Below are positions 1 to 39,578 of a stretch of DNA of 39,578 nt, one piece after another. Every line of letters starts with the position of its first letter. Positions within the stretch are counted from its first letter, which is position 1. A model generated the notes under the pieces. It had not been told where the DNA came from, searched no databases, and saw nothing but the letters and a program-made list of their open reading frames with translations. The position numbers and the translations under genes were made by a program. The DNA comes from Bacteroidaceae bacterium. Lineage in GTDB: Bacteria; Bacteroidota; Bacteroidia; Bacteroidales; Bacteroidaceae. The stretch spans positions 1 to 39,578 of the forward strand of contig JAFSNB010000018.1 in assembly GCA_017447625.1 (NCBI GenBank). Direction: 5' to 3'.

Positions 1-63
1 AAACCATTCCAACATGTGGGTTGGCAACAAGCATTTGGCAAGTATTTCGTATTGTGGATTCAT
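1..63 (-). mobile_element. 5-prime end of an ISAon1-like transposase (partial, runs off the window)
   Basis: Read on the minus strand from position 63, the window edge encodes 21 codons beginning MNPQYEILAKCLLPTHMLEW, with no stop. The pattern (short polar start, then LLP and a hydrophobic/aromatic LEWF) resembles the N-region protein of ISAon1-family transposases, which are common in Bacteroidetes. The assignment rests on pattern memory and a short stretch, so it is tentative. The region 64-172 would then hold the IS promoter/end; its exact terminus is not identifiable here. If correct, the window begins inside an insertion sequence lying directly upstream of a HEPN/MNT pair. Confidence 0.45.
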
Positions 64-195
64 TGTGATATCTCGTTTCTTATAAGAACGAAAAACATCA
101 CGCTTTTAGTGTATGCTCACACATGGTTATACAGGTGACCCGAATTATTTTGGTAAATAATCTCAAATATTCTTGTTCGTTATCAAAACAATGTA

Positions 196-203
196 TATTT
201 TTG
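196..203 (+). promoter_or_regulatory. sigma-ABfr -7 element for the HEPN/MNT operon
   Basis: TATTTTTG matches the Bacteroidetes -7 consensus TAnnTTTG and is followed by CC. It lies about 42 bases before the ATG at 245. It overlaps the first codons of a longer reading frame that could start at 173, which argues for the downstream start. Confidence 0.6.
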
Positions 204-244
204 CCACCGAAAACAATAAACTAAATACTGAACGGTATAAACTT

Positions 245-661
245 ATGGCAAAAGAAGAAAGAATAACATCTTGGCTCGACCATGTTCATGAGGACATTAG
301 TTCAGCAGAATGTCTCTTTATGGGTGGGCATTGGCTCTATGTCGGTTTCCTTTGCCATCAAGCTTTAGAGAAGGCTTTAAAAGCATACTATACAGCAAAC
401 AATGATGACGATCCTCCTTATACACATAGTCACACCAGACTGCTGAATGTATGCGGACTAACAGATGAGCTTACAGATGCCCAACTGCGCTTCATCGCCC
501 TCATGGAGCCAATGTACATTGAGGCACGTTATCCAGAGCAGAAAGCAGAAACAGCCAAGATGCTCAATAAAGAAGCTTGTCAGCATATCATAAGTAACAC
601 CAAAGAATTAACTCAATGGATAGAGGAAAAACTCTTAGCCGCGAAGAAGCCCTCGGAATAG
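245..661 (+). CDS. HEPN-domain protein (putative partner of the MNT nucleotidyltransferase)
   Basis: This 138-residue, mostly helical protein has the PF05168-type HEPN pattern: an early acidic helix (WLDHVHEDISSAECL), the GFLCHQALEKALKAYY helix and a later EARYP motif near residue 93. HEPN proteins of this size paired with minimal nucleotidyltransferases form HEPN/MNT (HepT/MntA-like) toxin-antitoxin modules. In characterised pairs HepT is an RNase inactivated by adenylylation from MntA. I see no canonical R-X4-6-H catalytic motif, so RNase activity is uncertain; only the RYP segment sits near that position. I chose the start at 245 because a promoter element lies inside the longer frame. The 3-prime end overlaps the MNT gene by 46 bases, indicating translational coupling. 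It lies directly beside an IS, consistent with a mobile accessory module. Confidence 0.75.
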   Translation: MAKEERITSWLDHVHEDISSAECLFMGGHWLYVGFLCHQALEKALKAYYTANNDDDPPYTHSHTRLLNVCGLTDELTDAQLRFIALMEPMYIEARYPEQKAETAKMLNKEACQHIISNTKELTQWIEEKLLAAKKPSE

Positions 662-936
662 TAAGACGCTACAAGCGGGTGATTTCGTCACGTTACCATT
701 CGGAACCTCGAGTGGTAATGTATGGTTCGTATGCTAAGGGTCATGCTACTCCTGATAGTGACATTGACGTAGCGGTCATAGTTCCCCAGCTCGAAATCAC
801 CAATCACTGGGAACAATCAGCAGATCTTTGGGGAGATGTCCGCAAGGTGAATGTGCTCATTGAACCAGTACTTTTGGAGGATAATGAAGACTCTATGCTC
901 TACCGCGAAGTGATGCGAACTGGTGTTTCTGTATAA
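616..936 (+). CDS. MNT-type minimal nucleotidyltransferase (HEPN/MNT antitoxin)
   Basis: The protein has 106 residues, the usual length for MNT-domain proteins. The pol-beta superfamily active site is clear: GSYAKG at residues 37-42 followed by SDIDVAV with the metal-binding aspartates at 49 and 51. A third acidic residue is expected in the VLIEPV segment near residue 83. MNT proteins of this size (MntA-like) transfer AMP to the partner HEPN protein in type VII toxin-antitoxin systems. The gene begins inside the HEPN reading frame (46-base overlap) and ends just before a hairpin terminator, so the two form a self-contained bicistron. The order here is HEPN first. Confidence 0.8.
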   Translation: MDRGKTLSREEALGIVRRYKRVISSRYHSEPRVVMYGSYAKGHATPDSDIDVAVIVPQLEITNHWEQSADLWGDVRKVNVLIEPVLLEDNEDSMLYREVMRTGVSV

Positions 937-949
937 AAATCAAAACAAT

Positions 950-983
950 AACGGCAGCCACTTCAATTAAGAGGGCTGCCGTT
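950..983 (+). terminator. Rho-independent terminator after HEPN/MNT
   Basis: AACGGCAGCC at 950-959 is perfectly complementary to GGCTGCCGTT at 974-983, with a 14-base loop and a short T run after it. It also closes the convergent GH31 gene from the other side. Confidence 0.75.
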
Positions 984-1018
984 TTGGATTATTCCAATTT
1001 ATCCATTTCGAACTACAA

Positions 1019-3355
1019 TCAGATCTTTACGGTCTGTTTGGTGCCGTTGTAGTCGATGACTTTCTGGGTGCCGTCGGGAAGGACGATGGTGAACTTGCGG
1101 GTTTTCAGCATACCGGGGAAGTCGCCCTTGCGGTCGCCAACGGTGAGGGTGCGGGCCTTGTCGCTCCAGTCGAACTGGATGGTGGCGTATGTGCCCTTCT
1201 CGTAATTGTAGTTGTCGCCCTCGTCCTCATAGAGCAGGAACGAGCCGTTGGCACCGGGATAGACGCGCATCTCGAGGTTGTCCCAAGCCTTCTCGCCCAC
1301 ATACTGCATCTCGGGACCGAGGGGCAGGATGCTGCCGGCACGCACGAACATAGGCACGCGGTCGAGGGTGGTCTCGAGGGTCACGTTCTGTCCGCCCTTG
1401 TACTGACGGTTGGTCCAGAAGTCGTACCACACGGCGCCCTTAGGCAGATATTTCGTTGCACTCTTTTTCTCGGCCCAATTAATGGCTCCGGCAGGAGAAC
1501 CGTCGGACGCGTTCTGGCGGTCCCAGCCGCTCATCTCGTTAGTGCGAACAATCTTCTCAACGGTATATTGCGGGTTGACGATGGGGCAGGCGAGGATGCT
1601 CTGGCCGAAGAGGAACTCATCAGTCATGTTCCACACCTTCTTGTCGTCGGCGAAGTCGCTGAAGAGCGGACGCATATAGCTGGCGTTGTTCGAGGTCACC
1701 TGCCAGGCTGTGCTGTAGAGATAAGGGAGCAGACGGTAGCGCAGGCGAATCTGCTTCTCGATGGCGTCATAAACGGGCTCGCCCTTCTTGCCGAACTGCC
1801 AGATCTCGCGCGGGGCGTCGGCACCGTGGCTGCGGAATACGGGGCAGAAGAGCCCGTATTGCATCCAGCGCACGTAAAGCTCCTGGAACTGCGGGTTACG
1901 GGGTGCGGAGCCTCCGCCGCGTGTGTTGTACGAGCCGCAGAAGAAACCGCCTATGTCTGTGTTGAAGTTCGGGTTGCCGGTCAGCGAGAAGCTCAGACCG
2001 GCAGGCACCTGCTTGCGCAGCATGTCCCAAGAGGAATTGACGTCGCCGCTCCACATATTCGAACCGTAGTGCTGCTGTCCGGCAAATGACGAGCGGGTCA
2101 TGATGAAGACGCGCTTCTGGCCATAGTCCTTGCGCTGTGAGGTGTATATGCCCTTGACGGTCTCCAAGGGGAAGGCGTTACGCTGCGAGCGCCATGTGCC
2201 GCCATATACGGGGTGCTCGTAGTCGCTCTCCTTGGGGTTGAAGAAGTCGGGATCGGTGGAGTCCATCCACCAAGCGTCGGTTCCGTAGTCATAGAGACGC
2301 TTCAGGTATTTCCAGTATATGGCTCGGGCTTCGGGGTGGAAGGCGTCATAGACCTTCACGCCCGAGGGGTATTCCATGATTGGAGGCCAGATGTGTGAGA
2401 TGCCGCTCTGAGGCCAGGTCTCGATGGGCAGGAGCAGTCCTTTCGGCTCGAGCTCGCGGAACTGCAGGGTCTTCGGTCCGAAGCTGGCCCAGATGGAAAT
2501 CATGAAGTGGGCGTGCTGCTTGTGTACGTTTTCTATCATTCGCCGGCCGTTAGCGAAGTCCTCGGCCAGGAAGTCCATAGCGTTCCAGAGGTAGTTCGAG
2601 CCCCAGTACTGCCAGTCCTGGATTATGCCGTCCAGAGGCACCTCGAGCTTGCGGTACTGATCCACGACGCCCTCGGTCTCACGGGCTGTCTTATAACGTT
2701 CCTTCGACTGCCAATAGCCATAGGTCCAGAGGGGGAACATAGGCACATCACCGGTTAGCTCGCGCATCTGAGCAATGACGCCGTCGGCCGAACCGCCGTA
2801 CATGAAGTAGTAATCGATGCCCTGTCCGGCCTCGGAGTCGAACGTCATGCCTTGGGCGTTGTCCTCGAAGAGGGTGGGAGAGTAGTTCTCCCAATAGAGA
2901 CCCCAGCCTTTGATGCTCTGCAGCACGCTCTGGAAGTCCTCGAGATTCGACTGCTCCATGCGTTTCTTCTCGCCGCGACGGTTCATCTTGCCGTTCTGGA
3001 TGGTGCCCAGGCCGTAGATGGCCTCGTCCTTGTCGAGGGTGAAGGTCTGACGTGCCTGAAGAACGTCACAATTTTTTTCCTTGAGCAGCACCTTGCCCTT
3101 GGCCGTGAGGAATGTCAGGCTGCCCTGCTTGTCCTGCTTCACGATGAGTTCCTTGCTCTTCCATTGGCCTTTAGTCACAGATACCTGCCCATTGGCCATT
3201 GAGGGCTTTGCGGTTACCACGAGAGTCTTGGTCGGCTCTCCTTTCACAATGTGCACGATTGTGGGTGTGATGAACTCGACCTTCACGTCCTGAGCCTGTG
3301 CGCCTGCCACGCAGATGGCCAGGATGACGGTTGATAGTAATCTTTTCATTTTCAT
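1019..3355 (-). CDS. Secreted GH31 family glycosidase (alpha-glucosidase/alpha-xylosidase type)
   Basis: The 778-residue protein begins with a Sec signal peptide (MKMKRLLSTVILAICVAGAQAQ). Glycoside hydrolase family 31 is recognised by the N-terminal beta-sandwich, the (beta/alpha)8 segment starting around TYGYWQSKERY and the catalytic motifs. WWMDSTDPD places the likely nucleophile at Asp365, and the SGDVNSSWD segment places the likely acid/base at Asp438. A C-terminal beta domain follows (from about residue 650). The form WWMDxTDPD, rather than WxDMNE, points to the alpha-xylosidase-like or alpha-transglucosylase branch rather than a classical maltase, but substrate cannot be decided by eye. 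It lies 117 bases downstream of a co-directional porin gene and could share its transcript; no PUL hallmark (SusC/SusD) is present nearby. No promoter of its own was found. Confidence 0.9.
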   Translation of the reverse strand: MKMKRLLSTVILAICVAGAQAQDVKVEFITPTIVHIVKGEPTKTLVVTAKPSMANGQVSVTKGQWKSKELIVKQDKQGSLTFLTAKGKVLLKEKNCDVLQARQTFTLDKDEAIYGLGTIQNGKMNRRGEKKRMEQSNLEDFQSVLQSIKGWGLYWENYSPTLFEDNAQGMTFDSEAGQGIDYYFMYGGSADGVIAQMRELTGDVPMFPLWTYGYWQSKERYKTARETEGVVDQYRKLEVPLDGIIQDWQYWGSNYLWNAMDFLAEDFANGRRMIENVHKQHAHFMISIWASFGPKTLQFRELEPKGLLLPIETWPQSGISHIWPPIMEYPSGVKVYDAFHPEARAIYWKYLKRLYDYGTDAWWMDSTDPDFFNPKESDYEHPVYGGTWRSQRNAFPLETVKGIYTSQRKDYGQKRVFIMTRSSFAGQQHYGSNMWSGDVNSSWDMLRKQVPAGLSFSLTGNPNFNTDIGGFFCGSYNTRGGGSAPRNPQFQELYVRWMQYGLFCPVFRSHGADAPREIWQFGKKGEPVYDAIEKQIRLRYRLLPYLYSTAWQVTSNNASYMRPLFSDFADDKKVWNMTDEFLFGQSILACPIVNPQYTVEKIVRTNEMSGWDRQNASDGSPAGAINWAEKKSATKYLPKGAVWYDFWTNRQYKGGQNVTLETTLDRVPMFVRAGSILPLGPEMQYVGEKAWDNLEMRVYPGANGSFLLYEDEGDNYNYEKGTYATIQFDWSDKARTLTVGDRKGDFPGMLKTRKFTIVLPDGTQKVIDYNGTKQTVKI

Positions 3356-3391
3356 TGGGTTTATTTTATTATAATAAGTTTCGCTAAGCTC

Positions 3392-3457
3392 AACTTCTTT
3401 AGAAGTTAAAGGGAAGTTAAAGGGAAGTTAAAGGGAAGTTAAAGGGAAGTTAAAAGG
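3392..3457. repeat. 11-bp tandem repeat (GAAGTTAAAGG, five units) with an adjoining palindrome
   Basis: Units start at 3402, 3413, 3424, 3435 and 3446; the first four are identical and the last carries one extra A. The first unit is also the right arm of a palindrome, AACTTCT-TT-AGAAGTT at 3392-3407. The array lies in the leader between the porin and GH31 genes, so copy-number change would alter spacing before the GH31 start codon. Confidence 0.9.
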
Positions 3458-3472
3458 ACGAAAGTTTATCTT

Positions 3473-4597
3473 TCAGAAACGGAAATCGAACTGTGCGTCG
3501 AAGAAATTGTAGTTGTGCTTGTCCCGGTTGGCTATTGTCCGGTCGTTGACACGGGCGTATTCCACATTGAGCTGCAGACGTTTGTTGAAGAAGAAATTAA
3601 GGCCCACCTCATACATCGATTTTGAACGGTTCCACTCCATGTTGTCGCGGTAACATTGGTAGCGGGCTTTGACGTGCAGCTTGCTCTTAATCACAGGAAC
3701 TATGCCGAAGACATACCATCCGTCGGCCTTGAAGCCTTTGGTATAGTCTATTACGTTGCTCCCCGCAGACTGTGCACCCCATCCTCTGCTGTAGATATAC
3801 TCGGCCCGGAACGTGTATTCATTCTTGTCGTATTCTATGGAGCCGGCAAAACGATTCTTCTTAATACTTACGGTCTCGCCTGTGTCGGGCGTGGACATTC
3901 CACCGCGACTGCCCGTCCACGCGAAGCCACCTACGCGGAAGCCGTCGAAGGGCACAACCCACAAACCGCCGATAATGTCCTTGCGCTTGTCCTTGTCCTT
4001 GAAGTTGATGCCCTCGCCGTTATAGACACCCACCTGATAGTGAAGCAGATGGTGTCCGTCGCTGACGGGAAAGAGGTCGCCCTGCAGTTGCAGGCCGATG
4101 TCGCGTCCGGCAGCCGATTTCTCACCCGTGCGGTCGCCGAAGCCGCAAAGGGCGTTGATGACGTTGGCATAGGCATACCAGCCCTGGGTAACGGGATTGG
4201 TGGGATTCTCGAATGTGAATGCCCGCTTGAACTGTCCGACACGTATTCGGGCCTCTTTGTACTTCGCCCACTCGACATAGAGGTCTATCAGTTGCACGGT
4301 CGGTTCGCCCGGCCCTTTGTTGCTCGTTCCCTGTATCTGGATACGCCAGTCGAAGTCGCTGATTTTGCCGTCGAGCATCATACGCATGAGACGCAGATTG
4401 AACTCGTTGTGGTTGTTACCTTCCTTATCTTCAAACTGATATTGCAGCATGCCGTAGCCGCTGAACTTGATGTTTTCGTACCACTTGGCAGGGCGGGCTG
4501 TGCTGTCAGCCTTCGGCTCTTTGTCAACTTTCGGCTCTTGTGCACTGACTGTCAGAGTAAATACAGCCAGAAATATAGCTAATAAAGACTTCTTCAT
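3473..4597 (-). CDS. Phosphate-selective porin O/P (OprO/OprP) family outer membrane protein
   Basis: Starting at the ATG at 4597 gives a 374-residue protein with a signal peptide (MKKSLLAIFLAVFTLTVSAQ). After about 25 linker residues comes a beta-barrel whose first strands (KFSGYGMLQYQFE..., LRLMRMMLDGKISDFDWRIQ) and RVGQFKRAFTFENP segment fit the PF07396 porin O/P family. The chain ends in a terminal Phe (DAQFDFRF), as outer-membrane barrels do. A frame opening 69 bases further upstream (4666) is rejected because a sigma-ABfr promoter sits inside it. The family includes phosphate and polyphosphate channels in Pseudomonas, but in Bacteroidetes the substrate is usually unknown. GH31 lies downstream in the same direction. 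Confidence 0.85.
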   Translation of the reverse strand: MKKSLLAIFLAVFTLTVSAQEPKVDKEPKADSTARPAKWYENIKFSGYGMLQYQFEDKEGNNHNEFNLRLMRMMLDGKISDFDWRIQIQGTSNKGPGEPTVQLIDLYVEWAKYKEARIRVGQFKRAFTFENPTNPVTQGWYAYANVINALCGFGDRTGEKSAAGRDIGLQLQGDLFPVSDGHHLLHYQVGVYNGEGINFKDKDKRKDIIGGLWVVPFDGFRVGGFAWTGSRGGMSTPDTGETVSIKKNRFAGSIEYDKNEYTFRAEYIYSRGWGAQSAGSNVIDYTKGFKADGWYVFGIVPVIKSKLHVKARYQCYRDNMEWNRSKSMYEVGLNFFFNKRLQLNVEYARVNDRTIANRDKHNYNFFDAQFDFRF

Positions 4598-4623
4598 ATC
4601 TCTGTATCTTAAGGATTGCGGTG

Positions 4624-4631
4624 CAAAGATA
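4624..4631 (-). promoter_or_regulatory. sigma-ABfr -7 element for the porin gene
   Basis: On the minus strand this reads TATCTTTG followed by CAC, about 27 bases before the ATG at 4597, and fixes the start codon choice. Confidence 0.65.
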
Positions 4632-4681
4632 TATAAGAATCGTAAAATAGCAATAAATATTGGCAAAAAACTTCAGCTTGC

Positions 4682-7342
4682 TCAACTTGCTTTGGGATAT
4701 ATTGTTATAGAGCCGTCGTGGGAGACGATAATCTTGGCGTTAATGCGCTCCTGGAGTTCTTCTACGTGGGAGATTATGCCGACGCGGCGGCCTCCGAGCT
4801 GATGCAGACGTTCCAGAGTGTCCATGACGGAGCCGAGACAGTCGGAATCGAGGGTGCCGAAGCCCTCGTCAATGAACAGAGTATCGACATTAGCCTGATT
4901 GCCGCATAGCTGTGCGAGGGCGAGCGCAAGGGAGAGACTTACCATGAAGCTCTCGCCGCCGGAGAGGATGCTGGCTGCCTGCGGGGGGGCGGCGCTGTAG
5001 CTGTCGCTGACAAGGATGACAAGCGAGCCGGGATTGTAAGTGAGGGTGTAGCGGTCGGAGAACTGTCGCAGGTAGCGGTTGGCTATATTGAGCAGATGTC
5101 CGAGGATGAAACTCTGAGCGATGTTGCGGAAGCGCTTGCCCTCGCGGTCGCCGAAGAGGGTGCAGAGGCGATTCCAACGGGCGTAGTCGTTTTCTGACTC
5201 CTCGCAGCGGCTGAGCAGGTCGCCCAACTGCTGCTTGCGCTCGTCATCCGAACGGAGTTGCTGACGGAGGGCTCCGAGCACTTGCTGGATTTCCTGCTGC
5301 TGACGCTGAAGGGCGATGAGCTGCTGGCTGAGGCTCTCAGAGGTGTCTGACTCAGACATAGACGGACGGGCGGCGAGGTGTTGCTGCAGTTGTGCTGCAA
5401 GTAGCTGCTCCTCGCCCTGCAGAATGTTCACTGAGCGCAGCAACTGCTCGTGCTTCTGTTTAACCTTTTCTACGGCTGAAGGACTGTAGGCGAGAAGGGC
5501 ATTGAGGCGCAGCTCGTCTATTCCGCTCTCGACGGTGAAGGCGGCAAGCGCCTGTCTGCGTTCTGCAGTCCGCTGGCGGATGGTGCTGAGGTGTGATGTG
5601 AGGTCGCTAATCTGCTGGCGTAGGGTGGTGAGGCGTGCGCTCTTCTCCTGAAGCAGGAAGAGGCGTGCAGAGGTTGCCTCGGCCTCTTGGCTCATGTCTT
5701 GCAAGTGATCCAAAGTGGAGTCGTCGTATGTGCTGATGCCACATGTGACGCAGGCTTCCTTGACGGCTGCGAGCTGAATGGCTACGGCCTGCTGCTCACG
5801 CTCATGCTGTGCTGTCAGACGCTCTATGAGTACGTTTATTTCCTTCGCTTCCTGACGGAGGGCGGCAAGACGCTGGCTGACTTCCTGGAAACGGAGGGTG
5901 CTGGCACGTTTATTCTCCTCAATGGGGGCGAGAACGGATGAGAAGTGCTCGTCGGAAAGATGTTCGGCCACTGGTTGCCCGCAAACGGGGCAGGTGTCGC
6001 CGACGGAGAGGCGGTGACGTGCCTCACGAACCCAGTCGTTCATTGAGAGGGCTGCTTTGTCATAGGCCGTCTGCCACCGCTCGGCTTCTAGGCGGGCATC
6101 CTCGCATTGCTGTGTCTCTACGGGCAGACGCTCGGAGACGGGGCGCAGGCGTTCCTGCTGTTCGCGAAGGGCCGTTGCAGAGCTGGCGGCTGCACGCTGT
6201 CGCTCGTTGAGGAGCTGACAGGCACTCAAAGCGCGTGCTATGTCTCCCTTCTGACGGGTGACATGACGGATGCGGTCGAGCAGTTGCTGGTGCTCCTCGT
6301 CCGAATGAGGTATCTGGGAGAGAGACGCGAGTATCTGTTGCTGTTCCTCCTCGAATGAGTTGAGGCTGCGCTCGCATTTCAGAGTGTCGGTGTCGAGGGT
6401 TCGGAGCTCGGTAATCCAATGGCGTGCGTCGGCGGAGCGGCTGTAGTCTGCAATTAAACGCTCCTCCTCACGGAAAGATGGGCTCTCGATGTGGATGCGC
6501 TCGGTCTGGAGAAGTTGTCGCTTCTTCTCCAAATCGCGCTCAAGGGTTTGTTGCCTATGAAGCCAGTCGCGACGGGCTGTCATTTCTGTGATGCTCGTGG
6601 TGAGGGCGTTGCTGCTTTGGGTCTGTGCAGTGATGTCGGCAGCGAGCTGGGTTCGCTCCTCATCGGTTAGGGTGCGTACGCTTTCCTGCTGAGCCCGGAG
6701 TTGGTCGAGCGCGGTGCGTTTCGCCTGAGTCTCCTCATATATAAGCTGCCCGATGCGCGAATAGATGCCTGTGCCGGTGAGCTTCTCCAGAATGTCGGAC
6801 TTGTCGCCTGTAGAGCTCTGAAGGAAACGGGTGAACTCGCCCTGCGCAAGGATTGCTGTGCGGCAGAACTGTTCGTAGCGCAGTCCAATGACAGCTTCTA
6901 TCTCGCGTTCGGTCCCCTTCTTAATCATTTCTCCGGTGGTGAGGTTCTCCAGAGTGTGTTCAACTGGTTGCAGATTGCCTGTGGGTTTCTTTCGCGCCCG
7001 TTTCACATACCAAAGAGCCTTGTAGAGCTTGCCGTCTGCCTCAAAATACAGTTCTGCGAAACATTCGCCTGTGGTACGCCGCATCAGCTGACGGTTGTCA
7101 GATACGGACAGTTGGCTGTCTTCGCCCACAGCATAGCGCTCGCTGCGGCCCTCCATCTTCTCCATGCGGGGCGTCTTGCCGAACAGGGCGAGACAGATGC
7201 CGTCGAGGATGGTTGTCTTGCCCGCACCTGTAGGCCCCGTGATGAGGAATACAGGCTCGTCACGGAGGGCATCGCAGCGGAAATCAATCGTGGCGTCCGC
7301 GATGGATGCGAGGTTGTGCAGTATTAGCTTTTGAATTAGCAA
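4682..7342 (-). CDS. sbcC: Exonuclease subunit SbcC (Rad50-like SMC ATPase)
   Basis: SbcC is the ATPase of the SbcCD (Mre11-Rad50) complex, which opens hairpin and protein-blocked DNA ends. The 886-residue chain shows Walker A GPTGAGKTT at 36-44, then long coiled coils rich in Gln/Glu/Leu/Arg. A zinc hook CPVC lies at 451-454 near the centre, followed by the returning coil. The ABC signature LSGGES starts at 793 and Walker B TLFIDEGFGTLD covers 819-830. It is shorter than the E. coli protein (about 1050), mainly in the coils. The gene follows sbcD with essentially no spacer (sbcD ends at 7344), as usual for this pair. The abundance of hairpin-forming repeats in this window is the kind of DNA that SbcCD processes, but that link is only contextual. 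Confidence 0.95.
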   Translation of the reverse strand: MLIQKLILHNLASIADATIDFRCDALRDEPVFLITGPTGAGKTTILDGICLALFGKTPRMEKMEGRSERYAVGEDSQLSVSDNRQLMRRTTGECFAELYFEADGKLYKALWYVKRARKKPTGNLQPVEHTLENLTTGEMIKKGTEREIEAVIGLRYEQFCRTAILAQGEFTRFLQSSTGDKSDILEKLTGTGIYSRIGQLIYEETQAKRTALDQLRAQQESVRTLTDEERTQLAADITAQTQSSNALTTSITEMTARRDWLHRQQTLERDLEKKRQLLQTERIHIESPSFREEERLIADYSRSADARHWITELRTLDTDTLKCERSLNSFEEEQQQILASLSQIPHSDEEHQQLLDRIRHVTRQKGDIARALSACQLLNERQRAAASSATALREQQERLRPVSERLPVETQQCEDARLEAERWQTAYDKAALSMNDWVREARHRLSVGDTCPVCGQPVAEHLSDEHFSSVLAPIEENKRASTLRFQEVSQRLAALRQEAKEINVLIERLTAQHEREQQAVAIQLAAVKEACVTCGISTYDDSTLDHLQDMSQEAEATSARLFLLQEKSARLTTLRQQISDLTSHLSTIRQRTAERRQALAAFTVESGIDELRLNALLAYSPSAVEKVKQKHEQLLRSVNILQGEEQLLAAQLQQHLAARPSMSESDTSESLSQQLIALQRQQQEIQQVLGALRQQLRSDDERKQQLGDLLSRCEESENDYARWNRLCTLFGDREGKRFRNIAQSFILGHLLNIANRYLRQFSDRYTLTYNPGSLVILVSDSYSAAPPQAASILSGGESFMVSLSLALALAQLCGNQANVDTLFIDEGFGTLDSDCLGSVMDTLERLHQLGGRRVGIISHVEELQERINAKIIVSHDGSITIYPKAS

Positions 7343-7343
7343 C

Positions 7344-8519
7344 TTAATGGATTTCTTGTAAATGTTGGCTTATCAGGTCGCTCAGGAGCTGGATGGACTC
7401 GTCTTCGGGAAGGCCGCGCTGCTGCAGGAAGCGGCGGGCTATGTCTATCGGACTCATCTCCTTCAGCTCGTCGGGTGTGATGTCATCATAGGCGGCGGAG
7501 GAGGGGAGAGGTGTGCTGCGTGTGATTTTGAATGTGCAGAATCGGCAACCGCTTTCTTCGGCGGCTTCGGTGGCCACCTCGATTGCATCGGCAGGCAGAC
7601 CGCTGTCGGTGAGGATGTTAAGGCGAATCATTGACCATTTTTCGCCTTGACGGAGGGCGGCGATGGCCTCGTCGAAGGGGACGGGGTCGGCGGGAACGGT
7701 GATGAGCGGGTGGAGATTGGTTATTGGGAGCTGTTGCACGCTAAGCTCGTCTCCAATATCCACGAGGGTGAGGGAGTGGGGATAATCTTCATCGAAACTC
7801 ACGGCAAGGGGGGAGCCGCTGTACCGTGCGTTGCAGCCTACGGCCTGCTCGCGGTGGATATGTCCGAGCGCGATGTAGTCGTAACCCTCTCCGAGAGCCG
7901 AGAGAGGCACGTTATCAATGGTCCCGACTGTGTCAGTGAGGCGGCTATGCCCTGTGAGGTCGCTGCCTGTGACGGTGAGGTGGGCCATAAGTACGGTTGG
8001 GAGCTGCTGGCTATTGCGCTGTGCCACCTCGTCGGCGAGGCGGGCAAAGAACGCCGCCTGGCGGTCGTTGCCCTCGGCGGCCGGGAAGTTCTGCGGATAT
8101 ACATGCGGCACGGCTGCAATCAGCCCCCTGTTGGCCACGCGGATTATGTGGCTGTCGAAATCAGGCTCCAGCGAGTCGGTTAGTTGCAGGCGCCCCAGCA
8201 CATGAACTCCCAGCTCGAGCCATAGGCGGCGGTCTATCTCCAGTTTCGAGGCGCTGTCGTGGTTGCCTCCCGTGATAACGATTGTCATCTCCGGGCGTGC
8301 GCGGTGTATGGCAAGGAGGGCATCGGTAAACATCCGCTGTGTGGCGGCCGACGGCATCGCGGTGTGATAGATGTCGCCACTGACCACGAGAGCGTCAGGT
8401 TCGTATTGTCGTACGTAATCCTCCACCTGCAGCAGCATGTGCTGTTGCTCATCAGCGCGGCTGTAGTTGTACAGCACATGGCCCAGATGCCAGTCGCTAG
8501 TATGGAGGATACGAAACAC
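7344..8519 (-). CDS. sbcD: Exonuclease subunit SbcD (Mre11-like nuclease)
   Basis: This is a 391-residue calcineurin-like metallophosphoesterase, the nuclease subunit partnering SbcC. All phosphoesterase motifs are visible: TSDWHLGH at 7-14, VVSGDIYH, the GGNHDS motif, MAHLTV and GHIHREQ. The C-terminal cap and capping helices follow. The start codon is GTG, directly giving MFRILHTSDWH, so no further upstream start is needed. It lies 8 bases downstream of the DUF4837 lipoprotein gene and almost abuts sbcC, so the three genes probably share a transcript. Confidence 0.95.
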   Translation of the reverse strand: MFRILHTSDWHLGHVLYNYSRADEQQHMLLQVEDYVRQYEPDALVVSGDIYHTAMPSAATQRMFTDALLAIHRARPEMTIVITGGNHDSASKLEIDRRLWLELGVHVLGRLQLTDSLEPDFDSHIIRVANRGLIAAVPHVYPQNFPAAEGNDRQAAFFARLADEVAQRNSQQLPTVLMAHLTVTGSDLTGHSRLTDTVGTIDNVPLSALGEGYDYIALGHIHREQAVGCNARYSGSPLAVSFDEDYPHSLTLVDIGDELSVQQLPITNLHPLITVPADPVPFDEAIAALRQGEKWSMIRLNILTDSGLPADAIEVATEAAEESGCRFCTFKITRSTPLPSSAAYDDITPDELKEMSPIDIARRFLQQRGLPEDESIQLLSDLISQHLQEIH

Positions 8520-8526
8520 GATTATA

Positions 8527-8572
8527 TTTAATGATTTAATGATTTTTGATTTGAGGATTTAGAGAGGGGCCT
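8527..8572. repeat. Heptamer (AAATCNN-type) block plus GAGAGGGGCC fragment at the 3-prime end of the DUF4837 gene
   Basis: On the minus strand AAATCCT, CAAATCA, AAAATCA and TTAAATCA follow in roughly 7-base steps. They are preceded by GGCCCCTCTC, whose complement matches the GAGAGGGGCT half of the C/G-rich palindromic repeat seen at 9544 and 21601. The block encodes the last residues (SKSSNQKSLNH) of the upstream gene. Confidence 0.6.
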
Positions 8573-9607
8573 AAATGTCCTTAGCGCGGCCTCCATCTGC
8601 CGGAGCAGATTGCGTTTGGGAGAGTGGGGTGAGTAGATAAAGCCCTCGGTGACGAGGACGCGGCGGGTTGCGGTGTCGATGCGCTCCACAGATACGAAAG
8701 GACCGCCCAGGGCGCCGTTGCGCATCTCCCAAAGACCGTGAACCTCAAGGGCGTAGCGGCCTGTAAGGAGGCGTTGGCGGGAGATGAGGAGCGGGCGGTG
8801 GAGTTCGGGGTCGCGTGCAGTCTGCATCCATTGGTCCGCGCGGGAGCCGGGGATATTCTGGCGCAGGGCGCTGTCACGCTTCTCTACGAACTGAGCTGCA
8901 GAAAGCGGCTGTCCGTCCCAAGGATAGGAGTAGAACACGAAGTTCTGATCTTTGTCGTTGAGGTTAGTGCCTGTCCAAAGGAAATACTCGGCGTGCTTGG
9001 ATGCCTTGAGGCCTATGGGGACGCAGATAGCGTGTCCGCATAGCTCAAGAAGGGCATTGTATGTGACGCGGCTGTGCTTGCGCCGCAGGTTCGCTGCCTC
9101 TATGTCTAACTCGTGTTCCACGAAGACATCAACGAGACGCTCGCGCACCTGCCCCACGAACAGAGCGAGGTCGTGCGCAGTGGCGGCCTGCAGACGAACC
9201 TCTATCTGCGGAACAGAGAGGGCATCGCGTGCCACCTCGAATCGGGGCTCTTGTGCCTCCGGGTTTAGTTCTACAAGCAGTCGGTTGCGGTAAGTGCGCC
9301 AAGGGGTGAGGTTTGCCTCGGCATAAACGAAACTGAGGCGGAATAGCGGCTCGTGCTGTGGCAACACGGGTGTTGAGGCGCGCAATACGGCATCGAGGGA
9401 ATCGCGCAGTTCACCAGCGTAGAGGGCGCGTGGAACGATGAGCACCAACTCGTATGCGTTACCGCGTGAGTGGGGCTTCTGCTGTTCCTTCGGCCTGTCA
9501 GAGCAGGCGGTGAGGGCTATGATGCAAAGTAATAGAAGCAAAAAGCCCCTCTCCAGGCCCCCCCGTGGGGGGTATAACCAACTATTTGCTATTCTATAAT
9601 TTGCCAT
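8528..9607 (-). CDS. DUF4837-family lipoprotein
   Basis: This is a 359-residue predicted lipoprotein. After an atypical leader, the hydrophobic stretch GFLLLLLCIIALTAC gives a lipobox (LTAC) with the acylated Cys near residue 35. The mature chain matches my recollection of the Bacteroidetes-restricted family DUF4837, of unknown function: NAYELVLIVPRALYAGELRDSL near its start and PWDGQPLSAAQFVEKRD in the second half. It is first gene of a DUF4837-sbcD-sbcC run. Oddly, the first ~22 codons are repeat DNA: heptamer-like AAATNNN units (9585-9607), then the C/G palindrome encoding YPPRGGLERG. The last ~10 codons are likewise heptamer repeat. The signal sequence therefore uses repeat-derived codons as its n-region. 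An internal alternative start cannot be excluded. Confidence 0.75.
   Translation of the reverse strand: MANYRIANSWLYPPRGGLERGFLLLLLCIIALTACSDRPKEQQKPHSRGNAYELVLIVPRALYAGELRDSLDAVLRASTPVLPQHEPLFRLSFVYAEANLTPWRTYRNRLLVELNPEAQEPRFEVARDALSVPQIEVRLQAATAHDLALFVGQVRERLVDVFVEHELDIEAANLRRKHSRVTYNALLELCGHAICVPIGLKASKHAEYFLWTGTNLNDKDQNFVFYSYPWDGQPLSAAQFVEKRDSALRQNIPGSRADQWMQTARDPELHRPLLISRQRLLTGRYALEVHGLWEMRNGALGGPFVSVERIDTATRRVLVTEGFIYSPHSPKRNLLRQMEAALRTFRPLSKSSNQKSLNH
9544..9572. repeat. C/G-rich palindromic element inside the DUF4837 gene
   Basis: On the minus strand it reads CCCCCCACGGGGGG, a short spacer, then GAGAGGGGCT. The same two blocks in the same order occur at 21603-21632. Here it is in frame and encodes PPRGGLERG just before the lipoprotein hydrophobic core. 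Confidence 0.8.
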
Positions 9608-9632
9608 TTACTAGGGAAAAAACTTAAAAAAG

Positions 9633-9668
9633 ATTGAGGCTGTGCCTTTAGTTTGACACAGCCTCAAT
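9633..9668 (-). terminator. Strong terminator downstream of tRNA-His
   Basis: Twelve-base arms ATTGAGGCTGTG (9633-9644) and CACAGCCTCAAT (9657-9668) are perfectly complementary. On the minus strand they are followed by a U-rich tract (9620-9631). It separates the tRNA transcript from the DUF4837 operon. Confidence 0.85.
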
Positions 9669-9687
9669 AGCTTTTCCTTCTTTTGAG

Positions 9688-9762
9688 GGTGCCTAGTCGG
9701 ACTCGAACCGACGACATTCAGAACCACAATCTGACGCTCTAACCAACTGAACTATAGGCACC
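9688..9762 (-). tRNA. tRNA-His (anticodon GTG)
   Basis: A complete cloverleaf can be read on the minus strand. The acceptor is GGTGCCTA with TAGGCACC. The D-arm contains AGTTCAGTTGGTTAGAGC. The anticodon stem-loop TCAGA-TTGTGGT-TCTGA gives GTG. The T-arm is GTCGG-TTCGAGT-CCGAC. The acceptor has eight pairs: the extra 5-prime G pairs with C73, the hallmark of histidine tRNA (G-1). CCA is not encoded. A promoter element lies 31 bases upstream and a perfect terminator follows, so it is a single-gene unit. Confidence 0.97.
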
Positions 9763-9792
9763 GTGTAGATGGTTGCTTCTCAAAAGCGGGTG

Positions 9793-9800
9793 CAAAGGTA
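9793..9800 (-). promoter_or_regulatory. sigma-ABfr -7 element for tRNA-His
   Basis: Minus-strand TACCTTTG followed by CACCC, about 31 bases before the tRNA 5-prime end. Confidence 0.7.
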
Positions 9801-9847
9801 CGTCTTATTTGTGTAACTGCCAAAAGATTCCCAGACTTTTTTTCGAT

Positions 9848-11191
9848 TTATACGCTTTTAACCACCTTGCAGGGGTTCCCGACAGCTATTGAACCGTCTG
9901 GGATGTCCCTCACGACCACGGAACCGGCTCCGATGGTGACTCCGTTGCCGATGGTGACTCCTGGCAGAATGGTTACATCGCCGCCAATCCACACGTTGTT
10001 GCCGATGCGGACGGGACGGGCCCACTCCTGACGCGTGTTGCGCTCGTCTGGGTCGGTGCTGTGGCAGGCGGTAAAGATGCTCACGTTCGGGCCTATGAAG
10101 CAGTCGTCTCCAATGGTGACAGGGGCTTCGTCAAGGACGGTGAAGTTGAAGTTCGCGAAGAAACGCTTACCGACGCTGATGTGTTTGCCGTAGTCGCAAT
10201 GGAAGGGCTGAATCACAAAAGCCTTGTCGTCGGCGATATGTCCGAAAAGGCTGTAGAGAATAGCTTTGTGTCCCTCGCGGTCGGACGGCTGAAGACTGTT
10301 GTAGCGGTGGAGCACGTCCTTCACGGCATTGAGCTCGCGCACCAGAGCGGGGTCTGTGGCCTGATAGACTTCACCACTTAGCATCTTATGCTCCTCTGCG
10401 GTTTGATCGGCGGGGTGCTCATATAGGTCGCTGACGCTACGTACAGAGCTTAGTTCGCTTAGCAACTGGGCATATTTCTCAGCTACTGCCTCGGCAAAGC
10501 GGCGGCCTTTGTCTGCTGTGGCGAGATGCGGATTTCCAATGCCGGTGTCGTCAGTTATCTGCGTCCAATGGCGCGGCAGCCAAGCCACTTTCTGCTGTAA
10601 GGAAGGTAGGGCGAAAGCACGGGCTTTGCCTGGTCCGGCATCTTCCAGACGCACCAGTTCGGGGTGGTAGTGCATCATCACAGACGTCTCCAGCTCGTCG
10701 GCGTGGTCGCCCGGCTCATCGAAATACTGTTTGGCGGGCAGGACTGTGAACCACTCGGAGGAGAGAATTATGAAGTCCGGATAATCCACGGCCAAGTCAC
10801 GTATAAATCCCTTGAAAGAGTTGCCGCCGTGACCATTTACAATCAGCAGTTTTCGGATGCCCTGATGTGCCAGCGATGCCACGATATCGGTGAGTATGGC
10901 GCGCTGGGTGTCCTCGCGGTAGTGGATACAGAAAGACAGGTCGCGCTGTCCGGGATTTTGCGCTCCCATCATCACCGACGGCAGAACCATAGCGCGCACG
11001 CCGTATTTGTCCAGCGCGATGCGGGCCGCATCTACCGCCACGTCGTGAGAGAGGATGCTGTCGGTGAGGTAGGGGAGATGCAGGTTGTGCGGCTCTGTGG
11101 CCCCCCACGGCAGGATGGCTATGTCGTAGCGTTTGCCACGCACATAGCCATAAGCTGCCTTGGAAAGATCTATTTCGAATTCACAATTCAT
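9848..11191 (-). CDS. Fusion of a creatininase-family amidohydrolase with a maltose/galactoside O-acetyltransferase-like hexapeptide protein
   Basis: The 447-residue chain is uninterrupted. Residues about 1-250 are a creatininase-family fold: PWGATEPHNLHLPYLTD supplies Glu33, His35 and Asp44, NGHGGN supplies His121, and DHADELET supplies acidic ligands near 166-168. This family of metal-dependent amidohydrolases includes creatininase and MftE-like peptidases. Residues about 266-447 are a complete sugar O-acetyltransferase: the Mac segment EEHKMLSGEVYQATDP, then a left-handed beta-helix with repeated V/I-x-I-G-x-x turns and TACHSTD with the usual catalytic His377. Each half is normally an independent enzyme of about 240 and 185 residues. 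The joint (about residues 250-266) shows no stop or frameshift. The first codons come from a dispersed repeat. It lies 55 bases after the TlpA-like gene and probably shares its transcript. Confidence 0.85.
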   Translation of the reverse strand: MNCEFEIDLSKAAYGYVRGKRYDIAILPWGATEPHNLHLPYLTDSILSHDVAVDAARIALDKYGVRAMVLPSVMMGAQNPGQRDLSFCIHYREDTQRAILTDIVASLAHQGIRKLLIVNGHGGNSFKGFIRDLAVDYPDFIILSSEWFTVLPAKQYFDEPGDHADELETSVMMHYHPELVRLEDAGPGKARAFALPSLQQKVAWLPRHWTQITDDTGIGNPHLATADKGRRFAEAVAEKYAQLLSELSSVRSVSDLYEHPADQTAEEHKMLSGEVYQATDPALVRELNAVKDVLHRYNSLQPSDREGHKAILYSLFGHIADDKAFVIQPFHCDYGKHISVGKRFFANFNFTVLDEAPVTIGDDCFIGPNVSIFTACHSTDPDERNTRQEWARPVRIGNNVWIGGDVTILPGVTIGNGVTIGAGSVVVRDIPDGSIAVGNPCKVVKSV

Positions 11192-11246
11192 AATGCGTAA
11201 TTCATAATTATTCGACTTTGCTCATCAATACGTCATAATTAGGCTG
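11178..11246. repeat. Composite dispersed repeat, copy A (spans the fusion-gene start codon)
   Basis: Two modules are shared with 27398-27461. A 35-bp element at 11206-11240 equals, in reverse complement, 27427-27461 with two mismatches. A 19-bp module GCATTATGAATTGTGAATT (minus strand, 11196-11178) is identical to 27412-27430. In this copy the 19-bp module contains the ATG and next three codons of the creatininase fusion. The modules are in a different order in the two copies. Confidence 0.85.
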
Positions 11247-12347
11247 CTATTGGGCGAGAAGTTCCTCAATTTTCGGAGCGAGGTCTTCGCCGCGAACGTC
11301 GCGAGCCACAATCTTACCGCCTTTGATAAACACGGTTGCGGGAATCGCACGTACGCTGTAGAGAGCAGCTCCCTCGGCGTTCCAGCCCTTCAAGTCGGAA
11401 ATCTGGGGCCAAGTCATCTCGAGTTCTGCCAAAGCCTTCTTCCAGGCCTCTTCATCCTCATCGAGGCTGACACCCAGAATCTCAAAGCCCTGATCATGGT
11501 ATTTCTCGTATGCAGCCTTGACGGTGGGCATCTCTCCTCGACAGGGACCGCACCAACTGGCCCAGAAGTCAATCATAAGGACGCGGGAAGCGGAAGCCAC
11601 ATCGCTCACGGACAGAGTCTTGCCGTCGGGGGTGGAGGCGGAGAAGTTGGTAAACGGCTGGCCAATGGCTGTGTCACCCTTCTTCTCCATTGCTTTCTTT
11701 GCTTCGCGAAGCGGAGAATAAATCTTAGCATTTGCAGGCAGGGCGTTGATCTGCTCTTCCATGAATCCGTCGCCCAACTGTTCGCCAACGTTGGCCAGAT
11801 AGAACTGCCCGACGTATGTGTTGATGTTCTCCTTGATGAAGTTCTTGTAAAGCTCGATTATGCAGTTCTGAAGAGAGTCGGCAGACTGCTGGAACTGTGC
11901 CTGAGCCTCGTCGCTGCCTGACTTCAAAAGGTCTGCATAGAGGGCGGACAGCGACTCTTGGATGGCGTATGCCTTGTATGTGAGGTCGGTCTGAAGGTCG
12001 TTGTTCTGTGTGCCAGTAACCTCAGAGTAAGCGGAATCGGGGTGCAGGGTCATCTTGATGTCACCGCCCTCGATGAAGAATAAGACCTGAGCGGGGCGCT
12101 GCTCGCTCTCGTAGATAGCGTAGGCCATCTGGATGCTGTCGATTTCGCCGCCCAGGAAGAACTTGCCGTCGTTGATGGTTGTGCTGTTGAGCGTGTCCAT
12201 ATCCTCGCCGTCCGGCACAAGGATAAGGATGCGGTCGCCGTCTTCGGCACCGTCCACGGTTCCCTTGATGGTGTAGCTTTCTGATTGTGTACAGCTGGCC
12301 AAACCTATAGTGGCGAGAGCCAGCAACAGTTGCAATGTTTTTTTCAT
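11247..12347 (-). CDS. TlpA/ResA-like thiol-disulfide oxidoreductase lipoprotein (DUF4369 + AhpC/TSA)
   Basis: This 366-residue predicted lipoprotein has lipobox LASC with Cys19. Residues about 25-115 form a DUF4369 beta domain (SYTIKGTVDGAEDGDRILI...). A helical linker rich in Gln/Ala/Asp follows, and the C-terminal thioredoxin fold covers about 228-366 (AIGQPFTNFSASTPDGKTLS). The redox motif WCGPC has Cys266 and Cys269, and the cis-proline lies in SVRAIPATVF. Such proteins reduce or isomerise thiols in the periplasm, usually anchored to a membrane. It is a very common Bacteroidetes architecture and the client protein is unknown. It has its own promoter at 12399-12406 and is followed by the creatininase fusion. 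Confidence 0.9.
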   Translation of the reverse strand: MKKTLQLLLALATIGLASCTQSESYTIKGTVDGAEDGDRILILVPDGEDMDTLNSTTINDGKFFLGGEIDSIQMAYAIYESEQRPAQVLFFIEGGDIKMTLHPDSAYSEVTGTQNNDLQTDLTYKAYAIQESLSALYADLLKSGSDEAQAQFQQSADSLQNCIIELYKNFIKENINTYVGQFYLANVGEQLGDGFMEEQINALPANAKIYSPLREAKKAMEKKGDTAIGQPFTNFSASTPDGKTLSVSDVASASRVLMIDFWASWCGPCRGEMPTVKAAYEKYHDQGFEILGVSLDEDEEAWKKALAELEMTWPQISDLKGWNAEGAALYSVRAIPATVFIKGGKIVARDVRGEDLAPKIEELLAQ

Positions 12348-12398
12348 TTTCGGATAAAATAAGTGATTGAAGAGACTAATTTATAACAAATAACTGCG

Positions 12399-12406
12399 CA
12401 AAGGTA
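12399..12406 (-). promoter_or_regulatory. sigma-ABfr -7 element for the TlpA-like gene
   Basis: Minus-strand TACCTTTG followed by CGC, about 52 bases before the start codon. It is divergent from the receptor promoter at 12448. Confidence 0.7.
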
Positions 12407-12447
12407 AGAAAAAACCGTTTAACACAAACGTTTATCGAGAAAAATTG

Positions 12448-12455
12448 TACTTTTG
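12448..12455 (+). promoter_or_regulatory. sigma-ABfr -7 element for the TonB-dependent receptor gene
   Basis: TACTTTTG followed by CAAC, 73 bases before the ATG at 12529. The leader has no obvious riboswitch fold that I can recognise. Confidence 0.6.
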
Positions 12456-12528
12456 CAACGTTTTTTGTGCGAAAGCACCAAGACAACACTCTCGTAATAT
12501 TAATTAATGTATAGGATTAGACCCTCTT

Positions 12529-14454
12529 ATGTTAAGGAAGAAATGTTTTTGGGGACTGCTGATGGTTGCAACTGTAGCAGCAGACGAAATGAAGGCAGAT
12601 GTCGTTGATAACGATGTAGAGATTGCCGACACGATCCCTATGCGTGAAGTTGTGGTGACAGGCACCCGCCAGAAGACGGATATACGCCAGTTGCCTGTTT
12701 CTGTTACCGTTATTGGTCGTGAACAATTGACGAAAGAGTTTCAGCCCTCTGTACTGCCAACGATTATGCAGCAAGTGCCAGGCCTGGTGGTTACCGGCCG
12801 CGGCATGATGGGCAATGGCGTCTCCGACGGTTCTGCCGGAAGCCTCGGTCTGCGCGGTCTGGGCGGAAACAGGAACAGCGGAGCACAAATGCTGGTACTC
12901 ATTGACGGACATCCTCAGTATCAGGGCGTTTTCGGCCACGGGATAGCTGACAGTTATCTGACATCTATGGCCGAGAGGGTAGAGGTGCTGCGCGGTCCGG
13001 CTTCCGTGCTCTATGGCTCGAATGCTATGGGTGGTGTGATAAACATAGTGACGCGCGGCTCAGAAGAGCGTCGTGACACAGTACTTACGGACGTGACCCT
13101 CGGGGCAGGCAGTTGGGGAACGGTACAGGCCGAAGCCTCCAATCAGGTGCGTAAGGGCAAGTTCAACTCCACCGCATCTGCTCATTTCAACCGTTCAGAC
13201 AACCACCGCCCGAATATGGGATTCACCCAGTATGGCGGCTATCTGCGCTTGGGCTACGACTTCAGTCAGAACTGGAAGATTTATGCCGATGCCAGCGTTA
13301 CCCACTGGAACTCAAGCGACCCGGGAGAGGTGAGTGCTCCGGTGCTGGAGAGAGAGCAATGGATTACTCGCGGAACGGCCAATCTGGTGGTAGAGAACCA
13401 CTACGACCGCACTGAGGGATCTATCAGCATCTATGATAATTTCGGCTGGCACAAGATAAACGATGGCTACAAGATTGGAGGCGGCGCACCTCAGACCGAG
13501 TTCTTCCGTTCCAAGGACGATGTGGCCGGAATCTCCTTGCAGCAGTCGGCGGTTCTCTTTACGGGCAACAGAACCACCTTCGGAGTTGACTATCAACATA
13601 TTTATGGTCACGCTTGGTACGAGGACCGCGAGTCGGGAGAAACCGTCACAGACCGCAATAACAGGGCTATCCAGAGCACCAACACACATGAGAACGAGGT
13701 GGCTGCTTATATTGATTTCCGTCAGGATATCGCCAAGTGGCTGACTCTCGATGCAGGCATCCGCTACGACCACCACTCCACAGCCGGCGGCGAGTGGGTG
13801 CCTCAGGCTGGTATCGTGGTGCGTCCGATAAAGACTGGCGAACTGAAGGCCTCATTCTCCAAAGGCTTCCGCAATCCCACGCTGAAGGAGATGTATCTGT
13901 ATCCGCCTGCCAACCACGACTCCCTGCGTGCCGAGCGTATTCTCAACTATGAGTTGTCCTGGCGCCACCGCCTGATTGGAGGTCGTCTGACATACGGTAT
14001 AAACCTCTTCTTGATAGACGGGGACAATATCATCCAGACCGTAAATCGGCGCAATGTGAATAGCGGAGAGTTCAAAAACAAGGGCATTGAGCTGGAGGCC
14101 TCCTACCGCGTCCACGACAACTGGAGCCTGACCACGAATCACTCGTTGCTGGATATGGAGACTCCCGTGCTGGGAGCCGCGAAATACAAGGGTTTCCTCA
14201 GTTGTGACTATAACAGCAAGCGCTGGAGCGCATCTCTCAACGTGCAATATCTTGGCGGCCTTTATACAGCAGTAGGAGCCAACGAAAAGAAAGAGAACGT
14301 ATGTCTTTTGGGCGCTTCGCTCAGCTATCGTCCCGTGGATTTCCTGCGTATCTGGGTGCGCGGCGAGAACCTTCTGGCTCAGAAGTATGAGTTGAATGCT
14401 GGCTACCCGATGCCGCGAGCTACTGCGATGGGTGGAGTTAGCTTTACGTTCTGA
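12529..14454 (+). CDS. TonB-dependent outer membrane receptor
   Basis: The 641-residue receptor starts with a short hydrophobic signal segment (WGLLMVATVAADE). The plug domain covers roughly 35-155: MREVVVTGTRQKTDIRQLPVSVTVI, then VEVLRGPASVLYGSNAMGGVINIVTR, the classic plug end. A beta-barrel follows and closes with VSFTF, the expected terminal Phe. The length and absence of a SusC-type N-terminal CarboxypepD_reg domain place it with BtuB/CirA-like receptors for metal complexes rather than with SusC. The ligand cannot be deduced. It is followed by an MFS permease with its own promoter. Confidence 0.9.
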   Translation: MLRKKCFWGLLMVATVAADEMKADVVDNDVEIADTIPMREVVVTGTRQKTDIRQLPVSVTVIGREQLTKEFQPSVLPTIMQQVPGLVVTGRGMMGNGVSDGSAGSLGLRGLGGNRNSGAQMLVLIDGHPQYQGVFGHGIADSYLTSMAERVEVLRGPASVLYGSNAMGGVINIVTRGSEERRDTVLTDVTLGAGSWGTVQAEASNQVRKGKFNSTASAHFNRSDNHRPNMGFTQYGGYLRLGYDFSQNWKIYADASVTHWNSSDPGEVSAPVLEREQWITRGTANLVVENHYDRTEGSISIYDNFGWHKINDGYKIGGGAPQTEFFRSKDDVAGISLQQSAVLFTGNRTTFGVDYQHIYGHAWYEDRESGETVTDRNNRAIQSTNTHENEVAAYIDFRQDIAKWLTLDAGIRYDHHSTAGGEWVPQAGIVVRPIKTGELKASFSKGFRNPTLKEMYLYPPANHDSLRAERILNYELSWRHRLIGGRLTYGINLFLIDGDNIIQTVNRRNVNSGEFKNKGIELEASYRVHDNWSLTTNHSLLDMETPVLGAAKYKGFLSCDYNSKRWSASLNVQYLGGLYTAVGANEKKENVCLLGASLSYRPVDFLRIWVRGENLLAQKYELNAGYPMPRATAMGGVSFTF

Positions 14455-14512
14455 TGTGAACCTTTTTTTCAGATAAAGGCATACTTTATCGAAGAAAAGT
14501 TGTAACTTTGCC

Positions 14513-14520
14513 GCGCAAAA
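14513..14520 (+). promoter_or_regulatory. sigma-ABfr -7 element for the MFS gene
   Basis: TAACTTTG followed by CC, 24 bases before the ATG at 14544. Confidence 0.65.
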
Positions 14521-14543
14521 GACAGAAAACGTAATCAATCACT

Positions 14544-16166
14544 ATGACACAAGCCATTCAAAAGACTCTGCGAGACAGCGCCGCAATGCGCTGGACCGCC
14601 CTGCTGCTCTTGGCTCTCGCCATGTTCTGCAGCTACATCTTCATGGACATTCTCTCCCCAATCAAGGACCTTATGCTTTCTGAGCGCGGCTGGGACAGCA
14701 CCGCCTTCGGTACGATGCAGGGTTCAGAGGTGTTCCTCAATGTGTTCGCATTTTTCCTTATCTTTGCCGGTATTATCCTGGACAAGATGGGTGTGCGTTT
14801 CACGGCAATCCTCTCTGCCGCTGTAATGCTCATCGGAGCCTGTATTAAGTGGTTCGCTGTGAGCGATGCCTTCATCGGAAGCGGGTTGGAGCAATGGTTT
14901 ACGGACAACCTGAACTATATCCCCGTCTTTGACGAGTTGGGCGTTTCACCCTTTTATGCAGGGATGCCCGCATCAGCCAAGTTCGCTGCCTGCGGATTTA
15001 TGATTTTCGGTTGCGGCTGCGAGATGGCCGGAATTACCGTAAGCCGCGGAATCGTGAAGTGGTTCAAGGGCCGCGAGATGGCTTTGGCTATGGGCTCGGA
15101 GATGGCTCTGGCCCGTCTGGGTGTTGCCACTTGTATGATATTCTCCCCGTTCTTTGCCCGTCTGGGTGGTGTGGTGAGCGTCTCCCGTTCGGTGGCTTTC
15201 GGCGTTGTACTGATGTGCATTGCTCTGATAATGACCATAGTCTATTTCTTCATGGACAAGAAACTGGATGCGCAGACAGGTGAGGCTGAGGAGGCAGACG
15301 ATCCATTCCGCATCTCCGACCTCGGCAAGATTCTTACCGACGGTGGCTTCTGGCTTGTGGCCCTGCTTTGCGTTCTTTATTATTCAGCAATTTTCCCGTT
15401 CCAGAAGTATGCCGTGAATATGCTGCAATGCAACCTCACGTTGACGGCTCCCGAGGCAGGCTCGTTCTGGGCAAGCGATACAGTGACATACGTTCAGTAC
15501 ATTATTATGCTGCTCGTGGCTGCAGCCGGCTTTGCAAGTAATTTTCAAAAGAAAGCCGCCAACCGCTTCTCTTTGCTGGCTGTGAGCATTGTGGCTCTAG
15601 TTACTTACTGCTATATGGGTTATATGCGCCAGTCGGCCGAGACCGTGTTTGCCGTATTCCCACTGCTGGCAGTGCTTATCACCCCGATTCTCGGCAGCTA
15701 TGTGGACCACAAGGGCAAGGCCGCCACGATGCTCGTGCTCGGCTCGCTGCTGCTCATCGCCTGCCATCTGACTTTCGCTTTCGTACTGCCGATGTTCAAG
15801 GGTAACGCCGTTGGTGGAATAATCATTGCTTATCTGACTATTCTTGTCCTTGGTGCTTCGTTCTCGCTGGTGCCTGCCTCTCTTTGGCCGAGTGTGCCTA
15901 AGTTGGTAGATGCCAAAGTGATAGGTTCTGCCTACGCTCTCATTTTCTGGATTCAGAACATCGGCCTATGGCTCTTCCCGCTGCTCATCGGTAAGGTTTT
16001 GGACAAGACTAATCCTGGAGTTACGGATGCCACTCAGTATGACTATACGGCTCCTCTTGTGATGCTCGCCTGTCTGGGTGTGGCAGCCCTGCTGCTCGGT
16101 CTTGTACTGAAAGTAGTTGACCGCAAGCGCGGCCTCGGCCTCGAAGAACCGAATATCAAAGAATGA
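14544..16166 (+). CDS. Major facilitator superfamily transporter
   Basis: The protein has 540 residues and about twelve hydrophobic helices. MFS motif A is visible between helices 2 and 3 as GIILDKMGVRFT. A central cytoplasmic loop is rich in Asp/Glu (KLDAQTGEAEEADDPFRISD, near residues 238-257), after which the second six-helix half begins (GGFWLVALLCVLYYSAIFPF). It looks more like the OPA/MFSD1-like branch than a drug exporter, but the substrate is unassigned. A position next to a TonB receptor suggests, without proving, an uptake role for the same nutrient. Confidence 0.85.
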   Translation: MTQAIQKTLRDSAAMRWTALLLLALAMFCSYIFMDILSPIKDLMLSERGWDSTAFGTMQGSEVFLNVFAFFLIFAGIILDKMGVRFTAILSAAVMLIGACIKWFAVSDAFIGSGLEQWFTDNLNYIPVFDELGVSPFYAGMPASAKFAACGFMIFGCGCEMAGITVSRGIVKWFKGREMALAMGSEMALARLGVATCMIFSPFFARLGGVVSVSRSVAFGVVLMCIALIMTIVYFFMDKKLDAQTGEAEEADDPFRISDLGKILTDGGFWLVALLCVLYYSAIFPFQKYAVNMLQCNLTLTAPEAGSFWASDTVTYVQYIIMLLVAAAGFASNFQKKAANRFSLLAVSIVALVTYCYMGYMRQSAETVFAVFPLLAVLITPILGSYVDHKGKAATMLVLGSLLLIACHLTFAFVLPMFKGNAVGGIIIAYLTILVLGASFSLVPASLWPSVPKLVDAKVIGSAYALIFWIQNIGLWLFPLLIGKVLDKTNPGVTDATQYDYTAPLVMLACLGVAALLLGLVLKVVDRKRGLGLEEPNIKE

Positions 16167-16192
16167 CGTAACACGCAATTGTAAAAAAGGAT

Positions 16193-16224
16193 AGCAAGTC
16201 AGCTCTAAAAGGGGCTGACTTGCT
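16193..16224 (+). terminator. Rho-independent terminator after the MFS gene
   Basis: AGCAAGTCAGC (16193-16203) pairs perfectly with GCTGACTTGCT (16214-16224) and is followed by a T tract. Confidence 0.85.
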
Positions 16225-16284
16225 TTTTTGTGACTTTTTGTGTTAAAAAAAGTGCTTTTGCGCGCGCGTATGGAAATAAATGCT

Positions 16285-16292
16285 TACCTTTG
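16285..16292 (+). promoter_or_regulatory. sigma-ABfr -7 element for the CotH-esterase-transferase operon
   Basis: TACCTTTG followed by CC, 25 bases before the ATG at 16317. It lies within a longer open frame beginning at 16230 and so excludes that start. Confidence 0.7.
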
Positions 16293-16316
16293 CCGCGCAT
16301 TTCAAGCAAAACACGA

Positions 16317-19300
16317 ATGAAACACACTTTTACCTTATTGGCTGCTATGTTCGCAATCGCCATTGGAGCGAACGCGCAGGAGTGGATTGAAGTGACAGAT
16401 TTGTTTGTCACTAACCCTAATTTCGACGGTAACGCCAACGGATGGACAGTCAACTACAGTGGCTCCACCTCTCAGAACTATGGTTATCAGAGCTCAAACT
16501 ACTGGAGCTTTGACAACCAGACATACGAATATATCCAGATTTCACAGTTTGCTGAGACTTGGAGCGGCAGTTCACGTAGCTTGGGCAACGGCTCAATATA
16601 CCAGGAGATAGAAGATACTCCGTCGGGTAAGTATCGTCTGGAGGTTGATGCTATTGCTGTTGACCAGAACGGAGGACAAAATCCTGTAACGGGTGCTCTG
16701 CTCTTTATCTCCAACGGTTCGCGCGACGAGACCGTCGAGATGGCCACAGACAACAACAAGCCCAAGCACTTCTCTGTGGAGTTCACGACAAGCTTGAAAA
16801 AGATTATCATCGGCATCCGCACAGAGAATACCACTGCAAATTGGATAGCCTTTGACAACGTTCACCTCTACTGGTACGGTACGGAGACAAAAGCTACAGG
16901 CCTCACAGTCAGTCCGAACAAAACGACGATAGGCTACGGCGAAAGCGCTCAGTTGTCTTGCACGTTCCGTCCGAGCACCACCACATTCAAGACTGTAGAA
17001 TGGATAAGCGAAGACGAAAGCATTGTTACTGTTGACAAAAATGGCCTTATTACAGGTGTAGGAGTAGGAACAGCCAAAATAACCTGCAAGACCACAGGCG
17101 GCTCTAACAACCTCTCCGCCACTTGCAATGTGACTGTGGAACGCAATTATGCTACTGCAGAACAGATTGTGATTAACGAGGTGCAGCAGGCTAATGTGGA
17201 TATGTTCATCGACCCGTCGTTCAATTTCGGCGGATGGGTGGAAATCTTCAATCCGACAGACCGCACAGCGTCTCTCGGCGGTTTTTATGTCAGTGACGAC
17301 CCCAATAATCTGACGAAGGCACGAATTAATCTCCTTGCCGGAGCTCTCCCTGCACACGGATATTGCACTCTGTGGATGGACCACTATTCCCGCTGGGCTC
17401 CGCTCATGCTCGACATGAAGATGGACTGCGACGGCGGAACTCTTTATATCTCCGATCCCGACGGACAGCTGATAACACAGTTCACTTATCCCGAAGCCAT
17501 CAGCCGCACATCGTACGCCCGCAAGACTGACGGCGGCGAAGAGTGGGGATATACGGACAAACCGACGCCTGGCGCCTCGAACAACAGTTCAACGTTCGCT
17601 GCTGGCCGTCTCACGGCTCCCGTAATCAACCAAGATGGAGGAATGTACGATGAGGGAACGGTGCTTACGGCTTCCGTAAGTCTGCCTCCTGGAGCAACCC
17701 TGCGTTATACCTTAGACGGCTCTACGCCGACATTGGAGAACGGTATGACTAGTGGCGACGGTAGGTTTGAAATCAGCCAGACCACAGTTCTGCGTCTGCG
17801 TCTGTTCAAGGACGGAATGTTGTCAAGTCCGGTAACTACACGCTCGTTCATATACCGCAATAAGAACTACACTCTGCCGATTGTCTCTATTGTGACAGCC
17901 GACGAGAACATCAACGGCGCAGATTACGGCATCTTCGTGCGCGGTAACGGCAACGGTCGTCCCGGCAACGGACAGAGCGGTGCCTGTAACTGGAACTGCG
18001 ACTGGGAGCGTCCCATCAACTTTGAGTATTTTACAGCTGACGGTCGTGCCGCCTTCAATATGGAGCTGGGTATGGAATCTGCCGGCGGATGGAGCCGAGC
18101 CTGGACTCCTCACTCCAGCAACCTCAAGGCCAGCAAACGCTACGAGGGTCTGAACGAGATGAACTACCCCTTCTTCGCAGACCGCCCACTTTTGCGCCAG
18201 AAATCACTGAAACTGCGCAACGGCGGTAACGACAACAGCGGCGGACGCATCAAGGACGCTGCCATTCAGCAGGTGGTGCGCAGCAGCGGCCTCTATCTGG
18301 AGACACAGGGCTGGAGCCCGGTTCATGAGTTCATCAACGGCAAATATATCGGTGTGCTGAACCTGCGCGAGCCGAACAACAAGAGTTATGGCTATGCAGT
18401 ATATGGTCTCGACACCGATAACATGGATCAGTGGAAGATGTCTCCCGACAGCGGCTATGTGCAGCAGGCTGGCACCAAGGAAGCTTGGGATCAGCTGATG
18501 GAGCTGTCTGAAAGTGCTTCTGACGAGTCGAGCTACGAGCAGATAAAGCAGCTCATTGACATCGAGGAGTATATTAACTATATGGCTGTTGAACTTTACA
18601 TCGGCGGCAGCGACTGGCCTCAGAACAATATCAAGGCGTTCCGCGACCGCGATGGCGGACGTTTCCGCTTCATCCTGTTTGATACGGACGGCGCTCTCTC
18701 TGACAGCAACCCATTCACAAGATTCGCCGATAAGCAGTATTATACATTCGACCAACTTTACGGCGTCTCTGACCTATATCCGTCGGGACGCATCTCGGCA
18801 GAGATTGAATTTGTCACGCTCTTCCTCAATCTTTTGAACAACGAGGAGTTCCAGAAACAGTTCATCGATCAGTACTGCATCGCTGTGGGCAGCGTATTTG
18901 AGCCAACGAGAGCCGCTAAGGTAATCAATGAGATGAAGGACTACGTGAGTGCCGGTCTGTCTCTTGAAGGGATGTCCCCACGTACGGCCGATGACGTGAA
19001 GAATTCCTTCTCTAACTCGCGCCAGACCCGATTCATTGAATATATGCGCTCTTATCTCAACAGCAACTATGGCTTCTACGGAAATGGTCAGTTAGTCGGC
19101 CTCAGTTCGGACAACGACCTCGCGCGCATATACATTAATAATATGCCAGTACCCACAGGCGAGTTCTCCGGCCGCCTCTTTGCTCCCATTACGGTCAAAG
19201 CTGTGGCTCCTGCAGGAATGAAGTTCATAGGTTGGACTGGTCAGGGTGTAACCTCTGGCAAGAGTCTCTTTGACAAGGGAGACGAGTGGCTTTACTACGA

Positions 19301-20567
19301 CAAAGGTTCGCTGGATGGAGAGAACTGGAAAGAAGTGTCTTATGACGAATCGGAGTGGGAGAGCGGTAACGCACCACTTGGCTACTTCACTTCGGATGCC
19401 AGTAACGGGCGAGGCTACCAGACGTTCCTCGACTACGGCGGCGACAGCCAGCACAAGTATCCTACATACTACTTCCGCAAGGAGATTAACTTGGAGAATG
19501 CTAAGTCCTCCAGCGTTTATTCTCTCGACTGGGTGGCAGACGACGGCTTCGTGGTTTATGTCAATGGTTCTGAGGGCGGACGCTATCTGATGAGCAAGAC
19601 AGCAAATCCGACATTCAGCTCATACGCAGACACTTATGCCAACGCCAACCCGGAGAGCGGAACCATAGAACTTGACTCCAGACTCTTCCATAATGGCACG
19701 AATGTAATTGCTGTTGAGGTCCATAACAACAACGCCACCAGCACCGATATCTACTGGGATGCAGCCTTGAGAGTCAGCACCGAGAGTGAGGGCGACCTTA
19801 TCTCCACTGAGCCCGAACTGACACTTCCAGAAGACGGAAATGTCACGCTTGTGGCCACATACGAGCCGCTCGACGCAACGGAACTGGCACAGTCCAACGT
19901 TCATCCGATAATGATTAACGAAGTGAGTGCTGCTAATGACATCTACATCAATGATTATCAGAAGAAAGCAGACTGCTTCGAACTGTATAACACTACGGAC
20001 GAGGATATCGATATCGCCGGAATGTACCTCAGCGATAAGATTACAAACCCGAAGAAGATGCAGGTGGTTGCCGCGTCAAAGGGTGCATACTCTACCGTTG
20101 TTCCTGCTCATGGATATCTCATAGTATGGGCGGACAAGAAGGCAAGCCTGACCCAGCTGCACGCCTCGTTCAAACTGGATGCAGACAGCGGCTGCGTTAT
20201 GATTACGGCAGCTGACGAGTCGTGGGCCGATACGCTAATCTACTGCAAGCACAGCGCACAGCAGACAGTTGGCCTCTATCCCGACGGCGGCTCTGTAGCT
20301 TATGTATTTGAGCAGCCTACTATAGGACAGACCAACCAGTTCAGTATGTACGCAACCTTCTGGGACGAGCCTAAGTATTTAGACATTCACGACGGTTTGT
20401 TCTGTTTGCCTGCAACTGATGACGAGGATGTGGTTGAAATCCTGAATAGCGCTTCACCCGCCACTCCAGTCTATGATTCCGCAGGACGGAAAGTCGCCAC
20501 ACGCGCAACATTCAACACTCTCCCGCGCGGAATTTACATCATAAAGGGACAAAAGATTCTGAAATGA
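16317..20567 (+). CDS. Large secreted multidomain CotH-kinase-like surface protein
   Basis: This 1416-residue protein has a signal peptide (MKHTFTLLAAMFAIAIGANA). Domains in order: a beta-sandwich, perhaps carbohydrate-binding (about 28-190); a BIG2 Ig-like domain (about 193-276); a lamin-tail domain (about 283-400, IVINEV...GGWVEIFNPT); and a chitobiase-C/Fn3-like domain (433-515, ATLRYTLDGSTPT). A CotH domain follows (about 520-880, with SDWPQNNIKAFRDRDGGRFR and FDTDG at 788-792). After it come a WxG-type bacterial repeat-like segment, a second beta-sandwich (about 1010-1160, YYFRKEI...VYVNG) and a second lamin-tail domain (about 1205-1310). The protein ends in a sorting-like tail (PVYDSAGRKVA...LPRGIYIIKGQKILK). 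CotH proteins are atypical protein kinases. The tail resembles truncated type IX secretion sorting domains, suggesting surface display. Its stop codon overlaps the next start (ATGA). Confidence 0.85.
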   Translation: MKHTFTLLAAMFAIAIGANAQEWIEVTDLFVTNPNFDGNANGWTVNYSGSTSQNYGYQSSNYWSFDNQTYEYIQISQFAETWSGSSRSLGNGSIYQEIEDTPSGKYRLEVDAIAVDQNGGQNPVTGALLFISNGSRDETVEMATDNNKPKHFSVEFTTSLKKIIIGIRTENTTANWIAFDNVHLYWYGTETKATGLTVSPNKTTIGYGESAQLSCTFRPSTTTFKTVEWISEDESIVTVDKNGLITGVGVGTAKITCKTTGGSNNLSATCNVTVERNYATAEQIVINEVQQANVDMFIDPSFNFGGWVEIFNPTDRTASLGGFYVSDDPNNLTKARINLLAGALPAHGYCTLWMDHYSRWAPLMLDMKMDCDGGTLYISDPDGQLITQFTYPEAISRTSYARKTDGGEEWGYTDKPTPGASNNSSTFAAGRLTAPVINQDGGMYDEGTVLTASVSLPPGATLRYTLDGSTPTLENGMTSGDGRFEISQTTVLRLRLFKDGMLSSPVTTRSFIYRNKNYTLPIVSIVTADENINGADYGIFVRGNGNGRPGNGQSGACNWNCDWERPINFEYFTADGRAAFNMELGMESAGGWSRAWTPHSSNLKASKRYEGLNEMNYPFFADRPLLRQKSLKLRNGGNDNSGGRIKDAAIQQVVRSSGLYLETQGWSPVHEFINGKYIGVLNLREPNNKSYGYAVYGLDTDNMDQWKMSPDSGYVQQAGTKEAWDQLMELSESASDESSYEQIKQLIDIEEYINYMAVELYIGGSDWPQNNIKAFRDRDGGRFRFILFDTDGALSDSNPFTRFADKQYYTFDQLYGVSDLYPSGRISAEIEFVTLFLNLLNNEEFQKQFIDQYCIAVGSVFEPTRAAKVINEMKDYVSAGLSLEGMSPRTADDVKNSFSNSRQTRFIEYMRSYLNSNYGFYGNGQLVGLSSDNDLARIYINNMPVPTGEFSGRLFAPITVKAVAPAGMKFIGWTGQGVTSGKSLFDKGDEWLYYDKGSLDGENWKEVSYDESEWESGNAPLGYFTSDASNGRGYQTFLDYGGDSQHKYPTYYFRKEINLENAKSSSVYSLDWVADDGFVVYVNGSEGGRYLMSKTANPTFSSYADTYANANPESGTIELDSRLFHNGTNVIAVEVHNNNATSTDIYWDAALRVSTESEGDLISTEPELTLPEDGNVTLVATYEPLDATELAQSNVHPIMINEVSAANDIYINDYQKKADCFELYNTTDEDIDIAGMYLSDKITNPKKMQVVAASKGAYSTVVPAHGYLIVWADKKASLTQLHASFKLDADSGCVMITAADESWADTLIYCKHSAQQTVGLYPDGGSVAYVFEQPTIGQTNQFSMYATFWDEPKYLDIHDGLFCLPATDDEDVVEILNSASPATPVYDSAGRKVATRATFNTLPRGIYIIKGQKILK

Positions 20568-21160
20568 AGAAAATAATCTATATACACGGATTTGCGAGTA
20601 GCGGTGCCTCTGGTACCGCTACGAACATGCGTAATTCTCTATATCCCGAGGGCGTTGTGGTTCATTCACCGGATATTCCCGTGATGCCAGCTGATGCAAT
20701 TGCCTTTCTGCGCCAGTATATAGCCGACGAACAGCCTGACCTTATCATCGGTACCTCGATGGGAGGTTTTTATACCGAGTTGCAGTACGGATACAAACGC
20801 ATCCTCGTCAATCCCTCTTTCCAGATGGCGCGTCTGCTCACCTTCCGCGGGATGGGGAACTATGACTTTCACAACAAACGAGAAGACGGAGCCAAGACGT
20901 TCAAGGTGGATAAGGAGATGATTGCCCAGTTCCGTGAGCTGGAGAAGCAGAGCTTCAAGGGCGTTACTCCCGAGGAACGCGAACGGGTATATGGTCTCTT
21001 TGGCATACACGACAAGACTGTCAACTGCCAGGATATATATAAGAAGCATTATGGCGATGCACATTTTGCTACCTTCGATGGCGAGCACCGTCTCAACGAC
21101 ATAATCTTAAAAACTACGGTTCTGCCTCTTGCCAGAACTCTTCTTGACCTGAACAAATGA
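20564..21160 (+). CDS. YqiA-like alpha/beta-hydrolase (UPF0227 esterase)
   Basis: The 198-residue protein belongs to the compact YqiA/UPF0227 alpha/beta hydrolases. It shows IIYIHGFASSG at the start (oxyanion region), the nucleophile elbow GTSMGG with Ser65, and GIHDKTV and DGEHRLND supplying the likely acid and His of the triad. E. coli YqiA is an esterase acting on short acyl or CoA esters; the in vivo substrate is unclear. No signal peptide is seen, so it is cytoplasmic. It is coupled at both ends by 4-base overlaps with the CotH gene and the following transferase-like gene. Confidence 0.85.
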   Translation: MKKIIYIHGFASSGASGTATNMRNSLYPEGVVVHSPDIPVMPADAIAFLRQYIADEQPDLIIGTSMGGFYTELQYGYKRILVNPSFQMARLLTFRGMGNYDFHNKREDGAKTFKVDKEMIAQFRELEKQSFKGVTPEERERVYGLFGIHDKTVNCQDIYKKHYGDAHFATFDGEHRLNDIILKTTVLPLARTLLDLNK

Positions 21161-21987
21161 CACGAGCTATATCCTGGAAAACGCTGCAATTGCTGATTCT
21201 CCTGCTGGAGGTCCTGCTGATGACTGTTGTTAGCAGCCTTCTGGCTCGTTGGCTCTTGCCGCCGCTATCCAGTATGTATCTGACCAGGTTCCTTGTGCTT
21301 TTGGCTCTCATCTATTCTGTAGTCCAGCTGCAAATCGGCACAAAACTTACTTGTGATAAGCCGCACGTTGTGTTCCATCACTCTATCCTGACGGTAATCT
21401 GGTTCGTGATCCTCTCCCAGCTGTTGCTGTGGATAACACAGACTCACATCGGAACCTCGCTGTTCTTCCTTCTGACCTATGGTATTCTGCTGATACTGAT
21501 TCCTTCGGAGAGACTTCTGCTGATGAGATTTCTCGGAGCAGAGCCTGAATCAGCCCCGATAGCGCCTACAACCGTCGTAGTTCTCCCAACCGCAGACGTC
21601 CTCCCCCCCACGGGGGGAGTTAGAGAGGGGCTAGATCGTTGGTCTTCCATCTACAAGCGTACAACAGATATTCTCATAGCTTTAACGGTCCTACTCACGT
21701 TTTTCCCTATCATATATCTGTTTGTTGCCATATATACGAAAGCAGCCCGCAAGGGGCCGGTGATAATCAAAGGCAGTAACCACCGCCTGCAGTTCCGGGC
21801 TATCAGTCAGCCGGCTCTGCGACGGATGCCGCAGGTCATAAACCTGCTGTCCGGAAAGCTCTCCTTTGTCGGACCAGGTGAAAATACCTGCATAAGAATA
21901 GAGGATGAGGCTTGGTATTGGAGCGAGTGGAATACAACATTTGACCTGTTTCTCACCTTGAAATCGTTGTGCAAATGCCCCCTGTAA
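21157..21987 (+). CDS. Degenerate bacterial sugar transferase (phosphoglycosyl-transferase-like membrane protein)
   Basis: The 276-residue protein has about four N-terminal membrane helices (residues about 8-120). After a linker carrying a C/G palindromic repeat comes a C-terminal part resembling initiating sugar transferases of the WcaJ/PglC class. KRTTDILIALTVLLTFFPIIY with KGPVIIK matches the re-entrant helix region, and MPQVINLLSGKLSFVGP matches the usual DELPQLxNVLxGxMSxVGPRP. The catalytic Asp-Glu dyad of that motif is replaced by RRM, the KFRTM and TxxGxxLR segments are missing (roughly 35-40 residues), and the RP after VGP is absent. It is probably not a working phosphoglycosyl transferase; it may be a decayed gene or a repurposed membrane partner. 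The start overlaps the esterase stop by 4 bases. Confidence 0.6.
   Translation: MTRAISWKTLQLLILLLEVLLMTVVSSLLARWLLPPLSSMYLTRFLVLLALIYSVVQLQIGTKLTCDKPHVVFHHSILTVIWFVILSQLLLWITQTHIGTSLFFLLTYGILLILIPSERLLLMRFLGAEPESAPIAPTTVVVLPTADVLPPTGGVREGLDRWSSIYKRTTDILIALTVLLTFFPIIYLFVAIYTKAARKGPVIIKGSNHRLQFRAISQPALRRMPQVINLLSGKLSFVGPGENTCIRIEDEAWYWSEWNTTFDLFLTLKSLCKCPL
21601..21633. repeat. C/G-rich palindromic element inside the transferase-like gene
   Basis: CTCCCCCC-CAC-GGGGGGAG is a perfect palindrome (21601-21619), followed by GAGAGGGGCT. It shares both blocks with the element at 9544-9572. It is translated in frame as LPPTGGVREGL in the linker between membrane and catalytic-like parts. Confidence 0.8.
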
Positions 21988-22041
21988 ATATAAAAAGAGT
22001 TAAATTTTTCAAAAGATTAGTTCTATTCTATATAAAAGTAT

Positions 22042-22049
22042 TACCTTTG
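22042..22049 (+). promoter_or_regulatory. sigma-ABfr -7 element for the YjbH-like gene
   Basis: TACCTTTG followed by CCC, about 84 bases before the ATG at 22133. Confidence 0.7.
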
Positions 22050-22132
22050 CCCTAAATTTTGAAGCACTAGGGTGTAAGCAGCGGCTAATGCCCATAAAAT
22101 AACTACAAATTAAACACATAATCCAAAGGGAA

Positions 22133-23362
22133 ATGAATATCAAAACTGCCATCGTAGGCTTAGCTCTAACTTGCTTTAGCACAGCAGCTTGGGCGCAAGA
22201 AGATGCAGCGGCAGACCTCCTGAAGGATGAAGGTTTTGAAGACATTAGGATTAAGATTGTGGCGGACACTGTCTTCGCCTCTATAGAGAACCACTCTTAC
22301 AGAGGAACGTTCAGAGGCGCAGCCACAGCCATAAAACAAATGGAAAGGAGTTGTCCGGATGCGAAACAATTCGAATTGCTCCTCACAGAATATAAAATGC
22401 CACAGCTCGTCGTCCACGCCCTCAAGCGTGAGGGAATATGGGACGTGAGAGTGGATCGCGAGATGCGAATGGTTCAGGAACGTCTTAAAGACGAGGAGCC
22501 CAAGCGCAAATCTACAGGTAAGATTGATTTGACCTTCTACCCGATGATAAGCCTTGACAACCACTATCTTGACCATCTGTTCGACTACAACATCCGCATC
22601 GCCCCCACCGTCGGAATGAACCTTTGGAAAGGCGGGCGACTCACACTTCAGGCCATAATCCCCATTGTTTATCGGCTCACGGACAGAACCAGTGAGCAGC
22701 GATATATTCAGTTTGGGGTGAATGACATTGAGCAGCAGATTGTGAGCAGCAAACGTTGGTACGTCAGCGCCGCATTGGGATTCTTCAGGTACAACCGCGT
22801 TGGTGCGCAGGCAAAGGTTGAGTTTCACGCTACCCGGAACCTGGACTTCAGAATAAACGGAGGCATCACCGGTTATCAGGGATTTACAAGAGTCATCAAG
22901 AACAGATACTTCGCGGCCCAATACAAGATAACGAAATTGGACCAGTGGAACCTTCTCGCTACAGCGGACTACTACGAGCCCTACACCAAGTTGCAGTTTG
23001 AGCTGCAAGGCGGACGGTGGATGTTCGGAGACTACGGAGTTCGACTCGACATTACCCGCCATTTCGGAGAGTATGCCATAGGAATCTACGGCGCCCTCCA
23101 CGAGGGTAAACAAAAGAACGTAGGATTTCACTTCGCTATCCCGATGGGGGGTAAGAGACAAAAACGAAACGGATTCGTCCGTGTGCGACTGCCTGAATAC
23201 TACAGTATGGAGTACTACATGGAGAATAATAGTGACTTCGCCTTCAAGAGCATGGGAGAAAAGCCCATCACCCGACCGGACGAGCACTACTCCGCACACC
23301 TCTGGGAACCGGCGTTTGTGGAAGAATACGTAAAGAGAATATTAAACGGGACCTTCAAGTAA
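22133..23362 (+). CDS. YjbH-like outer-membrane protein (exopolysaccharide-associated)
   Basis: The 409-residue protein starts with a signal peptide (MNIKTAIVGLALTCFSTAAWAQ). A short periplasmic alpha/beta region (about 25-120, with ADLLKDEGFEDIRIKI and VVHALKREGIWDVRV) precedes a barrel-like region of alternating residues from about 130. The segment RWMFGDYGVRLDITRHFGEYAIGIYG fits the YjbH family, whose E. coli member is encoded in the yjbEFGH exopolysaccharide operon. No polysaccharide polymerase or Wza/Wzc gene is nearby. It follows the transferase-like gene but has its own promoter, and precedes a small lipoprotein by 64 bases. The family call is by motif, so only fair confidence. Confidence 0.6.
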   Translation: MNIKTAIVGLALTCFSTAAWAQEDAAADLLKDEGFEDIRIKIVADTVFASIENHSYRGTFRGAATAIKQMERSCPDAKQFELLLTEYKMPQLVVHALKREGIWDVRVDREMRMVQERLKDEEPKRKSTGKIDLTFYPMISLDNHYLDHLFDYNIRIAPTVGMNLWKGGRLTLQAIIPIVYRLTDRTSEQRYIQFGVNDIEQQIVSSKRWYVSAALGFFRYNRVGAQAKVEFHATRNLDFRINGGITGYQGFTRVIKNRYFAAQYKITKLDQWNLLATADYYEPYTKLQFELQGGRWMFGDYGVRLDITRHFGEYAIGIYGALHEGKQKNVGFHFAIPMGGKRQKRNGFVRVRLPEYYSMEYYMENNSDFAFKSMGEKPITRPDEHYSAHLWEPAFVEEYVKRILNGTFK

Positions 23363-23426
23363 GGAACCAAAAAATCTAAAGTAAGACAATTACATTAACC
23401 CAAATTTTAATTAAAATTTTTACAAA

Positions 23427-23963
23427 ATGAAAAAGTTTCTTTTAAGTGTAAGCATGCTTGCTGCAGTGATCACCGCTTGCGTGCTGACTTCATGCCAGGA
23501 TCAGGATCTTGACGACGTGGTACCTACCAGCTACACCGTACCTGTTGCTACCGCTGCTCAGACTGCAGCTGCAACCGCCGCAGGTTGCCAGTACCAGTAT
23601 CAGGTGAACGGCCAGACCGTTACTGCTGCTGAGTATCAGGCTGCTGCCCAGAACGTGACCAGCGACACTCAGTTCACCATCGCAGTTGTGGATACCGCTA
23701 CTGGTGCTGTCGTTTCTTCCAGCTCCTTCGTTCTGAAGCCCGTTACTGCTGACGAGCGTGCTGCAGGTCAGGCTCCTACCATCGTAAACAATGTCAACGG
23801 TAAGACCAATGAGGGTTACACCATCGTCGTTCCGACTGTTACAACTAATCCTACTACTGGTGAGGCTGTTGCCGGTCAGGGTCAGACTGTTGCTCCAGAA
23901 ATCAAGGTCGGTGATCAGACAATTGAGACTGTTCACAGTGGTGGCGGTGCTCAGCCGAAATAA
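23427..23963 (+). CDS. Small Ala/Thr/Val-rich lipoprotein of unknown function
   Basis: I do not recognise the family. The 178-residue protein has a lipoprotein signal with two candidate Cys residues; LTSC (Cys23) is the more likely lipobox and ITAC (Cys18) the alternative. The mature part is very low in aromatic residues and rich in Ala, Thr, Val and Gln. It has a stretch AATAAGCQYQYQVNG, predicted beta strands with Thr/Val alternation (TQFTIAVVDTATGAVVSSSS) and a glycine-rich tail (VHSGGGAQPK). Pairing with a YjbH-like protein and a terminator directly after it suggest a two-gene envelope unit. Confidence 0.65.
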   Translation: MKKFLLSVSMLAAVITACVLTSCQDQDLDDVVPTSYTVPVATAAQTAAATAAGCQYQYQVNGQTVTAAEYQAAAQNVTSDTQFTIAVVDTATGAVVSSSSFVLKPVTADERAAGQAPTIVNNVNGKTNEGYTIVVPTVTTNPTTGEAVAGQGQTVAPEIKVGDQTIETVHSGGGAQPK

Positions 23964-23997
23964 GCCCAAGCTTACACATTAATTATTAATAAGAATG

Positions 23998-24021
23998 GAT
24001 GCGTCTCGGATGAGGCGCATC
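23998..24021 (+). terminator. Terminator after the small lipoprotein gene
   Basis: GATGCGTCTC (23998-24007) pairs with GAGGCGCATC (24012-24021) with one G-T pair. It is followed by TTTCTT. Confidence 0.75.
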
Positions 24022-24137
24022 TTTCTTATTAATGCAATGCTTAATTCATAATTCTTAATTCATAAATGGGCTGCGCATAATGCTATTAATGCACACTTTC
24101 TGTATTTTTGTGCAATCGGAATTGATATAGAGCAAGA

Positions 24138-24168
24138 GATGTGCACAAAATGCAAATTATTGTGCATC
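24138..24168. promoter_or_regulatory. Imperfect inverted repeat upstream of the FadL-type gene (candidate operator)
   Basis: GATGTGCACAA at 24138-24148 and TTGTGCATC at 24160-24168 are near-mirror images, ending just before the -33-like TTTG at 24172. TGCACA or TGTGCA also occurs at 24089. The location suggests regulator binding; no regulator is identified. Confidence 0.35.
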
Positions 24169-24195
24169 TTGTTTGGCTGTTTTGGTTAATGACTT

Positions 24196-24203
24196 TACCT
24201 TTG
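24196..24203 (+). promoter_or_regulatory. sigma-ABfr promoter for the FadL-type gene
   Basis: TACCTTTG followed by CAT, with TTTG at 24172-24175 at the right distance (20 bases) for the -33 element. A second match, TATTTTTG, lies at 24103-24110. Confidence 0.75.
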
Positions 24204-24237
24204 CATCAGTTAATCATACATATTAACCAAAAAGCTT

Positions 24238-25872
24238 ATGAAAAAGACAGCTATTATCATTGCCGCAATGGTGGCCTCGGTGCAGGCTTACGCAGGCGGT
24301 TATCTCACAAACACAAACCAGAACGCAGCTTTCGGCCGCAATCTCTCTCAGGAGGCAAAGATTGATATCACCTCCACCTATGCTAATCCGGCCGGTATTG
24401 CTTTCCTGAATAAGGGATGGCACTTCGCCCTTTCAAATCAGAGTGCGTTCCAGACACGAACCGTTGAATCTACGTTCGGCGACAATCTGTTTGCCCTCGG
24501 AACCGTGAATGGCATAAAGAATCAAGGTGGAACAAAGACCTTCAAGGGAAAGGCCACAGCCCCGCTGATTCCTTCGTTTGATCTCGCATACGTACAGGAC
24601 CGTTGGAGTGTTGCCTTGCATTTTGCCATCAGCGGCGGCGGCGGTAAATGTACGTTCGACGACGGTCTGGGCTCGTTCGAGAGCCAGGTGGCTATGTTGC
24701 CCGCTCTTGCAAACGCCTTACAGCCCGGTTCTGCCACAGGTTATTCCTTCGACACATATATGAAAGGCCGCCAGTATTACTTCGGAACCCAGGTTATGGG
24801 TACGTTCAAGGTGACAAACAACCTCAGTTTGGCTGCCGGAGTTCGCATGGTAAACGCCAGTTGCGCCTACGATGGTTATGTGAAGAATATTGGTCTTGAG
24901 GTCGGTGGACAGATGGTTCCGGCTGCTCAGCTGCTTACGGCTGCCGGTCTTGGCGAAATGGCTCCTATGGTTGCCGACCGTGTTCTTGACTGCACGCAGA
25001 GCGGCACAGGCTTCACCCCGATTGTCGGCATCGACTGGAAGATAAACGAGCATTGGAATATAGCCGCCAAATATGAGTTCATGACAGCTCTTCGTCTGAA
25101 GAACAGCACAGCCTCTGTCAAGAACGAAGACGGCTCCGTGACTGAGCTGAACGCCGGTCTGAGCGAGTATAGTGATGGTACGAAGATTGATGCCTATATC
25201 CCCGCTATCCTCATGCTGGGTGTCGAGTACAGCCCCATCAAGGCCGTGCGTCTGAATGCAGGCGGTCACATCTTCTTCGACAAGCAGGCTACGCAGCACT
25301 CCAACCGTCATGAGAAGCTGGACGGTCCGGGTTGGGAGATTCTGGCAGGCGCAGAGTGGGATATCAACAAGGTTGTGACCGTAAGTGCCGGTTGGCAGAA
25401 TACCAGCTACGGTTTGGGTAAGAACAGCGAGTTCATCACAGACATGAGCTTCGTCACGAACTCCAACTCCATCGGCGTCGGCGCACGTATTCACGTAAGC
25501 AAGAAGGTGGCTCTGGACATCTCTTATTTCAAGACCCTATACACCCACTACAAGCGCGAGCAGCCCGACTACAACCACGTGAAGGAGACTATGGCCGCAA
25601 AGGTCGCTCCTATGGGTGAGGCTCTGGCTAATGCCCAGTCTGCTCTTACAGCAGCTTACGCCAACCCCGAACTGCAGGCCGGAATCCAAGCTGGTGATCC
25701 CACCGCACTGGCTCAGAAGGGTTATCTTGATCAGCAGGCAGCAACTTTACAGCAGAAAGCTCAGATGCTTCAGAGCGTTCAAACAAGTATGGCTGATTTC
25801 AACACCGCTGGCTCAGACAACTTCACCCGCACAAACGATGTGATTGGTATAGGCGTGGTGCTGGACTTCTAA
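24238..25872 (+). CDS. OmpP1/FadL-type outer membrane transport protein
   Basis: This 544-residue barrel protein has a signal peptide (MKKTAIIIAAMVASVQAYA). The N-terminal hatch-like start GGYLTNTNQNAAFGRNLSQEAKIDITSTYANPAG is diagnostic of PF03349 (NPAG motif). It ends in IGIGVVLDF with terminal Phe. FadL proteins pass hydrophobic compounds such as long-chain fatty acids or aromatics across the outer membrane by lateral diffusion. An unusual feature is an insertion of roughly 80 residues shortly before the last strand (about 440-525), rich in Ala, Gln and Leu and likely helical or coiled. The gene stands alone, with its own promoter and repeat DNA behind it. Confidence 0.85.
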   Translation: MKKTAIIIAAMVASVQAYAGGYLTNTNQNAAFGRNLSQEAKIDITSTYANPAGIAFLNKGWHFALSNQSAFQTRTVESTFGDNLFALGTVNGIKNQGGTKTFKGKATAPLIPSFDLAYVQDRWSVALHFAISGGGGKCTFDDGLGSFESQVAMLPALANALQPGSATGYSFDTYMKGRQYYFGTQVMGTFKVTNNLSLAAGVRMVNASCAYDGYVKNIGLEVGGQMVPAAQLLTAAGLGEMAPMVADRVLDCTQSGTGFTPIVGIDWKINEHWNIAAKYEFMTALRLKNSTASVKNEDGSVTELNAGLSEYSDGTKIDAYIPAILMLGVEYSPIKAVRLNAGGHIFFDKQATQHSNRHEKLDGPGWEILAGAEWDINKVVTVSAGWQNTSYGLGKNSEFITDMSFVTNSNSIGVGARIHVSKKVALDISYFKTLYTHYKREQPDYNHVKETMAAKVAPMGEALANAQSALTAAYANPELQAGIQAGDPTALAQKGYLDQQAATLQQKAQMLQSVQTSMADFNTAGSDNFTRTNDVIGIGVVLDF

Positions 25873-25885
25873 TAAATACGCAACT

Positions 25886-26077
25886 GATTATTCGAATTAA
25901 ACGAATTATTCCTCTTAATAACAACGGATTACACGGATTTAACGGATTAAAATCAATGCATAAAGCATAATAATCGGGCTTCGCGCCAGCCTATAATTGT
26001 CAGATTCGTATAATCCGTTGAGTTAACAAACATCGCGCAGCTAAATCCGTAAAATCCGTGAAATTCGTAGTTTAAAT
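25886..26077. repeat. Nonamer-repeat hairpin element, locus 1 (between convergent genes)
   Basis: Left arm: 9-base units CGAATTATT, CGAATTAAA, CGAATTATT, then ACGGATTAC, ACGGATTTA, ACGGATT (to about 25950). Right arm (about 26042-26071): AAATCCGTA, AAATCCGTG, AAATTCGTA, the reverse complement of the left-arm pattern. CTTCGCGCCAGCCTATA lies between. It can fold as a large imperfect hairpin and lies between the ends of the FadL and HsdR-N-like genes. Confidence 0.8.
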
Positions 26078-26079
26078 AA

Positions 26080-26502
26080 TCACAGATCCTCGTAGAAAGG
26101 GATATCCGTGAGGAATTCATACGTCTGCTGTTCGAGATTCACTCGGCAGCAGACGATTTGTTCTCCGTTGCAGATGACGAGGTATCTGACGCGCAGAACT
26201 ATATTGTAGCGGCAAATCTGGTCGAATACGCGCTGTGTAAGCGCCACAGAGGGCCGTTTGTATTCGATAATCATCTGCGGGAGGCCGTCTTTGCCCAGAA
26301 GCACCGTGTCGCAGCGCTTTGAAAGCCCGTTGAGCGTGATGGACACTTCGTTGCCCAAGAGGGCGGCGGGGTAGTGGCGTTCGTGAATCAGGAAATACAC
26401 GAACTTCTGCCTCACCTCCTCCTCGGGAGTTAGGGCTACAAATCGCTTGCGAAGTGGGTCAAACACCTCCAGTCTGTCCTTTTCCTTGCGTTTTCCGCTC
26501 AT
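26080..26502 (-). CDS. HsdR N-terminal-domain-like protein (PD-(D/E)XK fold)
   Basis: This 140-residue protein matches the type I restriction R-subunit N-terminal family (HSDR_N_2): an initial EEEVRQKFVYFLIHERHYP helix, then the nuclease core with Asp in KRCDTVLLGKDG and the E-x-K pair in IIEYKRP. A later helix has TQRVFDQICRYN. Stand-alone copies, without helicase or methylase, are frequent in Bacteroidetes and their role is unknown; this is not evidence of a restriction system. It is divergent from the AMP nucleosidase gene (66 bases between start codons). Confidence 0.8.
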   Translation of the reverse strand: MSGKRKEKDRLEVFDPLRKRFVALTPEEEVRQKFVYFLIHERHYPAALLGNEVSITLNGLSKRCDTVLLGKDGLPQMIIEYKRPSVALTQRVFDQICRYNIVLRVRYLVICNGEQIVCCRVNLEQQTYEFLTDIPFYEDL

Positions 26503-26540
26503 TTTTTCCGTTTTCCTTTGCTCCTAACGGGCATTTGTAC

Positions 26541-26548
26541 TATATTTG
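26541..26548 (+). promoter_or_regulatory. sigma-ABfr promoter for the AMP nucleosidase gene
   Basis: TATATTTG followed by CGCC, with a -33-like TTTG at 26517-26520, 20 bases upstream. It lies inside a longer frame opening at 26518 and fixes the start at 26569. Confidence 0.75.
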
Positions 26549-26568
26549 CGCCACAAAAGTACAGAATT

Positions 26569-27351
26569 ATGCTGAAAACGAAACAAGAAATCGTAGAAAA
26601 TTGGCTTCCGAGATACACAAATCATCCTCTGGAAGACTTCGGAAACTATGTCCTGCTGACCAATTTCAACAACTACGTGGATATCTTCTGCGAACAGTTC
26701 GGAGTGGAAAAGCCGCCATATGACGCGAATATGCGAATGGCAACGGCCGACGGCATCACCATCATCAATTTCGGTATGGGATCGCCCAACGCAGCCATCA
26801 TTATGGACCTTCTTTCTGCCCTGAAAGACCTCAAAGCCTGCCTGTTTCTGGGCAAATGTGGAGGCATTTCGCACAAGGCGCAGATGGGAGATTTGATTCT
26901 GCCGCTTGCGGGCATTCGCGGCGAGGGAACGTCCAACGACTATTATCCGGCCGAAGTGCCCGCTCTGCCTGCGTTCATGCTCCAGCGAGCCGTCTCGTCA
27001 GCCATTCGCGACGCGGGAATGGACTACTGGACAGGCACCGTTTATACCACTAACCGCCGCATCTGGGAGCACGATGACAAATTCAAGGAATATCTGCGCA
27101 GCACGCGTGCTATGGCTGTGGATATGGAGACGGCCACCCTCTTCACCTGCGGTTTCGCCAATCATATTCCTACGGGCGCCCTGCTGCTCGTGAGCGATAA
27201 TCCGATGACTCCGGACGGCGTGAAAACGGCCAGCAGCGACCAGCGTGTGACCTCGAATTACGTGACCAGTCACGTTCTAATCGGCATCCAGGCGCTGTGG
27301 AAAATCAAGAAGTCGGATAAGACAGTCCGTCATCTGAAATACGATTGGTAG
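26569..27351 (+). CDS. amn: AMP nucleosidase (Bacteroidetes type)
   Basis: AMP nucleosidase cleaves AMP to adenine and ribose 5-phosphate. With the ATG at 26569 the protein has 260 residues and belongs to the PNP/UDP phosphorylase superfamily. Visible motifs are INFGMGSPNAA (phosphate/ribose pocket), LGKCGGIS, the MAVDMETATLF ribose-binding segment and LLLVSDNPM with the base-contacting Asp. The short form without the extra N-terminal domain of E. coli Amn is the one found in Bacteroidetes. The gene is followed after 116 bases of repeat DNA by holA. Confidence 0.85.
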   Translation: MLKTKQEIVENWLPRYTNHPLEDFGNYVLLTNFNNYVDIFCEQFGVEKPPYDANMRMATADGITIINFGMGSPNAAIIMDLLSALKDLKACLFLGKCGGISHKAQMGDLILPLAGIRGEGTSNDYYPAEVPALPAFMLQRAVSSAIRDAGMDYWTGTVYTTNRRIWEHDDKFKEYLRSTRAMAVDMETATLFTCGFANHIPTGALLLVSDNPMTPDGVKTASSDQRVTSNYVTSHVLIGIQALWKIKKSDKTVRHLKYDW

Positions 27352-27352
27352 T

Positions 27353-27401
27353 AATGGATAATGTACAATGTACAATGTAAAATGTAAAATGTAAAATGCG
27401 C
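27353..27401. repeat. Heptamer tandem repeat, seven units (AATGTAN type)
   Basis: AATGGAT, AATGTAC, AATGTAC, AATGTAA, AATGTAA, AATGTAA and AATGCGC follow without gaps, starting two bases after the AMP nucleosidase gene. Confidence 0.9.
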
Positions 27402-27461
27402 AGCCCATTATGCATTATGAATTGTGAATTATGACGTACTGATGAGCATAGTCGAATAATT
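27398..27461. repeat. Composite dispersed repeat, copy B (leader of holA)
   Basis: GCGCAGCCCATTAT is followed by the 19-bp module GCATTATGAATTGTGAATT (27412-27430). The 35-bp module (27427-27461) overlaps it by a few bases. Both modules recur, reordered, at 11178-11240. It ends 6 bases before the holA ATG. Confidence 0.85.
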
Positions 27462-27467
27462 GATTTA

Positions 27468-28490
27468 ATGGCCAAAAAACAGGGTATTACATACGAGGAA
27501 ATCGTGCGCCAGGTGCGTGCAGGAGACTTCAAACCCATCTATTATCTGATGGGAGAGGAGCCCTATTATATCGACCGTCTGGCGGATTTTATCGTGGATA
27601 ATGCTCTGAAAGAGGAAGAAAAGGACTTCAATCTCACCGTTCTCTACGGTTCTCAGACCGATGGCGGAGAGGTCGTAAATGCCGCCAAACGCTATCCTAT
27701 GATGGCTGATCGGCAGGTCGTTCTCGTGCGTGAAGCGCAGGGTTTGGACGGTCGCGAAGCGCTCGCTTTCTATGCCCAGAAACCTATGCCTTCGACCATT
27801 CTTATTCTCTGCCACAAGAACGGAACGCTGGATATGCGCACGAAAATGGCCCAAGAAATAGCCCGCGTAGGCCTCGTTTTTGAGTCAAAAAAGCTCTTCG
27901 ACTCACAATTGCCCGCTTTTGTGCAGAATTATCTGCGTCGCAAAGGCCACGAAATTCAGCCAAACGCGTGCTATCTGCTCTGCGATTACATTGGCGCGGA
28001 TCTCAACCGTTTGGCGCACGAATTGGATAAATTGATTCTTGCGATGCCAGAAGAGCAAAAAATGGTCACTCCGCAGGACATCGAGGACAATATCGGAATC
28101 AGCAAAGACTACAACGCATTCGAGCTTGTGGCGGCGTTGGGGGAGAAGAATCTCCAGAAGGCGATGCGTATCGTAAAATACTTTGACAGCAATCCGAAAA
28201 ACTTCGCTTTGCAGCCGACATTGGTTACGGTGTTCAATTTTTTCTCTAACCTCATGTTGGCATACTATTCTCCTGTGAAGACAGAGGAGGGTATAGCAGC
28301 CTGGGTTGACCAGACCACCTGGCAGGTTCGTCGCAATATAATGCCTGCTCTCCGTTTGTATAAGGCAGGCAAAGTCTTCCAGATTCTATCCGAAATTCGC
28401 CGCGTAGATGGAGCGTCGAAGGGAGTAGGAGGGGAAAGAACGAGCGACGGCGACCTGTTGAAAGAGCTTGTTTTCTTCATTTTGCATTGA
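27468..28490 (+). CDS. holA: DNA polymerase III subunit delta
   Basis: Delta is the clamp-loader subunit that opens the beta sliding clamp. The 340-residue protein is of usual length. The start MAKKQGITYEEIVRQVRAGDFKPIYYLMGEEPYYIDRL matches the PF06144 N-terminal region, with the degenerate P-loop position at YLMGEEPY. Domain II (about 140-210) has the YLLCDYIGADLNRLAHELDKL helix. Domain III continues to the C-terminus. The ATG at 27468 lies directly after a dispersed repeat, and no separate promoter is visible, so transcription probably comes from the AMP nucleosidase promoter. Confidence 0.93.
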   Translation: MAKKQGITYEEIVRQVRAGDFKPIYYLMGEEPYYIDRLADFIVDNALKEEEKDFNLTVLYGSQTDGGEVVNAAKRYPMMADRQVVLVREAQGLDGREALAFYAQKPMPSTILILCHKNGTLDMRTKMAQEIARVGLVFESKKLFDSQLPAFVQNYLRRKGHEIQPNACYLLCDYIGADLNRLAHELDKLILAMPEEQKMVTPQDIEDNIGISKDYNAFELVAALGEKNLQKAMRIVKYFDSNPKNFALQPTLVTVFNFFSNLMLAYYSPVKTEEGIAAWVDQTTWQVRRNIMPALRLYKAGKVFQILSEIRRVDGASKGVGGERTSDGDLLKELVFFILH

Positions 28491-29249
28491 TTTTGCTCTA
28501 TTTTGCCCGAAAAATCGGACAAGAATTTTGTATATCTTTCCTTTGTGTTTCAGCACGTTCCGAGGATTTTCACCTCGTGAGAATCGCGTAAAATCAACTG
28601 TTTCGGCCCAATTCCTGAATATGGCCCAAATGCTCAAATCTCGCAGAATAGGGTAGATTTTGGTTTATAAAACTAAAAATTCTGATTTATCTTGCAGAAT
28701 TGTAATTTATAAATCAAAACAAATAGTTGCAAAACAATTTAATAAATTAAAATTAGGAAGATAAACAAACATGTATTTAGAATTATAAATCTAAATACCA
28801 ATTTGTAAATTTAGGGTTTACATTGATAAAATGAATAATTCATTCATTAAAGTAAATTTTGCTTAACTCATACACAATCAATAAAATAATTGCGCATTTA
28901 TGCTAAATTCACCTATTAAACATGTATAATAATATGAATACAGCGCATAAGATGCTTAACAGTTATACAAAATGCCATTTATAGTGCTCTGTATCTTAGT
29001 GGTTAGGTATATTTAAGTTAAATAATTCAGTTTAACGATTTAGTAAATGCAATCAGTGTTTTGATTTACAATTTAGAATTATAGACCGATGTTGATTTAC
29101 AATTATAATTTTAGATTTCAAAACATAAACTTTTATCTTTTGCAACATTTTCTTTTAATAAAATTTGGTCGGTTGAATTCTTTTTTATTTCTTTGCACCG
29201 CCAAAGGGAGCCAAATTAGACTTTTGAAGGCATATCAGACACCTTAAAT
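28491..29249. other. Gene-free interval, mostly strongly A+T-rich
   Basis: No convincing gene lies between holA and the XRE gene. The first ~165 bases (to about 28655) have ordinary composition and are open on both strands, including a CGAGG-N7-CCTCG hairpin near 28561-28577. From about 28660 to 29170 the DNA is extremely A+T-rich (28681-28800 holds only 23 G or C in 120). It contains repeated TTTATAAATC-like and GATTTACAATT words, the latter twice at 29062-29075 and 29092-29105. I see no DnaA boxes, RNA gene or IS. Confidence 0.6.
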
Positions 29250-29744
29250 ATGAAAGATCGTATTCTCCAGTTGATGCAAAGAGAGCAGATGGCACAGAAA
29301 GAATTTGCCGTCTTTATCGGAGTATCTCCTTCTACGATGTCTAACATTTTGAATGGGAAGTCTGAAGTCAGTCAGAAGGTCATCAGTTGCATACACCAGC
29401 GCTACCCCAAAATCAGCATCCCTTGGCTCATGTTTGGCGAGGGCGAGATGTTCCTCAGCGACAAAGCAGCGGCTTCTGAACCCTCAGCGGAGGGCAAAGA
29501 TCTGTTCAGCGATGTAGCCGAAACGACAGAATCCGCAGTTCATGGCACTCAGGACATACACCCTAAGTCGGCCGATAGCGAACTGACTGAACGCACTTCT
29601 GGAGCAGCTCAGACCGGCCAGACGCCCTCTCATAAGATAATAGAAACAATAAAATATATAGACAAACCACAAAAATTCATCACTGAGATTCGTATTTTCT
29701 ATAGCGATGGAACCTACGAGTCTTTCCAGCGTAATGAAACATAA
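29250..29744 (+). CDS. XRE-family (Cro/CI helix-turn-helix) regulator
   Basis: The 164-residue protein has residues 1-62 forming an HTH_3/XRE DNA-binding domain: MKDRILQLMQREQMAQKEFA (helices 1-2) and VSPSTMSNILNGKSEVSQKV (recognition helix). The motif IPWLMFGEGEMF closes the domain. A polar, disordered linker rich in Ser/Glu/Thr (about 72-135) leads to a small C-terminal segment KFITEIRIFYSDGTYESF, a pattern recurrent in Bacteroidetes regulators of this type. Its target is unknown; the repeated words in the A+T-rich DNA upstream are candidates for autoregulation. A hairpin terminator follows. Confidence 0.85.
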   Translation: MKDRILQLMQREQMAQKEFAVFIGVSPSTMSNILNGKSEVSQKVISCIHQRYPKISIPWLMFGEGEMFLSDKAAASEPSAEGKDLFSDVAETTESAVHGTQDIHPKSADSELTERTSGAAQTGQTPSHKIIETIKYIDKPQKFITEIRIFYSDGTYESFQRNET

Positions 29745-29827
29745 ATATACCTTATATCATATATCGCTTTTACCCAAAAAAGTAGGCCGTGTGTTTTTCT
29801 CTACTCCTTATTTTTCTTAGCACGGTC

Positions 29828-29867
29828 AAAAGGGGCTTCCATCCGAGACGGATCGAGGTCCCCTTTT
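29828..29867 (+). terminator. Terminator after the XRE gene
   Basis: AAAAGGGG ... ATCCG at 29828-29845 pairs with CGGAT ... CCCCTTTT at 29849-29866, with an internal bulge, followed by T residues. Confidence 0.75.
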
Positions 29868-29883
29868 TAACGCAATCAAAAAT

Positions 29884-29919
29884 AAATCGTAAATAGTAAA
29901 TCTTTAAATCGTAAATCAT
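29884..29919. repeat. Heptamer block (AAATCGT type) in the pyrK leader
   Basis: AAATCGT, AAATAGT, AAATCTT, then after one extra T AAATCGT and AAATCAT. The array ends 4 bases before the pyrK ATG. Confidence 0.75.
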
Positions 29920-29923
29920 CATA

Positions 29924-30760
29924 ATGAATACGAAGAAACATATTCTGGATTTGAGCGTGGCGCAAGTGCGCGAGCTTAGCGCAGGCTACGTGGAGATACA
30001 TCTCAGAGCGGCCGACGGCAAGATGCCGGAGATGCTCCCTGGGCAGTTTGTGCAGGTGCGTGTGGACGGTTCGCCGGAGACGTTTCTGCGCCGCCCTATC
30101 AGCGTGAATCTGCTGACTCGCACAGGCGCTGAAGGGGGGGCTTGCTGCGATGCTACAGGCAACGACGGAGCTGCCGACGAGCTGTGGCTGCTGGTTCACG
30201 CCGTAGGAGACGGAACGAGGGCTCTGGCGCGTCTGCAGGCGGGCGATACACTGAATATCGTGGGGCCTCTGGGCAACGGCTTCACGCTGCCTGCGGAGGG
30301 AGCTGACGCCCGTCCGCTTCTGGTGGGTGGTGGAGTCGGCACGGCACCGCTGCTTTTCCTCGGTCAGGAGCTGGCTGCGCGCGGCGTCCGTCCTACGTTC
30401 CTGCTTGGGGGTAGGAGAGAGGCCGACATCATGCAGCTGGAGCATTTCCGCCGTTTTGGAGATGTGGCGCTAACCACCGAGGACGGTTCTGCCGGCGAGC
30501 GCGGTTTTGTCACCCAGCACAGCCTGTGGCGCGACGCCGCCTACACTCAGATTTACACCTGCGGCCCCAAGCTGATGATGGTGAATGTGGCCCGTATGGC
30601 GCGCGAGCGTGGCATCCCCTGTGAGGTCAGTCTGGAGAACATGATGGCGTGCGGCCTCGGAGCCTGCCTCTGCTGCGTGGAGAACACAGTTGACGGCCAC
30701 GTCTGCGTCTGCACCGAAGGGCCTGTGTTCGACGCAAAGAGATTGAACATTGACCATTGA
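29924..30760 (+). CDS. pyrK: Dihydroorotate dehydrogenase B electron-transfer subunit
   Basis: PyrK passes electrons from dihydroorotate dehydrogenase PyrD (class 1B) to NAD+. The 278-residue protein has an FAD-binding barrel with RRPISV near residue 56 and an NAD-binding fold with LLVGGGVGTAPLL near residue 126. The C-terminal [2Fe-2S] loop has C243-x4-C248-x2-C251-x11-C263. It is of normal length, followed after 176 bases of repeats by pyrD. The last codons (NIDH) and stop lie in a CATTGAC heptamer array. Confidence 0.93.
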   Translation: MNTKKHILDLSVAQVRELSAGYVEIHLRAADGKMPEMLPGQFVQVRVDGSPETFLRRPISVNLLTRTGAEGGACCDATGNDGAADELWLLVHAVGDGTRALARLQAGDTLNIVGPLGNGFTLPAEGADARPLLVGGGVGTAPLLFLGQELAARGVRPTFLLGGRREADIMQLEHFRRFGDVALTTEDGSAGERGFVTQHSLWRDAAYTQIYTCGPKLMMVNVARMARERGIPCEVSLENMMACGLGACLCCVENTVDGHVCVCTEGPVFDAKRLNIDH

Positions 30761-30775
30761 CCATTGAACATTGGG
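30748..30775. repeat. Heptamer tandem repeat (CATTGAN, four units) containing the pyrK stop codon
   Basis: CATTGAC, CATTGAC, CATTGAA and CATTGGG are contiguous. The pyrK stop TGA (30758-30760) is inside the second unit. Confidence 0.9.
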
Positions 30776-30794
30776 CAGGCTGCTATCAATTAAC

Positions 30795-30925
30795 AAACAA
30801 CGGATTTCACGGATTAAACGGATTTAAACCACTAATTATATCATATATCACGAATTATTAACCCTTAAAAACTCCCCTTGTCCTCATTTCGTTCCCTCCC
30901 TACAAGGGAGGGCGGGGGGAGAGTC
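30795..30925. repeat. Nonamer repeat locus 2 and C/G-rich hairpin between pyrK and pyrD
   Basis: CAACGGATTTCACGGATTAA-type 9-base units lie at 30798-30826, with a further CGAATTATT at 30851. CCCTCCCT-ACA-AGGGAGGG at 30894-30912 is a perfect hairpin followed by a G run, related in composition to the C/G palindromes elsewhere. No promoter element was recognised here. Confidence 0.7.
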
Positions 30926-30936
30926 CTAATCAAGTC

Positions 30937-31845
30937 ATGTCCTCACTCACAACACATATAGGCGCATTGACGCTGAAGAATCCAGTAATGACGGCCTCCG
31001 GAACATTCGGGTACGGCCTGGAATTTGAAGACCTCGTGGATCTGACCCGCATCGGCGGCATCATCGTGAAGGGAACCACTCTGGAACCGCGCCAGGGAAA
31101 CCCCTATCCGCGTATGGCGGAGACGGCTCACGGTATGCTCAACTGCGTGGGCCTGCAAAACAAGGGCGTGGATTATTTCTGCAAGCATATCTACCCGCAA
31201 ATCAAGGATATAGACTCGCAGTTTGTGGTTAATGTAAGCGGCTCATCGCCTGAGACTTACGCCGAATGTGCGGCGCGTGTGGCCGAGCTGGAACGCATCG
31301 AGGCCATCGAACTGAACATCTCCTGTCCGAATGTGCGGCAGGGCGGAATGGCGTTCGGCACCACCTGCGCCGGAGCCGCTTCTGTGGTCAAGGCCGTGCG
31401 GGCAGTCTATCCCAAGACGCTCATTGTGAAGCTCTCCCCTAACGTTACGGATATCACGGAGATTGCGCGTGCGGTCGAGGCGGAGGGTGCAGATGCCGTG
31501 AGTCTGATAAACACTCTGATGGGAATGGCCATCGATGCCGAGCGGCAGCGTCCTGTGCTGAGCATCAAGACGGGCGGTCTGTCCGGTCCGGCCGTGAAGC
31601 CCGTGGCTCTACGTATGGTTTGGCAGGTGTTCGAGGCGGTGCAGATTCCAATTGTCGGCCTGGGCGGCATCATGAACGCTACAGACGCAGTGGAGTTCCT
31701 TCTGGCCGGCGCCCGTGCGGTGGAAATCGGCACAGCCAACTTCATCGATCCCGCCGTCACTGTTAAGGTCGTGGATGGCATCAACGAATACCTCGACCGT
31801 CACAACTGTGCCAGCGTGGAGGACATCATCGGCGCAGCCCATTGA
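30937..31845 (+). CDS. pyrD: Dihydroorotate dehydrogenase, catalytic subunit (class 1B)
   Basis: This enzyme oxidises dihydroorotate to orotate in pyrimidine synthesis. The 302-residue FMN barrel shows [10 protein letters not shown] near 18-27, [12 protein letters not shown], and [13 protein letters not shown] with the catalytic base Cys130 (Cys marks the class 1 enzymes). [10 protein letters not shown] and GLGGI are FMN phosphate loops. Class 1B is inferred from the adjacent pyrK. The stop codon lies in a CATTGAC heptamer. Confidence 0.95.
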
Positions 31846-31881
31846 CCATTGCCCATTGATCATTGACAATTGAACATTGGG
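31840..31881. repeat. Heptamer tandem repeat (CATTGAN, six units) containing the pyrD stop codon
   Basis: CATTGAC, CATTGCC, CATTGAT, CATTGAC, AATTGAA and CATTGGG are contiguous. The pyrD stop TGA (31843-31845) is in the first unit. Confidence 0.9.
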
Positions 31882-31937
31882 CGGACTGCAAACGACATAC
31901 GCAACGAGATTTGTCGAAGACCCACGAGGAACGCAGT

Positions 31938-32346
31938 AATTATTCGAATTGTACGAATAAGCGAGAGCAGATGAAAGCTTGCTTTCGATATGCCGAGCGA
32001 GAGTACAATCAACGAAGTTAATTAAACGAATTATTTCTCTTAATAACAACGGATTACACGGATTTAGCGGATTTTTTTCGCTTAGCAACAACGAATTATT
32101 CGAATTAAACGAATTATTTATCTTAACAACAACGGATTACACGAATTTAGCGGATTGCCAGCCTATATTCGTTAAATTCGTCAAATTCGTGTTCGAAAAA
32201 AAAGCATCGCGCCAGCCTAATTCGTATAATTCGTGTTCGAAAAAAAAGCATCGCGCCAGCCTATATTCGTACAATTCTTCAGATTCGTGTTCAGAAAAAT
32301 AATCATCGCGTAGCCTATTCCGTAAAATCCGTGAAATCCGTTGTTT
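31938..32346. repeat. Nonamer-repeat locus 3 with embedded hairpins and a 36-bp direct repeat
   Basis: This ~410-bp gene-free block lies between the ends of pyrD and the convergent channel gene. It contains repeated CGAATTATT/CGAATTAAA and ACGGATTAC/ACGGATTTA units and a hairpin around GAAAGC-TT-GCTTTC (31974-31987) flanked by GAGCGAG-like words. A perfect 36-bp direct repeat sits at 32184-32219 and 32228-32263 (TTCGTGTTCG, eight A, GCATCGCGCCAGCCTA), with a degenerate third copy near 32284-32318. The reverse-complement arm AATCCGTGAAATCCGTTG ends the block. Confidence 0.85.
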
Positions 32347-32349
32347 GTT

Positions 32350-33174
32350 TCAAAGTTTTTCGCCACATTGAGAGCAGAATTTGTCGCTCTTGCGCACCTT
32401 CGCGTCGCATCGCGGGCAGTGGCCTTCCCTGACCGGTTCGTTGGTCACGTTGATGAAGCTCGCGGTCACTATTCCTCCCGGTACGGCAATCAGGGTGTAG
32501 CCCAGCAGCATGATGAAGGCGGAGAGCATACGACCGACGCTCGTCACGGGTGTTATGTCGCCGTAACCAACTGTGGATAGGGTGGTTACAGCCCAGTAGA
32601 TTGATGAGCCGATGTCCGTGAAGTGACTGCCGGGCTGCTTGCTTTCGATGATGAACATCAGCGTGCCGAGACAGACCACCAGGACCAGTACGAAGAGGAA
32701 ATAGACGGCAATCTTGTGCATACTTCTCCCCAGCGCACGCAGCAGCATGTGCCCCTCGTTGATGTAACTGAAAAGTCTAAAAATACGAAAAATTCGCAGG
32801 AAACGGATGCTTCGCAGCATCAGCATATAGCGGGCGGCGGGTATAAAATAAGTCAGATAGGGCGGCAGCACGGCCAGCAGGTCTATGATTCCCCATCCGC
32901 TCAGGATGTACTTGCGGCGGTCCTCGGCGCAGTAGATGCGGGCGGCGTATTCTATGGTGAAGAGCACGGTGAGCACAATCTCCAGCACTCCCAGAGCAAT
33001 TTTCATCGTGCGTGGCAGTCCTTGCATGCTCTCCACGAACAACACGATGAGACTGAGCACGATAGCTATGAGCAGGGCTATGTCAAATGTCCGTCCGGCG
33101 CGGGTGTCGGAGTCGAAAATCACCCGGCGCATCCGTTCTTTTTCCAACCATTTTGGCTTGTTCATTTCTCTCAA
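32350..33174 (-). CDS. Voltage-gated-type potassium channel with C-terminal zinc ribbon
   Basis: The 274-residue ion channel has six membrane helices. The S4 voltage sensor LRSIRFLRIFRIFRLFSYI (120-138) carries an Arg at every third position. The selectivity filter TTLSTVGYGD covers 197-206, followed by the S6 helix. After S6 the tail is a zinc ribbon: CPRC (253, 256) and CSQC (267, 270), an addition absent from classical KvAP-like channels. It probably conducts K+ across the inner membrane; the ribbon may sense metal or bind a partner. ATGs at 33174 and 33165 are both possible. Its promoter is divergent from that of the hydrolase. Confidence 0.9.
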   Translation of the reverse strand: MREMNKPKWLEKERMRRVIFDSDTRAGRTFDIALLIAIVLSLIVLFVESMQGLPRTMKIALGVLEIVLTVLFTIEYAARIYCAEDRRKYILSGWGIIDLLAVLPPYLTYFIPAARYMLMLRSIRFLRIFRIFRLFSYINEGHMLLRALGRSMHKIAVYFLFVLVLVVCLGTLMFIIESKQPGSHFTDIGSSIYWAVTTLSTVGYGDITPVTSVGRMLSAFIMLLGYTLIAVPGGIVTASFINVTNEPVREGHCPRCDAKVRKSDKFCSQCGEKL

Positions 33175-33191
33175 TGTTTTGTTTTTCGGCG

Positions 33192-33199
33192 CAAAAATA
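33192..33199 (-). promoter_or_regulatory. sigma-ABfr -7 element for the potassium channel gene
   Basis: Minus-strand TATTTTTG followed by CGCC, about 18 bases before the start codon at 33174. Confidence 0.65.
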
Positions 33200-33263
33200 C
33201 GTCTTTTTTCTCTTATAACCGCAATTTTTCGGCCAAAGATAGCGATAAAAGAGCGGAAATCCC

Positions 33264-33271
33264 TATTTTTG
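33264..33271 (+). promoter_or_regulatory. sigma-ABfr -7 element for the alpha/beta-hydrolase gene
   Basis: TATTTTTG followed by CAAAG, 87 bases before the ATG at 33359. The transcript leader would contain nonamer repeat locus 4. Confidence 0.6.
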
Positions 33272-33277
33272 CAAAGA

Positions 33278-33346
33278 AAATCCGTGTAATCCGTTTAATC
33301 CGTTGTTTTAAAAAATATTCGTGTAATTCGTGCAATTCGAGGTTAA
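33278..33346. repeat. Nonamer repeat locus 4 (in the hydrolase 5-prime leader)
   Basis: AATCCGTGT, AATCCGTTT and AATCCGTTG are followed by ATTCGTGTA, ATTCGTGCA and ATTCGAGGT in 9-base steps. Unlike loci 1 and 3, only the NATTCGTN/NATCCGTN orientation is present. Confidence 0.8.
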
Positions 33347-33358
33347 AATACAAAGTTT

Positions 33359-34300
33359 ATGAGGAAAATCGTTTGGACGCTTGTCGTCGTTTTCACAGTT
33401 CTGGTTGCGGTGCTTGTGGGCGCCAGCCTCTATATGCTCGACTATTCGCTGGCTCCCGACCCCAACCGCCTGGACCGCGATTCGTGCTATCAGCGTTTGT
33501 TTGACAACTATCCCGAAAGCCGTGAGTGGGTGGATAGCATGCTTAGTATCAATGCGTTGCGTGACACCTCGCTTGTGATGCCCACGGGCGAGCGCCATCA
33601 TGCTTTGTACATCAATCGAGGCTGTCGGCGCACGGCCGTACTCATCCACGGGTGGCGCGATTGCGCCGTGAAGTTCCTGTGGCTGGCGCGGATCTACGAG
33701 CGCGAACTGGGCTACAACGTCCTCCTGCCCGAGTTGCACGCCTGCGGCGAGAGCGACGGCGAAGCCATCCAGATGGGGTGGTTGGACCGTCTCGATGTGC
33801 TGCGCTGGCTCAGCGCGTTCCACGCGGATACGATGGTTGTTCACGGCGTGTCTATGGGAGCGGCCACAACAATGATGCTCTCGGGCGAGGCCGACCTGCT
33901 GCAAGAGCGGCAGCAGTCCTACGGCATCCGCGACCTCCGATTTGTCGAGGATTGCGGCTACACCAGCGTCTGGGACGAGTTCGCCGGACAGATGCGTGAG
34001 CAGTTCGGTCTGCCGCCCTTCCCGCTGATGTACACCAGCAGCCTGCTCTGTAAGTTGCTCTACGGCTGGTCGTTCGGCGAGGCTTCAGCCCTCAGTCAGG
34101 TGCGTCGCAGCCGTTATCCCATGCTCTTCATTCACGGAGCTGAGGATGCCTTCGTCCCCACCGCAATGGTCCATCCCCTCTACGAGGCAAAGCCGGGCAA
34201 GAAAGCGCTCTGGATAGCACCCGAGGCCGATCACGCCGCCTCCTACCGCCTCCATAAAGACGAATACATCGCGCAGCTACGTAGGTTCTTAGGAGAGTAA
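33359..34300 (+). CDS. Membrane-anchored alpha/beta hydrolase
   Basis: The 313-residue protein has an N-terminal hydrophobic anchor or signal (WTLVVVFTVLVAVLVGASLYM, about 6-26) and an alpha/beta-hydrolase domain. AVLIHGWRD is the oxyanion segment, VVHGVSMGAA gives nucleophile Ser165, LFIHGAEDAFVP gives the Asp and EADHAASY the His. The fold and the CysGlyTyr-TSVWDEF segment resemble BAAT/DUF-type esterases of Bacteroidetes. Likely exported and anchored to the inner membrane, with an unknown ester or peptide substrate. A hairpin (about 34315-34338) follows and may terminate the transcript. Confidence 0.85.
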   Translation: MRKIVWTLVVVFTVLVAVLVGASLYMLDYSLAPDPNRLDRDSCYQRLFDNYPESREWVDSMLSINALRDTSLVMPTGERHHALYINRGCRRTAVLIHGWRDCAVKFLWLARIYERELGYNVLLPELHACGESDGEAIQMGWLDRLDVLRWLSAFHADTMVVHGVSMGAATTMMLSGEADLLQERQQSYGIRDLRFVEDCGYTSVWDEFAGQMREQFGLPPFPLMYTSSLLCKLLYGWSFGEASALSQVRRSRYPMLFIHGAEDAFVPTAMVHPLYEAKPGKKALWIAPEADHAASYRLHKDEYIAQLRRFLGE

Positions 34301-34346
34301 AAAGTCCACCCGCGGCACCCTCCCAAAATGGGATGGTGCTGGCTGG

Positions 34347-34489
34347 TGTTACAGTTGTTACAGTGTTACAGTTCCAAAACAGTCTATCCAAAAGTCAAAA
34401 TTAAACTCTATATTTATATATAAATATAGAAGTATTTTTCATACTGAAAAGGCTTACTTTTTAACTGTAACACTGTAACAACTGTAACA
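34347..34489. repeat. MITE-like element with perfect 27-bp terminal inverted repeats
   Basis: Positions 34347-34373 are the exact reverse complement of 34463-34489. Each arm is three degenerate copies of TGTTACAGT. The 89-base interior is A+T-rich with a TATATTTATATATAAATATA palindrome. No clear target duplication was seen. Confidence 0.85.
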
Positions 34490-34756
34490 GACACTAGAAT
34501 GTACTACCCTAGAAAAAGTTGAATGGTTTTTAACTTAACCCTGCCAAAGGTTGAATGCCTGTTTGGTACCTTAATCCTTATCCCTGGCAGAAGTTGAATC
34601 ATGTCTACCTTTTCAGTACAAGACACAAGCTGACCCGACAAGTTGTCGTATCTGGTCAGTACACAGTGTCAACCTTTTCAGTACAAGGCGACCCATGAGT
34701 CCCCAAAACGAGGACCCATAGGCTAGTGCCCTCCGAATCACCCCGCCCCCGCTCAA

Positions 34757-34916
34757 TTTTGATGCTGGGCAATTGTAGTTTTGATGCTGGGCAATTGTGG
34801 TTTTGATGCTGGGCAATTGTAGTTTTGATGCTGGGCAAATGGTGATTGCACCTTGATGCATTCGGGTTTACACCTTGATGTATTCGCACTTACATCTTGA
34901 TGCATTTGCGCATGCC
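34757..34916. repeat. 22-bp tandem repeat array (seven units, last three diverged)
   Basis: Four units of TTTTGATGCTGGGCAATTGT plus two bases start at 34757, 34779, 34801 and 34823. After a 6-base insertion, three related 22-base units (CCTTGATGCATTCG type) start at 34851, 34873 and 34895. There is no spacer diversity of CRISPR type. Confidence 0.85.
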
Positions 34917-35060
34917 CCTATGTGCATGTCCGCTTCTGGGAACATTTACAGCAATCATGAACAGCGTCCGCCGAAATTGACCTTTTAAGGCTTTGCCTTA
35001 AAAAATTCTATTTTCTTGCAAAATAATTGCAAAAATACTTGCGGAACCAATTATTTTTAT

Positions 35061-35068
35061 TACCTTTG
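35061..35068 (+). promoter_or_regulatory. sigma-ABfr -7 element for the OMP-lipoprotein operon
   Basis: TACCTTTG followed by CAC, 24 bases before the ATG at 35092, with TTGC-containing sequence near 35038 at -33 distance. Confidence 0.7.
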
Positions 35069-35091
35069 CACAGTTTTTAGAACCAACAGCA

Positions 35092-36312
35092 ATGAACATA
35101 CAAAAATACATACTCACCCTACTGTTTATGCTGCTTGCCACCGTGCAGATGGCCGCTCAGGGTCTCGTGGTCAAACAGTTCTACCACGCCGAGCTCGACA
35201 TCACTGCTAAAACTGGCTCCACCCAAGTCTCAGACGTCAACGAGAAGCCCTGTGCCTTGATTAAAGTGCGAACGATGGAACAAGGTTTTGTTTTCCAAAC
35301 CAGCAAGCTGTTGCCTATTGTGAAAATTGAGGAGCAGACCAAGTCGCACCCGATGGAGATTTATGTCTGGGTACAGAGCGGTGTTAAGCGCCTGTCCATA
35401 GGTCATAAGAAGTATGGGACCATTTACGATTACGACTTAGCACAACATCTCGGTTCCAACCCTCTTGAATCTGATGAAACGTATATTCTGGAACTGGAAA
35501 CGATTGAGGCGCAGCCTACCGTCAAAGAGGCGCGCACGCAAACCGACAAAGAGGGGGAAACAGCGACACAGACTGAAAACCTGAAGAATGGGGCTGGGAC
35601 AGCAGGCGCGGCAGCCACAACCGCTACCGCCAAACAGCCTAAGCAAAAGGAGAAGCAGTCTCAAACAGAGATAGCTAAGACCGAGAAGCCTAAGTCCGAA
35701 AAGCCCAAGGTAGAGAAGCCGAAAGCAGAGAAACCTAAGACGGAAAAGCCCAAGACGGTCAAACCTAAAAGCACCACACCATCCGTGCCACTGATGAAAC
35801 CGACGGAGTTCTATGTCTCAATAGGTGCGCAGCCCATAAGCCTTCTGGGACTGACCGCAGACGTAGGCGTCTATCTCAAAAACATCAATATCGAAGGCTT
35901 CTACACCCTCGGACTCGCCTCAGAGACAGTCTATTGGGGCTCTGCAAACTCCACCGCCAAGTACGAGTACAAATACAAACCCTCGGTATTCGGCCTGAGA
36001 CTGGGCTACGGCATACTGCTGGCAAACAGCCGACTGCGAATCACTCCGCAGGTAGGCATAGCCGCCGTTACGGTGACGGGAAAGGAGAACGGCGGGAACA
36101 ACGGCTCCTCACACGCCAACTCAATGTCCGGAACAGTCGGAGCACGAGTGGATTTTGCCCTGGCTCGTCACATCGGGCTGTACCTCACGCCGGAATACGG
36201 CATCGCGCTCAGCAAATCCTCAGTCTATAAGGAGCTGCAAGCAGATTACAGTAAGTTTGGCAAGTGGAATTCGGGCTTCAACGTCCGCCTCGGCCTCCGT
36301 GTTTCATTCTGA
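35092..36312 (+). CDS. Outer-membrane beta-barrel protein with Lys-Pro repeat linker
   Basis: This is a 406-residue protein in three parts. A signal peptide (MNIQKYILTLLFMLLATVQMAAQ) is followed by an N-terminal beta domain (about 24-140) with FYHAELDITAKT...CALIKVRTMEQGFVF...YVWVQSGVKRLSIGHKKYGTIYDY, a PEGA-like pattern common in Bacteroidales. The linker (about 140-230) ends in six pentapeptide repeats of EKPKx type (198-227), resembling the rigid Lys-Pro arm of TonB. A C-terminal barrel (about 238-406) ends with VRLGLRVSF. The linker could span peptidoglycan or hold the two folded parts apart. The gene is separated from the BACON-FGE lipoprotein gene by only 15 bases, so the two products probably act together at the surface. 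Confidence 0.75.
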   Translation: MNIQKYILTLLFMLLATVQMAAQGLVVKQFYHAELDITAKTGSTQVSDVNEKPCALIKVRTMEQGFVFQTSKLLPIVKIEEQTKSHPMEIYVWVQSGVKRLSIGHKKYGTIYDYDLAQHLGSNPLESDETYILELETIEAQPTVKEARTQTDKEGETATQTENLKNGAGTAGAAATTATAKQPKQKEKQSQTEIAKTEKPKSEKPKVEKPKAEKPKTEKPKTVKPKSTTPSVPLMKPTEFYVSIGAQPISLLGLTADVGVYLKNINIEGFYTLGLASETVYWGSANSTAKYEYKYKPSVFGLRLGYGILLANSRLRITPQVGIAAVTVTGKENGGNNGSSHANSMSGTVGARVDFALARHIGLYLTPEYGIALSKSSVYKELQADYSKFGKWNSGFNVRLGLRVSF

Positions 36313-36327
36313 TAAGACCACACCGTT

Positions 36328-38763
36328 ATGAAAGCAAGACATATACTCCCGTTCGTGATTCTCTGTTCACTGCTTCTTTCCTGCAAGGACGACAGACCGT
36401 TTGAGGACGCTTATCTGTGGCAGAACAACGCCAGTCTGACAGCCTCCCTGACAACATTGCTGTTCGAGGCCGACGCATCCACTCAGACGGTGGCAATAAA
36501 CACCAACAGCGGCTATGGGATTACCGTTGATCAGACTTGGCTGACAGTGGAGCGCGCCGCTGACAATCAGACCCTTACCGTCTCCGTTCAGGCAAACACA
36601 ACCTCTGCAACCCGCAACGCAACCATCACGATAAACGCATCAGGCAAGAGCCAGACAATAAGTGTGAGTCAAAGTGCAGCTTCGCTAAATGTGTCTAAAT
36701 CAATACTTACGTTTGATGCGTCTGAATCATCTGAGTCTGTTTCTGTGACAGCCAGTGGTGATTTCATATACTCCACTGATGCTTCGTGGCTCACCATAAC
36801 AAAAGACTCTGCAACAACTCGTACAGAGAGTGTAACATATTTTACGATAACTGCTGCCGCAAACACAGAAGAGTCCGAAAGGACTGCAACGATAACGCTG
36901 ACCTTAGGCTCAATTACAAAGACGATAGAAGTAATACAGGACGCTGCAAATATTTCTCGCACATTCACCATTACAGATAATGGCAAGACTATAACTTTCA
37001 AAATGAAAGAAGTGAAAGCCGGAACCTTCCAGATGGGCCGTGAAAGTTCAACAAATGTAGCTATGCCGATCCATAGTGTGACTATCACAAGTGATTACTA
37101 TATGGGCGAAACGGAGGTGACTCAGGCTCTGTGGTATGCTGTAATGGGGCAGTCACCTACATCCAGTGGAAATCAATGGCGCAGTTCATTTGGTCTTGGT
37201 GACAACTATCCCTCTTATTATATCAGTTATGAGGATTGCCAGTTATTCCTGTCAGCTTTGAATAGTAAGCTGTCCTCTCAACTGGGTAGCGGCGAGCAGT
37301 TCCGCTTCCCGACGGAGGCGGAGTGGGAGTTTGCAGCGAGGGGCGGAAACAAAAGCAATGATTACATCTATTCTGGCAGCAACACAATAGATGATGTTGC
37401 CTGGTATTGGGATAATAGTTATGCACTTGGTGCTGTAAATGCTGACTATGGTACTCATACAGTAAAGACTAAAGCAGCCAATGAACTTGGTCTTTATGAT
37501 ATGAGTGGCAATCTATGGGAACTGTGTTATGACTGGTATGGCACATATAGTAGCAGCGCACAGACAGACCCGTCAGGCCCCTACTCGGGCTCCAAACGCT
37601 TGATTCGTGGTGGTAGTTGGAGCCATGAAGCATCTATTTGCAGCGTAACTTACCGCATTTGGTATGCACCGTCTGACAGAAATAATCTTGTAGGCTTTCG
37701 TCTTTGCCTCGGTGCTCCTATTTCAGAGCCAGAACCATCGCTCTCTGTGTCACCAACATCACTTTCTTTTGGTGCATCAGCATCATCTAAGACGGTTAAC
37801 GTTACTGCTAACGGAGATTACACTTTTTCCACTTCTGCTTCGTGGCTTACGATAACCCAAAGCAGCGACAAAACCACTCTCACGATATCTGCTGAAGCAA
37901 ACACAGGGACATCTGAAAGAACAGCAACAATCACACTGACCTTGGGCTCGCTTACTCAGACAATAAGTGTTACGCAGGAAGCAGCACAAAACATTTCTGA
38001 CGACGAACGCACTTTCACCGTGACTGGCCACGGGAAGACTTTCACCTTCAAGATGAAGAAAGTACAAGGCGGAACCTTCCAGATGGGGCGTGCTGGTGCG
38101 GATGATGTTGCAACTCCCGTCCACAGCGTGACTCTTACAAACGATTACTATATGGGCGAGACAGAGGTGACTCAGGCTCTGTGGTATGCCGTATTGGGGT
38201 ATTCACCAACATCCCCAACATCTGGTGGCTATGATTGGAGTAGTACGTACGGCCTCGGAGACAACTATCCTGCTTATTATATCAGCTATATGGACTGTAT
38301 GTCGTTCCTTGCTTTTTTGAACAGCAATTTGTCCTCTCAGCTTGGTGTTGGTGAACAGTTCCGTTTCCCGACAGAGGCGGAGTGGGAGTTTGCAGCTAAG
38401 GGCGGGACTAAGAGTTGTGGCTACATATATTCTGGCAGCAATACAGCAGACGATGTTGCATGGTTCGTTGTTAATAGCGACAAAAAAAATCATCCGGTTA
38501 AGACAAAAGCCTCCAATGAGCTCGGCCTTTATGATATGAGCGGCAATGTTGGAGAGTGGTGTTATGATTGGTTTGGCTCATATAGCAGTAGTGCTCAGAG
38601 CGATCCTACAGGCTCAACCTCAGGTTCTGGTCGCGTTTATCGTGGGGGCGCTATGTACTACAACGCCTCTGACTGCCGAGTAGCGAGCCGCAGCAAGTTT
38701 GTGCCAACGGGCCGCAGTTACTATGTCGGCTTCCGCCTGTGCCTTGGTGCTTCGATTGAATAA
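36328..38763 (+). CDS. Surface lipoprotein with duplicated BACON-FGE-like modules
   Basis: This 811-residue lipoprotein has lipobox LLSC with Cys19. Domains: BACON 1 (about 37-118), BACON 2 (119-207), FGE/SUMF1-like 1 (222-462), BACON 3 (471-554), and FGE/SUMF1-like 2 (572-808). BACON modules often bind glycans or mucin. FGE-like folds are C-type-lectin-related; both copies have the family core FQMG, YYMGETEVTQALWYAV, FRFPTEAEWEFAA and GLYDMSGN. In true formylglycine-generating enzymes two cysteines five apart form the copper site. Here only the second is kept (Cys438, Cys783); the first is His433 or Tyr778, so sulfatase maturation is unlikely. The two FGE copies are near-identical in framework but diverge sharply at 430-454 and 775-799. 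BACON-FGE has duplicated internally, as DNA similarity also shows. Confidence 0.85.
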   Translation: MKARHILPFVILCSLLLSCKDDRPFEDAYLWQNNASLTASLTTLLFEADASTQTVAINTNSGYGITVDQTWLTVERAADNQTLTVSVQANTTSATRNATITINASGKSQTISVSQSAASLNVSKSILTFDASESSESVSVTASGDFIYSTDASWLTITKDSATTRTESVTYFTITAAANTEESERTATITLTLGSITKTIEVIQDAANISRTFTITDNGKTITFKMKEVKAGTFQMGRESSTNVAMPIHSVTITSDYYMGETEVTQALWYAVMGQSPTSSGNQWRSSFGLGDNYPSYYISYEDCQLFLSALNSKLSSQLGSGEQFRFPTEAEWEFAARGGNKSNDYIYSGSNTIDDVAWYWDNSYALGAVNADYGTHTVKTKAANELGLYDMSGNLWELCYDWYGTYSSSAQTDPSGPYSGSKRLIRGGSWSHEASICSVTYRIWYAPSDRNNLVGFRLCLGAPISEPEPSLSVSPTSLSFGASASSKTVNVTANGDYTFSTSASWLTITQSSDKTTLTISAEANTGTSERTATITLTLGSLTQTISVTQEAAQNISDDERTFTVTGHGKTFTFKMKKVQGGTFQMGRAGADDVATPVHSVTLTNDYYMGETEVTQALWYAVLGYSPTSPTSGGYDWSSTYGLGDNYPAYYISYMDCMSFLAFLNSNLSSQLGVGEQFRFPTEAEWEFAAKGGTKSCGYIYSGSNTADDVAWFVVNSDKKNHPVKTKASNELGLYDMSGNVGEWCYDWFGSYSSSAQSDPTGSTSGSGRVYRGGAMYYNASDCRVASRSKFVPTGRSYYVGFRLCLGASIE

Positions 38764-38868
38764 CTTATGGTTCAAGGTTCATGAGTTCAACTTGAGCACA
38801 TGAAGAACGGTTGGAGTATTCAAATAGTTTGCTGTATGAGACATATGATGAGGAGCAATGTAATCATA

Positions 38869-39426
38869 TCACTTCCATAGCGGTTCGTTCTGCCAGTCTT
38901 TTACAAAGCCCATAGCAGAAGGATCTACTGAAGTGTATTTCCCAAGAAGAGCCTTAAACTCTGTAGTGAATGTGTTTTGAGGGTCGATGCTAATCAGTAA
39001 ATATGCGATGCACGATAGCTGTGGATAGAGTTTGTCTGGTGGAAACGAAAAGTCCGTCAGCCAATTGCCTCCTTGCATCCTGCGTGGCATTTGAGGTTTT
39101 ACTGCATAGCGACGATTCCAAATGCGTGAATGGTGTGCACAGAAATTACGTAGCGATGTGAGGCTTTCGAGCCAACTAATCATAAACTCATGCTGAGGAA
39201 CACCAAAATCCACGGCCACCTGCTTCTTGTCGGCTTTTATTGAGAAGTTGCCATAGAGTTTGGATAGGGTTCCAAAGGAAACGGTTTCAAGCGTTTTCCA
39301 TGCTGGAGGGAAGGTGGGTTTTGTATAGCGCACGAAATGCTCTTTGATGAATTCCTCCTTGCTGCGTCGCAACTCACGATCAACGCTACTCAAGTTTTCT
39401 GTAAAAAGGTGACCGTCTATAGCCAA
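38869..39426 (-). pseudogene. Abi-type (AbiD/AbiF, Abi_2) gene truncated at its 5-prime end by an IS
   Basis: The retained 185 codons match the C-terminal part of Abi_2 (PF07751) proteins, which number about 300 residues and act in phage abortive infection. Visible features are the RELRRSKEEFIKEHF helix, PPAWKTLETVSFGTLSKLYGNF and the family hallmark SLTSLRNFCAHHSRIWNRR. This last contains a HEPN-type R-x4-H motif. The N-terminal ~110 residues are missing. The frame continues upstream past a TTG at 39426 to about 39453, where it enters the end of the right IS and meets a stop, so no proper start remains. The rest may lie beyond the IS. A short TTG-initiated product is possible but probably inactive. 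Confidence 0.75.
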
Positions 39427-39481
39427 ATCAACATTCGTAAATATTGGTGTCCGCTAAAACTTTTCAAGTTATCCAAAAATT

Positions 39482-39513
39482 AAGGTCGGTATCCTCGCTT
39501 GGATTCCGACCTT
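39482..39513. terminator. Hairpin terminator inside the IS end
   Basis: AAGGTCGGTATCC (39482-39494) pairs with GGATTCCGACCTT (39501-39513) with one mismatch, followed by T residues. Such hairpins at IS ends shield the transposase from outside transcription. Confidence 0.7.
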
Positions 39514-39519
39514 TTTTGT

Positions 39520-39527
39520 TACCTTTG
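39520..39527 (+). promoter_or_regulatory. sigma-ABfr -7 element for the IS transposase
   Basis: TACCTTTG, 25 bases before the GTG start at 39552. Confidence 0.6.
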
Positions 39528-39578
39528 TTTTCGCTACAAAACATTAATAACGTGAACAAAGGTACGCATTTTATCGGA

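What the first reader, a model, noticed from the sequence alone, without database searches (positions are those of the whole stretch)
37606..38742. Paired hypervariable-looking C-type-lectin surfaces in a BACON-FGE lipoprotein (possible DGR target)
Seen: the two FGE-like domains share long identical framework stretches (for example DYYMGETEVTQALWYAV, 17 of 17). In the 34-residue segments 427-460 and 772-805, however, only 16 positions match. The mismatches cluster at the spots that alternate with fixed Arg, Gly, Ala-Ser, Cys, Val and Pro, and the segments end in the identical GFRLCLGA. In copy 2 many variable codons are one or two changes from AAC or AAT (for example GAC, AGC, AAG, GGC, AGT, TAC). 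Known: diversity-generating retroelements mutate adenines in the terminal part of FGE-fold (C-type lectin) proteins, frequently surface lipoproteins in Bacteroidales. Inferred: this protein has two variable regions, unlike the usual single terminal one. No reverse transcriptase or template repeat is present in this window.
Basis: partly seen in the sequence, partly recalled or inferred. Interest (0 to 1): 0.75.

Follow-up and report, generated by a model that had tools for sequence, protein, structure and literature searches.

The report
Tandem lectin lipoprotein, DGR-related, template unseen
A gut-type bacterium carries a surface lipoprotein with two copies of a lectin-like domain; relatives in the same genus let a mutation-making retroelement rewrite the tip of such domains, but here copy 1 looks fixed and for copy 2 no matching template was found, so it is at most an old or untraced target.

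Summary
In detail: window 36328-38763 encodes an 811-residue BACON/FGE lipoprotein whose FGE domains match at 16 of 34 residues in segments 427-460 and 772-805. "Two hypervariable surfaces" is half wrong. In the one close relative found (G077) segment 1 is 35 of 38 identical, so it is not hypervariable there. Segment 2 differs (20 of 41 identical), and in that relative it carries the codon signature of a diversity-generating retroelement (DGR) variable repeat: framework codons shared with FGE genes of other species, changes mostly at template adenines. Two complete DGRs with FGE targets (G109, G026) and two detached templates (G020, G017) occur in the genus. In the window's own genome the only reverse transcriptase found belongs to a prophage-like DGR (13 of 14 mismatches at adenine) with an unrelated template. 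No template for segment 2 was found, and tests on segment 2 itself are mixed. Best reading: a target-family protein with domain 1 frozen and domain 2 in the target position, orphaned or long unrefreshed. The assembly is 73% complete, so a trans-acting template is not excluded. Close precedent: Treponema denticola TvpA-type targets, including strains with targets but no DGR core.

The parts
36328..38763 (+). BACON-FGE-BACON-FGE lipoprotein gene, 811 aa
   Evidence: ORF; Pfam PF03781 (2 stretches), PF13004 (3 stretches); N-terminus MKARHILPFVILCSLLLSC looks like a lipoprotein signal (read by eye, no predictor run)
36949..37716 (+). FGE domain 1 (aa 208-463), conserved in the G077 ortholog
   Evidence: body (aa 208-425) 210 of 217 residues identical; 96-100% DNA identity in 90-nt windows starting 37020-37500, 80% at the very start of the domain (36960), 90-94% across segment 1; nearest solved structure by sequence 2y3c TvpA, E 5.5e-32
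37606..37707 (+). Segment 1 (aa 427-460): FGE C-terminal framework segment, not hypervariable in the one ortholog
   Evidence: 35 of 38 identical for aa 426-463; no template-codon signature
37822..37980 (+). third BACON domain between the two FGE domains
   Evidence: best stretch aa 499-551
37996..38751 (+). FGE domain 2 (aa 557-808), diverged in the ortholog
   Evidence: body (aa 557-770) 157 of 210; nearest solved structure by sequence 2y3c TvpA, E 1.1e-33
38641..38742 (+). Segment 2 (aa 772-805): position equivalent to the DGR variable repeat of relatives; here without a known template
   Evidence: no template
35092..36312 (+). upstream outer-membrane beta-barrel-like protein gene, shared with the lipoprotein as a pair
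   Evidence: PF03797 just over its cut-off, PF13505 below it
34974..38762 (+). extent of the main DNA similarity to G077 contig C77: the gene pair, flanks almost without similarity by blastn

Best explanation
The gene is a tandem-duplicated FGE (C-type-lectin fold) surface lipoprotein belonging to a family that, in this genus, is rewritten at the C-terminus of the FGE domain by DGRs of the FGE-target / HRDC-accessory kind (shown for relatives). Mechanism in relatives: template RNA is reverse transcribed with errors at adenines and the copy replaces the last ~110 nt of the target gene (established for DGRs; here inferred from template/variable-repeat mismatches). In the window gene, domain 1 is a fixed copy (shown with one ortholog). 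Domain 2 occupies the target position, next to the stop codon, and in the G077 ortholog that position carries a variable repeat of the shared-template class (shown by codon signature). In the window genome the domain-2 segment has no traceable template, so I infer an orphaned target whose last rewriting is old, with the rest of its divergence from recombination and ordinary mutation. Likely role: display of a ligand-binding surface (inferred from fold).
For: Two complete DGRs with FGE targets in the genus: RT, HRDC accessory gene, template and variable repeat (G109; G026). Detached templates in G020 and G017 whose mismatches to an FGE gene on another contig of the same genome fall at template A in 19 of 22 and 20 of 26 cases over 114 sites. 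Among 2153 pairs of 67 FGE domains, 25 pass p < 0.05/2153 for third-base identity higher in the segment than in the body; in the nine best pairs body identity is 36-45% and segment identity 84-95%, and non-synonymous codons keep the third base 13 of 13 to 16 of 19 times (pairs are not independent). The 434 pairs that involve a conserved FGE family (7 domains, control) reach p 0.055 at best. The G077 domain 2 belongs to this class; of two other FGE genes of the window genome, C35:183k does by pairs and C35:186k leans to it (P 0.0007, 0.057). C35:183k is followed by a stub of the accessory gene, so a DGR once sat in this lineage. Domain 1 lacks the signature (P 0.93, excess +0.01, P 0.99).
Against: For the window's own segment 2 the evidence is weak: third-base agreement with the G109 template 13 of 18 (P 0.015, one of 21 domains tested, uncorrected), but C-ending codons at 13 template AAY columns only 8 (expected 7.4, P 0.49); 0 of its 66 pairs reach p < 0.001 (the proven G109 repeat also has 0 of 65, the G026 one 5 of 65). 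Mismatches to the nearest template fall at 18 of 30 A sites and 22 of 75 other sites (p 0.004), but domains with no other signature show as strong a bias (L054, L032, L055). C35:183k, though strong by pairs, is only P 0.055 and 0.074. No accessory stub was found in the 400 nt behind the window gene.
Confidence: 0.55

Rival explanations
1. Segment 2 is a currently active remote target, rewritten in trans by a DGR whose template and reverse transcriptase lie in the unassembled part of the genome.
For: Assembly 73% complete; templates on a contig other than the target's exist in G020 and G017; third-base agreement 13 of 18 and third-base excess +0.16, equal to that of the proven G109 repeat.
Against: No template in the own assembly; in 139 genomes of the genus the segment's DNA matches, besides itself, only G077 (67%), 79 nt in G034 and 35 nt in an own paralog, all in FGE genes, while the control repeat finds its template at E 1.2e-33. 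It differs at 22 of 75 non-adenine sites from the nearest of four known templates; those templates differ from one another at 18-21 of 105 sites.
Confidence: 0.2
2. No DGR has ever acted on this gene: the FGE domain was duplicated and the C-terminal loop region diverged faster under weak or positive selection.
For: Segment-1/segment-2 third positions differ like the rest of the domain (18 of 34 against 100 of 218); G077/window domain 2 likewise 18 of 41 against 95 of 210; one search gives P 0.49 for segment 2, and the A bias is not specific.
Against: The ortholog's domain 2 carries the shared-template signature, the same genome has DGR-marked paralogs, and segment 2 but not segment 1 leans to the signature.
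Confidence: 0.25
3. The divergence of domain 2 is mainly module exchange: the gene pair is a cassette reassorted by homologous recombination among paralogs. This can act together with any of the others.
For: Identity with G077 is patchy: 96-100% in windows starting 37020-37500, 79-89% over BACON 2 and the start of domain 1, 69-85% over BACON 3 and domain 2; the main similarity begins at 34974 and ends at 38762.
Against: It does not explain the excess of segment over body divergence or the shared-template codons of the G077 segment.
Confidence: 0.35

Closest known systems
Treponema denticola TvpA-type DGR (FGE/C-type-lectin lipoprotein targets, HRDC accessory, remote targets; PMC4891356, passages seen)
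   Same: FGE lipoprotein targets, variable C-terminus, HRDC accessory gene next to the RT, targets scattered away from the core, and isolates with 2-6 targets but no RT or template. TvpA (2y3c) is the nearest solved structure by sequence to both window domains.
   Different: Window protein has two FGE domains and BACON repeats; no cognate template or RT is seen; its segment matches no known template closely.
Thiohalocapsa PB-PSB1 DGRs with degenerate loci and trans diversification (PMC10907252, passages seen)
   Same: Loci that lost RT or template, targets best explained by trans action.
   Different: Other phylum and target class; population data there, none here.
Bacteroides phage DGR (PMC6199706, search listing with start of abstract only)
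   Same: The window genome's own DGR on contig C34 lies among phage-like ORFs.
   Different: It targets a 1057-residue protein, not the window gene.

Membership tests
DGR target (variable protein), segment 2 | C-terminal segment of a C-type-lectin-fold domain next to the stop codon | tested here: met
   Pfam FGE-sulfatase; nearest solved structure by sequence TvpA 2y3c; position 38641-38742, stop at 38761-38763. Fold itself not predicted
DGR target (variable protein), segment 2 | A template repeat in the genome with mismatches at template adenines | tested here: not met
   searches find none; control works; assembly 73% complete, so absence is not final
DGR target (variable protein), segment 2 | Cognate DGR reverse transcriptase | tested here: not met
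   only RT found in the assembly is the C34 one (PF00078, E<=0.001), with its own template; no match to the G109 RT at E<=1e-10
DGR target (variable protein), segment 2 | Variation confined to codon positions given by template adenines | tested here: inconclusive
   P 0.015; P 0.49; excess +0.16 with 0 of 66 pairs at p<0.001
DGR target (variable protein), segment 1 | Variation between relatives / template-codon signature | tested here: not met
   35 of 38 identical in one ortholog; P 0.93; +0.01; P 0.99
DGR target (variable protein) | Population-level hypervariation | not testable with these tools
   no strain or read data; metagenome scans capped at 0; viral contigs gave no match
DGR target (variable protein) | Initiation-of-mutagenic-homing site / downstream hairpin | not tested
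   not examined
FGE-target DGR with HRDC accessory (relatives G109, G026) | RT + template + A-specific mismatches + HRDC gene | tested here: met
   mismatches; PF00078 for both RTs; PF00570 for the accessory protein of G026 and G109, 34% identical to each other

The most novel reading that the evidence does not exclude
A one-chain pair of lectin domains in which copy 1 is kept constant while copy 2, beside the stop codon where DGR homing works, is rewritten in trans by a dispersed template: a constant/variable two-domain display protein served by a DGR whose templates and targets are scattered and exchanged between species of the genus.
Probability: 0.2. Interest if true: 0.7.

Novelty: new member of a known kind. 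Interest (0 to 1): 0.45.

Why it matters
The genus (139 genomes searched, own included) shows FGE targets of several species that share template-derived codons, two templates sitting apart from any intact reverse transcriptase, and repeated stubs of the accessory gene behind targets. That makes it possible to follow how DGR targets spread, lose their machinery and become fixed. The window gene is a useful case because a frozen and a target-position copy sit in the same chain.

Tried and rejected
Rejected: two variable regions from one template (third positions differ in 18 of 34 codons). Rejected: the own-genome DGR on C34 as the source (its template lies beside its own target; DNA searches with either side do not join them to the window segments). 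Tried without result: viral contigs (no match); genome contigs (only the G077 record and a distant Lentisphaerales locus); phage records (18 records, all under 60% identity); accessory stub in the 400 nt behind the window gene (none). The fragment behind the stub at C35:183.6k looks to me like an IS3-type transposase piece (recalled motif), but Pfam gave no hit. Structure prediction was not run.

Rows dropped and limits: twenty loci named in the script (mostly repeats of others) were skipped, domains without the C-terminal segment and domains with an identical 240-nt tail were removed, leaving 67; of 2211 possible pairs 2153 had enough aligned columns. In one search, 13 of the 30 RT loci L081-L110 gave a repeat pair by my filter; displays 11 of them plus L020 (L098 and L109 not shown); 2 of these 11 have an FGE target. 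For G109 the count depends on the extent: 11 of 13 at A over 141 nt, 12 of 17 over 152 nt, 10 of 10 in the codon core. For G020 and G017 a 35-codon frame gives 21 A and 2 other mismatches, and 21 A and 4 other. In some searches the tool scored at most 6 and 5 candidates per genome; 54 of the 67 domains have at least 500 nt held downstream.

Full report
1. What is in the window. ORF 36328-38763 codes for 811 residues: a lipoprotein-like N-terminus (by eye), BACON domains, FGE domain 1 (aa 208-463), a further BACON, FGE domain 2 (aa 557-808) ending three residues before the stop (domain limits mine). Third codon positions differ in 18 of 34 segment codons against 100 of 218 in the body, i.e. at about the same rate, while positions 1 and 2 differ about twice as often (14 and 12 of 34, against 49 and 34 of 218). 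That is faster amino-acid change, not two copies of one template.

2. The own genome. G000 has 2.56 Mb in 46 contigs, 73% complete. Its single PF00078 hit lies on contig C34 among ORFs that look phage-like to me (portal-, tape-measure- and amidase-like by eye; not checked by profile except the RT, which matches a PHROG reverse transcriptase family). It is a DGR: a 111-nt repeat with 14 mismatches, 13 at template adenines, in the 3' end of a 1057-residue gene, followed by the reverse transcriptase. Its motif reads IGTPTSP where the usual DGR form, as I recall it, is IGxxxSQ. A DNA search of the assembly with window 38560-38763 finds itself, a 35-nt match in an FGE paralog (C35:187008) and short matches at E 0.2 or worse; the same search with the C34 repeat returns its template at E 1.2e-33. 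A search with the template peptide of relative G109 gives 8 hits in G000, all in FGE reading frames or FGE fragments.

3. The ortholog. The only close relative found is G077 (contig of the same length as record JAILPK010000007.1, MAG RUI330). N-terminal part 185 of 207 identical, domain 1 body 210 of 217, segment 1 35 of 38, linker 74 of 89, domain 2 body 157 of 210, segment 2 20 of 41. DNA identity is 96-100% in windows starting 37020-37500, 90-94% across segment 1, 80% at the very start of domain 1, and 69-85% over BACON 3 and domain 2; the main similarity starts at 34974 and stops at 38762, with nothing but a 38-nt match elsewhere outside the FGE domains. So domain 1 and its segment are conserved, and domain 2 was exchanged or diverged as a whole, most in its segment. 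The general divergence of the two genomes was not measured (one search failed).

4. Relatives show that this protein family is a DGR target family. G109: RT of 340 aa with IGNLTSQ, HRDC accessory protein, template and variable repeat with 11 of 13 mismatches at A over 141 nt. G026: 17 of 17 at A, RT and HRDC found by Pfam, target of 714 aa with an FGE domain. In 139 genomes of the genus, 26 have an RT related to that of G109 at E<=1e-10; G000, G077, G020 and G017 are not among them. Of the 11 RT loci whose repeats I displayed, these two have an FGE target; the other nine targets do not show the FGE framework by eye.

5. Shared templates without machinery. The DNA of the G077 segment 2 matches 18 places in 14 of 139 genomes, itself included: 16 in FGE genes and 2 stand-alone templates. 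In G000 its best match is not the window gene (67%) but an FGE gene at C35:183k (76% over 150 nt): 17 codons differ in amino acid, 14 of them keep the third base, and 3 of 21 identical residues differ in codon, although the bodies are 111 of 181 identical in protein with third bases equal in 75 of 181. In the comparison of 67 FGE domains, 25 of 2153 pairs pass p < 0.05/2153 and 91 pass 0.001; 434 pairs with a conserved FGE family reach 0.055 at best. The stand-alone templates are G020:C147 and G017:C33; their mismatches to the FGE gene on another contig of the same genome fall at A in 19 of 22 and 20 of 26 cases. The G017 template is preceded by the last ~50 codons of a DGR reverse transcriptase (46% identical); for G020 no such remnant was found in the 11.5 kb held. 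In G110 two paralogs differ in 13 segment residues, all with the third base kept, plus 3 synonymous codons, though no RT was found there. Accessory-gene matches lie 106-156 nt behind 8 of 67 FGE domains: full length in G109 and G026, residues 1-100 in G011, and only residues up to 36-39 in five others (G000:C35:183.6k, G020, G106, G017, G018). I read the frames behind four of these five; the rest of the gene could in part be diverged beyond detection.

6. Does the window's segment 2 belong to this? Against template codons of G109 it agrees at the third base in 13 of 18 positions (expected 8.3, P 0.015), domain 1 in 7 of 18 (P 0.93) (21 domains tested, no correction). Averaged over pairs its excess of third-base retention over the body is +0.16, the same as for the proven G109 repeat (G026 repeat +0.19), against +0.01 for domain 1 and 0 to +0.09 for the seven control domains. 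But at the 13 template AAY columns C-ending codons are 8 of 13 (P 0.49), against 12 of 13 for the G077 segment (P 0.004) and 3 of 13 for domain 1; the proven repeats of G109 and G026 give P 0.35 and 0.054 in this test, so it is not very sensitive. Its DNA matches, besides itself, only G077, 79 nt in G034 and 35 nt in an own paralog. From the nearest of four known templates it differs at 22 of 75 non-adenine sites; the templates differ from each other at 18-21 of 105 sites. It is therefore either an old repeat, or a repeat of an unseen template, or an ordinary FGE end; I prefer the first.

7. What is known. T. denticola has FGE lipoprotein targets with HRDC accessory genes, remote targets, and isolates with 2-6 targets but no RT or template (PMC4891356, passages). 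Degenerate loci and trans diversification are described in Thiohalocapsa (PMC10907252, passages) and remote targets in cyanobacteria (PMC7517822, passages). Several repeats within one target ORF have been counted (31 DGRs; PMC6642488, passages). A global survey had no occurrence of the words FGE or BACON in its main text (PMC8144416, passages). My searches (listings of 15 of 24, 12 of 13, 12 of 206, 10 of 15 and 8 of 8 papers) showed no title or abstract start on BACON-FGE targets in this kind of bacterium; the library holds open-licence papers only, so this is no proof of novelty.

8. Verdict. Observation right, double-target reading not supported, single-target reading plausible but unproven. 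The protein is a new member of a known kind of family; the spread of templates and stubs in the genus is the more interesting part.

Noticed in passing
L020:9348-9458 (variable repeat), 9740-9850 (template), 9850-11376 (RT ORF); G000 contig C34: Complete prophage-like DGR in the window's own genome, 13 of 14 mismatches at template A; RT motif IGTPTSP instead of the usual IGxxxSQ (recalled).
   Followed up: partly
L022:3599-3706; L161:3018-3134; L162:2041-2160 (-); L136:881-976 (-); behind the FGE domain in L041: Stubs of the HRDC accessory gene (matches end at residues 32-41) behind FGE targets in five genomes, with a break after nearly the same codon: perhaps the edge of a dispersal unit.
   Followed up: partly
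L147 from 1501 (G020:C147) and L150 from about 1501 (G017:C33): Stand-alone FGE templates, one preceded by the tail of a DGR reverse transcriptase, with no intact RT found nearby.
   Followed up: partly
L063 and L064 (G110): Two paralogs that differ in 13 segment residues, all with the third base kept; no RT found in that genome.
   Followed up: partly
window 34974-38762: The outer-membrane protein / lipoprotein gene pair lies between unrelated flanks in G077, as if it moves as a cassette.
   Followed up: no
L021:1576-4182 (G000:C35:117.6-120.2k): Another tandem FGE gene in the same genome; a TAG stop falls inside the match of its second FGE copy.
   Followed up: no
window 38869-39426 (-): Abi_2-like ORF near the contig end that matches only the second half of the Pfam profile (positions 95-184 of 184).
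   Followed up: no
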